Of a stretch of DNA of 48,253 nt, positions 1-48,253 are shown in pieces (the stretch's first letter is position 1; every line of letters begins with the position of its first letter). The position numbers and the translations under genes are program-made. The stretch is from a virus. Under the pieces are notes generated by a model, which was not told the DNA's origin, did no database searches, and was given only the letters and a program-made list of their open reading frames with translations. The stretch spans positions 1 to 48,253 of IMG/VR virus record IMGVR_UViG_3300027833_000077; one strand, given 5' to 3'.

Positions 1-2
1 CT

Positions 3-383
3 GACTTATGTACTGTAGGTGTAGCAGGGGCGGTACAGACACAGATACTGGGTATCTCAGCAGGTCGTACAGTACGTGACATGAACTGTGAGAAGCTCAA
101 GAATGCTAAGACTATGTATGACATGGGCATGAAGGTAGCCGCAGTGTCAGTAATGTGTCAAGACGAAAGAGTGTTCGATGCTATGATGAATGCAGGTACT
201 CCATGTCCTAAAGATGGATTAGTTGGTGATCAAGCTAGACTAGCATGGGATATGGAAGCAGTTAAAGAAGAGATCGAACGAGATCAGAACAATGTAATCA
301 GAAAGATGTTTGATGAGAACAGTGAAACTAAGATTGGCTTGGGTGTTATCTTTAGTACTCTTGCCTTCTTACTCCTACTCTGA
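3..383 (+). CDS. Conserved phage protein, 5' partial
   Basis: The frame is open from base 3, so this is the 3' part of a gene that begins outside the window; an internal ATG lies at 81. The visible 126 residues are rich in Cys and Met and contain GISAGRTVRD and AGTPCPKDG segments, then an acidic helix and a hydrophobic C-terminus (FSTLAFLLLL) that could be a membrane anchor. Sequences of this type occur near tail genes in marine podoviruses, but I know no function. It overlaps the next gene by 71 bp, which suggests translational coupling. Confidence 0.7.
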   Translation, partial: DLCTVGVAGAVQTQILGISAGRTVRDMNCEKLKNAKTMYDMGMKVAAVSVMCQDERVFDAMMNAGTPCPKDGLVGDQARLAWDMEAVKEEIERDQNNVIRKMFDENSETKIGLGVIFSTLAFLLLL

Positions 384-1182
384 GCCGTACACTTACGGTG
401 CTACAAGTAATGCGGCATCAAATGCATTAAGTTGGGTTATGGATTCTATCTTACCTAGCATCGGTGGTGTAGATATAAATGGATTACTATATAGATACAC
501 TACAGTAAAAAACCCAGATGCAGACATGAAGGTACATGTAGGTAATCATAATGCAAGTGGAGATGGCTATACATTTAGAGAGACTGATGATTGGTCTGGC
601 GTACCCGGAAATACTATTGTTAAGTCTTTCCCTCTTTCAAATATACCAGCATCACAATGGGGTACTGGGTTTGTTGAAGTTGAAGGTGAAGGAACTGTTA
701 AAGATGCTGTGGTAATATACAACTACAGACTAGACAAGTGCTACGATCCACAGTCTGACCCTACTTGTGCAGGTTACGTTAAGCCTATGCCAGTAATACC
801 AGAGGTTATAGTCTATGATGCACTAGAAGATGATGCAGTTGTAGACACACTAGAAGCTGAAGAGTTTCAGTATGACGAAGATGGTGAACTTATATTAGAT
901 GAAGACGAGGAAGAAGAAGAGACACGTATAGAGATGGGATTGACTGCCTCTGCTAATGCTCTTACACTATTCAAGAGACAGAATCAAAGCGATATAATAT
1001 TAGCTATAAACAAACAAACTAATATCAATATGTATTACAATGCAAAGATAAACGGCGGTACACTAAACGATGCAGCTGGATTAAAAGACGGAACTATACC
1101 CGACAACAAAAAAGCACTACGAAATAATTTAGCCCAACAAGTACTACATGAAAAAATGGTAGACATGCAGTATAACAAATGA
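313..1182 (+). CDS. Secreted acidic protein with signal peptide
   Basis: This 289-residue product starts with a typical Sec signal peptide (positive MRTVKLR, hydrophobic core, likely cleavage after SYS at residue 23). Residues about 170-206 form a strongly acidic, low-complexity stretch, followed by a helical C-terminal part. Two cysteines (143 and 152) could form a disulfide. The ATG at 313 is chosen over a TTG at 310 because it begins the signal peptide exactly. The gene opens a run of exported proteins ending at 2968. Its role is not recognised; an envelope-associated or virion-attached protein is possible. Confidence 0.75.
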   Translation: MRTVKLRLAWVLSLVLLPSYSYSEPYTYGATSNAASNALSWVMDSILPSIGGVDINGLLYRYTTVKNPDADMKVHVGNHNASGDGYTFRETDDWSGVPGNTIVKSFPLSNIPASQWGTGFVEVEGEGTVKDAVVIYNYRLDKCYDPQSDPTCAGYVKPMPVIPEVIVYDALEDDAVVDTLEAEEFQYDEDGELILDEDEEEEETRIEMGLTASANALTLFKRQNQSDIILAINKQTNINMYYNAKINGGTLNDAAGLKDGTIPDNKKALRNNLAQQVLHEKMVDMQYNK

Positions 1183-1190
1183 GGAATACA

Positions 1191-1679
1191 ATGAAATATT
1201 TAACAGCACTACTATCTCTTTGTGCATTACCTGCATTTGCTAATGTGGATATTACAGGTAATGTATCAGCTAAGTGTGTCATACAGACAGACAAAGCAGG
1301 TGTATACGGCAACCCTTCAGCTAGTGTGTTAAGTACCGCACCTTCTGATGGTGGTGTGTTACCTGTAATTAGATTTGATGTAGCGATTGCAGATTACTAC
1401 ACAGCTAACATTACTCACCCTTCTTCATTCACATCCTCACCTGCATTGACAGACAATGTAACATGGACAGGTTCTACATCTGTAACTAAAACATCAGATG
1501 CAGGTATGTCAGGATATGATTCAGCTAAGGTAGTATATGACAACACAACTGTGTTTGATCTGACTGTTGCTGGTAGCACATGGTTTTCTACATCTTCGAC
1601 TGCAACCTATGCCGCCTCAAAGCCTTTCACTGGTGGTACTTATGTTGCTGTAGTACAAGCGAGTTGTATTGCTAAATAA
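1191..1679 (+). CDS. Secreted beta-rich protein, pilin-subunit-like in appearance
   Basis: The start at 1191 is preferred over the ATG at 1179 because GAGGA lies 6 bp upstream of it. Residues 1-17 are a signal peptide (MKYLTALLSLCALPAFA). The mature part is about 145 residues, rich in Thr, Ser and Val with alternating hydrophobics, so a beta sandwich is likely. One Cys near the mature N-terminus and one four residues from the end could form a disulfide, an arrangement seen in fimbrial and spore-coat-U-like subunits. That resemblance is structural inference only. The 3' end overlaps the next gene, which also encodes an exported Ig-like protein. Confidence 0.7.
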   Translation: MKYLTALLSLCALPAFANVDITGNVSAKCVIQTDKAGVYGNPSASVLSTAPSDGGVLPVIRFDVAIADYYTANITHPSSFTSSPALTDNVTWTGSTSVTKTSDAGMSGYDSAKVVYDNTTVFDLTVAGSTWFSTSSTATYAASKPFTGGTYVAVVQASCIAK

Positions 1680-2055
1680 ACTAATCATAGCGTTTATGGG
1701 TTGGGCTACTGTTGTTTCTGCACATGAAATGACACCAGCCTACCCAGTACTAAAACCTACTTACGTAGCAGGTGTAGTTAAAGCAGAGATGTCTTTGTTT
1801 AACTCACGAGAAGATGTAGAGTATTACCAGATAGATTTGTTTGATTTAAACTTTACAAACATACCATTCTCATCTAAGTATAGGATCATTAAGGTAGGCT
1901 ACAAAGAACGTAAAGATTTTATTGTGTATATACGTGAATTAGATTTAGATGAAGCTACATACATTTGTACTACATCAAAGGTAAAGAAGAAAACACAGTC
2001 AAGAACATTGGTTGTCTCTAGGATATGCTCACGTATTGATGGTGTACCAGCATGA
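1669..2055 (+). CDS. Secreted Ig-like protein, TTG start
   Basis: The frame begins with TTG at 1669, which gives a complete signal peptide (MLNKLIIAFMGWATVVSA). The next ATG at 1696 would cut the signal peptide in half, so TTG is preferred. Mature residues 21-128 alternate in the manner of an immunoglobulin fold, with a YICTTS strand near residue 98, reminiscent of the N-terminal domain of periplasmic pilus chaperones. Two cysteines (100 and 110) are close together. The gene overlaps its upstream and downstream neighbours, so it belongs to a coupled cassette. Function unknown. Confidence 0.65.
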   Translation: MLNKLIIAFMGWATVVSAHEMTPAYPVLKPTYVAGVVKAEMSLFNSREDVEYYQIDLFDLNFTNIPFSSKYRIIKVGYKERKDFIVYIRELDLDEATYICTTSKVKKKTQSRTLVVSRICSRIDGVPA

Positions 2056-2468
2056 GATTAGCATTAGCTCTATGTGTCGTAGCTAGTTCAGCATTAGCTG
2101 AAAGTAACAACTTAGCTCTAACACTACCTAACCCACCAATGAACTATCAGTCAGATAGATTTAGGGCAGGTAACTTAGACTGTAGTAATGCTGTAGGTGG
2201 TGGTGTAAACTTAGAGTTTGGTGTAACTGGTGTAGTCAATAATGTAGGTGGTACATTTAGTCCATCAAGTCTTGGACACCAAAGTAAAGATGTAGGAGTA
2301 TATGCCCGTGTTGTTATACCTCTTGATAAACCTAAGTCTCGTATTAATTGTGACGACTTATATCAGGTAGAGTTAGCACAACGTAGGCTAGAGATACAGC
2401 AACTACGTAATGAGCTAGAAGCATTGAAGAACCTGCAACAGTCAGGTGGTATGGACTTTGAAAACTAA
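2052..2468 (+). CDS. Secreted protein with C-terminal coiled coil
   Basis: Residues 1-16 (MRLALALCVVASSALA) are a clear signal peptide. The middle of this 138-residue protein is Gly, Val and Asn rich and likely beta structured, with two cysteines at about 44 and 99. Residues about 103-130 (VELAQRRLEIQQLRNELEAL) have heptad spacing and should form a coiled coil. The ATG overlaps the upstream stop by 4 bp, and the stop overlaps the next ATG by 1 bp. An envelope-spanning or tail-associated trimer is conceivable, but no family is recognised. Confidence 0.7.
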   Translation: MRLALALCVVASSALAESNNLALTLPNPPMNYQSDRFRAGNLDCSNAVGGGVNLEFGVTGVVNNVGGTFSPSSLGHQSKDVGVYARVVIPLDKPKSRINCDDLYQVELAQRRLEIQQLRNELEALKNLQQSGGMDFEN

Positions 2469-2968
2469 TGGTAGATTTAACAAACGTTGAAAGCCTAGCT
2501 GATAGAGAAGTAAAAGCTGGTGGTGTAAAACTAACAGCTAGTTCAGTACTAGCAATAATTGCTTTCTTATCTACTGTGATTGGTGGTTTGTATGGTGGCT
2601 TTACTTTGTATCAGAAGATAGAAGAAGTTGCAGGGTTAGACCTAACTGCATATCAACAACAGATGGATGTCATGGATGCTAAGGTATCAGGTATATCTGA
2701 GAAAGTTGAAGAGAGTGTAGAGTACACTAGAGATATTAAGAATGGTCTAAAAGATGATCTGTTACGAATAGAACAACAGACAGATCGAGTAGAAGATATG
2801 GTACGTGATAATGAAGACAAGGTACGTTCCATGATAGATGATGCTGAAGTAAGGTTTGAGAATCAACGAGAACGTGTAAGAGTATCACAGTCTTCAGCAA
2901 TGAAAGAACTAGAAGATAGACTAGTAACTAAATTACAACGTGCACTAGATAATCCACTAGCAGATTAA
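2468..2968 (+). CDS. Membrane-anchored coiled-coil protein
   Basis: This 166-residue protein has one hydrophobic segment at about 24-48 (SSVLAIIAFLSTVIGGLYGGF) followed by more than 100 residues of charged helix with heptad-like spacing, ending in NPLAD. The arrangement of an N-terminal anchor and a long periplasmic coiled coil is like an inner-membrane spanin or a tape-like connector, but the gene is far from the holin and endolysin at 32-33 kb, so a spanin role is only a guess. It is the last gene before the promoter at 2977. Confidence 0.75.
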   Translation: MVDLTNVESLADREVKAGGVKLTASSVLAIIAFLSTVIGGLYGGFTLYQKIEEVAGLDLTAYQQQMDVMDAKVSGISEKVEESVEYTRDIKNGLKDDLLRIEQQTDRVEDMVRDNEDKVRSMIDDAEVRFENQRERVRVSQSSAMKELEDRLVTKLQRALDNPLAD

Positions 2969-2976
2969 GTTAATGC

Positions 2977-3005
2977 TTGACACAGATATTAAGATAGAGT
3001 ATAAT
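2977..3005 (+). promoter_or_regulatory. Consensus sigma70 promoter for the internal virion block
   Basis: TTGACA at 2977-2982 and TATAAT at 3000-3005 are separated by exactly 17 bp, a perfect match to the bacterial housekeeping consensus. It lies between the stop of the preceding gene and the ATG at 3038. Transcription should start near 3012 and cover the virion genes to 10534. Confidence 0.85.
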
Positions 3006-3037
3006 TTGTCACATGACAACATAAGGAAGATAGAAGA

Positions 3038-4969
3038 ATGATGCAGTTCAAAGGATTTAAACCACAGGCTATGCAACGCATCGCAGGTAACTTAGGTTAT
3101 CAAGGTGATATGAGTGGCTTTAATGATTACTTAAATCAGAACCCTGATAAAATGAGTAAGATGGATATGTATCAAAACAAGGCTATGGAAATGGCTAAGG
3201 GTGGTATGGTAAAGAAACCTAGCTACGCTGTTGGTGGTGTAACTACTTCAGTAGGTGGTGTGCCACAGACAGGTGCATATGAAGGTGAGTCAGTATCTGA
3301 GTTAATGGCTAAACGTGCGCTTGATCCATCACTTGCATATGGTGCTACTGTACAACCTGTAGGTACACAGCTAACTGCTGATCAAATGATTAATACGGGT
3401 AGTGGTCAGGTAGCAGGTGATATATCTACTCCTGTAACTACAGCTACTACAACACAAGCTGATGCAATAACACCTAAAAGTGCAACTACAATGACTGCGA
3501 CTACATCATCAGATAAAGTTGCAGAGACTGTAGCAGAGACACAAGCGGCATCTGGTACTGTTGATCCAAGGGCTATTGTAGATGCTAAGACTGCAACTGC
3601 TACTAGTGTAAGTGAGCTAGATGCAGCACAAGGTACTGCCATACTTATGGAGAACCCTGTACAGCGGAAGATTGAAAGTGGTGAACTTATAGATGGTGTG
3701 GCTAATGCTGAAACTGCATCTAAATTTACAGAAGAAATACAAGCGGCAACTGCCACACCCACTAAACAAGCTACTGTAAAAGGTCAGCTTGATACATTAA
3801 TGACAGACTTTGAGGGTGGAGCTACACCAGCTTGGGCTGCAGGGGCTATGAGAGCTGCTACAGCGACTATGGTAGCACGTGGCTTAGGTGCTAGTAGTAT
3901 GGCAGGTCAAGCCATTATACAAGCTACTATGGAGTCAGCATTGCCAATAGCTATGGCAGATGCACAGACACAAGCATCCTTTCAAACACAAAACTTGTCA
4001 AACAGACAACAACGTGCGATGCTTGCGGCACAACAACGTGCTACATTCATGGGTCAAGAGTTTGATCAAGCATTCCAATCACGTGTTATGAATGCTAGTA
4101 AGATTAGTGATGTAGCTAATATGAACTTCACTGCTGAACAACAGGTTGCTCTTGAGAATAGTCGTAATGCTAACACTGTTAATATAGCTAATCTGTCAAA
4201 CAGACAAGCTTTAACTATGGCTGAGGCGGCGGCATTATCTAATTTAGACATGGCTAACTTGAGTAATCGTCAACAAGCGGCAGTTATGAATGCACAATCA
4301 TTTATGCAAATGGACATGGCTAACTTGAGTAATGAACAACAGACTGAAATGTTTAAAGCACAGCAACAGATACAGTCATTGTTTACAGATCAAGCGGCAA
4401 CAAATGCGGCGGCACAGTTCAATGCATCTAGCCAAAACCAAACGGATCAATTCTTTGCTAATTTAGCAACACAAGTATCACAATTTAATACAGCACAATC
4501 TAATGCACAGAGTCAGTTTAATGCAGGTGAGACTAATGCACAGAATAGATTTGCCGCAGAAATGATGAACCAACGTGATCAGTTTAATGCACAGAATAGA
4601 TTAGTAATTGATCAGAGTAATGCGCAGTGGCGTAGACAAGTTGCTACTGCAGATACAGCATCCATAAATCGTGCTAATGAAATAAATGCACAGTCTGTAC
4701 TAGACATATCTAATAGTGCGTACAATGATTTGTGGGCATATTATGATGATAGTATGGAGTGGGCATGGAAGAGTGCTGAAGGTGAACGTGACAGAATAAT
4801 GTCTCTTGCTATGACTAAGTTAAGTATAGATGCTAACGCAGATATTGCCGCACTAAAAGCAGATACTGAGTCTGCATCCTCTTGGGGTGGTTTAATGGCT
4901 ACAATGTTTACATCTAAGATTGGTGGCGATAGTTTACTTGGCAAGGGCTTAGGCGCACTGTTTGGATAA
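3038..4969 (+). CDS. Repetitive internal virion protein
   Basis: This 643-residue protein begins with a short helical domain, a GGMVKKPSYAVGG linker and a Thr/Ala-rich low-complexity region (about 60-250). From about 260 to 530 it consists of helical repeats with recurring units such as MANLSNRQQ, FNAxxxNAQ and QFNA, very rich in Gln, Asn and Ala. The C-terminus has a Trp-rich DLWAYYDDSMEWAWK segment and a Gly-rich tail. Long Gln/Asn/Ala helical proteins of this kind are usually internal core or DNA-ejection proteins of podoviruses. AAGGAAG upstream of the ATG serves as ribosome binding site. Role inferred from composition and position. Confidence 0.7.
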   Translation: MMQFKGFKPQAMQRIAGNLGYQGDMSGFNDYLNQNPDKMSKMDMYQNKAMEMAKGGMVKKPSYAVGGVTTSVGGVPQTGAYEGESVSELMAKRALDPSLAYGATVQPVGTQLTADQMINTGSGQVAGDISTPVTTATTTQADAITPKSATTMTATTSSDKVAETVAETQAASGTVDPRAIVDAKTATATSVSELDAAQGTAILMENPVQRKIESGELIDGVANAETASKFTEEIQAATATPTKQATVKGQLDTLMTDFEGGATPAWAAGAMRAATATMVARGLGASSMAGQAIIQATMESALPIAMADAQTQASFQTQNLSNRQQRAMLAAQQRATFMGQEFDQAFQSRVMNASKISDVANMNFTAEQQVALENSRNANTVNIANLSNRQALTMAEAAALSNLDMANLSNRQQAAVMNAQSFMQMDMANLSNEQQTEMFKAQQQIQSLFTDQAATNAAAQFNASSQNQTDQFFANLATQVSQFNTAQSNAQSQFNAGETNAQNRFAAEMMNQRDQFNAQNRLVIDQSNAQWRRQVATADTASINRANEINAQSVLDISNSAYNDLWAYYDDSMEWAWKSAEGERDRIMSLAMTKLSIDANADIAALKADTESASSWGGLMATMFTSKIGGDSLLGKGLGALFG

Positions 4970-5001
4970 TAGAATAGAGAATAATAAGGAGTATATTAAT
5001 C

Positions 5002-5211
5002 ATGGATATTAACCCTGCTGTTAGAGCATACACTAACGTATATATAGAAGAAGAGAACGATATGCCCGAACAAAAACCTAGTATGGGGTTACTTTCTCGA
5101 AGTCTTAAAAGTAAGTCTGTGGATAAGACTACTCCTAAAGAACCAAAGGATAGCGTATATAATTATGTAAAGACTATCCGTAAAGCTAGAAAGAGAATCA
5201 AAAATGGCTGA
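5002..5211 (+). CDS. Small conserved virion-block protein
   Basis: A 69-residue basic protein with an AAGGAG site upstream of the ATG. A second in-frame ATG at 5062 (MPEQKPSMGLLSR) has a weaker site. The C-terminal half is Lys/Arg rich. It overlaps the next gene by 8 bp. Function unknown; its place between two virion genes suggests a small structural or assembly protein. Confidence 0.65.
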   Translation: MDINPAVRAYTNVYIEEENDMPEQKPSMGLLSRSLKSKSVDKTTPKEPKDSVYNYVKTIRKARKRIKNG

Positions 5212-5725
5212 ACAACCCTCCTTTAGTTACCCTATACCCGGTGAAGGTATGACCTCTGAGGTTGGTTCTAGGCCGTGGCAGAATCCCCCTAAGTATAAAA
5301 CTGTAGAAGAAGCTCTTGACTTTTATATACCACGATTGACTTCTGATGAAGTGTATGATGCACTATTAGATAGCATGGAGTTAGGTATACCATTAACAAC
5401 TATGGCAGATTCTATGCAATCAATAGCTGTTATGCAAGGACTGCACACTATTGATGTTGGTATATTAGCTATACCAGTTATAGTAGAAATGTTAGCTTTT
5501 ATAGGTGATAGTGCAGGTATTGAGTATACACTAGGTACAGAAAGTGCTATAGATGAAGACACAATTAGTGAATCTAAGATTGCATTAGCCATGAAAAAGA
5601 TGCGTGAAAGATTACCTAAAGCAATAGATGATATTAAAGTTGATGATGAACCTGCCATGCCTATGGAAGAAACAGTTGACAATGATGAACCACAACCTAG
5701 TGGTCTTATGGCGAGGAGAATGTAA
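5204..5725 (+). CDS. Conserved structural-block protein
   Basis: A 173-residue acidic protein. Residues about 25-130 are helical with hydrophobic stretches (MQGLHTIDVGILAIPVIVEMLAFIGD), and the C-terminus ends in PSGLMARRM. Similar proteins follow the internal virion protein in marine podoviruses as far as I recall, but I know no assigned role. The stop codon shares its last base with the next start, so the two genes are probably coupled. Confidence 0.7.
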   Translation: MAEQPSFSYPIPGEGMTSEVGSRPWQNPPKYKTVEEALDFYIPRLTSDEVYDALLDSMELGIPLTTMADSMQSIAVMQGLHTIDVGILAIPVIVEMLAFIGDSAGIEYTLGTESAIDEDTISESKIALAMKKMRERLPKAIDDIKVDDEPAMPMEETVDNDEPQPSGLMARRM

Positions 5726-6849
5726 TGGGTTTTAATTTACAAGCGTTTGGTGCTGGCTTCGCTAAGAAACTTACAGAGAATATAGATGCTGAGACAACAC
5801 GGGAAGCTACTTTAGATTCACAGATAGAGCTTATATCTAAAAGACATGAGATGGAAAGAGAGTCTAAACGTATAGATGATCAAGCAGAAGCTGATGAAAT
5901 AGCAGATAGCCTATCTTTATACTATAAGCCAGATCAAGTAGAGAGTATAATGAAGGGTGGTAAACGTGGTATTGCCCATGCTGTTAAGAGAGCAGAGCAT
6001 TATACTGAAAAAGGATTTGATCCTTCTACTATGTACACTATGCCTAACAACGATATTTCTAGTATGGATACAGCAGGTACAACAAGTATTGGGGATGTGT
6101 CTAAAGTATCAGGTGCACCAGAAGGTATGGGTGGGGATACTTTTGTAAGTAGGTTTAAGACTATTGAGCCGACTAAAGAGTTTAAAACTATAGCGGCATT
6201 CCAAGTTTCTTTATTGCAAGAACGTATCGATGCAGGTACTGACGCTGATAAAATTGCTATTGTAGATGCAAAAGAAGAACAGTTTTTTGAACAAGCTTCT
6301 AAGTTAGAGAATGCTAAACGTAAACCAGAAGATACAAACCCTGTAAATTTTTACACAAACACAGACAGGTTTAAATTAATAAATGGTATGCGTGAACTTG
6401 CTCGTAATAATAGAGAACTTACAGTAGGCGAAGGTGGAAAATTAATGGGTGACTATAGAGGTTCTAATAGACTTTCTCTAGCAGAGTTAGACGCTAGTTT
6501 AAACCTAAAAACACAAAATGATTTAGTGGGACAAGAACAGGTTTTGTACAATGAGATAACATCTATCACAAATAACGCTCTTAACTCACTTGATTCTTAT
6601 GCGAAAGCAAATTATAAAAAAGTTAAATCTAATAAGGTGTTTGAAAGCAAAGAAGAACTACAAAAAGAAGTAGGGCTAGGTAATATAGGTGTAGGAGATA
6701 CCTATATAGTTAAGCTACCAGTTAACGGTGGTGAAATGTATGCTACAGGTACTTATATAGGTACAAATTATACAGACATTGGAATAGAAAAAAGCTACAG
6801 GCTAGCTGATTGGTTGCCTAATTATACTTCTGATGCAGCAAGACCTTAA
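5725..6849 (+). CDS. Putative internal virion protein
   Basis: A 374-residue protein preceded by a GAGGAG site overlapping the end of the upstream gene. The N-terminal 80 residues are charged helix (RHEMERESKRIDDQAEADEI) of coiled-coil type; the rest is mixed. No catalytic motif is visible. Its location between two likely internal core proteins points to a virion component. No named family is recognised. Confidence 0.65.
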   Translation: MGFNLQAFGAGFAKKLTENIDAETTREATLDSQIELISKRHEMERESKRIDDQAEADEIADSLSLYYKPDQVESIMKGGKRGIAHAVKRAEHYTEKGFDPSTMYTMPNNDISSMDTAGTTSIGDVSKVSGAPEGMGGDTFVSRFKTIEPTKEFKTIAAFQVSLLQERIDAGTDADKIAIVDAKEEQFFEQASKLENAKRKPEDTNPVNFYTNTDRFKLINGMRELARNNRELTVGEGGKLMGDYRGSNRLSLAELDASLNLKTQNDLVGQEQVLYNEITSITNNALNSLDSYAKANYKKVKSNKVFESKEELQKEVGLGNIGVGDTYIVKLPVNGGEMYATGTYIGTNYTDIGIEKSYRLADWLPNYTSDAARP

Positions 6850-6862
6850 AAGGACACACTAA

Positions 6863-9800
6863 ATGGAAGAAGAAGATAACATTTTTGGTGAGTTACCACC
6901 GCTACCTAGTGCAGATGAACTTACATTAGATTTTGAAGAGCCAGATAGTGAAGATTCTTTTGGTGATTTACCAGAGTTACCTGAGCAAGAAGAAGAAGAT
7001 GATGTATTCGGTGTATTGCCAGTACTTGAAAGTGAAGACTATTACAGGACTATGGATGCTAGTACTGTAGAGACTAGTGATGGTGAAGTCTCAGATGAAC
7101 TTGATCCACGCTTATCTGCACAGGTAGATGAGGGTAGAGGTACAGAGGAATATTATAAAACAGCAGATGGGCAGACCGATATATTTGGTATACCTATGAA
7201 TAGAAGTAAAGAAGATAGTCCTGTATACCAAAGAGCGTTAGCTGAGGCAAGAGATATTGATGAAGAGAATAACACAACAACTGCAGTAGATACCCTTAAA
7301 CAAGACCGACAGATTATGGACGATTATCGTAAAGATAAATCGGAAAACTTTGCGCAGCATTTTAGGGATTCTGTAAGCGATGTTAACAATATGCTTAATG
7401 GTTCTAATATAATACGTTCAAGCATGGCTAGTGCTATGCTAGATAAGGGCATGGACGCTACAGATATTAATGCTATAATAAATGGTGCGGAGTTTACACC
7501 TTTTGTGGGTGCGGCTATGGGTTTATTAGATGTACCAGAAAACTTTAGGCAAGCTAAATTGTTCTATGATCGTGGTGAATATGGTGAGGCCGCTAAGTAT
7601 GTAGGTATAAACACAGTTGAAATGGTTGCCTCTGCATTAGGTACTGGTGCAGTAGTACGTAAGGGTACAAAACTTCTCAAGGGTGGTGTTAGTAAACAAA
7701 TGACTAACATACTTGAAGCTGATGCAGCCACTGTTGCAGCTAAAAGACTTGAAGCCAAGAAAGTAGCCAAAGACAATAAAGAGTTATCACAACAATTAAT
7801 AAAAGAGTTTGAGGAATCTACAGGTAAAGTTATTTCTACTGGTAAAGAGGGTAGTAAAATAATAGATGGTGATTTAGCTCGTGTAGCTGGTAGAGAAGTA
7901 TCTAAAGATGTGGTTGAACTACAGACATCTATAGCTGAAAGATATGCAAAGATTGAAAACTCTGGTATAATGGGTACTAACTTAACTAAAAATGAGAAGT
8001 TACGTAAACAAAGAGAAAAAGATGCACTGCGTAGAGAAACAGGTGTAAGTGAACTGGAAGCATATAGTAGTTTAACCGAGGATGTAGATGAATTGGTTAG
8101 CCCACTACTTATACCAGAAAAATTTGATGCTATTGTAGCAGTTGCTTCAGACTTTAAAAAAGCAAACCCAAATGAGTTTAAAAAAGGTGAGAGTGTTGTT
8201 GACAGTTTATTTAGATTAACTGTAGATGATAAACTTGTTGACAGTCAAGAGTTAGCAGACTCTTTAGCTAAATATGGATTAACTTTTGACGATTATGTTC
8301 TTACTGTGGTAGGCTCTGGTTCTGAAGCTGGTAAAATACTAAACAAATTATCTCAGATAAGACGTGCAGGTTCTTTAGATGAAATATCTAATGCCCAAGA
8401 ACGAATGGTATCAAAGGGGCAAGGCAGTGTAGTTAAAGCTTGGCGTAGAGTAGAGAATATGCGTCGAGGTACTATGGTTTCTATGATAAAAACTGCGGCA
8501 CGTAACTTTCAATCGGCTACAATAAGAGCACCAATGGAAGCACTAGAGAATATTTTTGATACAACCCTTTATAAAATGTCTCAAGAGTTTGCTGATACGG
8601 CAGCTGATGGTAAGTTATTAGCAGGTGGTAGAGCACTAGCAACTGGAGCAAAAACATTTTTATCCCCCTCTAATTTTAAGGGTAGTACAAGAGGTTTAAA
8701 AAGAATATACGCAAACCCAATACAGGCTAAAGAAATTACAAAGTATTTACTTGATAGGCCTGAGTTTAATAAACAATTCACAGCTTTATTTGATAACATA
8801 AATGAATACCAAACTGCTACAGGTAGAGGTAAGGCAGTTACTAAAGGTGGAAAGCTGGCAGATGGTGTGGCTAGTAGGGGTGAAGACGTAGTTAATATGT
8901 TGAATATACCCAACAGGATACAAGAGTTTGCCATTCGCCGTGGTGTATTTATGGGGGAACTTGAACGCCTAGTGTTACGAGACTATAATGTAGAACTAAT
9001 GGATGTACTAAAGAAGGGTGACTTAAACGAGTTGATGTCTAACTCTAGTAAGTATAGACCTAAAGGTACACCTCAGTTTGCCCAGCTTATAGAAGATAGT
9101 ACACGTAGAGCATTAGATGTTACATACGCAAAATCACCTGATGTTCCTGTATTTAATAATATAGCTAACTTCTTAACACGTAATGGTTTAACGGCAGTTA
9201 CTACACCATTCCCAAGGTTTATGTTTAACTCCCTAGAGTTGATGGGGCAATATTCTTTTGGTGCATTTAATCCTGCAATTAAACGTATATTTTTGGGAAA
9301 GAGAGGGCCAATAGATGCTAAGGATAGACAAAATATATCACGGCATATAAGTGGTATTCTAGCTTTTACTGCGGCATATCAGTATCGTACCTCAAAAGAT
9401 GCACCTGCAGAATATAAAGAAATTAATGCTGACGATGGCAGTGTTATAGATGTTACATCACAGTATCCAATGAGACAATTTCTATGGATGGCAGAGGCGG
9501 TTAAAAGATTAGACCCTGATGTTCAATCTTTTGTACCCCAAGCTTATGTCGGTAATATTGGTAGGTCTTTGATGGGTAAACCTAAAGAAACAGGTAGAGG
9601 TACATTTGAAGATTGGTTTGATCCAAAAGAGTTTGCAGAAACCTTTTTAGGTACTTCAGCTAGGACAGGTGCATCTAATATATTTATAAGTGAGATAGCA
9701 AAAATTGCTTCTGGTGGTACTGATCTTCTTGCTACTGAGCAATTATCAAAAGCATCAGGTAGACTAATAGCAGACTACTTAACTACGTGGGCTATACCTA

Positions 9801-10534
9801 TAACACAAGTAGTAGAAGCACAAAGGATTACTGGAGATAGGCCTAGTACATATATAGATAAGTCTAGTGATGAAGCACCTACTGTTGAAGGAGAAATTAA
9901 ACGTGGGTTTGATCAACGTGGTGTTAGTAATATATTTACACCAAGTGAAGAGTTTGGTGAAAAAGAAAGAGAGTTTGTATTCTCCCCCGATAAAGAACGT
10001 AAGGGTTTGATGGGCAGTTTGTTACTTGGTATAACAAAGTTTACTAAAGACGAAGATTATGGTGAGTACTTAACAGATAAAGGATTCACAGAGTTTGAGG
10101 TAGGTAGTAGATCACGAGTAGCAAGTATACGAAGGGCAGAAAACAAATATATACAGGAGTTCTTACCTATAATAGTAGATAATTATAAAGTTATAGAAGA
10201 AGAGTTACGCAAAGAATATCCTCAACTTTCCAAAGAGATGCGAAAGAGATACACAGAAGATCAGTACATAAATAATGAGATACGAGGAGCTTTATATAAA
10301 GATATAACAAACTTAAAAAGTGATGTGTCTATGGGTATGGCAGAAGATACAAGTGAATTGACGATGTTACGGGCAGAATATGCCAAACTAACTAAAGCTC
10401 AACGCAGATTTGCCACCAGTAAGTTCTTTAAAGAAAACAACGAAGACCCTAAAATAACAGGTGGTACTGAAGAAGAAGTTGAAATAGCTATTGATAATCT
10501 AATAGACTTAATTGGACTAGGTAAAGCTATGTAA
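6863..10534 (+). CDS. Large internal virion / DNA-ejection protein
   Basis: The largest gene of the window (1223 residues). The first 90 residues are very acidic with repeated ELP and LPEL motifs. Next comes an Ala/Gly-rich hydrophobic part (around 210-270), a long basic helical region, and a middle part with amphipathic segments such as TPFPRFMFNSLELM and ISGILAFTAAYQY that may contact membrane. The C-terminal 200 residues are highly charged helix. Size and position match T7 gp16-type core proteins that are ejected with the DNA, but I see no lysozyme or transglycosylase motif. It ends 28 bp before the terminator. Confidence 0.7.
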   Translation: MEEEDNIFGELPPLPSADELTLDFEEPDSEDSFGDLPELPEQEEEDDVFGVLPVLESEDYYRTMDASTVETSDGEVSDELDPRLSAQVDEGRGTEEYYKTADGQTDIFGIPMNRSKEDSPVYQRALAEARDIDEENNTTTAVDTLKQDRQIMDDYRKDKSENFAQHFRDSVSDVNNMLNGSNIIRSSMASAMLDKGMDATDINAIINGAEFTPFVGAAMGLLDVPENFRQAKLFYDRGEYGEAAKYVGINTVEMVASALGTGAVVRKGTKLLKGGVSKQMTNILEADAATVAAKRLEAKKVAKDNKELSQQLIKEFEESTGKVISTGKEGSKIIDGDLARVAGREVSKDVVELQTSIAERYAKIENSGIMGTNLTKNEKLRKQREKDALRRETGVSELEAYSSLTEDVDELVSPLLIPEKFDAIVAVASDFKKANPNEFKKGESVVDSLFRLTVDDKLVDSQELADSLAKYGLTFDDYVLTVVGSGSEAGKILNKLSQIRRAGSLDEISNAQERMVSKGQGSVVKAWRRVENMRRGTMVSMIKTAARNFQSATIRAPMEALENIFDTTLYKMSQEFADTAADGKLLAGGRALATGAKTFLSPSNFKGSTRGLKRIYANPIQAKEITKYLLDRPEFNKQFTALFDNINEYQTATGRGKAVTKGGKLADGVASRGEDVVNMLNIPNRIQEFAIRRGVFMGELERLVLRDYNVELMDVLKKGDLNELMSNSSKYRPKGTPQFAQLIEDSTRRALDVTYAKSPDVPVFNNIANFLTRNGLTAVTTPFPRFMFNSLELMGQYSFGAFNPAIKRIFLGKRGPIDAKDRQNISRHISGILAFTAAYQYRTSKDAPAEYKEINADDGSVIDVTSQYPMRQFLWMAEAVKRLDPDVQSFVPQAYVGNIGRSLMGKPKETGRGTFEDWFDPKEFAETFLGTSARTGASNIFISEIAKIASGGTDLLATEQLSKASGRLIADYLTTWAIPITQVVEAQRITGDRPSTYIDKSSDEAPTVEGEIKRGFDQRGVSNIFTPSEEFGEKEREFVFSPDKERKGLMGSLLLGITKFTKDEDYGEYLTDKGFTEFEVGSRSRVASIRRAENKYIQEFLPIIVDNYKVIEEELRKEYPQLSKEMRKRYTEDQYINNEIRGALYKDITNLKSDVSMGMAEDTSELTMLRAEYAKLTKAQRRFATSKFFKENNEDPKITGGTEEEVEIAIDNLIDLIGLGKAM

Positions 10535-10561
10535 GAGTATACCAAAACAATGAATAAGAAA

Positions 10562-10588
10562 AAGGGGCAATTAAGCCCCTTCTTTTTT
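10562..10588. terminator. Bidirectional intrinsic terminator
   Basis: AAGGGGC (10562-10568) pairs with GCCCCTT (10575-10581) around an AATTAA loop. On the plus strand a T tract follows (10583-10588), and on the minus strand an AT-rich tract with several T residues follows. It separates the convergent plus-strand virion block and minus-strand replication block. Confidence 0.85.
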
Positions 10589-10590
10589 GT

Positions 10591-10920
10591 CTATCGTTTG
10601 TCTCCGCTACCACCTATAGTGCCAGCTTCTTTACGTGCAGCGAGTTTGTTTATGTTATCACTCGCAACCTTACCCAATGACAGATTAAGATCAGTAGCTA
10701 GTGCAGCACAGTACCATAACACGTCACCTAGTTCATCAGATATTTGTTGCCGCCAATCTGTTGGCCTCTTAGCTGGTCCATCACGTATTAGTTTCTTCAC
10801 CTTATTTGCAATCTCACCTGCCTCACCTGCCAAACCAAGAGCAGGGTATAGTATTTTGTATTGCTCTTCATAAATGGCAGTATCAGATGCTGTAGTCTGG
10901 TACACGTTAAACTCTACCAT
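10591..10920 (-). CDS. mazG: MazG-like nucleotide pyrophosphohydrolase
   Basis: The protein has the MazG-type helical signature: GEAGEIANKVKK followed by SDELGDVLWY, whose acidic residues bind Mg2+ in all-alpha NTP pyrophosphatases. Family members hydrolyse dNTPs or (p)ppGpp-like alarmones; phage copies are thought to tune the nucleotide pool. The ATG at 10920 is preferred because GAAGGAG sits just upstream; the longer frame to 10968 would overlap the preceding gene by 62 bp. At 109 residues it is a single-domain MazG. It is the last gene of the leftward block, after ribonucleotide reductase and glutaredoxin. Confidence 0.85.
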   Translation of the reverse strand: MVEFNVYQTTASDTAIYEEQYKILYPALGLAGEAGEIANKVKKLIRDGPAKRPTDWRQQISDELGDVLWYCAALATDLNLSLGKVASDNINKLAARKEAGTIGGSGDKR

Positions 10921-11164
10921 GTTGTATTTCTCCTTCATAAATTGCTCGGCTTCTTGTTCTAAGTTCATCCGTTGTTACCCGTTTTAAATTGTCATAGAAG
11001 GCTTTACTGTACCCTCTATTCCACTCACGATACTGCATAGTATCTTCACTGAATGGGTTCTTATTACTGCCACGTTTAAAACTACTGTATCCCATCTGAT
11101 GCTGTAGCTTTAATGGTGCGTCATACTTACCCAGACCACGTGATTCTCTTGTACGTTTTATCAT
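10907..11164 (-). CDS. RMF-like small basic protein
   Basis: An 85-residue protein containing GYSSFKRGSNKNPFSEDT and REWNRGYSKAF. The spacing of Gly, NPF and the final W-RG-A motif resembles ribosome modulation factor and related small phage proteins, which bind ribosomes or act in stress. This is pattern recognition, not a proven match. The ATG at 11164 is chosen because AGGA lies 7 bp upstream, overlapping the previous stop; another ATG lies at 11170. The end overlaps mazG by 14 bp. Confidence 0.6.
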   Translation of the reverse strand: MIKRTRESRGLGKYDAPLKLQHQMGYSSFKRGSNKNPFSEDTMQYREWNRGYSKAFYDNLKRVTTDELRTRSRAIYEGEIQHGRV

Positions 11165-11173
11165 AGCCATGTC

Positions 11174-11362
11174 CTAACCAGCCTTTAATTCTTGCTTTAA
11201 CTCTTCAACTATCTTATCCGACACACTTCTTAATGAGTACATTTGATAGTCTAACTGCTTCTGTATATTACTATTATACTGTATCTCATTCAATAATGTT
11301 TTTTGTTTTTCTGTGAAATCATCTGTTTCATATTCAACTTCATCTATTGTTACTTTAGCCAA
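11174..11362 (-). CDS. Small conserved phage protein (DUF6447-like), TTG start
   Basis: A 62-residue protein, AKVTIDEVEYETDDF then a charged helix ending in a Lys-rich tail. The pattern of an N-terminal TIDGxEY hairpin and a coiled helix matches a small phage family that I remember as DUF6447. The start is TTG at 11362, supported by AAAGGAG 7 bp upstream; it overlaps the end of the glutaredoxin gene. Function unknown. Confidence 0.65.
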   Translation of the reverse strand: MAKVTIDEVEYETDDFTEKQKTLLNEIQYNSNIQKQLDYQMYSLRSVSDKIVEELKQELKAG

Positions 11363-11594
11363 TGTGATTCTCCTTTAAATACTTCATCAGTGCTTCATAG
11401 CCCCCGATGTGTGTGCCATCGGGAGCATATATTTGTGGTACTGTTTTATAGTCTGCCTTCTTTAACAGAGACAACAACCACTTTGAACTGCCTGTTTCGA
11501 CATTATACTCTGTGTAGTTTTGATTGTAAAGGTATATTAATTCCTTTGACATATTACAGAAGCTACAATTGTATCTTGATATAATAGTAAACAT
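11355..11594 (-). CDS. Glutaredoxin / NrdH-like redoxin
   Basis: A 79-residue thioredoxin-fold protein with the redox motif CSFC at residues 10-13, the cis-proline motif TVPQI and the GGYEAL segment. It probably supplies electrons to the neighbouring ribonucleotide reductase, whose stop overlaps this start (TAATG). Gene order nrd then grx is common in marine phages that recycle host nucleotides. Confidence 0.88.
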   Translation of the reverse strand: MFTIISRYNCSFCNMSKELIYLYNQNYTEYNVETGSSKWLLSLLKKADYKTVPQIYAPDGTHIGGYEALMKYLKENHIG

Positions 11595-13507
11595 TATACT
11601 AGATCAACTATCTCACAGCTATCGCCACTACATGCTAGTGTCTGGCTACCTGCTGTGTTATCTTCTTGTTCATACTCTGACAACTTAGTCCAATCAATTG
11701 TAGCTGGACTTATATCTACCATATCCATAAACTCTTCTGCGGTACATTCTGTATAGGGTGCTTGTTGATATGTGTGTTCATTGAAAGGTAAGAATGATAC
11801 ACCTGACATTTCATCGAAGTGTTTGTACACAAATGCACCTACCTCAAACCATTCGTTATTCTTTACATTAATAGTAACAGATGGTTTATGTTCACACCAT
11901 GATCTTTGATAAGCTAACCACATCTCTAGCTGTTCTATAGCAGACATGTCAGCAGTAACTACTGCACCATCAGGAGCTTTCATAGGGAAGCTAAACACAG
12001 TAGTCTGCTCAGGCTTCATTACATCTGGCTCATTAGGTATACCCTGATCCATCATAAACTGTGTTAAGGGGTCTTTGTTGTCTCCACGTACAGTGCGAAT
12101 ATAATAGGCTGAGTGACGAGCGTGAATCCCACTGCTAGAGTCAACCAGTTGGCTGACAGTACCGCTTGGTTTAACGCAGCTGATAGCAGTACTGATAGGG
12201 ATGTCAAGGCGTTCAGCCCACTTAGCGTTAGTAGCAACGGCGATTTGTTTGAGGTGTTCAAGAGTTTTCTCCAATCCTTTGTTTGCTTTTGTAGTTAATG
12301 GGTTGTCCATAATACCAGTCATAGACACACCGAGTAATCTTTCTTCTTCTGTATTAGTTTGCCATGACTTACGTAAGTATGGAAACTTAGTGAATGATGA
12401 TTGTATTGTACCTAAGATAGTAGCAATACGTACCTTGCGTTCTAAGTCTTCTGCAGTATCAGTAGCTCTTACAACTACCTCAGTTAAATTACAGAATTGA
12501 TTAGGTCGTAAAATTATTTCGCTGCAAGGATTAGTTCCAAACTCATAGTTAGGGTCACGTCTACCATTCTTAGCTGCTTGTTTCTTAGATGCTTGTCTGT
12601 TGAAGATACCACGTTCACCTGAGCCTGACTCAACTAGTGCCATCCATTCACGCATAAACGATAGGCTATCAGGCTTCTCTGTATACCCAACTGAGTTGTT
12701 AGCTAATGCTCGTTGTGGATCATTGTCCCACCATGAACCTGACTTAGCATGTCTCATCCTATCGTCTGATAAATTACTCAATGAAATCATGGCACTACGG
12801 CGTACACCACCTACGACTACTACTTCACCAATCTTACACATTACATCATGACACTCTAATGATGATAGCTTACGTCCTTTGGCATCCTTAAATGTCTTGA
12901 TTACAAAGTTAAACAGATCAATCAAAGGCATAGGACCTGATGCTCTACCGCCAAATGTCTTTAGCTTTGCACCTGCAGGTCGTACCTTCGACACGTCCCA
13001 CTTAGGTATCTCACCACTGTATAGTAGGGCAATCATCTGACGTAGTGACTTAGCCCAACCTTCTTTGCTATCCTTAACTACAATAGTTGTTTCACTATCA
13101 TACATATTCTCAGGTACTTCTGGTAGTTTAGATACAGACTGACGTTCTACTGAGAACCCCACACCTGTACCACACAGAAGTATAAACATAGCTTCATCAA
13201 AAGATTTAACATCGTCTACTGCTAGGTACGAGCAATTGTAACCTGCTGTATTATCACGAGCTAAAGCTGGACCAGCAGTCATTAATGCCCTCATAGAAGG
13301 CATCACTTCTAATCCTAGTATAGCCTGTTCAATTTCTGCTATCTGCTTAGGTTTATCACCCAATGCAGGTCGCACTAAGTTCTTCATGTATCTTCCTACT
13401 GTTTCTGACCACGTTTCTCTACGGCCTTCTTCCTCAAGCCAACGTGCATAACGTGACTTGTGTATGAAAGATTGATAGTCAGTTGGTAAATGGTTATTCA
13501 TATTCAT
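11594..13507 (-). CDS. nrdJ: Class II (B12-dependent) ribonucleotide reductase
   Basis: A 637-residue single-chain reductase that converts ribonucleotides to deoxyribonucleotides for phage DNA synthesis. Visible motifs are NCSYLAVDD (Cys92), the thiyl-radical loop NPCSEI (326-331, Cys328), the redox partner Cys339 in NQFCNLTE, and a C-terminal shuttle pair Cys626/Cys631 in ACSGDSCE. LLCGTGVGFSVER matches monomeric adenosylcobalamin-dependent reductases of the Lactobacillus type. No small radical subunit gene is present, in keeping with class II. GGAGT precedes the ATG. The enzyme would depend on host cobalamin. Confidence 0.88.
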   Translation of the reverse strand: MNMNNHLPTDYQSFIHKSRYARWLEEEGRRETWSETVGRYMKNLVRPALGDKPKQIAEIEQAILGLEVMPSMRALMTAGPALARDNTAGYNCSYLAVDDVKSFDEAMFILLCGTGVGFSVERQSVSKLPEVPENMYDSETTIVVKDSKEGWAKSLRQMIALLYSGEIPKWDVSKVRPAGAKLKTFGGRASGPMPLIDLFNFVIKTFKDAKGRKLSSLECHDVMCKIGEVVVVGGVRRSAMISLSNLSDDRMRHAKSGSWWDNDPQRALANNSVGYTEKPDSLSFMREWMALVESGSGERGIFNRQASKKQAAKNGRRDPNYEFGTNPCSEIILRPNQFCNLTEVVVRATDTAEDLERKVRIATILGTIQSSFTKFPYLRKSWQTNTEEERLLGVSMTGIMDNPLTTKANKGLEKTLEHLKQIAVATNAKWAERLDIPISTAISCVKPSGTVSQLVDSSSGIHARHSAYYIRTVRGDNKDPLTQFMMDQGIPNEPDVMKPEQTTVFSFPMKAPDGAVVTADMSAIEQLEMWLAYQRSWCEHKPSVTINVKNNEWFEVGAFVYKHFDEMSGVSFLPFNEHTYQQAPYTECTAEEFMDMVDISPATIDWTKLSEYEQEDNTAGSQTLACSGDSCEIVDLV

Positions 13508-13508
13508 A

Positions 13509-13667
13509 CTACTCCACTATTGTTTTGATTGATTGGATTTCCATCCCGTCAACGTCATATATAAACTCTTTTAATGCATCTTCTACTTCATCATGTATCT
13601 TTCCATCTACAGGTATAGGATACTCGTCTTCATCTAAATCAAGAGTTAGAAATATTTTTACTATCAT
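13509..13667 (-). CDS. Small acidic hypothetical protein (52 aa)
   Basis: A short reading frame with AAAGGA 8 bp before the ATG at 13667 and a TAG at 13509, 1 bp before the ribonucleotide reductase start. The product (MIVKIFLTLDLDEDEYPIPV...) is acidic with a beta-hairpin-like start and a helix. It fills the gap between two genes precisely, which supports it. No family recognised. Confidence 0.7.
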   Translation of the reverse strand: MIVKIFLTLDLDEDEYPIPVDGKIHDEVEDALKEFIYDVDGMEIQSIKTIVE

Positions 13668-13678
13668 ATCACAATCCT

Positions 13679-14026
13679 TTAGTTGAACTTAACGTTGATG
13701 ATGTTTTCATCTACACTAGTTATATTCGGTTTCTTTTTAGTCTCTGTTTCTTCTAGTATATCACCCTGATCTTTAGCTTCTTCTACTATCTCAGTCAGTA
13801 AGTCACGAACTACTTCACTCTCTTCCATTGCAGGTATAGATGCACACACCATCTGTGTTAGATGCATGAGTTGATAGTGATCAGTGTCATTCATTACGTT
13901 ATCTTCTGTAGATATAGTACCTACCATCAACTCCCCTGTCCAGTTACCCTTCTTATCTAGGAAAGGTGATAGCCTGATTATGTAATCATTAGGATGGAAA
14001 TCTATTAATATGTTTTCGTCATTCAT
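13679..14026 (-). CDS. Hypothetical protein
   Basis: A 115-residue acidic protein. The N-terminal half looks beta-rich (ILIDFHPNDYIIRLSPFLDKKG), the C-terminal half helical and charged. It lies between endonuclease I and the small gene upstream of ribonucleotide reductase, in the same transcription unit. No catalytic motif or family recognised. Confidence 0.7.
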   Translation of the reverse strand: MNDENILIDFHPNDYIIRLSPFLDKKGNWTGELMVGTISTEDNVMNDTDHYQLMHLTQMVCASIPAMEESEVVRDLLTEIVEEAKDQGDILEETETKKKPNITSVDENIINVKFN

Positions 14027-14033
14027 GTATATG

Positions 14034-14486
14034 CTATCCTCTCTTTATCTTTTTGTAGGGGCAGTTGATTAAATCTGGATATTTGTCTTTACCTTTTTCT
14101 TTGAGCCACTCCAATGGAATGATACGATCATGGTACTGTATACCATTCTTCTCACACCATTGTCCATAGCTAGTTTTAGCACCCTTACTTATCTTAGAAC
14201 GGCTGTTAGTAAACACAAATCGTATGTCTAACTTAGGGTGTTGCTTCTTAATTAGCAAATGCTTACGGCGATCTTCAGCTTTAAACATTCCCTTAGTCTC
14301 AATTATAATACCATTCTTCAATACAAAGTCAGGGGTATAGGTGCGATACATAAGGTCTTCCCATTCAATCTTGATCTCCTCATATTTGAATGGCATCTCA
14401 TGCTCGATTAGGTAGTCTCTTGTTCTGACCTCTAATCCACTCCTATACCCATGCTTCCTTGCGGCAGCGTACTGCTTTGCCCTCAT
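14034..14486 (-). CDS. Phage endonuclease I (T7 gp3-like Holliday junction resolvase)
   Basis: A 150-residue protein with the active-site layout of T7 endonuclease I: E19 (RSGLEV), D53 (TPDFVL), E63 and K65 (IIETKG), equivalent to T7 E20, D55, E65 and K67. T7 endonuclease I cleaves branched DNA, debranching replicated concatemers before packaging and breaking down host DNA. Size matches T7 gp3 (149 residues). It sits beside the exonuclease and SSB-like genes. Confidence 0.9.
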   Translation of the reverse strand: MRAKQYAAARKHGYRSGLEVRTRDYLIEHEMPFKYEEIKIEWEDLMYRTYTPDFVLKNGIIIETKGMFKAEDRRKHLLIKKQHPKLDIRFVFTNSRSKISKGAKTSYGQWCEKNGIQYHDRIIPLEWLKEKGKDKYPDLINCPYKKIKRG

Positions 14487-14489
14487 AGT

Positions 14490-15344
14490 TTAGCCCTCGT
14501 TTACAGTAATGTAACTTACTGTTGGTTTAACTCTAGCTTGAGATACCTTAGATGGTAACTCTTGTAGCTCTGGGAAACATTCAAACCTAAAATCACAGAA
14601 CTTACAGTTAGGATTTAGAATAGTATTACCTGATGGCTTACCCCGAAACGTTTCTGGTACGGGATTGAAACATCTTTCAAACTCATTCTTATTAACTGTA
14701 TCTACAGTGTCCTGTATCTTAGCTATCTCTGCATCCAAGTCAAGTCCATCGGCAGGTACATACTTGATGTTACCATTAGCCTTGTTGACTACCCACCAAC
14801 CACCAGCTTTTTTACCAGTAGCCTTTGCATAACCCGCAAGTTGACCAATGTAACCAAATGAATCACCCTTACTGAGTGTATCATATGACTCAAATTTGTT
14901 ACGATATGACCAATCAGATGCTGACTTAACATCATCTAATGCACCATCCATAATAAGATCGTATGACCCATGTATTGTATCTTCATTTAATTCAAGTTGA
15001 ACAAAGTTATCTTCGTCTTCATAGGCTACTCCTGCTTCGGTAATGATACCTTTGAATGCAGCTTCAACTATGTCTCCTAGTAACATGTTCATCACGAATG
15101 TTGTCGGTTTGGGCAACGCTTTCTCTGGCTTGTTCTTAGCAAACCAAAGCTGACAAGTAGGCTTACCTATGTTAGACATACGTAAACGAAACTCATCACG
15201 CTTGTTGCCCCCACCGAACTGGCGTCGTACTGAATCCATTACATCCTTACCAATCTGTTGTACTGTCTCTTCAGACATACTAGATTTACCAGATGTAGCA
15301 TCTTCGAGATACTGATTTATTGCCAGTTCAGCAGGGTGGTTCAT
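14490..15344 (-). CDS. PD-(D/E)XK exonuclease with Cas4/RecB-like cysteine set
   Basis: The 284-residue protein shows E95 (GDIVEAAF), D129 (GSYDLIMDG) and D138-x-K140 (LDDVKSA), the core of PD-(D/E)XK nucleases. It also has one cysteine before the core (C64, KPTCQLW) and three after it (C247, C250, C256 in NCKFCDFRFEC), the arrangement that binds a 4Fe-4S cluster in Cas4, AddB and RecB-like nucleases. It takes the place of T7 gp6 exonuclease between SSB and endonuclease I, so host DNA degradation or recombination is likely. Its ATG overlaps the stop of the SSB-like gene (TAATG). Confidence 0.8.
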   Translation of the reverse strand: MNHPAELAINQYLEDATSGKSSMSEETVQQIGKDVMDSVRRQFGGGNKRDEFRLRMSNIGKPTCQLWFAKNKPEKALPKPTTFVMNMLLGDIVEAAFKGIITEAGVAYEDEDNFVQLELNEDTIHGSYDLIMDGALDDVKSASDWSYRNKFESYDTLSKGDSFGYIGQLAGYAKATGKKAGGWWVVNKANGNIKYVPADGLDLDAEIAKIQDTVDTVNKNEFERCFNPVPETFRGKPSGNTILNPNCKFCDFRFECFPELQELPSKVSQARVKPTVSYITVNEG

Positions 15345-16237
15345 TATACGAAGTCCTCTGCGTCAATGTCCACGAAGGCTTCAACAGTATCTGTATCCAC
15401 TTCTTCGTTCTTATGCATGTTCTCATTCCATGTGTTGAGGATATACGTATTGTAGTTCTCAATCCATGCAATGAAGTTAGCAAACACTTCTTGTGACGCA
15501 TTGTCCATGTCTAATGTATTCGACAAGTCGATGTCAGTCTCTGGTACATAGAAACTGCTACCATTTGGTAGTGGTACTTCCTTAGTAGTAGAAGTAATGT
15601 AGTGCTGTGGTGGTAGCCTACGCATCTTAGACAACTTAGCAAACTGCTCACCCAATGTTTTGAATGCATCACGATTGTCAATCTCCCAGATGAATGCAGT
15701 AGTATCTACATCAACAGGATTACCATCAGCATCAGTAGGATTAACCAACTCTACTGTACCAAACAAAGCACGTACACGTTTGATTGACTTGATTAAGTCT
15801 TTCATACTGTCGGGTAGTGCTGCCCAATCCTTAATGAACCCTGCAGGTTTACCACAGTTGAAGCCACCATCGTTGTCTTTCATGTCACTATTAAGATCAT
15901 TAGCCATGACAGTCTTGACGAACTTGTTAGGTGTCTTGTCATTACCCTTGACGAACTTCTTATACATGAATCGCTGTAGGAATGGTCGGATAGATACTTG
16001 ATCAGCGTAGTACGTAGGACCATCTGGTATCTCTAGTTTGTATGCACCACCACCTATCACCTCTACATTCTTCATCTTACCTGCAATCTCTTGCTGACCC
16101 ATGATGGGTGTATGATGAATACGTAGACGTGCTAATGTACTAGCTGACTTGCTAGTCTTAGGTGCATCAGCACCCATGCCCATTGCTTGTGCCATCTCTG
16201 CAAAGTTGTTTGTATCTACTGTTGTTACTGTGTTCAT
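15344..16237 (-). CDS. Putative single-stranded DNA-binding protein
   Basis: A 297-residue protein whose C-terminus is strongly acidic and ends in an aromatic residue next to the end (FVDIDAEDFV), like the tails of T7 gp2.5 and bacterial SSB that recruit polymerase. The rest has no catalytic motif. Position between DNA polymerase and exonuclease fits. It has its own strong promoter (16277-16305) and an AGGAG site, consistent with the high expression an SSB needs. Identification rests on context and tail, not on a recognised OB-fold sequence. Confidence 0.6.
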   Translation of the reverse strand: MNTVTTVDTNNFAEMAQAMGMGADAPKTSKSASTLARLRIHHTPIMGQQEIAGKMKNVEVIGGGAYKLEIPDGPTYYADQVSIRPFLQRFMYKKFVKGNDKTPNKFVKTVMANDLNSDMKDNDGGFNCGKPAGFIKDWAALPDSMKDLIKSIKRVRALFGTVELVNPTDADGNPVDVDTTAFIWEIDNRDAFKTLGEQFAKLSKMRRLPPQHYITSTTKEVPLPNGSSFYVPETDIDLSNTLDMDNASQEVFANFIAWIENYNTYILNTWNENMHKNEEVDTDTVEAFVDIDAEDFV

Positions 16238-16276
16238 ATGTCTTATCTCCTATATATGTTTATCAGACGAAAGGTA

Positions 16277-16305
16277 GTTATATCACACTACGTCTTTTGT
16301 GTCAA
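16277..16305 (-). promoter_or_regulatory. Sigma70 promoter for the SSB-like gene
   Basis: On the minus strand TTGACA (16305-16300), 17 bp, then TATAAC (16282-16277), with an extended minus-10 TGA directly before it. The minus-35 lies inside the last codons of the polymerase gene and the predicted start is near 16270, about 30 bp before the SSB-like ATG. Confidence 0.82.
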
Positions 16306-18328
16306 GCCAGTTAGGGCCAATTTTTGCTTCTAATAATAGTGGTATGTTAAAGTCCAGTGACCACTTCTTGTTTACTATAGGTATCAACTTATCGTTGGCT
16401 ACCTGTATGATCTTTAATACTATTTCCTCTTCGTCTGGGTGTATATCAATTACAATTGAGTCATGCACTGTGTTCACAACACAACTGCGTAACTTGTTAG
16501 CCATCAATAACTTATCTATGTATATCAGTGAGATAGGTACGATGTCTGCTGTAGCGAACGATTGTACAGGATAATTTTTAATCTGTGTGAAATATGTCAC
16601 ACCTCCAAATCGTCTACGTTGTACATCAGGGAATGCAAACTCACGCCCTGATGGTGTTGTTATCTTGCCAGTGTTCAGTGCTTCTTTGGCAAGTGCGGTG
16701 TGCCATTTAGCAATACCTGCATACTTAGTAGTGAACTGCTTGTAGTAAGCAGCTTCAGCAGTTGATCTACCAAAGCCACTCGCACCATACAAGGGGGCAA
16801 ATGTGTGTGCCTTGGCATCTTGACGTGTCATAGGTTGACCTGCATCACTGATAACCTTGGCTGTATAGCTATGCACATCGAAGCCTGTAGTAACCTCGTC
16901 AATGGCAGTCATATCTTGTGATAGGTAGGCAGCAACTCTGAACTCAAGCTGTGCAAAGTCAGCTTCCATTATCTGCCCACCTTTCCATCTGGATACAAAC
17001 ACTTTCTTAACAGGGAATGTACCACCACGTGGCATGTTCTGCATGTTAGGGTCTGCACCTGATAGTCTTCCTGTACCTGTACGATGCTGTAATAAACGTA
17101 CATGTAGTAGGCCATCAGGCTTTACAAAGTTAGCAATGCCCTCAACGAAACTGCTTAGGTAAGTCTCAACAGCAGATAACCTACGAACATTACGTAAGAA
17201 TGTTTCTGCATCTGTCATGTTACGTGACCTAGCAATACTCTCAAGGAATACTAGATTGTCTTTGCCTGTACCAAAACCATTGGCACTGACCCACTTAGCT
17301 GTAGGTGGTGTGAACTTTAGCCCAGCCAACCTACTATCAATATCAATAAAATTATATCCTGTAGCGTCACAACTAACGCATCTATTTGGTTTAGCATATG
17401 GTGTACCATCCTTCTTTTGTTTCCATGTTTTGCCACTGCCATTACATGTACGGCATTGACTAGCTTTCTGTTTGAATAACTTACTACTGTATGCATTTAC
17501 ATTACGTTTGTATTCTGCATCAGGCATACGATCATCAAACAATTCTTTCCAGAACTTCTTATCGTGTGGCTTACGACTATATATAACCCAAGACAATTGC
17601 TCTGGACTGTTGAGGTTAATAGGTCTGTCACCCATTAGCTCTGCAGTCTGTTTCTCAAGTGCTACTGTTAGTTCATTACGTTCTTGTTCGAACTCTTCTC
17701 TAACAGCATTTAGTGCAGTCATGTCTACCTTTAGACCACGTTGATATATACGTGCTAGGTGTACAGCTAACTGATTAGTCAGCCTGACTGTTGGTTCTAG
17801 TGTACTGCATCCCTCGTATGATGTTCGCAAAACATTGTACAATTGTTGTGTCGCATGTAGGTCAGCAGACAAGTACTCTGATAACTCAGCGTGATCCATG
17901 TCACGTACTGACTTACCTGCCTTGAGCCACTCCTTCAATGAATCTTGCTTCTGTGTCTCTAGCATGTAACGTTCTGCACATGCCTCAAGGGATAGTGGTT
18001 GCTTCTGACCACGTTGTAATACGTACTCGCCAAGCATAGTGTCGAATACATCACCATCGTATGTAAAGCCTGACTCCCACAACCATAGTAGATCATGGGG
18101 TGCATTGTGTGCTACAAGCAGACGGGTCTTGTCCAATGTGTCTTGAACAATCGCCCGTCCATTTGCAGTCGGTGTTTGCTCTGAATGATCGAATGTAATA
18201 ATAGTTTCGTTATCGTTATCATCTAGCATACCCACCATAACCAGTGTGTTCTCAGGCTCGAATGGATCAAGGTGAAGCTTACCATTTCTTTTTACTACTG
18301 TGTTCTCTACATCTAAGGTAAGTATCAT
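16283..18328 (-). CDS. polA: Family A DNA polymerase with inserted DnaJ-type zinc finger
   Basis: A 681-residue replicative polymerase. The 3'-5' exonuclease domain shows D6/E8 (LDVENT), N75-D79 (AHNAPHD) and Y152-D156 (YLSAD). A four-cysteine zinc finger follows at 292-320 (CRTCNGSG and CVSCDATGY), a partial DnaJ central domain as described for phage HMO-2011. The polymerase domain has motif A (MEADFAQLEFR, 454-464), motif B (RQDAKAHTFAPLYG, Phe510 at the E. coli Phe762 position) and motif C (VNTVHDSI, H622-D623). No 5'-3' exonuclease is present, as in T7. GGAG lies 5 bp before the ATG. Confidence 0.95.
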   Translation of the reverse strand: MILTLDVENTVVKRNGKLHLDPFEPENTLVMVGMLDDNDNETIITFDHSEQTPTANGRAIVQDTLDKTRLLVAHNAPHDLLWLWESGFTYDGDVFDTMLGEYVLQRGQKQPLSLEACAERYMLETQKQDSLKEWLKAGKSVRDMDHAELSEYLSADLHATQQLYNVLRTSYEGCSTLEPTVRLTNQLAVHLARIYQRGLKVDMTALNAVREEFEQERNELTVALEKQTAELMGDRPINLNSPEQLSWVIYSRKPHDKKFWKELFDDRMPDAEYKRNVNAYSSKLFKQKASQCRTCNGSGKTWKQKKDGTPYAKPNRCVSCDATGYNFIDIDSRLAGLKFTPPTAKWVSANGFGTGKDNLVFLESIARSRNMTDAETFLRNVRRLSAVETYLSSFVEGIANFVKPDGLLHVRLLQHRTGTGRLSGADPNMQNMPRGGTFPVKKVFVSRWKGGQIMEADFAQLEFRVAAYLSQDMTAIDEVTTGFDVHSYTAKVISDAGQPMTRQDAKAHTFAPLYGASGFGRSTAEAAYYKQFTTKYAGIAKWHTALAKEALNTGKITTPSGREFAFPDVQRRRFGGVTYFTQIKNYPVQSFATADIVPISLIYIDKLLMANKLRSCVVNTVHDSIVIDIHPDEEEIVLKIIQVANDKLIPIVNKKWSLDFNIPLLLEAKIGPNWLDTKDVV

Positions 18329-18340
18329 ACCAACTCCAAT

Positions 18341-19024
18341 CTATCTATCATTCTCCTTTAATGCTTCCCATGAAACGGGAAACAAGTCAAGAAGTTTTTC
18401 ACTAATCTTGTTAGCAACTACTCTTGTTTCATATTGTGTGTCATTCTTGCAACGTAAGTTACACATATCAGCAAAGGCATCTAAGCTACCACTCCAATAC
18501 CACTCAGTCATGGTGGACTGTGGTAGTACCATACGTGCTTGCTCAGGAGCTACTCCAGCTTTCAATAGATTTCTATATAATAATCGTTGCGCTTCGTTTT
18601 CTTCTATTAAATCGTCAAGCAAGAAGCCATCCATTGCAGGGTACTTTAGGTCTACTTCACCATCTGATCCCTGTTTTTTATCCTCACTACGTCCACGCCA
18701 TACGTCATTAGGTGGGTAGTACAGATCAACATCTTCATCTACATACCTTCTACTAATCTCATTCCAACGTAGGAACTTATGCTTAACTAACTGACGTGCC
18801 ACAAAGATTGGTGCTTTGACATGGAAGGATGCAAAGGCATGCCCGAATGGGCTGATGTGCTTATGCTTGGCTAAGTATTTAATCAGCTTCTCGTCCTTTG
18901 GATACAAAGGTGGTTCATCTCTGTAATTAGGATTCCACTCTGATTTCTTACCGAAGCTAACACGTGCAGCATTGACTACAGATAAGTCACTGCCCATATG
19001 ATCTATATATGTTGCTTCAATCAA
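18341..19024 (-). CDS. thyX: Flavin-dependent thymidylate synthase
   Basis: A 227-residue ThyX, which makes dTMP from dUMP using FAD, NADPH and methylene-tetrahydrofolate. The signature RHRx7S appears as KHK (81-83), seven residues, then S91 in LRWNEISRRY, a variant with lysines in place of the arginines. The start is TTG at 19024, backed by AAAGGAG 7 bp upstream, and overlaps the end of the upstream GIY-YIG gene by 8 bp. It works with ribonucleotide reductase and MazG to feed DNA synthesis. Confidence 0.9.
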   Translation of the reverse strand: MIEATYIDHMGSDLSVVNAARVSFGKKSEWNPNYRDEPPLYPKDEKLIKYLAKHKHISPFGHAFASFHVKAPIFVARQLVKHKFLRWNEISRRYVDEDVDLYYPPNDVWRGRSEDKKQGSDGEVDLKYPAMDGFLLDDLIEENEAQRLLYRNLLKAGVAPEQARMVLPQSTMTEWYWSGSLDAFADMCNLRCKNDTQYETRVVANKISEKLLDLFPVSWEALKENDR

Positions 19025-19541
19025 TGGCTATCTCCTTTAGTATGTCCGTAGCTTGTTCTTTTGTTATGTTAAACCACTCACCATTGTCTTGTTTATTCCA
19101 AGGTATGTTTGCCTTACGTGCCGCAAGTATGTGTGCTGAACGCTCAGACTCACTGCGATCTTTGCAGTATACAGAGTGTACCAACCTGTAGTTACGCATA
19201 GGTGAACTTGTTTGGTAGCTACTCAGTCTATCTTCTGCATCAATAGCCATACCTATCTTGATCCAATCAGGCCATGCAGAGTTACTAATTGCATACACAT
19301 AACCTTCTTTTATTTGTTTGTAGTTGTTAAGAGAACCAAAGGCTAGATCACCAAATGATTTGTAGTTACCTGCTTTGTGTAGTGGGTGTGACTTAGGTAT
19401 ATACTTACCATTGACCCACATTCTTTGTGGGTTATTTCGTGGGTTATTTTTTGGGTTAGTATGAGCGTTACTTATACGTTTACACTCCTTACATTGCTTA
19501 CCTTCAACTTTTTCATGGTTACATACATTACATATAATCAT
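19017..19541 (-). CDS. GIY-YIG (T5orf172-type) nuclease-like protein with zinc ribbon
   Basis: Residues 4-20 form a CxxC...CxxC zinc ribbon (CNVCNHEKVEGKQCKEC). A repetitive NPKNNPRNNP linker follows, then a domain starting GYVYAISNSAWPDWIKIGMA, typical of the T5orf172 branch of GIY-YIG nucleases, with DRLSSYQ and a later Glu-rich helix. Such proteins in phages are free-standing or homing-type endonucleases, though many have lost activity. It lies between thyX and a DUF3310 gene with 4-8 bp overlaps, so it has been integrated into the operon. Confidence 0.72.
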   Translation of the reverse strand: MIICNVCNHEKVEGKQCKECKRISNAHTNPKNNPRNNPQRMWVNGKYIPKSHPLHKAGNYKSFGDLAFGSLNNYKQIKEGYVYAISNSAWPDWIKIGMAIDAEDRLSSYQTSSPMRNYRLVHSVYCKDRSESERSAHILAARKANIPWNKQDNGEWFNITKEQATDILKEIAID

Positions 19542-19810
19542 TTATGTTTCTCCCCTAATGCCTCATTCATTCTCTTGACGTACCACTCAGCTTTCTTCAT
19601 GTCCTCTACACCATTACCTTTGTAACGATAACGATGCTGATACTTGATCATGTTACCATGACAGTAGGCAATGAACCCATCTGTACCTAACACCTGACGT
19701 ATATAATCAATGCATTCTATACCATCTTGATTGTAATGTGCGGGTCGTTCGACAGGGTCAAACACATGGTGTTCTTTCATCACTTCAAACTCTTTCCATT
19801 TAGCCATCAT
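19538..19810 (-). CDS. DUF3310 family protein
   Basis: A 90-residue protein with PVERPAHYNQDGIECIDYI and KYQHRYRYKGNGVEDMKKAEWYVKR, the pattern of DUF3310. Members are short phage proteins; the T7 gene 1.7 nucleotide kinase contains a related segment. The ATG at 19810 has AGGAG 5 bp upstream and overlaps the preceding stop (ATGA). Role in nucleotide metabolism is possible but not shown. Confidence 0.82.
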   Translation of the reverse strand: MMAKWKEFEVMKEHHVFDPVERPAHYNQDGIECIDYIRQVLGTDGFIAYCHGNMIKYQHRYRYKGNGVEDMKKAEWYVKRMNEALGEKHK

Positions 19811-20007
19811 TTATTCTCCTGTTGTTCGTCAAAGTCATTAGCCAATTCTACGAAGGCATCTGCCAATGAGTTATGTTTATTTACTAGATCGTATACATCA
19901 CGTAGTACATTCTCAAGTAATGCTCTTTGTCTATTCTGTTCCCAGAGGTTGAATGCAAGTACTGCAACCAACCCCAGTAAGGATATATCTAACCACGTTA
20001 TCAACAT
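19807..20007 (-). CDS. Small membrane protein with coiled coil
   Basis: A 66-residue protein with one N-terminal transmembrane helix (ITWLDISLLGLVAVLAFNLW) and a charged helical tail facing one side of the membrane. It overlaps the helicase stop by 7 bp and the next start by 4 bp. No family or function recognised. Confidence 0.7.
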   Translation of the reverse strand: MLITWLDISLLGLVAVLAFNLWEQNRQRALLENVLRDVYDLVNKHNSLADAFVELANDFDEQQENK

Positions 20008-21224
20008 ACATACCTAGCAATCTTGTACTCAAGGTCGGTGTGTACAATGCCATGCCATCCAGATAGTTTATTCTTAACTACATTGATGTGTCGTTGATTG
20101 TCTTCTTCTTCTTGTCCTTCTACAGTTGGGTTCTTACTAATCATAATCATCAAGTCAGCTTCTGCTGCCTTACCTGTACGTGAACCTTCCATCATAGCTT
20201 GGTTGAGTACAACCTTACCCTCAGCTTCCGCAGATAACTGTGACATGTAGAATACTGCACACTCTTGTTGTTTAGCTATCTGCCTAGCATGAATAGCGTT
20301 AGCCTTGAGTGCTTCATCAGGACGTGAGAAACCTGCAGTGCGTGCAAACTTATCACCCATGTCTAGTATGACTACATCAGGTTTGTATGACTTACATACT
20401 GACTCAACCCAATTCATGTCACGTCCTGTTGCATCTTTGAACATGATGTTAGGTCGTATCTTAGCAAATATTTCCATAGCCTTTGCTTTGTTTCTTACAA
20501 CCTCATGCTTATCCATACCAGTTGCAGCAGTAATGTATCTGTGTGCTACACGATGGTAGCCTTCCTCATTACATAGTACAACTGTCTTAGCACCCTGCCA
20601 TGCAAAACCATTAGGACCAGCCACAAGTGAAGCATGGAAAGAAGTCTTGCCAGTGTTAGGTCTAGCACCTACTTCAATCAAGTGACCTGCATTGATACCC
20701 TCTACCTTACGTGTCAATACAGGTATGTTGAACGTCCACTGTGACTCAAGGTCAGTCATTGAAATGATAGTATCAAGGTCAATGTCTTCCCATTCAATGT
20801 TTAGGTTAGGTGTGAAGTCGTCACCATACTGCTCAAGCATTTGACGTAACGGCTCAAGACTAGACTTGCTACCATTCACATAGTCAAAGCCAAGGTTAGC
20901 AATGTCTTCACCAATAACCTGTTGAAATAGTTTTGATAGTACCTCTTGGGCTATGTCACTACCCATCGGTTGTTCTTTGTTGATCTGATTAAACAATGCA
21001 CTGTATGCTTGTCTCTGTGCTGTAGTTAGTGTGGGATTGTTAGACATAAACAATGCCTCAATCTCAGCAGGTGTTACAGTACGCTCGTAGTTGTCCATTG
21101 CTTTATCAATAGATTGTTTGATCTTACGTACATCTTTACTAAACAATCTGTCTGGGCAACGTGAGCCACGATGTTCATCGTAAAACTCTTTATCCATTAA
21201 GCTTCTTATAAGGGATAGTTCCAT
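20001..21224 (-). CDS. Replicative DNA helicase (DnaB/T7 gp4-like)
   Basis: A 407-residue RecA-fold helicase. Walker A is GARPNTGKTS (186-195), Walker B is VVILDMGD (284-291), and there is a downstream NVVKNKLSGWHG segment typical of motif H4. An N-terminal domain of about 150 residues precedes the motor. It unwinds the fork for the family A polymerase. The primase is encoded by the separate adjacent gene, unlike the fused T7 gp4. Confidence 0.9.
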   Translation of the reverse strand: MELSLIRSLMDKEFYDEHRGSRCPDRLFSKDVRKIKQSIDKAMDNYERTVTPAEIEALFMSNNPTLTTAQRQAYSALFNQINKEQPMGSDIAQEVLSKLFQQVIGEDIANLGFDYVNGSKSSLEPLRQMLEQYGDDFTPNLNIEWEDIDLDTIISMTDLESQWTFNIPVLTRKVEGINAGHLIEVGARPNTGKTSFHASLVAGPNGFAWQGAKTVVLCNEEGYHRVAHRYITAATGMDKHEVVRNKAKAMEIFAKIRPNIMFKDATGRDMNWVESVCKSYKPDVVILDMGDKFARTAGFSRPDEALKANAIHARQIAKQQECAVFYMSQLSAEAEGKVVLNQAMMEGSRTGKAAEADLMIMISKNPTVEGQEEEDNQRHINVVKNKLSGWHGIVHTDLEYKIARYVC

Positions 21225-21227
21225 ATG

Positions 21228-21992
21228 TTATTCTCCTAGGGTTGAAAGATTAGCCATGTCGGATGGCAGTCTATATTTTAAATCATCTTCGAGGCGTAGT
21301 ACCTTAACAGTATCTACGTAACCTCGTAACTCTTTTGCAAACTGTAAAGTCTTGGGTAATGCATCAGGGTCTAGTGCAACTATAGCCGTTGAGAACTGCG
21401 ATAAGTACTGCTTATGTCCGAGGGATAGTGATGTACCCAACACTGCAACCCCTACATATACATCACTGTCTCCGACAATGGCGGCACTGATGCAGTCCTC
21501 AACAACTACAGCAGTTTTACCATGTCCCGATGCATATGGCAAGATACTTTTTCCATACCTCTTCCACTTAGGTATACGTTTCCCAAGTGATCTACCTGTA
21601 GCATCAACCATAACATTGTCATGTACAACAGGGAACACCACACGATGTTCCTTCACATCATACAATAGACCTAGATGTTGTGCATCAAGACCCCACGTAT
21701 CACAGAAGCCTGATATACTTTCGTAGTCTCGTACAAACCACTCAGGTTTTGAGAAACTTATAGCATGTGTCTCTTCTGCAACACGTCCCAATGATTTACG
21801 TATGTCCTCAGCAGTAAGTGTAGTACGAGTACCACCACCAGTTGGACAACTAGCCTTGTAACAGTTCCATATAATAGAACCCATATTATTTGTTACAGTA
21901 AATGTATTCTTAGTATTACATATAGGACATGTCATACGTTTTGTTTCACCATTAGTAAGTGACAAATCATTTATAATACTAAGTATATTCAT
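21228..21992 (-). CDS. DNA primase (zinc ribbon plus TOPRIM)
   Basis: A 254-residue primase. The zinc-binding domain has C22, C25, C44 and C49 (CPIC and CYKASC). The TOPRIM part shows VVVEDCISAA (E165) and the DxD-like ALDPDA (208-210). It lays down RNA primers and lies directly before the helicase gene (3 bp gap), equivalent to the primase half of T7 gp4. Its ATG overlaps the stop of the integrase gene. Confidence 0.87.
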   Translation of the reverse strand: MNILSIINDLSLTNGETKRMTCPICNTKNTFTVTNNMGSIIWNCYKASCPTGGGTRTTLTAEDIRKSLGRVAEETHAISFSKPEWFVRDYESISGFCDTWGLDAQHLGLLYDVKEHRVVFPVVHDNVMVDATGRSLGKRIPKWKRYGKSILPYASGHGKTAVVVEDCISAAIVGDSDVYVGVAVLGTSLSLGHKQYLSQFSTAIVALDPDALPKTLQFAKELRGYVDTVKVLRLEDDLKYRLPSDMANLSTLGE

Positions 21993-23113
21993 TATGTATC
22001 ACTTTCTATGTTGCTCGCTGCACTCGATTGTACACTTACATTTCTCTGTGTCAAGGCATTATTTGCAGAATCATATGTATGTTTCATGTATGGTTGCACA
22101 GAAGACACATGATTGTGTCCAGTAACAGACATCACTTGTCCAATTGGTACACCTGCATCAACCATCTGTGTTACACCTGTCCTACGTAAGTCCATAAGGC
22201 GTAACTCTTCTGGTAACTTAGCCAATCTCATGACACGTCTACCCACCTTAGACAATCTCTCCATAGCATAGGGTTCATACGTACCATTCATAGGCTTAGG
22301 GTGTGGTGCTATATACTCTTGAAAGCCAAAGTCATTACGTTGTTCATTCAACATGTGACACAGATCATCTGATATAGGTAGTGATACATCAGCCCTACGT
22401 TTACTCTGCTCTAACTGCAGTCGCTGTGTACGTAGGTCAATGTTCTCCCACTTGAGTGTACGCATGTCGCCTAGTCTCTGACACCATTCGTATGCCATAT
22501 GTACAATCAAGCCTACATTCCTGTAATCAAAATCGCTGTACGAATAATCAAGAAACCTGACAACATCACCATGTGACCATACAACCTTACGCTGTGGCAA
22601 TGCCTTACGCTTGATGCTAGTCCAAGGATTTTGTGTGGCATGTTCCATGTCAATAGCATAGTTGTATACCCTACTTGCACATGTGGCTGCATGATTAGCA
22701 AAACTAATACCACGCTTAACCCACTCCTCATATGCTTGCTTGGCAACCTTAGTAGTTACAGTGTCATACTTCTTACCGCCCATTGTCTGATGGAGTATGG
22801 TTAAGAAGTATCTGTAATCCACTTTAGTTGTGTCTCGTAACATATTGAAATCATTAGATTGATAGTAGTAGTTAATCAAATCTGTCACCTTACTTGATGG
22901 CTTTATCTGTACAACTAACGCTTGTTGTTCACGCCAGTGGTCAATGTCTGCATTCAACTCCTTCACAATCTTACGCACTTCCTTGAGGTCAGTGCCATAT
23001 TCTTCACGTGAAACCACACCATCATCCACTAAGTTCTGTGGTGGATTAAATCTGTAAGAGATCACCCCGTGAGGTGACACTCTCTCTTGTACATACCTAG
23101 GTAGCTTCGGCAT
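21992..23113 (-). CDS. int: Tyrosine recombinase / integrase
   Basis: A 373-residue site-specific recombinase. A SAM-like core-binding domain (about 70-170) precedes the catalytic domain, where I see R213 (CQRLGDM), K238 (SKRRADV), R310 (MDLRRTG, with Met in place of the usual first His), H333 (TGHNHVSSV) and Y342 (QPYMKH), nine residues after the His as expected. It lies in the replication operon between the DUF932-like gene and primase. No repressor or excisionase is recognised, so the role may be lysogeny, dimer resolution or a remnant of a temperate ancestor. Confidence 0.87.
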   Translation of the reverse strand: MPKLPRYVQERVSPHGVISYRFNPPQNLVDDGVVSREEYGTDLKEVRKIVKELNADIDHWREQQALVVQIKPSSKVTDLINYYYQSNDFNMLRDTTKVDYRYFLTILHQTMGGKKYDTVTTKVAKQAYEEWVKRGISFANHAATCASRVYNYAIDMEHATQNPWTSIKRKALPQRKVVWSHGDVVRFLDYSYSDFDYRNVGLIVHMAYEWCQRLGDMRTLKWENIDLRTQRLQLEQSKRRADVSLPISDDLCHMLNEQRNDFGFQEYIAPHPKPMNGTYEPYAMERLSKVGRRVMRLAKLPEELRLMDLRRTGVTQMVDAGVPIGQVMSVTGHNHVSSVQPYMKHTYDSANNALTQRNVSVQSSAASNIESDT

Positions 23114-23940
23114 TATGCTGCTTCCAATACACGGAACTGATTACTACTCACCCACTTGCTCACCTCTTGTTCACGTGACCACATGTTGATTGCTTGTGTA
23201 TCATGCCCCGTGTTACGTAGGTTGAAACCATTACGTTCATCAGCATAACTAGCGTAGTTAGTGAAGGCAGAATACAATGCAAACTTATTGTGTCCACGCA
23301 CACTAGCCTCAGCATTATACAAACCAAACATCTTCTCAGCCTTAGTCTTAGAACTAATGATACTCTCAATCAAATCCTTGACGTTGATAAACTTGAGGCT
23401 AGTCTCAGCCCACACTTGCATCTTCTCTGCTTGATGAAAGAAGTCAGTACGAGCACGATTTAGTTCATAGATAAAGCTATCCATAGTAAAGTTAGATGTG
23501 TTCTTCTTACGCACCTTGTCGTGATCACCTGTAATCATGCCGTTAGTACAGAAGAAATCTATAGCACCAAAGAATACTTGGTTACTACATGATCCATCAA
23601 TACCATGTAAGCTAATGATCCTGTTACCAATCTCAGTCTCAGCTTTGTCAGTTGTAATTTTAGTCTTGATGTTAGGTAGTGTCACGTCAAGCATAGCCCA
23701 TGCACCATTACGTGCTGTTCTAAACTGATTGACTGCACCATCTAATGCATCAACACCTAGCTCTTGTGTGGCAGTATCCATTACCCCACGAAAGAAGTCA
23801 CCATGTGCAGCACACTGGAATGTGTTGCCCACAATGCCAAGGTATTCACCTGTATCTTCATTGATAACGTACTTCTTATCATGCATTTTAGTTGCTTCGA
23901 ATGCTACTTTAAAGTCTAGGTGATCAGGTATATAAGTCAT
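23113..23940 (-). CDS. DUF932-like phage protein
   Basis: A 275-residue protein with EYLGIVGNTFQC near the N-terminus and IDGSCSNQVFFGAIDFFCTNGMI in the middle, features of the DUF932 family found in phages and plasmids. Function is unknown; family members often lie near replication or recombination genes, as here. The ATG at 23940 is preferred because GGAG is 6 bp upstream, and that site overlaps the alternative ATG at 23952. A candidate promoter (TTTACT, 17 bp, TACTAT) lies upstream within 23975-24015. Confidence 0.75.
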   Translation of the reverse strand: MTYIPDHLDFKVAFEATKMHDKKYVINEDTGEYLGIVGNTFQCAAHGDFFRGVMDTATQELGVDALDGAVNQFRTARNGAWAMLDVTLPNIKTKITTDKAETEIGNRIISLHGIDGSCSNQVFFGAIDFFCTNGMITGDHDKVRKKNTSNFTMDSFIYELNRARTDFFHQAEKMQVWAETSLKFINVKDLIESIISSKTKAEKMFGLYNAEASVRGHNKFALYSAFTNYASYADERNGFNLRNTGHDTQAINMWSREQEVSKWVSSNQFRVLEAA

Positions 23941-24005
23941 ATTATTCTCCATATGTTTAAGTGTGTGGCAACTGTGCCATGTTTGTATAGTATTGTCAAT
24001 GTTTA

Positions 24006-24179
24006 TTAAAGTAAAGTTGATATGTATCTAACAACGAATGAGAATGCGAAGGCTACACCAAGGAAAGCAAACGCCGTGAATGCTATAACAAGTATAGTCA
24101 TTATGGTTGCGTCACGTTTTTCTTTACGTGCTTGTACTGTTACAGGTTTACTTCTGTAGTATGGTTTATATTGTTTCAT
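24006..24179 (-). CDS. Small single-pass membrane protein (57 aa)
   Basis: An ATG at 24179 with AAAGGAG upstream opens a 57-codon frame. The product has a basic cytoplasmic N-terminus (MKQYKPYYRSKPVTVQARKE) and one long hydrophobic helix rich in Ala and Phe (residues 26-52). By the positive-inside rule the N-terminus is cytoplasmic. No family recognised; small membrane proteins of phages can alter host transport or exclude other phages. Confidence 0.7.
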   Translation of the reverse strand: MKQYKPYYRSKPVTVQARKEKRDATIMTILVIAFTAFAFLGVAFAFSFVVRYISTLL

Positions 24180-24200
24180 TATTATATCTCCTTTGTATAT

Positions 24201-24455
24201 TTATGTGTACTCAAACACTACTTCTTTAATTATAAATAGATGTCCATCGGCTCTTGTAATATCTTCCGCATTAAACAATCTATCATCTGGGTCTTCATCA
24301 AGAGGGTGTGCTATATATACTGCGTAACCTTCTTTGTAAGCCTGTAAAGCCTTGGACATAGTATATGTCTGTATCTCACCGCTTCCTTCATCATCATAGA
24401 TAAACTTACCCTCATCATTTAGTGCAGGTATCTTAGTTCTTTGTTGCTTATCCAT
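24201..24455 (-). CDS. Hypothetical acidic protein
   Basis: An 84-residue protein with AAAGGAG before its ATG. It contains beta-type segments (YEGYAVYIAHPLDEDPDDRLF-like) and ends in a hydrophobic strand EVVFEYT. It overlaps the upstream gene by 8 bp, one of four consecutive tiny cistrons before the methyltransferase is reached from the other side. Function unknown. Confidence 0.68.
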   Translation of the reverse strand: MDKQQRTKIPALNDEGKFIYDDEGSGEIQTYTMSKALQAYKEGYAVYIAHPLDEDPDDRLFNAEDITRADGHLFIIKEVVFEYT

Positions 24456-24621
24456 TATAAAACTCCTTTACATTCAGTTGTATTTCACCCTCAATTGTAT
24501 CATCTACAATCTCTATATCTATACGCTCTCCTGTATCTTGATCATATATACAAACAAGCTCGTCTGAAGCATGATACTGTGATGCTTGAAACAGCCCATG
24601 CTGTAGTTCTTTAAGTGTCAT
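24448..24621 (-). CDS. Small acidic hypothetical protein (57 aa)
   Basis: The frame starts at ATG 24621 with AAAGGA 9 bp upstream and ends at TAA 24448, overlapping the next start. The product begins MTLKELQHGLFQASQYHASD, then has alternating acidic and hydrophobic residues suggesting beta strands. Tight spacing with both neighbours supports it. No family recognised. Confidence 0.7.
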   Translation of the reverse strand: MTLKELQHGLFQASQYHASDELVCIYDQDTGERIDIEIVDDTIEGEIQLNVKEFYNG

Positions 24622-24779
24622 ATTATATTCCTTTCCAGTTCATTATCTATATACACCCATGCCATATCATATGCATAGTCCCAATGTTTTTCATATCCTG
24701 TATGTATATCATCATCAGCGATACACTTTGCCCAATGATCTAAACTAGGCTCGTGATTTATTGGTAGCTCTAACTGCAT
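24618..24779 (-). CDS. Small acidic hypothetical protein (53 aa)
   Basis: The start at 24779 is chosen because GAGGAGG lies shortly upstream at the end of the preceding gene; the longer frame to 24809 lacks a site. The product is acidic and unusually rich in Trp and Tyr (YEKHWDYAYDMAWVYID). It overlaps the next gene by 4 bp. No family recognised; small acidic aromatic proteins are common among anti-host and anti-defence factors, but nothing here proves that. Confidence 0.68.
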   Translation of the reverse strand: MQLELPINHEPSLDHWAKCIADDDIHTGYEKHWDYAYDMAWVYIDNELERNII

Positions 24780-24780
24780 A

Positions 24781-24948
24781 TTATATTTCCTCCTCAAATG
24801 TACCTTCAAACATAAAGTTCAAATCACTCGTATCTATTATCTGTTGTAACTTATACATTAACTCTTGATGCAAAGTGTCGGGGTCAGTTTCTTTAGGTGC
24901 TTTTACACTTATTATATTATCCAAAGTAAAATCAAAACTTATATTCAT
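24781..24948 (-). CDS. Small hypothetical protein (55 aa)
   Basis: ATG at 24948 with AAAGGA 8 bp upstream, TAA at 24781. The product starts MNISFDFTLDNIISVKAP and has a helical acidic C-terminus. It fits exactly between the methyltransferase stop and the next small gene. No family recognised. Confidence 0.68.
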   Translation of the reverse strand: MNISFDFTLDNIISVKAPKETDPDTLHQELMYKLQQIIDTSDLNFMFEGTFEEEI

Positions 24949-24949
24949 A

Positions 24950-26053
24950 TTATAATCCTTTCAGTATGTGTGCTATCACGTCTACAGTCCACCCATTACC
25001 GAGCATCTTGTAACGCTGTGTGTTTGATACACCTTCAGTGTACCCATCTGGCACTGTTTGAAGACGTTCACATTCTAAACACGTTAGCTTACGCCAAGAC
25101 ATGTTCTCAATCAAGATACTGTCCTTAGTTACTGTGGTCAAACAATTAGTCTTATCATCTTCTCTGACCTCAATCATCTGCTTGATTGGTATAGATGTGT
25201 CATAGTCTTTACGAGTACCATTCTCATCTAGTCTTCTACCAACCATGCGTCCACCCTTCACCAATACTTTAGGCTCTAAGTTACCACCACTTGAGGCACA
25301 CAGACTAGGTGCTTTACCTTCGGCTGCATATACCCTTCGTACATATCCGTGACCCTTTAGATCAGCGTCACCAACATGGCACATCTGATCATCGCTGAAT
25401 ACTAACTGTCTGCGATGCTTCTCGAAGTATGACTTGAGATTACCACCTTTGAAGTAGTTAGCATCAAGACAATGTGACTTAGTTCTGTCAGTCAAACCAT
25501 CCTCAAGTATATCTTTCAAGACTATACCACGATCTTCTGGCTGTTCTATACCTTCGATGTTAGTCCAATAGAAACGTTTCCTATTCTGTGCAGACACTAA
25601 CGCACTGTTGATTAGATACTTGTTTACATTAGGCAATGCTTGCTCAGTATGGTACGTGATGTACTCCTCAAAAGCATTAGACATTCTAACGTTCTCCATT
25701 ATGTACTTAGCATTAGGGTTATGCTCAAGCACATGTTGCATGATGTCTAGCACTACCCAAAACAATTGACCTCGTGGATCACGATCACCTTGCTGTTGAC
25801 CTGCAACTGACCATGCCTGACATGGGAAACCTGCTGTGACTAGATCGACTTGTGACCAATCAATATCCCATGATCTCCACTCAGTCATATCACCTACTTG
25901 TATAGTGTTAGGGTAGTTCTTCTGCGTAATACTGATAGCATACTTGTCTATCTCACTAGCTATATACGTATCAGCATGTAAGCCTATCCGATCACCTGCC
26001 ATCTGACCACCTGATATGCCATCACATAGGGATAGTTGTATTCTAATCTTCAT
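24950..26053 (-). CDS. dcm: C5 cytosine-specific DNA methyltransferase
   Basis: A 367-residue methyltransferase that transfers a methyl group from SAM to C5 of cytosine. Motif I is LSLCDGISGG, motif IV GFPCQAWS with catalytic C78, motif VI ENV (120-122), and motifs IX-X are TCLECERLQTVPDGYT and RYKMLGNGWTV. The variable region (about 200-300) sets the target, which I cannot read. The ATG at 26053 has GAGGA 8 bp upstream; the longer frame to 26068 is less likely. No cognate restriction enzyme is adjacent, so it probably protects phage DNA or alters regulation. Confidence 0.92.
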   Translation of the reverse strand: MKIRIQLSLCDGISGGQMAGDRIGLHADTYIASEIDKYAISITQKNYPNTIQVGDMTEWRSWDIDWSQVDLVTAGFPCQAWSVAGQQQGDRDPRGQLFWVVLDIMQHVLEHNPNAKYIMENVRMSNAFEEYITYHTEQALPNVNKYLINSALVSAQNRKRFYWTNIEGIEQPEDRGIVLKDILEDGLTDRTKSHCLDANYFKGGNLKSYFEKHRRQLVFSDDQMCHVGDADLKGHGYVRRVYAAEGKAPSLCASSGGNLEPKVLVKGGRMVGRRLDENGTRKDYDTSIPIKQMIEVREDDKTNCLTTVTKDSILIENMSWRKLTCLECERLQTVPDGYTEGVSNTQRYKMLGNGWTVDVIAHILKGL

Positions 26054-26074
26054 TGTTATATTCCTCATATTGTT

Positions 26075-26090
26075 AGTCCGACATCGGACT
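26075..26090. repeat. 16-bp palindrome, copy 1
   Basis: AGTCCGACATCGGACT, two 7-bp arms around CA. It lies between the stop of the 78-aa gene, whose TAA shares its first base with the repeat, and the ribosome binding site of the methyltransferase. Confidence 0.9.
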
Positions 26091-26326
26091 TATTGAAACG
26101 ATGGTGGAGTTTCACTTATGTATCCCCACGAAGAGTATATCTCATGTACCCTCTCACTACAATCAACGAACTCAACTTCTGAGTCTGGTTCGCTACGCTT
26201 CATCATAAGAATAGCAAACTCTGAAGCACTACGCCAATCACTGACAGAAGGATACGTATCATCTAACTTAACGATAGTATTCTTACTGTCAATGGCTAAC
26301 GTGACTTCATACGCCATAACTGGCAT
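26090..26326 (-). CDS. Small hypothetical protein (78 aa)
   Basis: An acidic protein, MPVMAYEVTLAIDSKNTIV at the start, probably a small alpha/beta fold. An alternative ATG is at 26317. Its stop codon is part of palindrome copy 1. It follows the upstream gene by 3 bp. No family recognised. Confidence 0.62.
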   Translation of the reverse strand: MPVMAYEVTLAIDSKNTIVKLDDTYPSVSDWRSASEFAILMMKRSEPDSEVEFVDCSERVHEIYSSWGYISETPPSFQ

Positions 26327-26329
26327 AGG

Positions 26330-26569
26330 TTACTCGTCCTCAGTCTTGAACGCAAACTTCAATGCATACATAGCAGATTCAATCTTACCTATGTCGGACA
26401 TGTATAGATCATGAGCTTCTGTAACCATAAAATATGTGTTACTCAAAACATCTTGAGCTTCTTTGATAGCTTTGCTTTGCTCCTCAGACATAGACTTCAA
26501 TAACTTTTTAGTTACTTTATACCTAGCCATACGTTCAGCTTTCCACTGAGCTTGTGTTTTATTTGACAT
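26330..26569 (-). CDS. Small helical hypothetical protein (79 aa)
   Basis: The start at 26569 is preferred because GGAGG lies 8 bp upstream; the longer frame to 26611 overlaps the preceding gene. The product is Lys-rich and helical at the N-terminus (NKTQAQWKAERMARYKVTKK). No family recognised. Confidence 0.65.
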   Translation of the reverse strand: MSNKTQAQWKAERMARYKVTKKLLKSMSEEQSKAIKEAQDVLSNTYFMVTEAHDLYMSDIGKIESAMYALKFAFKTEDE

Positions 26570-26574
26570 TGTTA

Positions 26575-26904
26575 TTACGCCTCCAATTGTTGTTTGATGT
26601 CTGCCAACCAAGTGACAAGCATTTTTTGTTGTGTCTTCAATGTAGCACGCTTAGTCGTATACTTGCTACCTATTAAACCTACAGATTGTAATACTTGTAC
26701 CCTATATACAATACGATTAGGGTATTCATTCAAGTCAGATGCAATCTGTTTTATAGTAGACACTCTCCAGTTTTGTAGAATGTAATCATCAACAGATGCA
26801 TAGTTGTAGGTATGAATACCTGCTCTTGACATGTGTGCTGTGTGCTTCACATATAGTTCTGGGTTAGTGTTCTTCACTAGTGGTTTTGAAATAATAGTAG
26901 TCAT
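26575..26904 (-). CDS. Putative winged-helix DNA-binding protein
   Basis: A 109-residue basic protein. Residues about 50-85 (VSTIKQIASDLNEYPNRIVYRVQVLQSVGLI) read as a helix-turn-helix followed by the LxxxGLI wing entry seen in MarR and similar regulators. It is the best candidate for a transcription factor in the early region and might bind one of the palindromes nearby. This is inference from the helix pattern. AGGAGC lies upstream of the ATG. Confidence 0.58.
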   Translation of the reverse strand: MTTIISKPLVKNTNPELYVKHTAHMSRAGIHTYNYASVDDYILQNWRVSTIKQIASDLNEYPNRIVYRVQVLQSVGLIGSKYTTKRATLKTQQKMLVTWLADIKQQLEA

Positions 26905-26918
26905 GTTATGTTAGCTCC

Positions 26919-27089
26919 TTATGCTATACGTTTTTGTTTGTAATCTGTTATGCCTCTTTGCATATTAGTTTTAATCTTACGTGCTGTTGAACGCTCACGC
27001 TTCCAATCATCACGCTTAGGCTTCTTCTTAGTAGTTAGTCCGACATCGGACTTAGTGAACTTAATAAAGTTCTTCATAGTATACTGCAT
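26919..27089 (-). CDS. Small basic protein with the palindrome inside its coding frame
   Basis: The 56-residue frame starts at ATG 27089 (MQYTMKNFIKFTKSDVGLTT), 10 bp after GGAGG; an internal ATG is at 27077. A third ATG at 27093 has the best spacing to GGAGG but opens only a 10-codon frame. The product is very basic (KKKPKRDDWKRERSTARKIK), so nucleic acid binding is plausible. Codons 13-18 (KSDVGL) are encoded by palindrome copy 2. Ends 15 bp before the next gene. Confidence 0.65.
   Translation of the reverse strand: MQYTMKNFIKFTKSDVGLTTKKKPKRDDWKRERSTARKIKTNMQRGITDYKQKRIA
27037..27052. repeat. 16-bp palindrome, copy 2 (intragenic)
   Basis: AGTCCGACATCGGACT, identical to copy 1 but inside the 56-aa coding frame rather than between genes. 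Confidence 0.9.
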
Positions 27090-27096
27090 TCATATG

Positions 27097-27717
27097 TTAC
27101 CTCCCGTATGTTATACATTCTACATGAAATTTTGATACGACATTGCCTGTAGTAAGCTTACGATTAGCTTTGTTACCTGCAACATACTCGCACCATGTGT
27201 TCCACCAATACTTTGAACCCTCACGTTGAGTAAGTACTATGTACTCTTCAACCTTTCGACGTGCAGTCTCTGGCTTCATAGCCTTTGGTGGTGTCTTAAC
27301 CAAGTTAGGATTGATACCTAGTCGCTTGACATTGTGTCCATCAATACAAGCTACATTGAAACCTAGGCATTGAGCAAGGAAAGATGCCTTGACCATACCC
27401 AAGTTAGGTACTTGCATAAATAACTCAACAACATCAGCACAAGCCTCAACACTGTTGTAACCTTTTGCATCTGCAATCTTGTACATTTCACTACGTAGGT
27501 AGTCACCATGCTTGATAAGGTACTTGTAACCTTCATCTTTTTTGCCCCATAAACAATTTGCTTTCACACCATCTATGCTTACTTTTTCCATGCTACCTTT
27601 TACTGTGGATAAACCTGCTTGTATCGTTAGCAATACAAACAAGCCAGTGTTTACAAATGCATCTGTACCGCCCCAACGGACAAATGATTTAATTTCTCTT
27701 ACATCACGATTATACAT
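27097..27717 (-). CDS. HhH-GPD-like (DNA glycosylase fold) protein
   Basis: A 206-residue protein. Residues 103-119 (VPNLGMVKASFLAQCLG) resemble the helix-hairpin-helix of endonuclease III-type glycosylases (LPGxGxxxA), and CIDGHNVKRLG at 124-134 corresponds to the strand with the catalytic Asp (V-D-T-H-V-x-R-L). No 4Fe-4S cysteine loop is seen. It may act on modified bases, possibly linked to the methyltransferase downstream. The ATG at 27717 has AAAGGA upstream; the 22-codon longer frame would cover the promoter module. Confidence 0.6.
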   Translation of the reverse strand: MYNRDVREIKSFVRWGGTDAFVNTGLFVLLTIQAGLSTVKGSMEKVSIDGVKANCLWGKKDEGYKYLIKHGDYLRSEMYKIADAKGYNSVEACADVVELFMQVPNLGMVKASFLAQCLGFNVACIDGHNVKRLGINPNLVKTPPKAMKPETARRKVEEYIVLTQREGSKYWWNTWCEYVAGNKANRKLTTGNVVSKFHVECITYGR

Positions 27718-27754
27718 ACTCAATTTCCTTTTGTGTTGTTGGTTGATGCTTAAC

Positions 27755-27804
27755 AACAAATCAGATAAGCAACCTGTTGTCAAGCGTTATTTTACTACGT
27801 AGTA
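27755..27804 (-). promoter_or_regulatory. Composite leftward promoter P2 with TACTACGTAGTA dyad
   Basis: On the minus strand: dyad TACTACGTAGTA (27804-27793), 9 bp, TTGACA (27783-27778), 9 bp, TTATCTGAT (27768-27760), giving a 17-bp spacer to TTTGTT (27760-27755) preceded by TGA. The same elements with identical spacing occur at 29678-29727. The poor minus-10 and the dyad just upstream of minus-35 suggest an activated or repressed promoter for the HhH-like gene at 27717. Confidence 0.65.
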
Positions 27805-27810
27805 GTAGTG

Positions 27811-28005
27811 TTATGGTTTGTAGGTTTTCCAACCTGAGTCACTCACAAACTCTACTACATTATTTTTGTTGTCATACACTACATCGACAACAGGTAAAGC
27901 ACACTTACGCTGTAGCTCAATACGTGAACGCAGCCGAGCTATGCGATCCTCACGACTAAGCTTAGGTAAGGTGTGTAACTTACTTTTGTGCAATTTAAAT
28001 TTCAT
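27811..28005 (-). CDS. Small basic hypothetical protein (64 aa)
   Basis: The ATG at 28005 overlaps the upstream stop (ATGA). The product starts MKFKLHKSKLHTLPKLSRED, is Lys/Arg rich in the first half and beta-like in the second (VVDVVYDNKNNVVEFVS). It ends just before the composite promoter P2. No family recognised. Confidence 0.65.
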   Translation of the reverse strand: MKFKLHKSKLHTLPKLSREDRIARLRSRIELQRKCALPVVDVVYDNKNNVVEFVSDSGWKTYKP

Positions 28006-28232
28006 TCTACACAATACCTCGATACTGTTGCATGCAATTGCATGTCAATCCTGTTACCATAAAACCTGACCCAAGTGCGGTCAACACTAGCGTCAACTAG
28101 TTCCATAGCATTACTTTCATCTGTTTTTAAGTCTTCGACTTCCCACATAGCTTGCTTGATAGCTTTCTTCATACTTGAAAACATACCAACCAATCCATCT
28201 GCAGGTGTATCTACTTTGTAAACATACTTCAT
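28002..28232 (-). CDS. Small hypothetical protein (76 aa)
   Basis: AAAGG lies upstream of the ATG at 28232, directly after palindrome copy 3. The product (MKYVYKVDTPADGLVGMFSS...) has a beta strand, an amphipathic helix and a second beta part, a typical small alpha/beta fold. No family recognised. Confidence 0.66.
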   Translation of the reverse strand: MKYVYKVDTPADGLVGMFSSMKKAIKQAMWEVEDLKTDESNAMELVDASVDRTWVRFYGNRIDMQLHATVSRYCVE

Positions 28233-28255
28233 TTTATTAACCTTTCACAATATTA

Positions 28256-28271
28256 AGTCCGACATCGGACT
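28256..28271. repeat. 16-bp palindrome, copy 3
   Basis: AGTCCGACATCGGACT between the TAG of the 78-aa gene (the stop overlaps the repeat by 2 bp) and the ribosome binding site of the 76-aa gene. Confidence 0.9.
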
Positions 28272-28506
28272 ACACTTCCAATATCTGTTTCAAGTACGAG
28301 AGTGCATTGTCGTGTATCTCCCACGTGTACCCAAGCTCCTCAATCAATTTGAGTGTGGCAAAGGTAAGCGTAGTAGTACCTGCAATGTGAGCAAACCGCT
28401 TGGCATTCTCACATATGGGGTATATCTTTTGCCTACCATATACATCACGTACTTCAATCTTAATAACTTTAAACATGTTATCAGCATCCTTATGATCACT
28501 TAGCAT
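28270..28506 (-). CDS. Small hypothetical protein (78 aa)
   Basis: The ATG at 28506 is chosen because AAAGGA lies upstream; the TTG at 28524 would place the start before the site. The product starts MLSDHKDADNMFKVIKIEVR and has a C-terminal hydrophobic helix. Its stop codon overlaps palindrome copy 3. No family recognised. Confidence 0.65.
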   Translation of the reverse strand: MLSDHKDADNMFKVIKIEVRDVYGRQKIYPICENAKRFAHIAGTTTLTFATLKLIEELGYTWEIHDNALSYLKQILEV

Positions 28507-28530
28507 TATACAATATCCTTTCAAGATATA

Positions 28531-28546
28531 AGTCCGACATCGGACT
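28531..28546. repeat. 16-bp palindrome, copy 4
   Basis: AGTCCGACATCGGACT. The TAG of the 64-aa gene (28545-28547) overlaps its end. On the minus strand it is flanked by AAC before and TT after, as in copies 5 and 6. Confidence 0.9.
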
Positions 28547-28739
28547 AGTTAAACATTTCGTCCCATTCTGTGGGTGTGATACCTGTAGCAATGAACTCAC
28601 GTTCTTGTGCAGATATGTTAGGCATAGCATTTTGGATAAGCTCACCTTGCCAATACCACGCATCAATCTGCGTTGGTGTTACATCAATATCCATTTCACT
28701 TACAGTGCCAGATACCATTGATTTACGTTTAATTATCAT
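28545..28739 (-). CDS. Small hypothetical protein (64 aa)
   Basis: GGAAGG lies 9 bp before the ATG at 28739. The product has a Lys/Arg N-terminus (MIIKRKSMVSG), a beta-like middle and an acidic C-terminus with ITPTEWDEMFN. This last motif occurs at the end of several small marine-phage proteins as far as I recall. It is bounded by palindromes on both sides. Function unknown. Confidence 0.66.
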   Translation of the reverse strand: MIIKRKSMVSGTVSEMDIDVTPTQIDAWYWQGELIQNAMPNISAQEREFIATGITPTEWDEMFN

Positions 28740-28760
28740 TGTATTGACCTTCCATTATTA

Positions 28761-28776
28761 AGTCCGACATCGGACT
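28761..28776. repeat. 16-bp palindrome, copy 5
   Basis: AGTCCGACATCGGACT between the 41-aa and 64-aa genes, with the TAG of the 41-aa gene overlapping. Confidence 0.9.
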
Positions 28777-28900
28777 AGTTGATATTTAAAAACAAAGCAC
28801 CGCCTAGGATAAATCCCATCATAGCACCTATGACTATGTTCTTACATGCCTCACGTAGCTGTTTTTGACGTTTACGTTGCCTAGATGTTCTGTATGCCAT
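28775..28900 (-). CDS. Tiny single-pass membrane protein (41 aa)
   Basis: ATG at 28900 with AAAGGA upstream, TAG at 28775. The N-terminus is strongly basic (MAYRTSRQRKRQKQLREACK) and is followed by one hydrophobic helix (IVIGAMMGFILGGALFLNI). The helix contains GxxMMGxxxGG spacing that could favour helix packing. Bounded by palindromes 5 and 6. Possible host-membrane effector; no family recognised. Confidence 0.7.
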   Translation of the reverse strand: MAYRTSRQRKRQKQLREACKNIVIGAMMGFILGGALFLNIN

Positions 28901-28926
28901 TGTGTGTGATTCCTTTCACATTATGA

Positions 28927-28942
28927 AGTCCGACATCGGACT
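28927..28942. repeat. 16-bp palindrome, copy 6
   Basis: AGTCCGACATCGGACT upstream of the 41-aa gene. The flanking AACTAG of copies 4 and 5 is kept although no gene ends here, so the flank belongs to the repeat and is not only a stop codon. Confidence 0.88.
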
Positions 28943-28947
28943 AGTTA

Positions 28948-28998
28948 ACTTATAAAGTTACACTAAGCTAGGGAGTGAGCCTAATGTAACCTATAAGT
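28948..28998. repeat. Long imperfect hairpin after the first early gene
   Basis: Three nested pairs of arms: ACTTATA (28948-28954) with TATAAGT (28992-28998), GTTACA (28957-28962) with TGTAAC (28985-28990), and TAGG (28969-28972) with CCTA (28980-28983). It follows the stop of the 206-aa gene by 10 bp on the minus strand. There is no U tract, so attenuation, RNA processing or 3' end protection fits better than simple termination. Confidence 0.7.
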
Positions 28999-29007
28999 AA
29001 ACTTATA

Positions 29008-29628
29008 TTATGCTACCTTTTTTTCATCTGCTAGTTCTTCTTCAGTAAGCATTTCTGCTTCCATCATAAGCATCTCTGCAATGACCATGATGTCTACATC
29101 ACTAGCCTTACATATGGCAAGCAACTCTTTAAAGATTGTCTCTTTAGTTGCAGGTTTAGCTTCGCTAGTTTTAGGTGATGCATCAGCCTCTGGCTTGCTT
29201 GAAGCCTCTGGCTTGTCTATTGATGCTGTATCATCCTTAGATGATGGTTGCTTGTTAGCTTTAGCAATAGCTTTCTGCAGAGCAGATAATGATGTGAAAC
29301 CCTTTTTGCTTTTAGCAATGAACTCACGAGCCTCAACTTCGTTGTTAACGAACCACATAGCTTCACTACGTCTTCTCTTGTCAACTACGTTGATGCCACA
29401 ATCAGCAAGTCTTGTAGACTTAATACGACCTTCACATTCCACTGAAAGTGCAACCATAAGCTTGCCTAGTTGCATGTCAAACCCGTCAGCTTGAGTATGC
29501 TGAGTGAAGCGTGCTTTGTCACCTTTGGTGATAGCTTTCCATTGTCTAGCAATGTCAGCACCTTGTAGCTCAAGTGTAGCAAGTACTGCTGTGTTTGTGT
29601 CGGTGTTAGCTGTGTTTGTATTTGTCAT
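29008..29628 (-). CDS. First leftward early protein (206 aa), unknown
   Basis: The start at 29628 (MTNTNTANTDTNTAVLATLE) has AAAGGA 8 bp upstream; the longer frame to 29709 would read through the promoter. Residues 20-120 form a compact Lys-rich domain with GADIARQWKAITKGDKARF; a Ser/Pro/Lys/Asp linker (about 125-165) follows, then an acidic helical C-terminus (MLMMEAEMLTEEELADEKK). It is the first gene after promoter P1, a position typical of host-takeover or regulatory proteins. No family recognised. Confidence 0.72.
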   Translation of the reverse strand: MTNTNTANTDTNTAVLATLELQGADIARQWKAITKGDKARFTQHTQADGFDMQLGKLMVALSVECEGRIKSTRLADCGINVVDKRRRSEAMWFVNNEVEAREFIAKSKKGFTSLSALQKAIAKANKQPSSKDDTASIDKPEASSKPEADASPKTSEAKPATKETIFKELLAICKASDVDIMVIAEMLMMEAEMLTEEELADEKKVA

Positions 29629-29677
29629 AAGAATTTTCCTTTTTGAGTTTGGCAATTTCGCCGTTTCGATGCAATCA

Positions 29678-29727
29678 GTTAGATCAGATAAATCCGATGG
29701 TGTCAACACCTATTTTACTACGTAGTA
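29678..29727 (-). promoter_or_regulatory. Composite leftward promoter P1 with TACTACGTAGTA dyad
   Basis: On the minus strand: dyad TACTACGTAGTA (29727-29716), 9 bp, TTGACA (29706-29701), 9 bp, TTATCTGAT (29691-29683), with TCTAAC (29683-29678) as minus-10 after a 17-bp spacer and an extended TGA. Spacing is identical to P2 at 27755-27804. It should drive the leftward early genes from 29628. Confidence 0.72.
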
Positions 29728-29744
29728 GTATATGGAGCAAATTA

Positions 29745-29760
29745 AGTCCGATGACGGACT
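29745..29760. repeat. Palindrome copy 7, variant centre
   Basis: AGTCCGATGACGGACT keeps the 6-bp arms AGTCCG/CGGACT but changes the four central bases. It lies about 40 bp upstream of promoter P1, outside the leftward transcript. Confidence 0.82.
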
Positions 29761-30084
29761 ACAAATGGTAAAAACGAATCACTTTTGGGTAGGGAAACGA
29801 ATCAGCTCTCAGTGCGCGTGCGTGCGTATGTGATGCATGTGATGTGACCATCACGTTAAGGGGGTGGTGTATATGTGCATCAACTGTGCAACACACGTCA
29901 CTTGCTCGTAGCATGCCTATGTTTGCACCATATGTGAAGGCAACTGATTGTATAACAGTTGTCGTATCACTGTAAGTGATTGTATTTGTGGAATATTCCT
30001 CGTGTGTGGTGTATGTGCCTACGCATAATGCTCTCACCTAGCGTGTACATGTGCCTATGGGCGCACGCAAACGACCCCAAGCTA

Positions 30085-30109
30085 GGGTGGGCAGGGGGCA
30101 TACGGGGGG
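30085..30109 (+). other. G-quadruplex motif
   Basis: Four G runs of at least three (30085-30087, 30089-30091, 30094-30098, 30104-30109) with loops of 1, 2 and 5 bases, meeting the usual G4 rule. It stands out in an otherwise AT-rich genome. Confidence 0.75.
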
Positions 30110-30230
30110 TGTACGTTAGTATGCATGTACAATTACACAGATCAGAAATATGAGAGTGTTAACCACTATACAGATATGGTGTTATATATACGTGCAGGGT
30201 ATATTTGTGATCACAAAATATGGTCACTAT

Positions 30231-30270
30231 ATGTTACAGTATGTTACAATATTATCACAGTTTGTTACCA
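30231..30270. repeat. GTTAC repeats in 10-bp phase
   Basis: ATGTTACAGT, ATGTTACAAT and TTTGTTACCA begin at 30231, 30241 and 30261, so GTTAC falls on the same helix face at 10, then 20 bp. This is iteron-like. Confidence 0.55.
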
Positions 30271-30285
30271 ATGTACGATTAGGGG

Positions 30286-30313
30286 TTGACATGGGGTACA
30301 GAGTGTGTAAAAC
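30286..30313 (+). promoter_or_regulatory. Candidate rightward promoter
   Basis: TTGACA (30286-30291), 16 bp, TAAAAC (30308-30313). The dyad TCACTATAAGTGA begins 27 bp downstream, at about the position of an operator over the start of transcription. It would drive the genes from 30522. Confidence 0.55.
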
Positions 30314-30479
30314 TATGTATATAGTATATTGGGGTAGGGTCACTATAAGTGATACACGTACAGTATACATGTACTATGATATATACTTATAATTATATTA
30401 TACTATAACTATATAAACATATAAGTATACATGTACAGTGATAGACAATAGCAATAAGGTATATGTACGTACATAGAAA

Positions 30480-30495
30480 TCGCCTTCTTAGGCGA
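30480..30495 (+). repeat. Short hairpin before the first rightward gene
   Basis: TCGCCT (30480-30485) pairs with AGGCGA (30490-30495) around TCTT. No U tract follows, so it is more likely a leader structure than a terminator. Confidence 0.5.
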
Positions 30496-30521
30496 GGACT
30501 TTGTGCAATTAAGTATTGACA

Positions 30522-30734
30522 ATGGCAAAGAAATCAGTAAAACTATATACAGACGATGTTCTTAAACAATTTTACAATCATTTACTTGATGGTAATTTAA
30601 AGAACTTACATATTCCCCATAGTGATGTATTCTACGTAAGGACTGCAGTGGAAGCCCACTATGGTCGTAAGTTTACTTTAGAACATGTAGAATGGGCTAT
30701 GAAAAAAGAAGGTTGGACAGATGGCAATACCTGA
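30522..30734 (+). CDS. Small conserved phage protein (70 aa)
   Basis: Starts at ATG 30522 (MAKKSVKLYTDDVLKQFYNH). The product has a basic N-terminus and helical body ending HVEWAMKKEGWTDGNT. No clear ribosome binding site is visible, and TTGACA (30516-30521) immediately precedes the ATG. It overlaps the next gene by 14 bp. No family recognised. Confidence 0.65.
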   Translation: MAKKSVKLYTDDVLKQFYNHLLDGNLKNLHIPHSDVFYVRTAVEAHYGRKFTLEHVEWAMKKEGWTDGNT

Positions 30735-31014
30735 GCGAGTCAAGAATAAAATGAAAGAGGAAGGACTCAAGGGTGTAAACAAACCTAAGAGGACACCTAG
30801 TCACCCTAAGAAGTCTCACTGTGTGATGGCTAAAGAGGGAGACACGTATAAGTTTATTCGCTTCGGACAACAGGGTGTAAGTGGTGCAGGTAAGAATCCT
30901 AAGACTGCTAAAGATAAAGCTCGTAAGAAGAGTTACTATGCTAGACATAATGCTCAAGGTAAACCGACTAGTAAGCTAAGTGCTAAGTACTGGTCACACA
31001 AAGTTAAGTGGTAA
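30721..31014 (+). CDS. Small basic protein, DUF6321-like
   Basis: A 97-residue, Lys-rich protein. The segment FIRFGQQGVSGAGKNPKTAKDKAR followed by SYYARHNAQGK and SAKYWSHKVKW at the C-terminus is a strongly conserved pattern in marine phages and some giant viruses, which I recall as DUF6321. Function unknown; the basic, Gly-rich character suggests DNA or RNA contact or a virion-associated role. Confidence 0.78.
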   Translation: MAIPERVKNKMKEEGLKGVNKPKRTPSHPKKSHCVMAKEGDTYKFIRFGQQGVSGAGKNPKTAKDKARKKSYYARHNAQGKPTSKLSAKYWSHKVKW

Positions 31015-31027
31015 TAGGAATAATATA

Positions 31028-38086: not shown

Positions 38087-41035
38087 ATGATGGAAAAACA
38101 AATGGAACTATTCGCACGTGGTGGCCTCAACGATGAGGGTGGTATGATTGACGAAGAATCTGGTAACAAAGTTCCTGTAGGTGGAACTCGTGAAGGTGTT
38201 CGTGATGATATTGAAGCTAACGTAAGCGAAGGTGAGTTTATCTTTCCAGAAGATGTTACACGTTATATTGGTTTAGATAAACTTATGCAGTTACGGCAAG
38301 AAGCTAAGATGGGTTTAAAAAGAATGGAAGCTATGGGTCAGATGGGTAATAGCGATGAAGCTACTATGGATGATGATCTACCTTTTGGTATGGATGATTT
38401 AATTATTGTTGCAGGTGATTCTGGCAATGATGGTGAACTCAACATGGCTGTTGGTGGTTTGACTACAGGTACTACAAATGTTACACGTACTCCTGATCCT
38501 GTTGCAACTGTAGCAAATAATCCTGTTCTTCCAGCAACTACAACTGGGGTGCGTAGGCTTACACCAGAAATTACACAACCTGTACGTACTACAGTAGACT
38601 TTAAAAAGTTTATGGGTGAAGCATCTATTGAATATAAAGAGTATAGAAATGCAAATGGTCAAAATATATTAATACCATTCTTAGATGGCAAAGCTATGTT
38701 CTCAATACCAGAAGGGTATAGTCTATATACAGGAGATGGTTCTATAGGTACTGGTACTACTCCCGTGGATGATATAGTAGCTGATGCTAATATAGCTACA
38801 CAAGAAGTTCGTACAAGTCGTGGTGATCGTAACGATGTATCACAACCACAACCTAAAGCCATTGATTATGATAATATTAGTAATGAAGAGTTATTAAAGT
38901 TAGCGCAAGATCAAACAGGCACTAAAGGCACTATAGCAAAAATAGCAATGGCTTTCATGGGACCTTTAGCTATCTTTGGTTATGCCGCTATGTCACACCA
39001 AAGTAAAAAAATACTACAGACAATTAATAGTAGAATAGCTTCGGGTGCTATTGACAGCAGTTTAAAAGATCAGTACAATGAAGTAATAGGACTTCTTGAA
39101 GAAGGTTCTGGTGGTTTAATCGGTGGTGCTATAGACTTTGTTGGCAATCTTTTAGGTAAAAAACCAGAAGAAGTTGAAGAAGCTAAAGTAAAAACAACAC
39201 AAATAGAAACAGACGTACAAAACGATACGGGTGATTTACTAAATAATATACTTGGTCAAACACCTTCTGTTAACAGAACCGCAGGTGCTGCATCAGATTA
39301 TGGTGAGTCTTATGTTCCAACAGATCAGTTAGCTGTATCACAAAGAGAAACACCCGATCCTTATTCTTTAGCAAGTAGTGAAAAAGATAGGTTCTTACCA
39401 GCACCACAAACAGCAGATGATGGATACACAAGTTTACCTATAGCTGGTGCAGATGGTCCTACACCTTATGAGTTATCTTTAGAAAACCAATCTCCTGCAG
39501 CACAAGAAGCAAGAGCAAGTTCCTATGATTACACAGGAATGCAACGCCCTGCTACTGGCCCTGATCCAATGATACAACCATATGTAACTCCTTCAGTGCA
39601 ACGTGCCGATCCATTAATTAATACCCCTACAATAGATTATACAACACCTTCTGGTACACTACCTTTTATGCAATCTGTAGTAAATCAAAGAAATACTGCT
39701 CTTAATCAAAGAAATACTGCGCTCAATACTTTACCAGATCCTACAATTGGAAAAACTGACGACTATCAAAAGTTTTCTTTCACGCCAGATGAATCTGGTA
39801 TATATCGTGCTGTAGGAAGTTTTCCAGAATATAAAAATGCTGGCGATCCCGCTTTAGGTTTAGGACTGCCTCCAACTGTAGCAGAACAAACTGCTAGTGC
39901 ATTTCCTAAGTATACACCACCTAGCGTTTCTGGTGTAGCATCCTATAAACCTGATGCAACGCAAACACCTCAGTCTGGATTTGGTGTAACTCCACCTACA
40001 TTTGCACAAACAGCAGATGATGGATATAGTCCAGTACAAGGACAGGATCAGTATACTTTAGCAAGCAAAGAAGGTGATCGTTTTACTAAACCTGCAGGTA
40101 CAGATACTGAAACTGCGCCATTAGATATTACAGAAACTGCTAATTTAGATATTACAAAAACAGAACCAGAAAAAGTAGTAAAAGCAGATTTAGGTACTAA
40201 GGTTATAAAACCTAAAGTAAAATATAAAACTGGACAGTCTAATCAAGCAACCGCATGGGAAAACTTACCTGACACAAACTTAGATCAAGCGTATGGATTA
40301 AGTCAACAGTTTAAGAATATGGGTGGTACTACAGTAGACAATTATGCAGTAGGAGCTATTTCTGATGGTACTACTACAGGTATACTTGCCGATGATCAGG
40401 GTTATGCTATTAGAGCAAAGAATGGCAGAAATGTATTTGTGGACGAACAAGGCGAATATCATAGAGCCACAATAGGTGAACTAATAAAGAATGGTCCTAA
40501 ATTTAAACAGCGTAACGTAGGTGACTATGACAAGAATAAAATTAGTATTGCTAGTACTGACAGAGTTTCTACAGTTACTGCGGCTAGAAAAAATGAACTA
40601 TCACCAGCCTCTAAAGCTAAGATAGGTACAGATGCTAGTGGTGGCGATCCTAATATGAAAGGTGCTGTATGGTATAACCAACCGGGTACTAACGTATTAA
40701 CTCGTAGATTCCCAACAGCAGCTGAGAGGAAAAAGATAAAAGACGATCAAGCCAAACAAGCTAGAATAGAAAAAACTAGAAAGGCTGTTGCTGATAAAAA
40801 AGCCGCTGATGATAGGATTAGAGCAGAGTCTATTAGAAGAGCTAATGAAGCTTATGCTCAACAACAAGCGGCAAAGGTGGCACAGTCAAGTAGTAGCAGT
40901 AGTAGAGATAGACGAAAGAAACAACAACAACAAGCACAAGCATCTGCTACAAGATACACAAAATCAGCAATATCAAGAAATGCTGGTTCAGATGGTAAGG
41001 TAACTAAAGACACATATAGAGGTGGTGGATTTTAA
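38087..41035 (+). CDS. Large repetitive virion-associated protein
   Basis: A 982-residue protein. The N-terminal domain (GGLNDEGGMIDEESGNKVPV, then VSEGEFIFPEDVTRYIGLDK) is conserved in many marine podoviruses. A hydrophobic helix near 300 (IAMAFMGPLAIFGYAAM) is followed by a long Pro/Thr/Gln-rich region with partial repeats such as QTADDGY (twice), PYSLASSEKDRF and QYTLASKEGDRF, and NQRNTAL (twice). The last 120 residues are Lys/Ala/Gln-rich helix. A protein packaged in the head or carried on it is likely; no enzyme motif is seen. AAGGAAAC lies upstream of the ATG. Confidence 0.7.
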   Translation: MMEKQMELFARGGLNDEGGMIDEESGNKVPVGGTREGVRDDIEANVSEGEFIFPEDVTRYIGLDKLMQLRQEAKMGLKRMEAMGQMGNSDEATMDDDLPFGMDDLIIVAGDSGNDGELNMAVGGLTTGTTNVTRTPDPVATVANNPVLPATTTGVRRLTPEITQPVRTTVDFKKFMGEASIEYKEYRNANGQNILIPFLDGKAMFSIPEGYSLYTGDGSIGTGTTPVDDIVADANIATQEVRTSRGDRNDVSQPQPKAIDYDNISNEELLKLAQDQTGTKGTIAKIAMAFMGPLAIFGYAAMSHQSKKILQTINSRIASGAIDSSLKDQYNEVIGLLEEGSGGLIGGAIDFVGNLLGKKPEEVEEAKVKTTQIETDVQNDTGDLLNNILGQTPSVNRTAGAASDYGESYVPTDQLAVSQRETPDPYSLASSEKDRFLPAPQTADDGYTSLPIAGADGPTPYELSLENQSPAAQEARASSYDYTGMQRPATGPDPMIQPYVTPSVQRADPLINTPTIDYTTPSGTLPFMQSVVNQRNTALNQRNTALNTLPDPTIGKTDDYQKFSFTPDESGIYRAVGSFPEYKNAGDPALGLGLPPTVAEQTASAFPKYTPPSVSGVASYKPDATQTPQSGFGVTPPTFAQTADDGYSPVQGQDQYTLASKEGDRFTKPAGTDTETAPLDITETANLDITKTEPEKVVKADLGTKVIKPKVKYKTGQSNQATAWENLPDTNLDQAYGLSQQFKNMGGTTVDNYAVGAISDGTTTGILADDQGYAIRAKNGRNVFVDEQGEYHRATIGELIKNGPKFKQRNVGDYDKNKISIASTDRVSTVTAARKNELSPASKAKIGTDASGGDPNMKGAVWYNQPGTNVLTRRFPTAAERKKIKDDQAKQARIEKTRKAVADKKAADDRIRAESIRRANEAYAQQQAAKVAQSSSSSSRDRRKKQQQQAQASATRYTKSAISRNAGSDGKVTKDTYRGGGF

Positions 41036-41244
41036 TGGATTTTGAAGAATATAAAATTGAAGTATCGAGTAGATTTGATGCACTGCAAGATGAAGAACGA
41101 GATCAAGTAATAGAGTTTTTAAGAAGTCCTGTAGGAGATATTATGATAAGTGTGTTAGGAACAGAACTGTTGGACTTAGGTACACCAGACGTTATTGAAC
41201 CTACTGCACCTGTAAGACGTGGATTAGCAGCACCAATTATTTAA
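41035..41244 (+). CDS. Small acidic protein with a possible in-frame readthrough extension
   Basis: A 69-residue acidic protein whose ATG overlaps the previous stop (TAATG). It is helical with FLRSPVGDIMISVLG and ends APVRRGLAAPII. After its TAA the same frame stays open for 24 more codons to a TGA at 41317-41319, encoding NWLPIPLPTLGYGGPSMKD in an unusually GC-rich stretch. Function unknown. Confidence 0.68.
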   Translation: MDFEEYKIEVSSRFDALQDEERDQVIEFLRSPVGDIMISVLGTELLDLGTPDVIEPTAPVRRGLAAPII

Positions 41245-41322
41245 CCTCTGCTAAATTTGAACTGGCTACCCATCCCCCTACCAACACTAGGCTACGGCGG
41301 CCCCAGTATGAAAGACTGAAAC
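41245..41322 (+). other. GC-rich spacer before the scaffold gene
   Basis: This 78-bp stretch contains runs such as CATCCCCCTACC and CTACGGCGGCCCCAG, much richer in C and G than the surrounding genes. No terminator hairpin with a T tract and no ribosome binding site is visible. It may be an in-frame extension of the preceding gene or a DNA or RNA signal. Confidence 0.5.
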
Positions 41323-42198
41323 ATGAATGATAAAATAATGGCAGAAGAAGTAAAGCCAGAAACTAAAGTTGCATTTGCAAATCGTAAGTACTCTAATGAA
41401 GACAAGCGTAAGATGGAAGAGGAAGAACTCGAACAACTTATAGCTGAACAAAAAGGTGAAACAACAGAAGCTACTGAAGAAGTGGTGGAAGCTGAACCTA
41501 CTAATGCTGAAGAAAAAAGTTTTAAGAAACGCTACGGTGATCTTAGACGACATATGCAAGACAAAGAAAAAGATTGGGACGACAAGTTTAAAACACTACA
41601 ACGTCAACTTGAAGACTCAACTAAACAAGAGATTAAGTTACCTAAGTCTGATGGAGACATTGAAGCTTGGGCAGAACAATACCCAGATGTAGCGGCTATA
41701 GTAGAGACTATTGCAATTAAGAAGGCAAGAGAACAAGCCGCTGGATTAGAAGAACGTGTAAAAGAAATTGATGAAATGAAAGCTGATGCAACACGCAAGA
41801 AAGCTGAAGTAGAATTAATGACTGCACATCCTGACTTTGGTGAAATCAGAGATGATGATGCATTTCATGATTGGGTAGATGAACAACCTAAGTGGGTACA
41901 AGACGCATTATATGAGAATGCCGATGACTCACGATCAGCATCACGTGCAATTGATTTGTACAAAGCTGATATGAACATACAAACAAAGAAACCTGCGAGC
42001 AACAATAAAGATGCCGCACGTTCAGTAAACAGTCGTAGTAACAATAGTGCACCTGATTCAGAAGATTCTAAGAATGTATATAAAGAATCTCAAGTGAATA
42101 AGATGACTGCACAACAGTATGAGAAAGCTTCAGATGCTATCATGGAAGCCATTCGTACTGGTAAGTTTATTTACGATATGTCGGGCAATGCTCGATAA
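41323..42198 (+). CDS. Capsid scaffolding protein
   Basis: A 291-residue, highly charged, largely helical protein directly before the major capsid gene, the standard place for a scaffold. Glu/Lys-rich helices dominate (KRKMEEEELEQLIAEQKGE, DKFKTLQRQLEDSTK); a Ser/Asn linker follows near 230 and a short basic C-terminal helix could bind the coat. A second ATG at 41338 (MAEEVKPETK) is also possible; neither start has a strong binding site. Confidence 0.8.
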   Translation: MNDKIMAEEVKPETKVAFANRKYSNEDKRKMEEEELEQLIAEQKGETTEATEEVVEAEPTNAEEKSFKKRYGDLRRHMQDKEKDWDDKFKTLQRQLEDSTKQEIKLPKSDGDIEAWAEQYPDVAAIVETIAIKKAREQAAGLEERVKEIDEMKADATRKKAEVELMTAHPDFGEIRDDDAFHDWVDEQPKWVQDALYENADDSRSASRAIDLYKADMNIQTKKPASNNKDAARSVNSRSNNSAPDSEDSKNVYKESQVNKMTAQQYEKASDAIMEAIRTGKFIYDMSGNAR

Positions 42199-42203
42199 AG
42201 CTA

Positions 42204-42231
42204 TTGACATATTATATATTTATGATATAAC
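42204..42231 (+). promoter_or_regulatory. Strong promoter for the major capsid gene
   Basis: TTGACA (42204-42209), 16 bp, TATAAC (42226-42231) with extended TGA. The sequence TGATATAACTA is the same as in the promoter at 31486 and nearly the same as that at 16277. Confidence 0.82.
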
Positions 42232-42246
42232 TATATGTACAATGTA

Positions 42247-42283
42247 GTAGTGTGACCCCTAAGACACAGGTTACTCACACTAC
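42247..42283 (+). repeat. Hairpin near the 5' end of the capsid mRNA
   Basis: GTAGTGTGA (42247-42255) and TCACACTAC (42275-42283) are perfect 9-bp arms around a 19-base loop. No U tract follows. It would form about 10 bases into the transcript from the 42204 promoter. Confidence 0.75.
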
Positions 42284-42450
42284 GACTAAACCCACGCAAA
42301 CAACAATATACTTCTTGACAACCTAATGTCTTATGGCCCATTATAGTGAAGGTAGGCCAACTTTCATGATAATGCACCCTACAAGTACTTAGCCTCTATA
42401 TAAGTGAATAGTCGTTTGCATCTGTAATCTAATGCTAAAGGAGAATTAAT

Positions 42451-43521
42451 ATGGCATTTGGAAAGGCTTCGGGCTACACAAACTTACCGAACGGTAACTT
42501 CTCGCCCGTTATTTACAGCAAACAGGTGCAACTTGCATTTCGCAAATCTGCTATCTGTGAAGCTATCACTAACTCTGACTATTTCGGAGAAATCGCTCAA
42601 ATGGGCGACTCAGTAAAAATCATAAAAGAACCTGAGATTTCAGTAACTGCGTATCTACGTGGTACTACTATATCAACACAGGACCTTTCAGATAACGATT
42701 TTTCACTAACAATCGACAAAGCAAACTACTTTGCATTTAAAGTTGATGACATTGAAGAAGCACACTCACATGTAAACTTCTCAAGCCTAGCTTCGGATCG
42801 TGCAGCATATCGTTTAGCTGATCAGTATGACCAAGATGTTCTTGGTTACTTATCTGGTTACAAACAGTCTGCATTACATGCAAATGCTGGTGCAGTAAAT
42901 AATGTAGTAAATGGTACTAAAGCTAACTCAGCAGCTGGTTCAGACGAACTACTTGCAGCGAACAAGCTTATTAAAGGTTCATTTGGTAACATTACAACCA
43001 CTTCTGCTGGAGATCATGCGATTCCAGTTGCAGCTCGTCTGCCGGGAGCTACTGCATTACCAACAGCTACTGTTTCACCAGCTATGTTGGTGGCACGTAT
43101 GAGTCGTTTACTAGACGTTCAAAACGTAGACACACAAGGTCGTTGGATCGTAATTGACCCAGTGATGATGGAAGTCTTACGTGATGAAGATTCACGTCTA
43201 TTAAATGCTGACTTCGGTGGTGATGGCCTAAAGAATGGCCTAGTGTTGAACAACTTCCACGGTTTCCGTGTATACGTTTCAAACAACTTACCATCAGTAG
43301 GTACTGGTGCATCTACAACAGGTGCGGCAAACCAGAACACTAACTACGGTGTTATATGTGCTGGTCATGACTCTGCAGTTGCAACTGCGGAACAAATCAA
43401 CAAAACTGAATCATACCGTGATCCAGACTCATTTGCTGATATTGTTCGTGGCATGCATTTATATGGCCGCAAGATTCTTCGTCCAGAAGCTCTTGTAACA
43501 GCTAAATATAATTTAGCATAA
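42451..43521 (+). CDS. Major capsid protein
   Basis: A 356-residue protein between the scaffold and the tail genes, with a strong AAAGGAG site, its own promoter and a terminator immediately after it, all as expected for the most abundant virion protein. The N-terminal region (GDSVKIIKEPEISVTAY, ISTQDLSDNDFSLTID) has the pattern of HK97-fold capsid proteins of the P22/T7-like type. The C-terminal part is LYGRKILRPEALVTAKYN. No decoration domain is visible. Confidence 0.9.
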   Translation: MAFGKASGYTNLPNGNFSPVIYSKQVQLAFRKSAICEAITNSDYFGEIAQMGDSVKIIKEPEISVTAYLRGTTISTQDLSDNDFSLTIDKANYFAFKVDDIEEAHSHVNFSSLASDRAAYRLADQYDQDVLGYLSGYKQSALHANAGAVNNVVNGTKANSAAGSDELLAANKLIKGSFGNITTTSAGDHAIPVAARLPGATALPTATVSPAMLVARMSRLLDVQNVDTQGRWIVIDPVMMEVLRDEDSRLLNADFGGDGLKNGLVLNNFHGFRVYVSNNLPSVGTGASTTGAANQNTNYGVICAGHDSAVATAEQINKTESYRDPDSFADIVRGMHLYGRKILRPEALVTAKYNLA

Positions 43522-43535
43522 ATTATCTAAGTAGG

Positions 43536-43563
43536 GGGGCTGACTTAAAGTTGGCCCCTTTAT
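43536..43563 (+). terminator. Intrinsic terminator after the capsid gene
   Basis: GGGGCTGACT (43536-43545) pairs with AGTTGGCCCC (43549-43558) with two wobble pairs and a TAA loop, followed by TTT. It probably lets partial read-through, lowering tail gene expression relative to capsid. Confidence 0.82.
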
Positions 43564-43591
43564 ACACATTTAATCTGAAAGCAACTACTCA

Positions 43592-44272
43592 ATGCCATAC
43601 ACATACTTAGATATAACAAATGAAGTTATTGCACGTTTTAACGAAGTACCTTTGTCTGTTGGTGGTTTTGCTACAGCTAGAGGCTTTCAAATTCAATGTA
43701 AGAATGCAGTCAATGATGCTATTGACTATATTAACACTAGTGAGTTTAGTTGGCCTTACAACCATTCTACACAAACAGATACACTAGTTGCTGGTACTAC
43801 AAGGTATACACCACCTGCAACTTCTAAGCACGTTGACTATGATACATTTCGTTTAGTTAAAGATGATAGCTTAGGTGTTTCTGGAGGAAAACTAGAATTA
43901 TTAGATTATAAAGATTACTTGAATAGATATATAGATCAAGAAGATAATAGTGGTGTAGGTTCAGTACCTCGTTATGTATTCAGAACACCTGATAATAACT
44001 ACGGTTTATATCCATATCCAGACAAAGCATATTCATTACGTTATGAATACTATGGATATGGTACTACATTATCTGAAGGTGGTGATGTACCCTTAATACC
44101 TGAGCAATATAGGTCTGTTATTGTAGATGGTGCAACTGCATATGGCTACCAATATCGTGGTGAAACACAACAACACCAGTTAAACTTTCAAAGGTTTGAA
44201 GCTGGTATTAAAAACATGAGAAGCTTACTTGGCAATAGAACAGACTATATCTATTCAACAGTATTATACTAG
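43592..44272 (+). CDS. Tail tubular protein A-like / head-tail connector
   Basis: A 226-residue protein directly after the capsid gene, in the place of T7 gp11. The N-terminus is helical (DITNEVIARFNEVPL) and the middle part beta-rich with PRYVFRTPDNNYGLYPYPDK, and VIVDGATAYGYQYRGE near the C-terminus, a common arrangement in podovirus gp11-like adaptors. Assigned from order, length and overall pattern. Confidence 0.72.
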   Translation: MPYTYLDITNEVIARFNEVPLSVGGFATARGFQIQCKNAVNDAIDYINTSEFSWPYNHSTQTDTLVAGTTRYTPPATSKHVDYDTFRLVKDDSLGVSGGKLELLDYKDYLNRYIDQEDNSGVGSVPRYVFRTPDNNYGLYPYPDKAYSLRYEYYGYGTTLSEGGDVPLIPEQYRSVIVDGATAYGYQYRGETQQHQLNFQRFEAGIKNMRSLLGNRTDYIYSTVLY

Positions 44273-44280
44273 GTTAGATA

Positions 44281-45798
44281 ATGGCAGATCAATCAGGAAT
44301 TAATCCGTTTGTATTTCCATGTAAAGGTGGGCTAGTACTAGACCGTTCTACTTTTACTATGGAAGCTGGGATGGCCTTAGAGTTACAAAACTTTGAAGCT
44401 GATATTACTGGTGGCTATAGACGTATAAATGGTTATAATAAATGGAATACTAATGTAGTTCCTCAAACTGCTTCTGCTATTGAGCCAGTATTAATGTCAG
44501 CTTACTTTGCAGGTAATGATAAAGTTATAGCGGCAAGAGGCGAGAAGGTATTTGAAGCGGCTAGTGGTAGCGGTGCTTGGTCACAGATAGATACTGGTAG
44601 AACTAACGCAAACAAGTACACTTTCTTTAGGTATAACTTTAATAATACACCTCATATTATATGGGCAGATGGTGCTAACCACGCAACAAAGTACGATGGT
44701 ACTACACTAACAGATATTAGTGGTACTGGCGCACCTACTAACCCTAAGTATGTTACATCGTTTAAGAATACTATGTTCTTTGCAGGTATGTCAGCTACAC
44801 CACAGGAGATGGTATTTACTGCACCATACACAGACAATGACTTTAGTGTAGCTAATGGTGCTGGTTCTATAAGAGTAGATGATACTATTACAGGTATCTT
44901 TCCTTTCCGTGATACACTAATTATCTTCTGTGAAGAACGTATATTTAGACTTGTTGGTAATACGATAGCTGACTTCCAGTTACAACCTGTATCTCGTAAC
45001 GTTGGATGTATTAATGGTTCAACAATAAAAGAATTTGCTGGTGACATAATCTTCCTAAGTCGTGATGGATTACGTACTGTTGCTGGTACAGAGAAGATTG
45101 GTGACGTTGAACTAGGTACTATATCCGCACCTGTACATGAACTATTTTCAGTCTATACAGATGTAGATGAGTTTGAAGCAGTAGTAGTACCAGATAAAAC
45201 ACAGTACCGTATATTCTTTGTAAACAATAGTGCAAGAAACAGAGCTGCAACTAAAGGTGTTATAGCTTACAGAGGTGCAGAAGGTTATACATACAGTGAG
45301 CTATTAGGTATACAACCATCTTGTACTGACTCATTGAACGAACAAGGTTCTATCTTTGTGTTACATGGTGGCTTTGATGGCTACGTATATAGACAAGAAC
45401 AAGGTAGTACTTTTGATGGAGAAACTATTATAGGTCGTTATAGATCACCTGACTTGACTATGGGTGATGCTGGTATACGTAAGAACTTTCAACGTGTTAT
45501 CATTAACTATGCACCTACAGGTAATGTAAACTCTGATTTGTTTTTAAGGTATGACTACGAAGACCCTAACATACCTAGACCAGCGGCATACCCTTTTGAT
45601 AGTAGTACAGTTGTAGCTTTATATGGTACATCAGCTTATGGCACTGCTACTTATGGTGGTCAAACTAACCCTCTCGTTAGACAAGCTGTAGAAGGTAGTG
45701 GGTTTGCTGTAGCATTAAGGGTTGTTGATAATGGAGTTTCTGAACCTTACTCACTAAAAGGGTTTCAGCTAGAATTTGACGCTTCGGCACGTCGATAG
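44281..45798 (+). CDS. Tail tubular protein B-like (tail nozzle) protein
   Basis: A 505-residue, beta-rich protein following the gp11-like gene. It starts NPFVFPCKGGLVLDRSTFTM and has repeated strand pairs with hydrophobic and aromatic residues (IPHRDTLIIFCEERIFRLVG-like), suggesting a beta-propeller, the fold of podovirus nozzle proteins. T7 gp12 is longer (794 residues), so this is a shorter form. It forms the end of the short tail in the proposed role. Confidence 0.7.
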   Translation: MADQSGINPFVFPCKGGLVLDRSTFTMEAGMALELQNFEADITGGYRRINGYNKWNTNVVPQTASAIEPVLMSAYFAGNDKVIAARGEKVFEAASGSGAWSQIDTGRTNANKYTFFRYNFNNTPHIIWADGANHATKYDGTTLTDISGTGAPTNPKYVTSFKNTMFFAGMSATPQEMVFTAPYTDNDFSVANGAGSIRVDDTITGIFPFRDTLIIFCEERIFRLVGNTIADFQLQPVSRNVGCINGSTIKEFAGDIIFLSRDGLRTVAGTEKIGDVELGTISAPVHELFSVYTDVDEFEAVVVPDKTQYRIFFVNNSARNRAATKGVIAYRGAEGYTYSELLGIQPSCTDSLNEQGSIFVLHGGFDGYVYRQEQGSTFDGETIIGRYRSPDLTMGDAGIRKNFQRVIINYAPTGNVNSDLFLRYDYEDPNIPRPAAYPFDSSTVVALYGTSAYGTATYGGQTNPLVRQAVEGSGFAVALRVVDNGVSEPYSLKGFQLEFDASARR

Positions 45799-45810
45799 GA
45801 GAAAGATTAA

Positions 45811-47472
45811 ATGGCAGGTTATACAAGACAGTCCACATACACCGATGGTGATATTATCAATGCGGCAGATTCTAATGATGAATACAATCAGTTATTAGCT
45901 GCGTTTGTAAACACTACTGGTCACAAGCATGATGGTACAGCGGCGGAAGGCCCTGTCATTGGATTGATTGGTGATCCCGGTGTCACTACTCCATTAAACA
46001 AAGTTGAGATTAATGACACTAATAATAGAGTAGGTGTTTTTGTTGATGTAGGTTCTAGTTCAGTTGAGCAGTTACGCATTCAAGATGGTGTAATAGTTCC
46101 TGTAACTAATAATGACGTTGACTTAGGTACTAGTTCTATTAAGTTTAAAGATGGTTACTTTGCAGGTAACTTAACTGTAGATGGTGATATTACACTAGGT
46201 GGAGACATTACTTTAGGTGATGCAGACACGGATAGTATTACACTAGGTGCTGAGGTAGACTCTCATGTGATACCTAATATAGATGGTACATATGACTTAG
46301 GTTCAACGACTAAAGAGTGGCGTAACCTTTACCTTGATGGTACAGCTAATATAGATAGCTTAGTAGCTGATACAGCAGACATCAATGGTGGTACTATAGA
46401 CGGTGCTACTATCGCTACATCAGACATTACAGTAGGCTCAGGTAAAACACTGAATGTATCTGCAGGTACACTAACACTAGCAGATAACCAAATCTCAGGT
46501 GATAAAGTTGAAGGTGGCACAATCAATGCTGTCACTGTAAATACTTTAGACTTCGGTACTTTATCTGATGGTACTATAGGTGTAACAGCATTTGCTGATG
46601 AAGATGATATGACATCTAACTCAGCTACACTTGTACCTACACAACAGTCAGTTAAAGCTTATGTAGATACACAGATAGCTACTGTACCTATTGGTGACAT
46701 TACATCTGTAGTTGCAGGTACAGGTCTTACTGGTGGCGGTACAATAAATGATGTTACACTAAACGTTATTGGTGGTACTGGTATAACAGCTAATGCCGAT
46801 GAAATAACTATTGACTCAACTGTAGCTACACTAACAGGATCACAGACACTAACAAATAAAACACTTACTTCTCCAGCAGTAAATACTGCAACAGTAGTTG
46901 GTGGCACAATAAATAATGCAGTCATAGGTGGATCAACACCTGCGGCTATTACAGGTACTACAGTTACTGCATCAACTAACTTTGTAGGTGATATTACTGG
47001 TGACGTTACTGGTACTGTATCGTCTTTAAGTAACCATGATACTGCAGACTTAGCTGAAGGTACAAATCTGTACTATACACAAGGTAGGTTCGACTCAGCA
47101 TTTACTGCTAAAAGTACCACTAACTTATCAGAAGGTACTAATCTATACTACACAAGTGCACGTGCAAATACAGACTTTGACACAAGACTTGCAACTAAAA
47201 GTACCACTAACTTATCTGAGGGTACTAACCTTTATTATACTGATGCTAGATTTAACACAGCATTTGGAAATAAAACAACTTCTGACTTGACAGAAAACAC
47301 TAATCTGTATTATACTGATGCAAGGGCTAATACAGCAATCGATGCAAGAGTAGACCAAACCTTTGTAAATAACTTAAACGTAGACGCTGCAACATTAGGT
47401 GGGGATAGTAAAGCTACTCTCTTAGCAACTGCAGAGTCTAATGCTCTTGCTCTTTCAATAGCTCTAGGATAA
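45811..47472 (+). CDS. Tail fibre protein with YYT repeats
   Basis: A 553-residue protein. The N-terminal part (GHKHDGTAAEGPVIG) resembles a virion-attachment segment. The middle is made of short beta repeats with GDITLGG and DGATI motifs, typical of trimeric fibres. Residues about 410-510 hold four copies of a unit around LSEGTNLYYTDAR, a repeat common in fibres of marine phages. It probably binds the host surface or carries the tip encoded by the last gene. GGAG precedes the ATG. Confidence 0.82.
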   Translation: MAGYTRQSTYTDGDIINAADSNDEYNQLLAAFVNTTGHKHDGTAAEGPVIGLIGDPGVTTPLNKVEINDTNNRVGVFVDVGSSSVEQLRIQDGVIVPVTNNDVDLGTSSIKFKDGYFAGNLTVDGDITLGGDITLGDADTDSITLGAEVDSHVIPNIDGTYDLGSTTKEWRNLYLDGTANIDSLVADTADINGGTIDGATIATSDITVGSGKTLNVSAGTLTLADNQISGDKVEGGTINAVTVNTLDFGTLSDGTIGVTAFADEDDMTSNSATLVPTQQSVKAYVDTQIATVPIGDITSVVAGTGLTGGGTINDVTLNVIGGTGITANADEITIDSTVATLTGSQTLTNKTLTSPAVNTATVVGGTINNAVIGGSTPAAITGTTVTASTNFVGDITGDVTGTVSSLSNHDTADLAEGTNLYYTQGRFDSAFTAKSTTNLSEGTNLYYTSARANTDFDTRLATKSTTNLSEGTNLYYTDARFNTAFGNKTTSDLTENTNLYYTDARANTAIDARVDQTFVNNLNVDAATLGGDSKATLLATAESNALALSIALG

Positions 47473-47478
47473 TAAACA

Positions 47479-47787
47479 ATGGCAAATACATTTAAGAACT
47501 ACACAAGTGCATCGGTAGGTACAGGTGCTACAACTACATATACAGTACCATCAGCAACTACATCAGTGATGATCGGTTGTAACTTAGCAAATACAACAGC
47601 ATCACAGATTAAAGTCGATGTACAGGCAGCAGGTGTTTACCTCGTTAAGAGTGTACCCATTCCTTCTGGTGCATCTCTCTCAGTCTTGGATGGTAAAGTC
47701 ATCTTAGAAACAACAGACACTATTGTAGTAACAAGTGACACAGCATCAAGTTGTGATGTAATTGTGAGCGTACTGGAGCAAACCTAA
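47479..47787 (+). CDS. Small fibre-associated beta protein
   Basis: A 102-residue Thr/Ser/Val-rich protein (MANTFKNYTSASVGTGATTT...). Alternating strands suggest a small jelly roll; it lies between two fibre genes and its stop overlaps the next ATG (TAATG). Similar small proteins occur beside tail fibres in marine phages. Possibly a fibre connector or decoration protein. Confidence 0.7.
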   Translation: MANTFKNYTSASVGTGATTTYTVPSATTSVMIGCNLANTTASQIKVDVQAAGVYLVKSVPIPSGASLSVLDGKVILETTDTIVVTSDTASSCDVIVSVLEQT

Positions 47788-48253
47788 TGAGTAAGCAAAC
47801 AGACTTAATTAACATACCCGATGCTATAACAGTTGATGGCTCAAATAATGTTGGTATTGGCTCATCTCCATCATCTTCTTCTACTGTTAAGATACAGAAC
47901 ACAAATGATACCACTCACAACACATTAGATTTGTTTAATGACAATGGGAACAGAAACTTTACCTTCCAGCAAGACACTACGGGCAATGCTAAATTGATCC
48001 TTCAGAAAAATGATGGTACAAATGCGGTAAGGTTAGATGCTAACCTTGGAGGTATTCTCTTTGGCACAGACACCGCCGCCGCTAACGCTTTGGACGATTA
48101 TGAAGAGGGTACTTGGACAGTCAATATTACTAAAGGTGGTTCTGCTTTACCTGTTAATACTAGGTACGCATATTATACAAGAGTTGGTAACTTAATTTAT
48201 CTTTCGTTTTATTGGTTTCATAATGGTGGTCTATCTTCTGAGACAAATAATTC
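47787..48253 (+). CDS. Tail fibre / receptor-binding protein, 3' partial
   Basis: The frame starts at ATG 47787 and runs off the window after 155 codons. It has a Ser-rich start, beta-type segments (NTLDLFNDNGNRNFTFQQD) and ALDDYEEGTWTVNITKGGS, a signature found near the C-terminal domain entry of many phage fibre and receptor-binding proteins. It should continue beyond the window end. Confidence 0.78.
   Translation, partial: MSKQTDLINIPDAITVDGSNNVGIGSSPSSSSTVKIQNTNDTTHNTLDLFNDNGNRNFTFQQDTTGNAKLILQKNDGTNAVRLDANLGGILFGTDTAAANALDDYEEGTWTVNITKGGSALPVNTRYAYYTRVGNLIYLSFYWFHNGGLSSETNN

Follow-up and report, generated by a model that had tools for sequence, protein, structure and literature searches.

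What reads the 16-bp palindrome that recurs through the leftward early genes of this phage, and what would its many copies do there? The window, the whole stretch of DNA that was analyzed, is 48,253 nt long and belongs to an HMO-2011-type phage. Its DNA polymerase is 77.9% identical to that of CRP-345, 75.4% to that of CRP-1 and 65.7% to that of HMO-2011, and it has genes in common with them as well.

A dyad array in the early region

A first-pass annotation had listed six exact copies of the palindrome and a centre variant, and all seven were located. AGTCCGACATCGGACT occurs exactly at 26075, 27037, 28256, 28531, 28761 and 28927, and copy 7 at 29745 is an exact match to AGTCCGATGACGGACT. A search of the window for AGTCCG-N4-CGGACT with up to two mismatches yielded no copy beyond these. 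All seven are confirmed and lie far above chance: at up to three mismatches the 16-mer has 14 strand-matches, as compared to a mean of 0.17 after shuffling. The dyad was the most frequent inverted repeat in a scan of the window, and the array resides in the early region only.

Copy 1 (26075..26090) lies between the methyltransferase gene (24950-26053) and the ORF at 26090-26326, whose TAA stop it touches, and copy 2 (27037..27052) lies within the ORF at 26919-27089, where it encodes S-D-V-G. Copies 3 (28256..28271), 4 (28531..28546) and 5 (28761..28776) run across the TAG stops of the ORFs at 28270-28524, 28545-28739 and 28775-28900, respectively, while copy 6 (28927..28942) is found ahead of the last of these. 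As read from the sequence, a ribosome-binding site and start directly follow copies 1 and 3-6, which bears out the placement described earlier. Copy 7 (29745..29760, centre ATGA) is upstream of gp01 (29008..29628, minus strand), the first gene of the leftward early operon, and of a putative early promoter, TTGACA-N17-TCTAAC (29678..29706, minus strand; −35 at 29706-29701, −10 at 29683-29678), which was recognized by consensus reading. A stricter scan (at least 4/6 in both boxes, region set by a longer GTG-start ORF) did not pick up this pair, and when the relatives were scanned for consensus promoters ahead of gp01, the result pointed neither way. We recognized no boxA here.

Dyads in related phages

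We analyzed 60 of 150 oriented contigs, each with at least three dyads; the other 90 were excluded whatever their early-region coverage. We left out the exact integrase look-alike TGTCCAAGGTTGGACG, by which L189 lost its copy upstream of gp01, and identical site contexts were counted once in the tallies of sites, orientation and start spacing. The common dyad of the relatives is GTCC-R-AYRT-Y-GGAC, with one dyad type per array and a class set by R = G or A; in the site tally GTCC and GGAC are invariant because the search pattern prescribes them. Across 141 loci, a GTCCR dyad was the most frequent repeated one in 59 and a different dyad in 3, with nothing repeated in 79. Among 79 newly fetched loci having the first early gene, 76 carry at least two dyad copies.

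Dyads of the relatives fall at matching places: about 20 nt ahead of early start codons (118/247 sites are tied to starts, median spacing 20 nt), within two early genes, and upstream of gp01. The first-pass annotation had considered a specific role unlikely if the palindrome were absent between the same genes in relatives or equally frequent in unrelated genes or hosts. Neither case arose: the site is present between those genes with its arms changed, and in bacterial genomes the exact 16-mer is no commoner than chance would give, occurring as a single copy in each of 74 stretches of the genome collection against about 120 expected by arithmetic.

The class is largely uniform in each genome, yet it differs among close relatives: 91.3% of within-genome class pairs are identical, as compared to 51.0% after shuffling. 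Inside one genome the arms are constant and the centres variable, and 244 of 250 distinct sites have a central pyrimidine-purine step. In most genomes the class also holds for the copy upstream of gp01; in L054, L055 and L057 one half-site of that copy is, by base counts, broken. Matching places and a near-uniform class agree with the earlier proposal that the dyad is under selection; together with the class of the upstream copy, they make a protein-binding DNA site the better reading, as was also suggested then. HMO-2011, CRP-1 and CRP-345 have gp01 as well as the array; the sequence fetched for eight further HMO-2011-type isolates showed neither.

Residue 115 of gp01 tracks the dyad class

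Column 115 of gp01, a serine in the window (codon 29284..29286, minus strand), is the best class-tracking column among all families tested, with a z of 17.1; no column exceeds 12.9 in any of four core proteins, or 9.0 in any of six further early families. In the 60-contig set, residue 115 is Thr in 23/23 A-class contigs, Ser (n = 9) or Lys (n = 4) in the 13 of G class, and Ser in 4/4 mixed ones, counts that are not independent because the contigs are related and some near-identical. Lys115 belongs to the HMO-2011 branch. The mixed label of L099, L108, L102, L104, L144 and L166 was assigned after site inspection; under majority labels 23/25 A-class contigs have Thr115, and L099 and L108 have mostly A sites yet Ser115. 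On the core-gene tree, Thr115 coincides with A class in 34/34 contigs (32/34 with majority labels) with seven class changes among them, a number not above that for shuffled labels (mean 9.3).

The match extends to loci outside this sample. Every GTCCAAGGTTGGAC was removed, and of the 79 loci 3 were set aside because they had under two sites and 22 because most of their sites had been seen before, which left 54 whose sites were mostly unseen. These comprise Thr with A sites (n = 41), Thr with mostly A sites (n = 3), Ser with G sites (n = 5) and Ser with mixed sites (n = 5), and none of the 54 contradicts the residue 115 rule. The 22 loci with mostly seen sites agree (8 Thr-A, 6 Ser-G, 8 Ser-mixed). 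Because residue 115 changes together with the dyad letters in relatives, we read the dyads as candidate gp01 sites. Further gp01 columns follow the class as well, so residue 115 may not act alone. A rule that linked mixed sites to Ser115 in combination with a basic residue 122 met an exception in L121 and was dropped.

In the predicted structure a helical domain is modelled with confidence, and residue 115 falls where its last helix begins. In the searches made, gp01 is without a match to a known DNA-binding family or fold. Its best match by sequence to solved chains had an E of 0.35, which does not count, and Pfam and PHROG gave scattered weak matches, under any curated cut-off shown, from which no family stands out. 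Foldseek against the PDB reached at best an E of 1.1 (whole model) and 1.7 (domain), and the best VIA-align Z-scores were 3.9 (RptR repressor) and 3.4; these do not count either. The one match among viral models was to an unnamed protein (S4S2E1, E 2.7e-7), and no gp01 relatives were confirmed in the genome contig collection.

Proposed role of gp01 and alternative readings

Our preferred reading, to which we give somewhat better than even weight from sequence comparison, is that the dyads are candidate DNA operators of gp01, a phage-encoded early regulator that would probably repress. We infer that gp01 physically binds the dyads, dimerizes, and represses rather than activates. Probably as a dimer, it would read one GTCCR half-site with each subunit, through the helix that starts around residue 114; the pyrimidine-purine step at the dyad centre may allow the DNA to bend. 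From sites upstream of the operon, in front of many early genes and within two of them, gp01 would most likely repress and road-block early transcription, including that of its own gene, and the outcome may be early shut-off or an immunity switch. If all sites and gp01 changed jointly, a specificity would arise that no longer recognizes the earlier one, as happens among heteroimmune phages.

The orientation of the sites bears on this reading. Operon-internal sites have the flank C..A in 88 cases and T..G in 1, and the centre ATGT in 136 and ACAT in 16, in a tally where sites on contigs without a long gp01 ORF were classed as internal. Such internal polarity counts against a symmetric-dimer reading, which needs no orientation. 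Upstream of gp01 both orientations occur, as judged by centre and C..A flank, and A..C sites there lean one way (5 vs 1).

An unlikely reading, if one that keeps some weight, is that gp01 binds dyad DNA and instead activates, anti-terminates, or builds a replication or partition complex in the manner of ParB or KorB. The sites are dispersed, some within genes, and one of 39 gp01 proteins weakly matches the KorB domain (E 0.12). Partition sites need not be tied to starts, whereas half of the sites here are.

It is somewhat less probable still that the operon-internal copies act as RNA hairpins, with gp01 or a nuclease as their reader and a role in stability, in processing or in the control of translation. 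Typed site strings fold at −6.1 to −8.3 kcal/mol, and the strong orientation within the operon and the tight spacing ahead of starts would suit an RNA element. In 9 of 10 mixed sites the G is on the left and the T on the right, so that a G-U pair is kept in RNA. However, in most genomes the class is kept by the copy on the upstream side of the promoter-like sequence as well, the reversed T..G flanks that would lengthen the stem are those almost missing inside the operon, and Rfam had no match at gathering score in 24000-31000 of the window.

That another phage protein reads the dyad is very improbable. The first-pass annotation had put forward the protein at 26575-26904, which has an HTH-like region; its residues 5-109 are identical between the window (G class) and L054-L058 (A class), so it is not the class reader. 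No column separates both classes there, its best column reaches a z of 6.2, and gp01 is the better candidate. The Lys/Arg-rich protein at 26919-27089, present in 55/60 dyad-bearing contigs, was initially taken as a lambda-N-like RNA binder and was set aside on class comparison and column z: its class differences are only at residue 15, which is dyad-encoded, and residue 52, and its z of 9.0 comes from the dyad-coded residue. Hardly any weight goes to a spreading palindromic repeat or host-imposed motif lacking a phage-encoded reader: flanks wider than the dyad are shared by several copies in some genomes, suggestive of copying, but the uniform arms beside variable centres, the conserved places, the chance-level 16-mer and the residue 115 match all speak against it, as does host FZCC0023, common to CRP-1 and CRP-2, of which only CRP-1 has the array.

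Comparison with known systems

Operators of the lambda type are palindromic, read by dimers, and have phage-specific half-sites; they are few per genome and located at promoters. The nut/boxB sites, one per operon, are short hairpins that a phage-specific early protein recognizes. The dyads resemble both in being palindromic or hairpin sites with a phage-specific reader, here a candidate, and differ from both in that several sites precede individual genes.

In the consulted parts of the reports on cluster A (L5-type) mycobacteriophages, stoperators are numerous short sequences located in the narrow gaps between genes and upstream of early transcription, mostly in one orientation within the transcript, with a consensus that varies between phages along with the repressor (PMC6550527, PMC9283540). 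As far as those parts describe them, the array here has the same placement, its transcript-internal sites are mostly one-way, and its consensus varies together with the candidate regulator gp01. By flank and centre the internal sites fit the single orientation of cluster A, most copies upstream of gp01 do not, and the core is symmetric. Unlike the L5 site there described, an asymmetric 13-mer bound by a monomer and found genome-wide, the dyad is a 14-bp palindrome of the early region with some copies intragenic. Among Pfam and PHROG families and solved chains by sequence, none stands out for gp01 that would relate it to the L5 repressor.

The SAS/ESAS elements of cluster K, in the portion of their report consulted, are repeats with inverted-repeat parts just upstream of non-structural gene starts, with a subcluster-dependent consensus and a function given as unknown (PMC3203893). 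The dyads likewise lie ahead of start codons and differ among relatives. Cluster K, as described in that portion, has an asymmetric 13-bp SAS (GGGATAGGAGCCC) and paired imperfect 17-bp repeats with a spacer, in contrast to a single 14-bp dyad of different sequence here, for which a candidate reader protein is proposed. A survey of titles and opening abstracts brought up no fitting system.

Implications

Integrases are present in some HMO-2011-type phages and integration has been demonstrated for CRP-3, according to the parts of the literature consulted; the word "repressor" is absent from those HMO-2011-type phage papers that were searched for it. A bolder reading, which we offer tentatively and consider rather doubtful, is that gp01 represents a novel type of DNA-binding phage regulator, with a fold unmatched in the searches made here, which silences the early operon via dispersed palindromes. 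On that reading, separate immunity types would have arisen repeatedly, in one of the commonest marine phage groups, through a Ser/Thr exchange at little more than one residue together with a change of all sites. If gp01 does read the dyads, the array would open early control, and possible lysogeny, to study in the phages that infect SAR116 and RCA bacteria, operator types could be counted in metagenomes, and the relatives would form a natural protein-site series for studying how the specificity of a regulator shifts at many sites together.

Dyads in the window and its relatives

By its sequence the window is an HMO-2011-type phage. Its DNA polymerase is 77.9% identical to that of Roseobacter phage CRP-345, 75.4% to that of CRP-1 and 65.7% to that of Puniceispirillum phage HMO-2011, and it has gene content in common with this group. 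The palindrome AGTCCGACATCGGACT occurs in six exact copies (26075, 27037, 28256, 28531, 28761 and 28927) and one centre variant (29745), in a region where genes run leftward; all of these positions from the first-pass annotation were reproduced. At up to three mismatches the 16-mer gives 14 strand-matches versus 0.17 in shuffles, and an inverted-repeat scan of the window found no other inverted repeat that matched the dyad in frequency. As had also been described, copies 3–5 lie across TAG stops, copy 1 meets a stop at one end, and a ribosome-binding site follows copies 1 and 3–6; the stop at copy 1 is a TAA. Copy 2 was read from the window sequence as lying within ORF 26919–27089. The small Lys/Arg-rich protein of this ORF has relatives in 55/60 dyad-bearing contigs, usually with a dyad in frame close to the protein start. 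Directly behind copy 1 is a C5 cytosine-methyltransferase-like gene (24950–26053), whose DNA resembles such genes in Vibrio and Proteus phages.

The suggested search for AGTCCG-N4-CGGACT in HMO-2011-type genomes gave five copies in HMO-2011 and none of that form in CRP-345 and CRP-1. The latter two carry GTCCAA-N2-TTGGAC-type dyads at places matching those of the window, namely 5′ of the first early gene, within that gene and within the homologue of ORF 26919–27089. No such array was found in CRP-603, in the first 50 kb of CRP-207 and CRP-2, or in the first 12 kb of CRP-3, HTVC033P, CRP-235, CRP-738 and CRP-212. A GTCC-N6-GGAC dyad outside any array, TGTCCAGTTCAGGACA, occurs once each in CRP-2 and CRP-603. 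Among 141 loci obtained through DUF932 and integrase alignments, many of them short and with the early region not confirmed locus by locus, 79 had no repeated dyad; where dyads were repeated, the most frequent one was GTCCR-type in 59 loci and of another type in 3. A search with gp01 itself, the product of the first leftward early gene (29008–29628, minus strand), brought in another 79 loci, of which 76 have at least two dyads. The common form among relatives is GTCC-R-AYRT-Y-GGAC. Across all loci then collected, GTCC-N6-GGAC has 345 distinct-context sites, three rearranged versions of the pattern have 5, 6 and 36, and the central dinucleotide is pyrimidine-purine in 244/250 distinct sites.

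A specific role had been thought unlikely should the palindrome be as frequent in hosts. The exact 16-mer occurs singly in each of 74 genome-collection stretches, near the ∼120 expected by plain arithmetic (257 billion bases, both strands), and no stretch in the collection has two copies. Of CRP-1 and CRP-2, which have the same host strain, only CRP-1 has the array. No gp01 relatives were confirmed in the genome collection.

Dyad class is typical of a genome

Dyads fall into a G-class, to which the window belongs, and an A-class according to R, scored at 16-mer bases 6 and 11. Same-genome site pairs agree in class in 91.3% of cases versus 51.0% when shuffled, and 41/51 contigs with at least three distinct sites show a single class throughout. 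The outer base pair, too, tends to be shared within a genome (69.4% versus 23.3% shuffled); agreement of the centre is weaker (54.6% versus 40.3%). A FastTree tree built from four core proteins of 50 contigs has 9 changes of the A/non-A label. A look-alike in the integrase gene keeps the A form in G-class genomes (e.g., contig L121), as expected if it is merely coding sequence.

The related contigs L054–L058 have a DUF932 protein 97% identical to that of the window, and their operon sites read AGTCCA versus AGTCCG in the window; in L054, L055 and L057 the copy upstream of gp01 has one broken half-site. The HTH protein encoded at 26575–26904, earlier put forward as a dyad-binding candidate, is identical over residues 5–109 in the window and L054–L058, which rules it out as the reader of class.

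Residue 115 of gp01 tracks the class

We sorted early ORFs from 60 dyad-bearing contigs into families and scored how well each alignment column follows class. The best-tracking column was gp01 residue 115 (motif GFTSL-[S/T]-ALQ), with z = 17.1; no column exceeded 12.9 in four core proteins or 9.0 in six other early families. This residue is Thr in 23/23 A-class genomes, Ser in 9/13 and Lys in 4/13 G-class genomes, and Ser in 4/4 mixed genomes; the Lys genomes lie in the HMO-2011 branch, which is diverged. With plain majority labels the match is 23/25; the exceptions, L099 and L108, have Ser and one mixed site each. Thr115 coincides with A-class in 34/34 tree contigs (32/34 with majority labels) across 7 label changes. 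Because shuffled labels on the core-protein tree give a mean of 9.3 changes, the weight rests on the residue-class match and not on the number of changes.

Further gp01 relatives, fetched directly, were scored apart. Among 54 loci whose sites were mostly new to the analysis, none contradicted the rule that Thr goes with A and Ser with G or mixed: Thr115 loci were A-class (41) or mostly A (3, with G half-sites 1/12, 1/6 and 2/10), and Ser115 loci were G-class (5) or mixed (5). The remaining 22 scored loci likewise agree. Some of the loci scored are near-identical. The dyad within gp01 does not code for residue 115 but for the S-[N/D]-V-G motif of the linker. One 80-kb contig, IMGVR_UViG_3300046167_000032, contains gp01 twice (L196 and L210), perhaps through redundant assembly.

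AlphaFold2 with 36 sequences gave a confident helical domain (residues 16–127) and a low-confidence linker; modelled alone, the domain had a mean pLDDT of 88.3 and a pTM of 0.82. The last helix (114–126) follows a helix and a turn and has residue 115 at its start, where residues of HTH-type proteins contact bases. No family or fold match stood out in family, sequence and structure searches. The best explanation, which we hold with slightly better than even confidence, is that gp01 reads the dyads in DNA, probably as a repressor.

Site in DNA or in RNA

A role in RNA is the alternative. Dyad RNA hairpins are possible (−6.1 to −8.3 kcal/mol), and 9/10 mixed sites have left G with right T, so that their RNA would retain a G-U pair. 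Copy 7 (29745–29760) precedes the promoter-like TTGACA-N17-TCTAAC (minus strand), so a transcript from there would exclude it, yet it keeps the class; as the first-pass annotation preferred, this sequence arrangement favours a DNA site. Operon-internal dyads are oriented, in their outer pairs (C..A 88 versus T..G 1; A..C 28 versus G..T 1) and centres (ATGT 136 versus ACAT 16). The dyads 5′ of gp01 show no lean in C..A versus T..G (5 versus 6) or centre (12 versus 13); A..C outnumbers G..T there, 5 to 1. The operon-internal orientation points to either a polar function as for stoperators or an RNA role. Stoperators lose repression when the sites are reversed, according to an excerpt of PMC9283540.

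A ribosome-binding site and start codon lie within 50 nt downstream of 118/247 distinct sites, versus 17% of random positions, with the start at a median of 20 nt (quartiles 18 and 22); 104 other sites are in ORFs without such a start and 25 in neither. Where a gene follows a dyad, its ribosome-binding site is often within a small inverted repeat of its own, e.g., AAACGGAGTTT and AGAAGGAACTTCT (L088, L110, L116, L128 and others). In L088, L063 and HMO-2011 the stretch from the promoter-like TTGACA to gp01, presumably the 5′ leader of this gene, contains a long inverted repeat. The palindrome TACTACGTAGTA is immediately 5′ of TTGACA (minus strand) at 27793–27804 and 29716–29727, and L006, L035 and L077 also have it beside their upstream dyads. 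The window further has a perfect 14-bp palindrome, TTTGTGATCACAAA (30204–30217); in CRP-345 this word adjoins the upstream dyad, and CRP-1 has a near-same word there.

Relation to known systems

Literature searches on palindromes in HMO-2011 and SAR116 and on phages generally gave nothing fitting, judged by titles or opening abstracts, and the words "repressor" and "promoter" are absent from the portions of the HMO-2011-type phage literature covered by word search. Two mycobacteriophage systems, as excerpts of their literature describe them, come closest: cluster A operator/stoperator arrays and cluster K SAS/ESAS. Like the dyads, these lie in many copies before genes, with a consensus that follows the phage; unlike them, the dyads are palindromic and some lie within genes, and gp01 is a protein without detected relatives.
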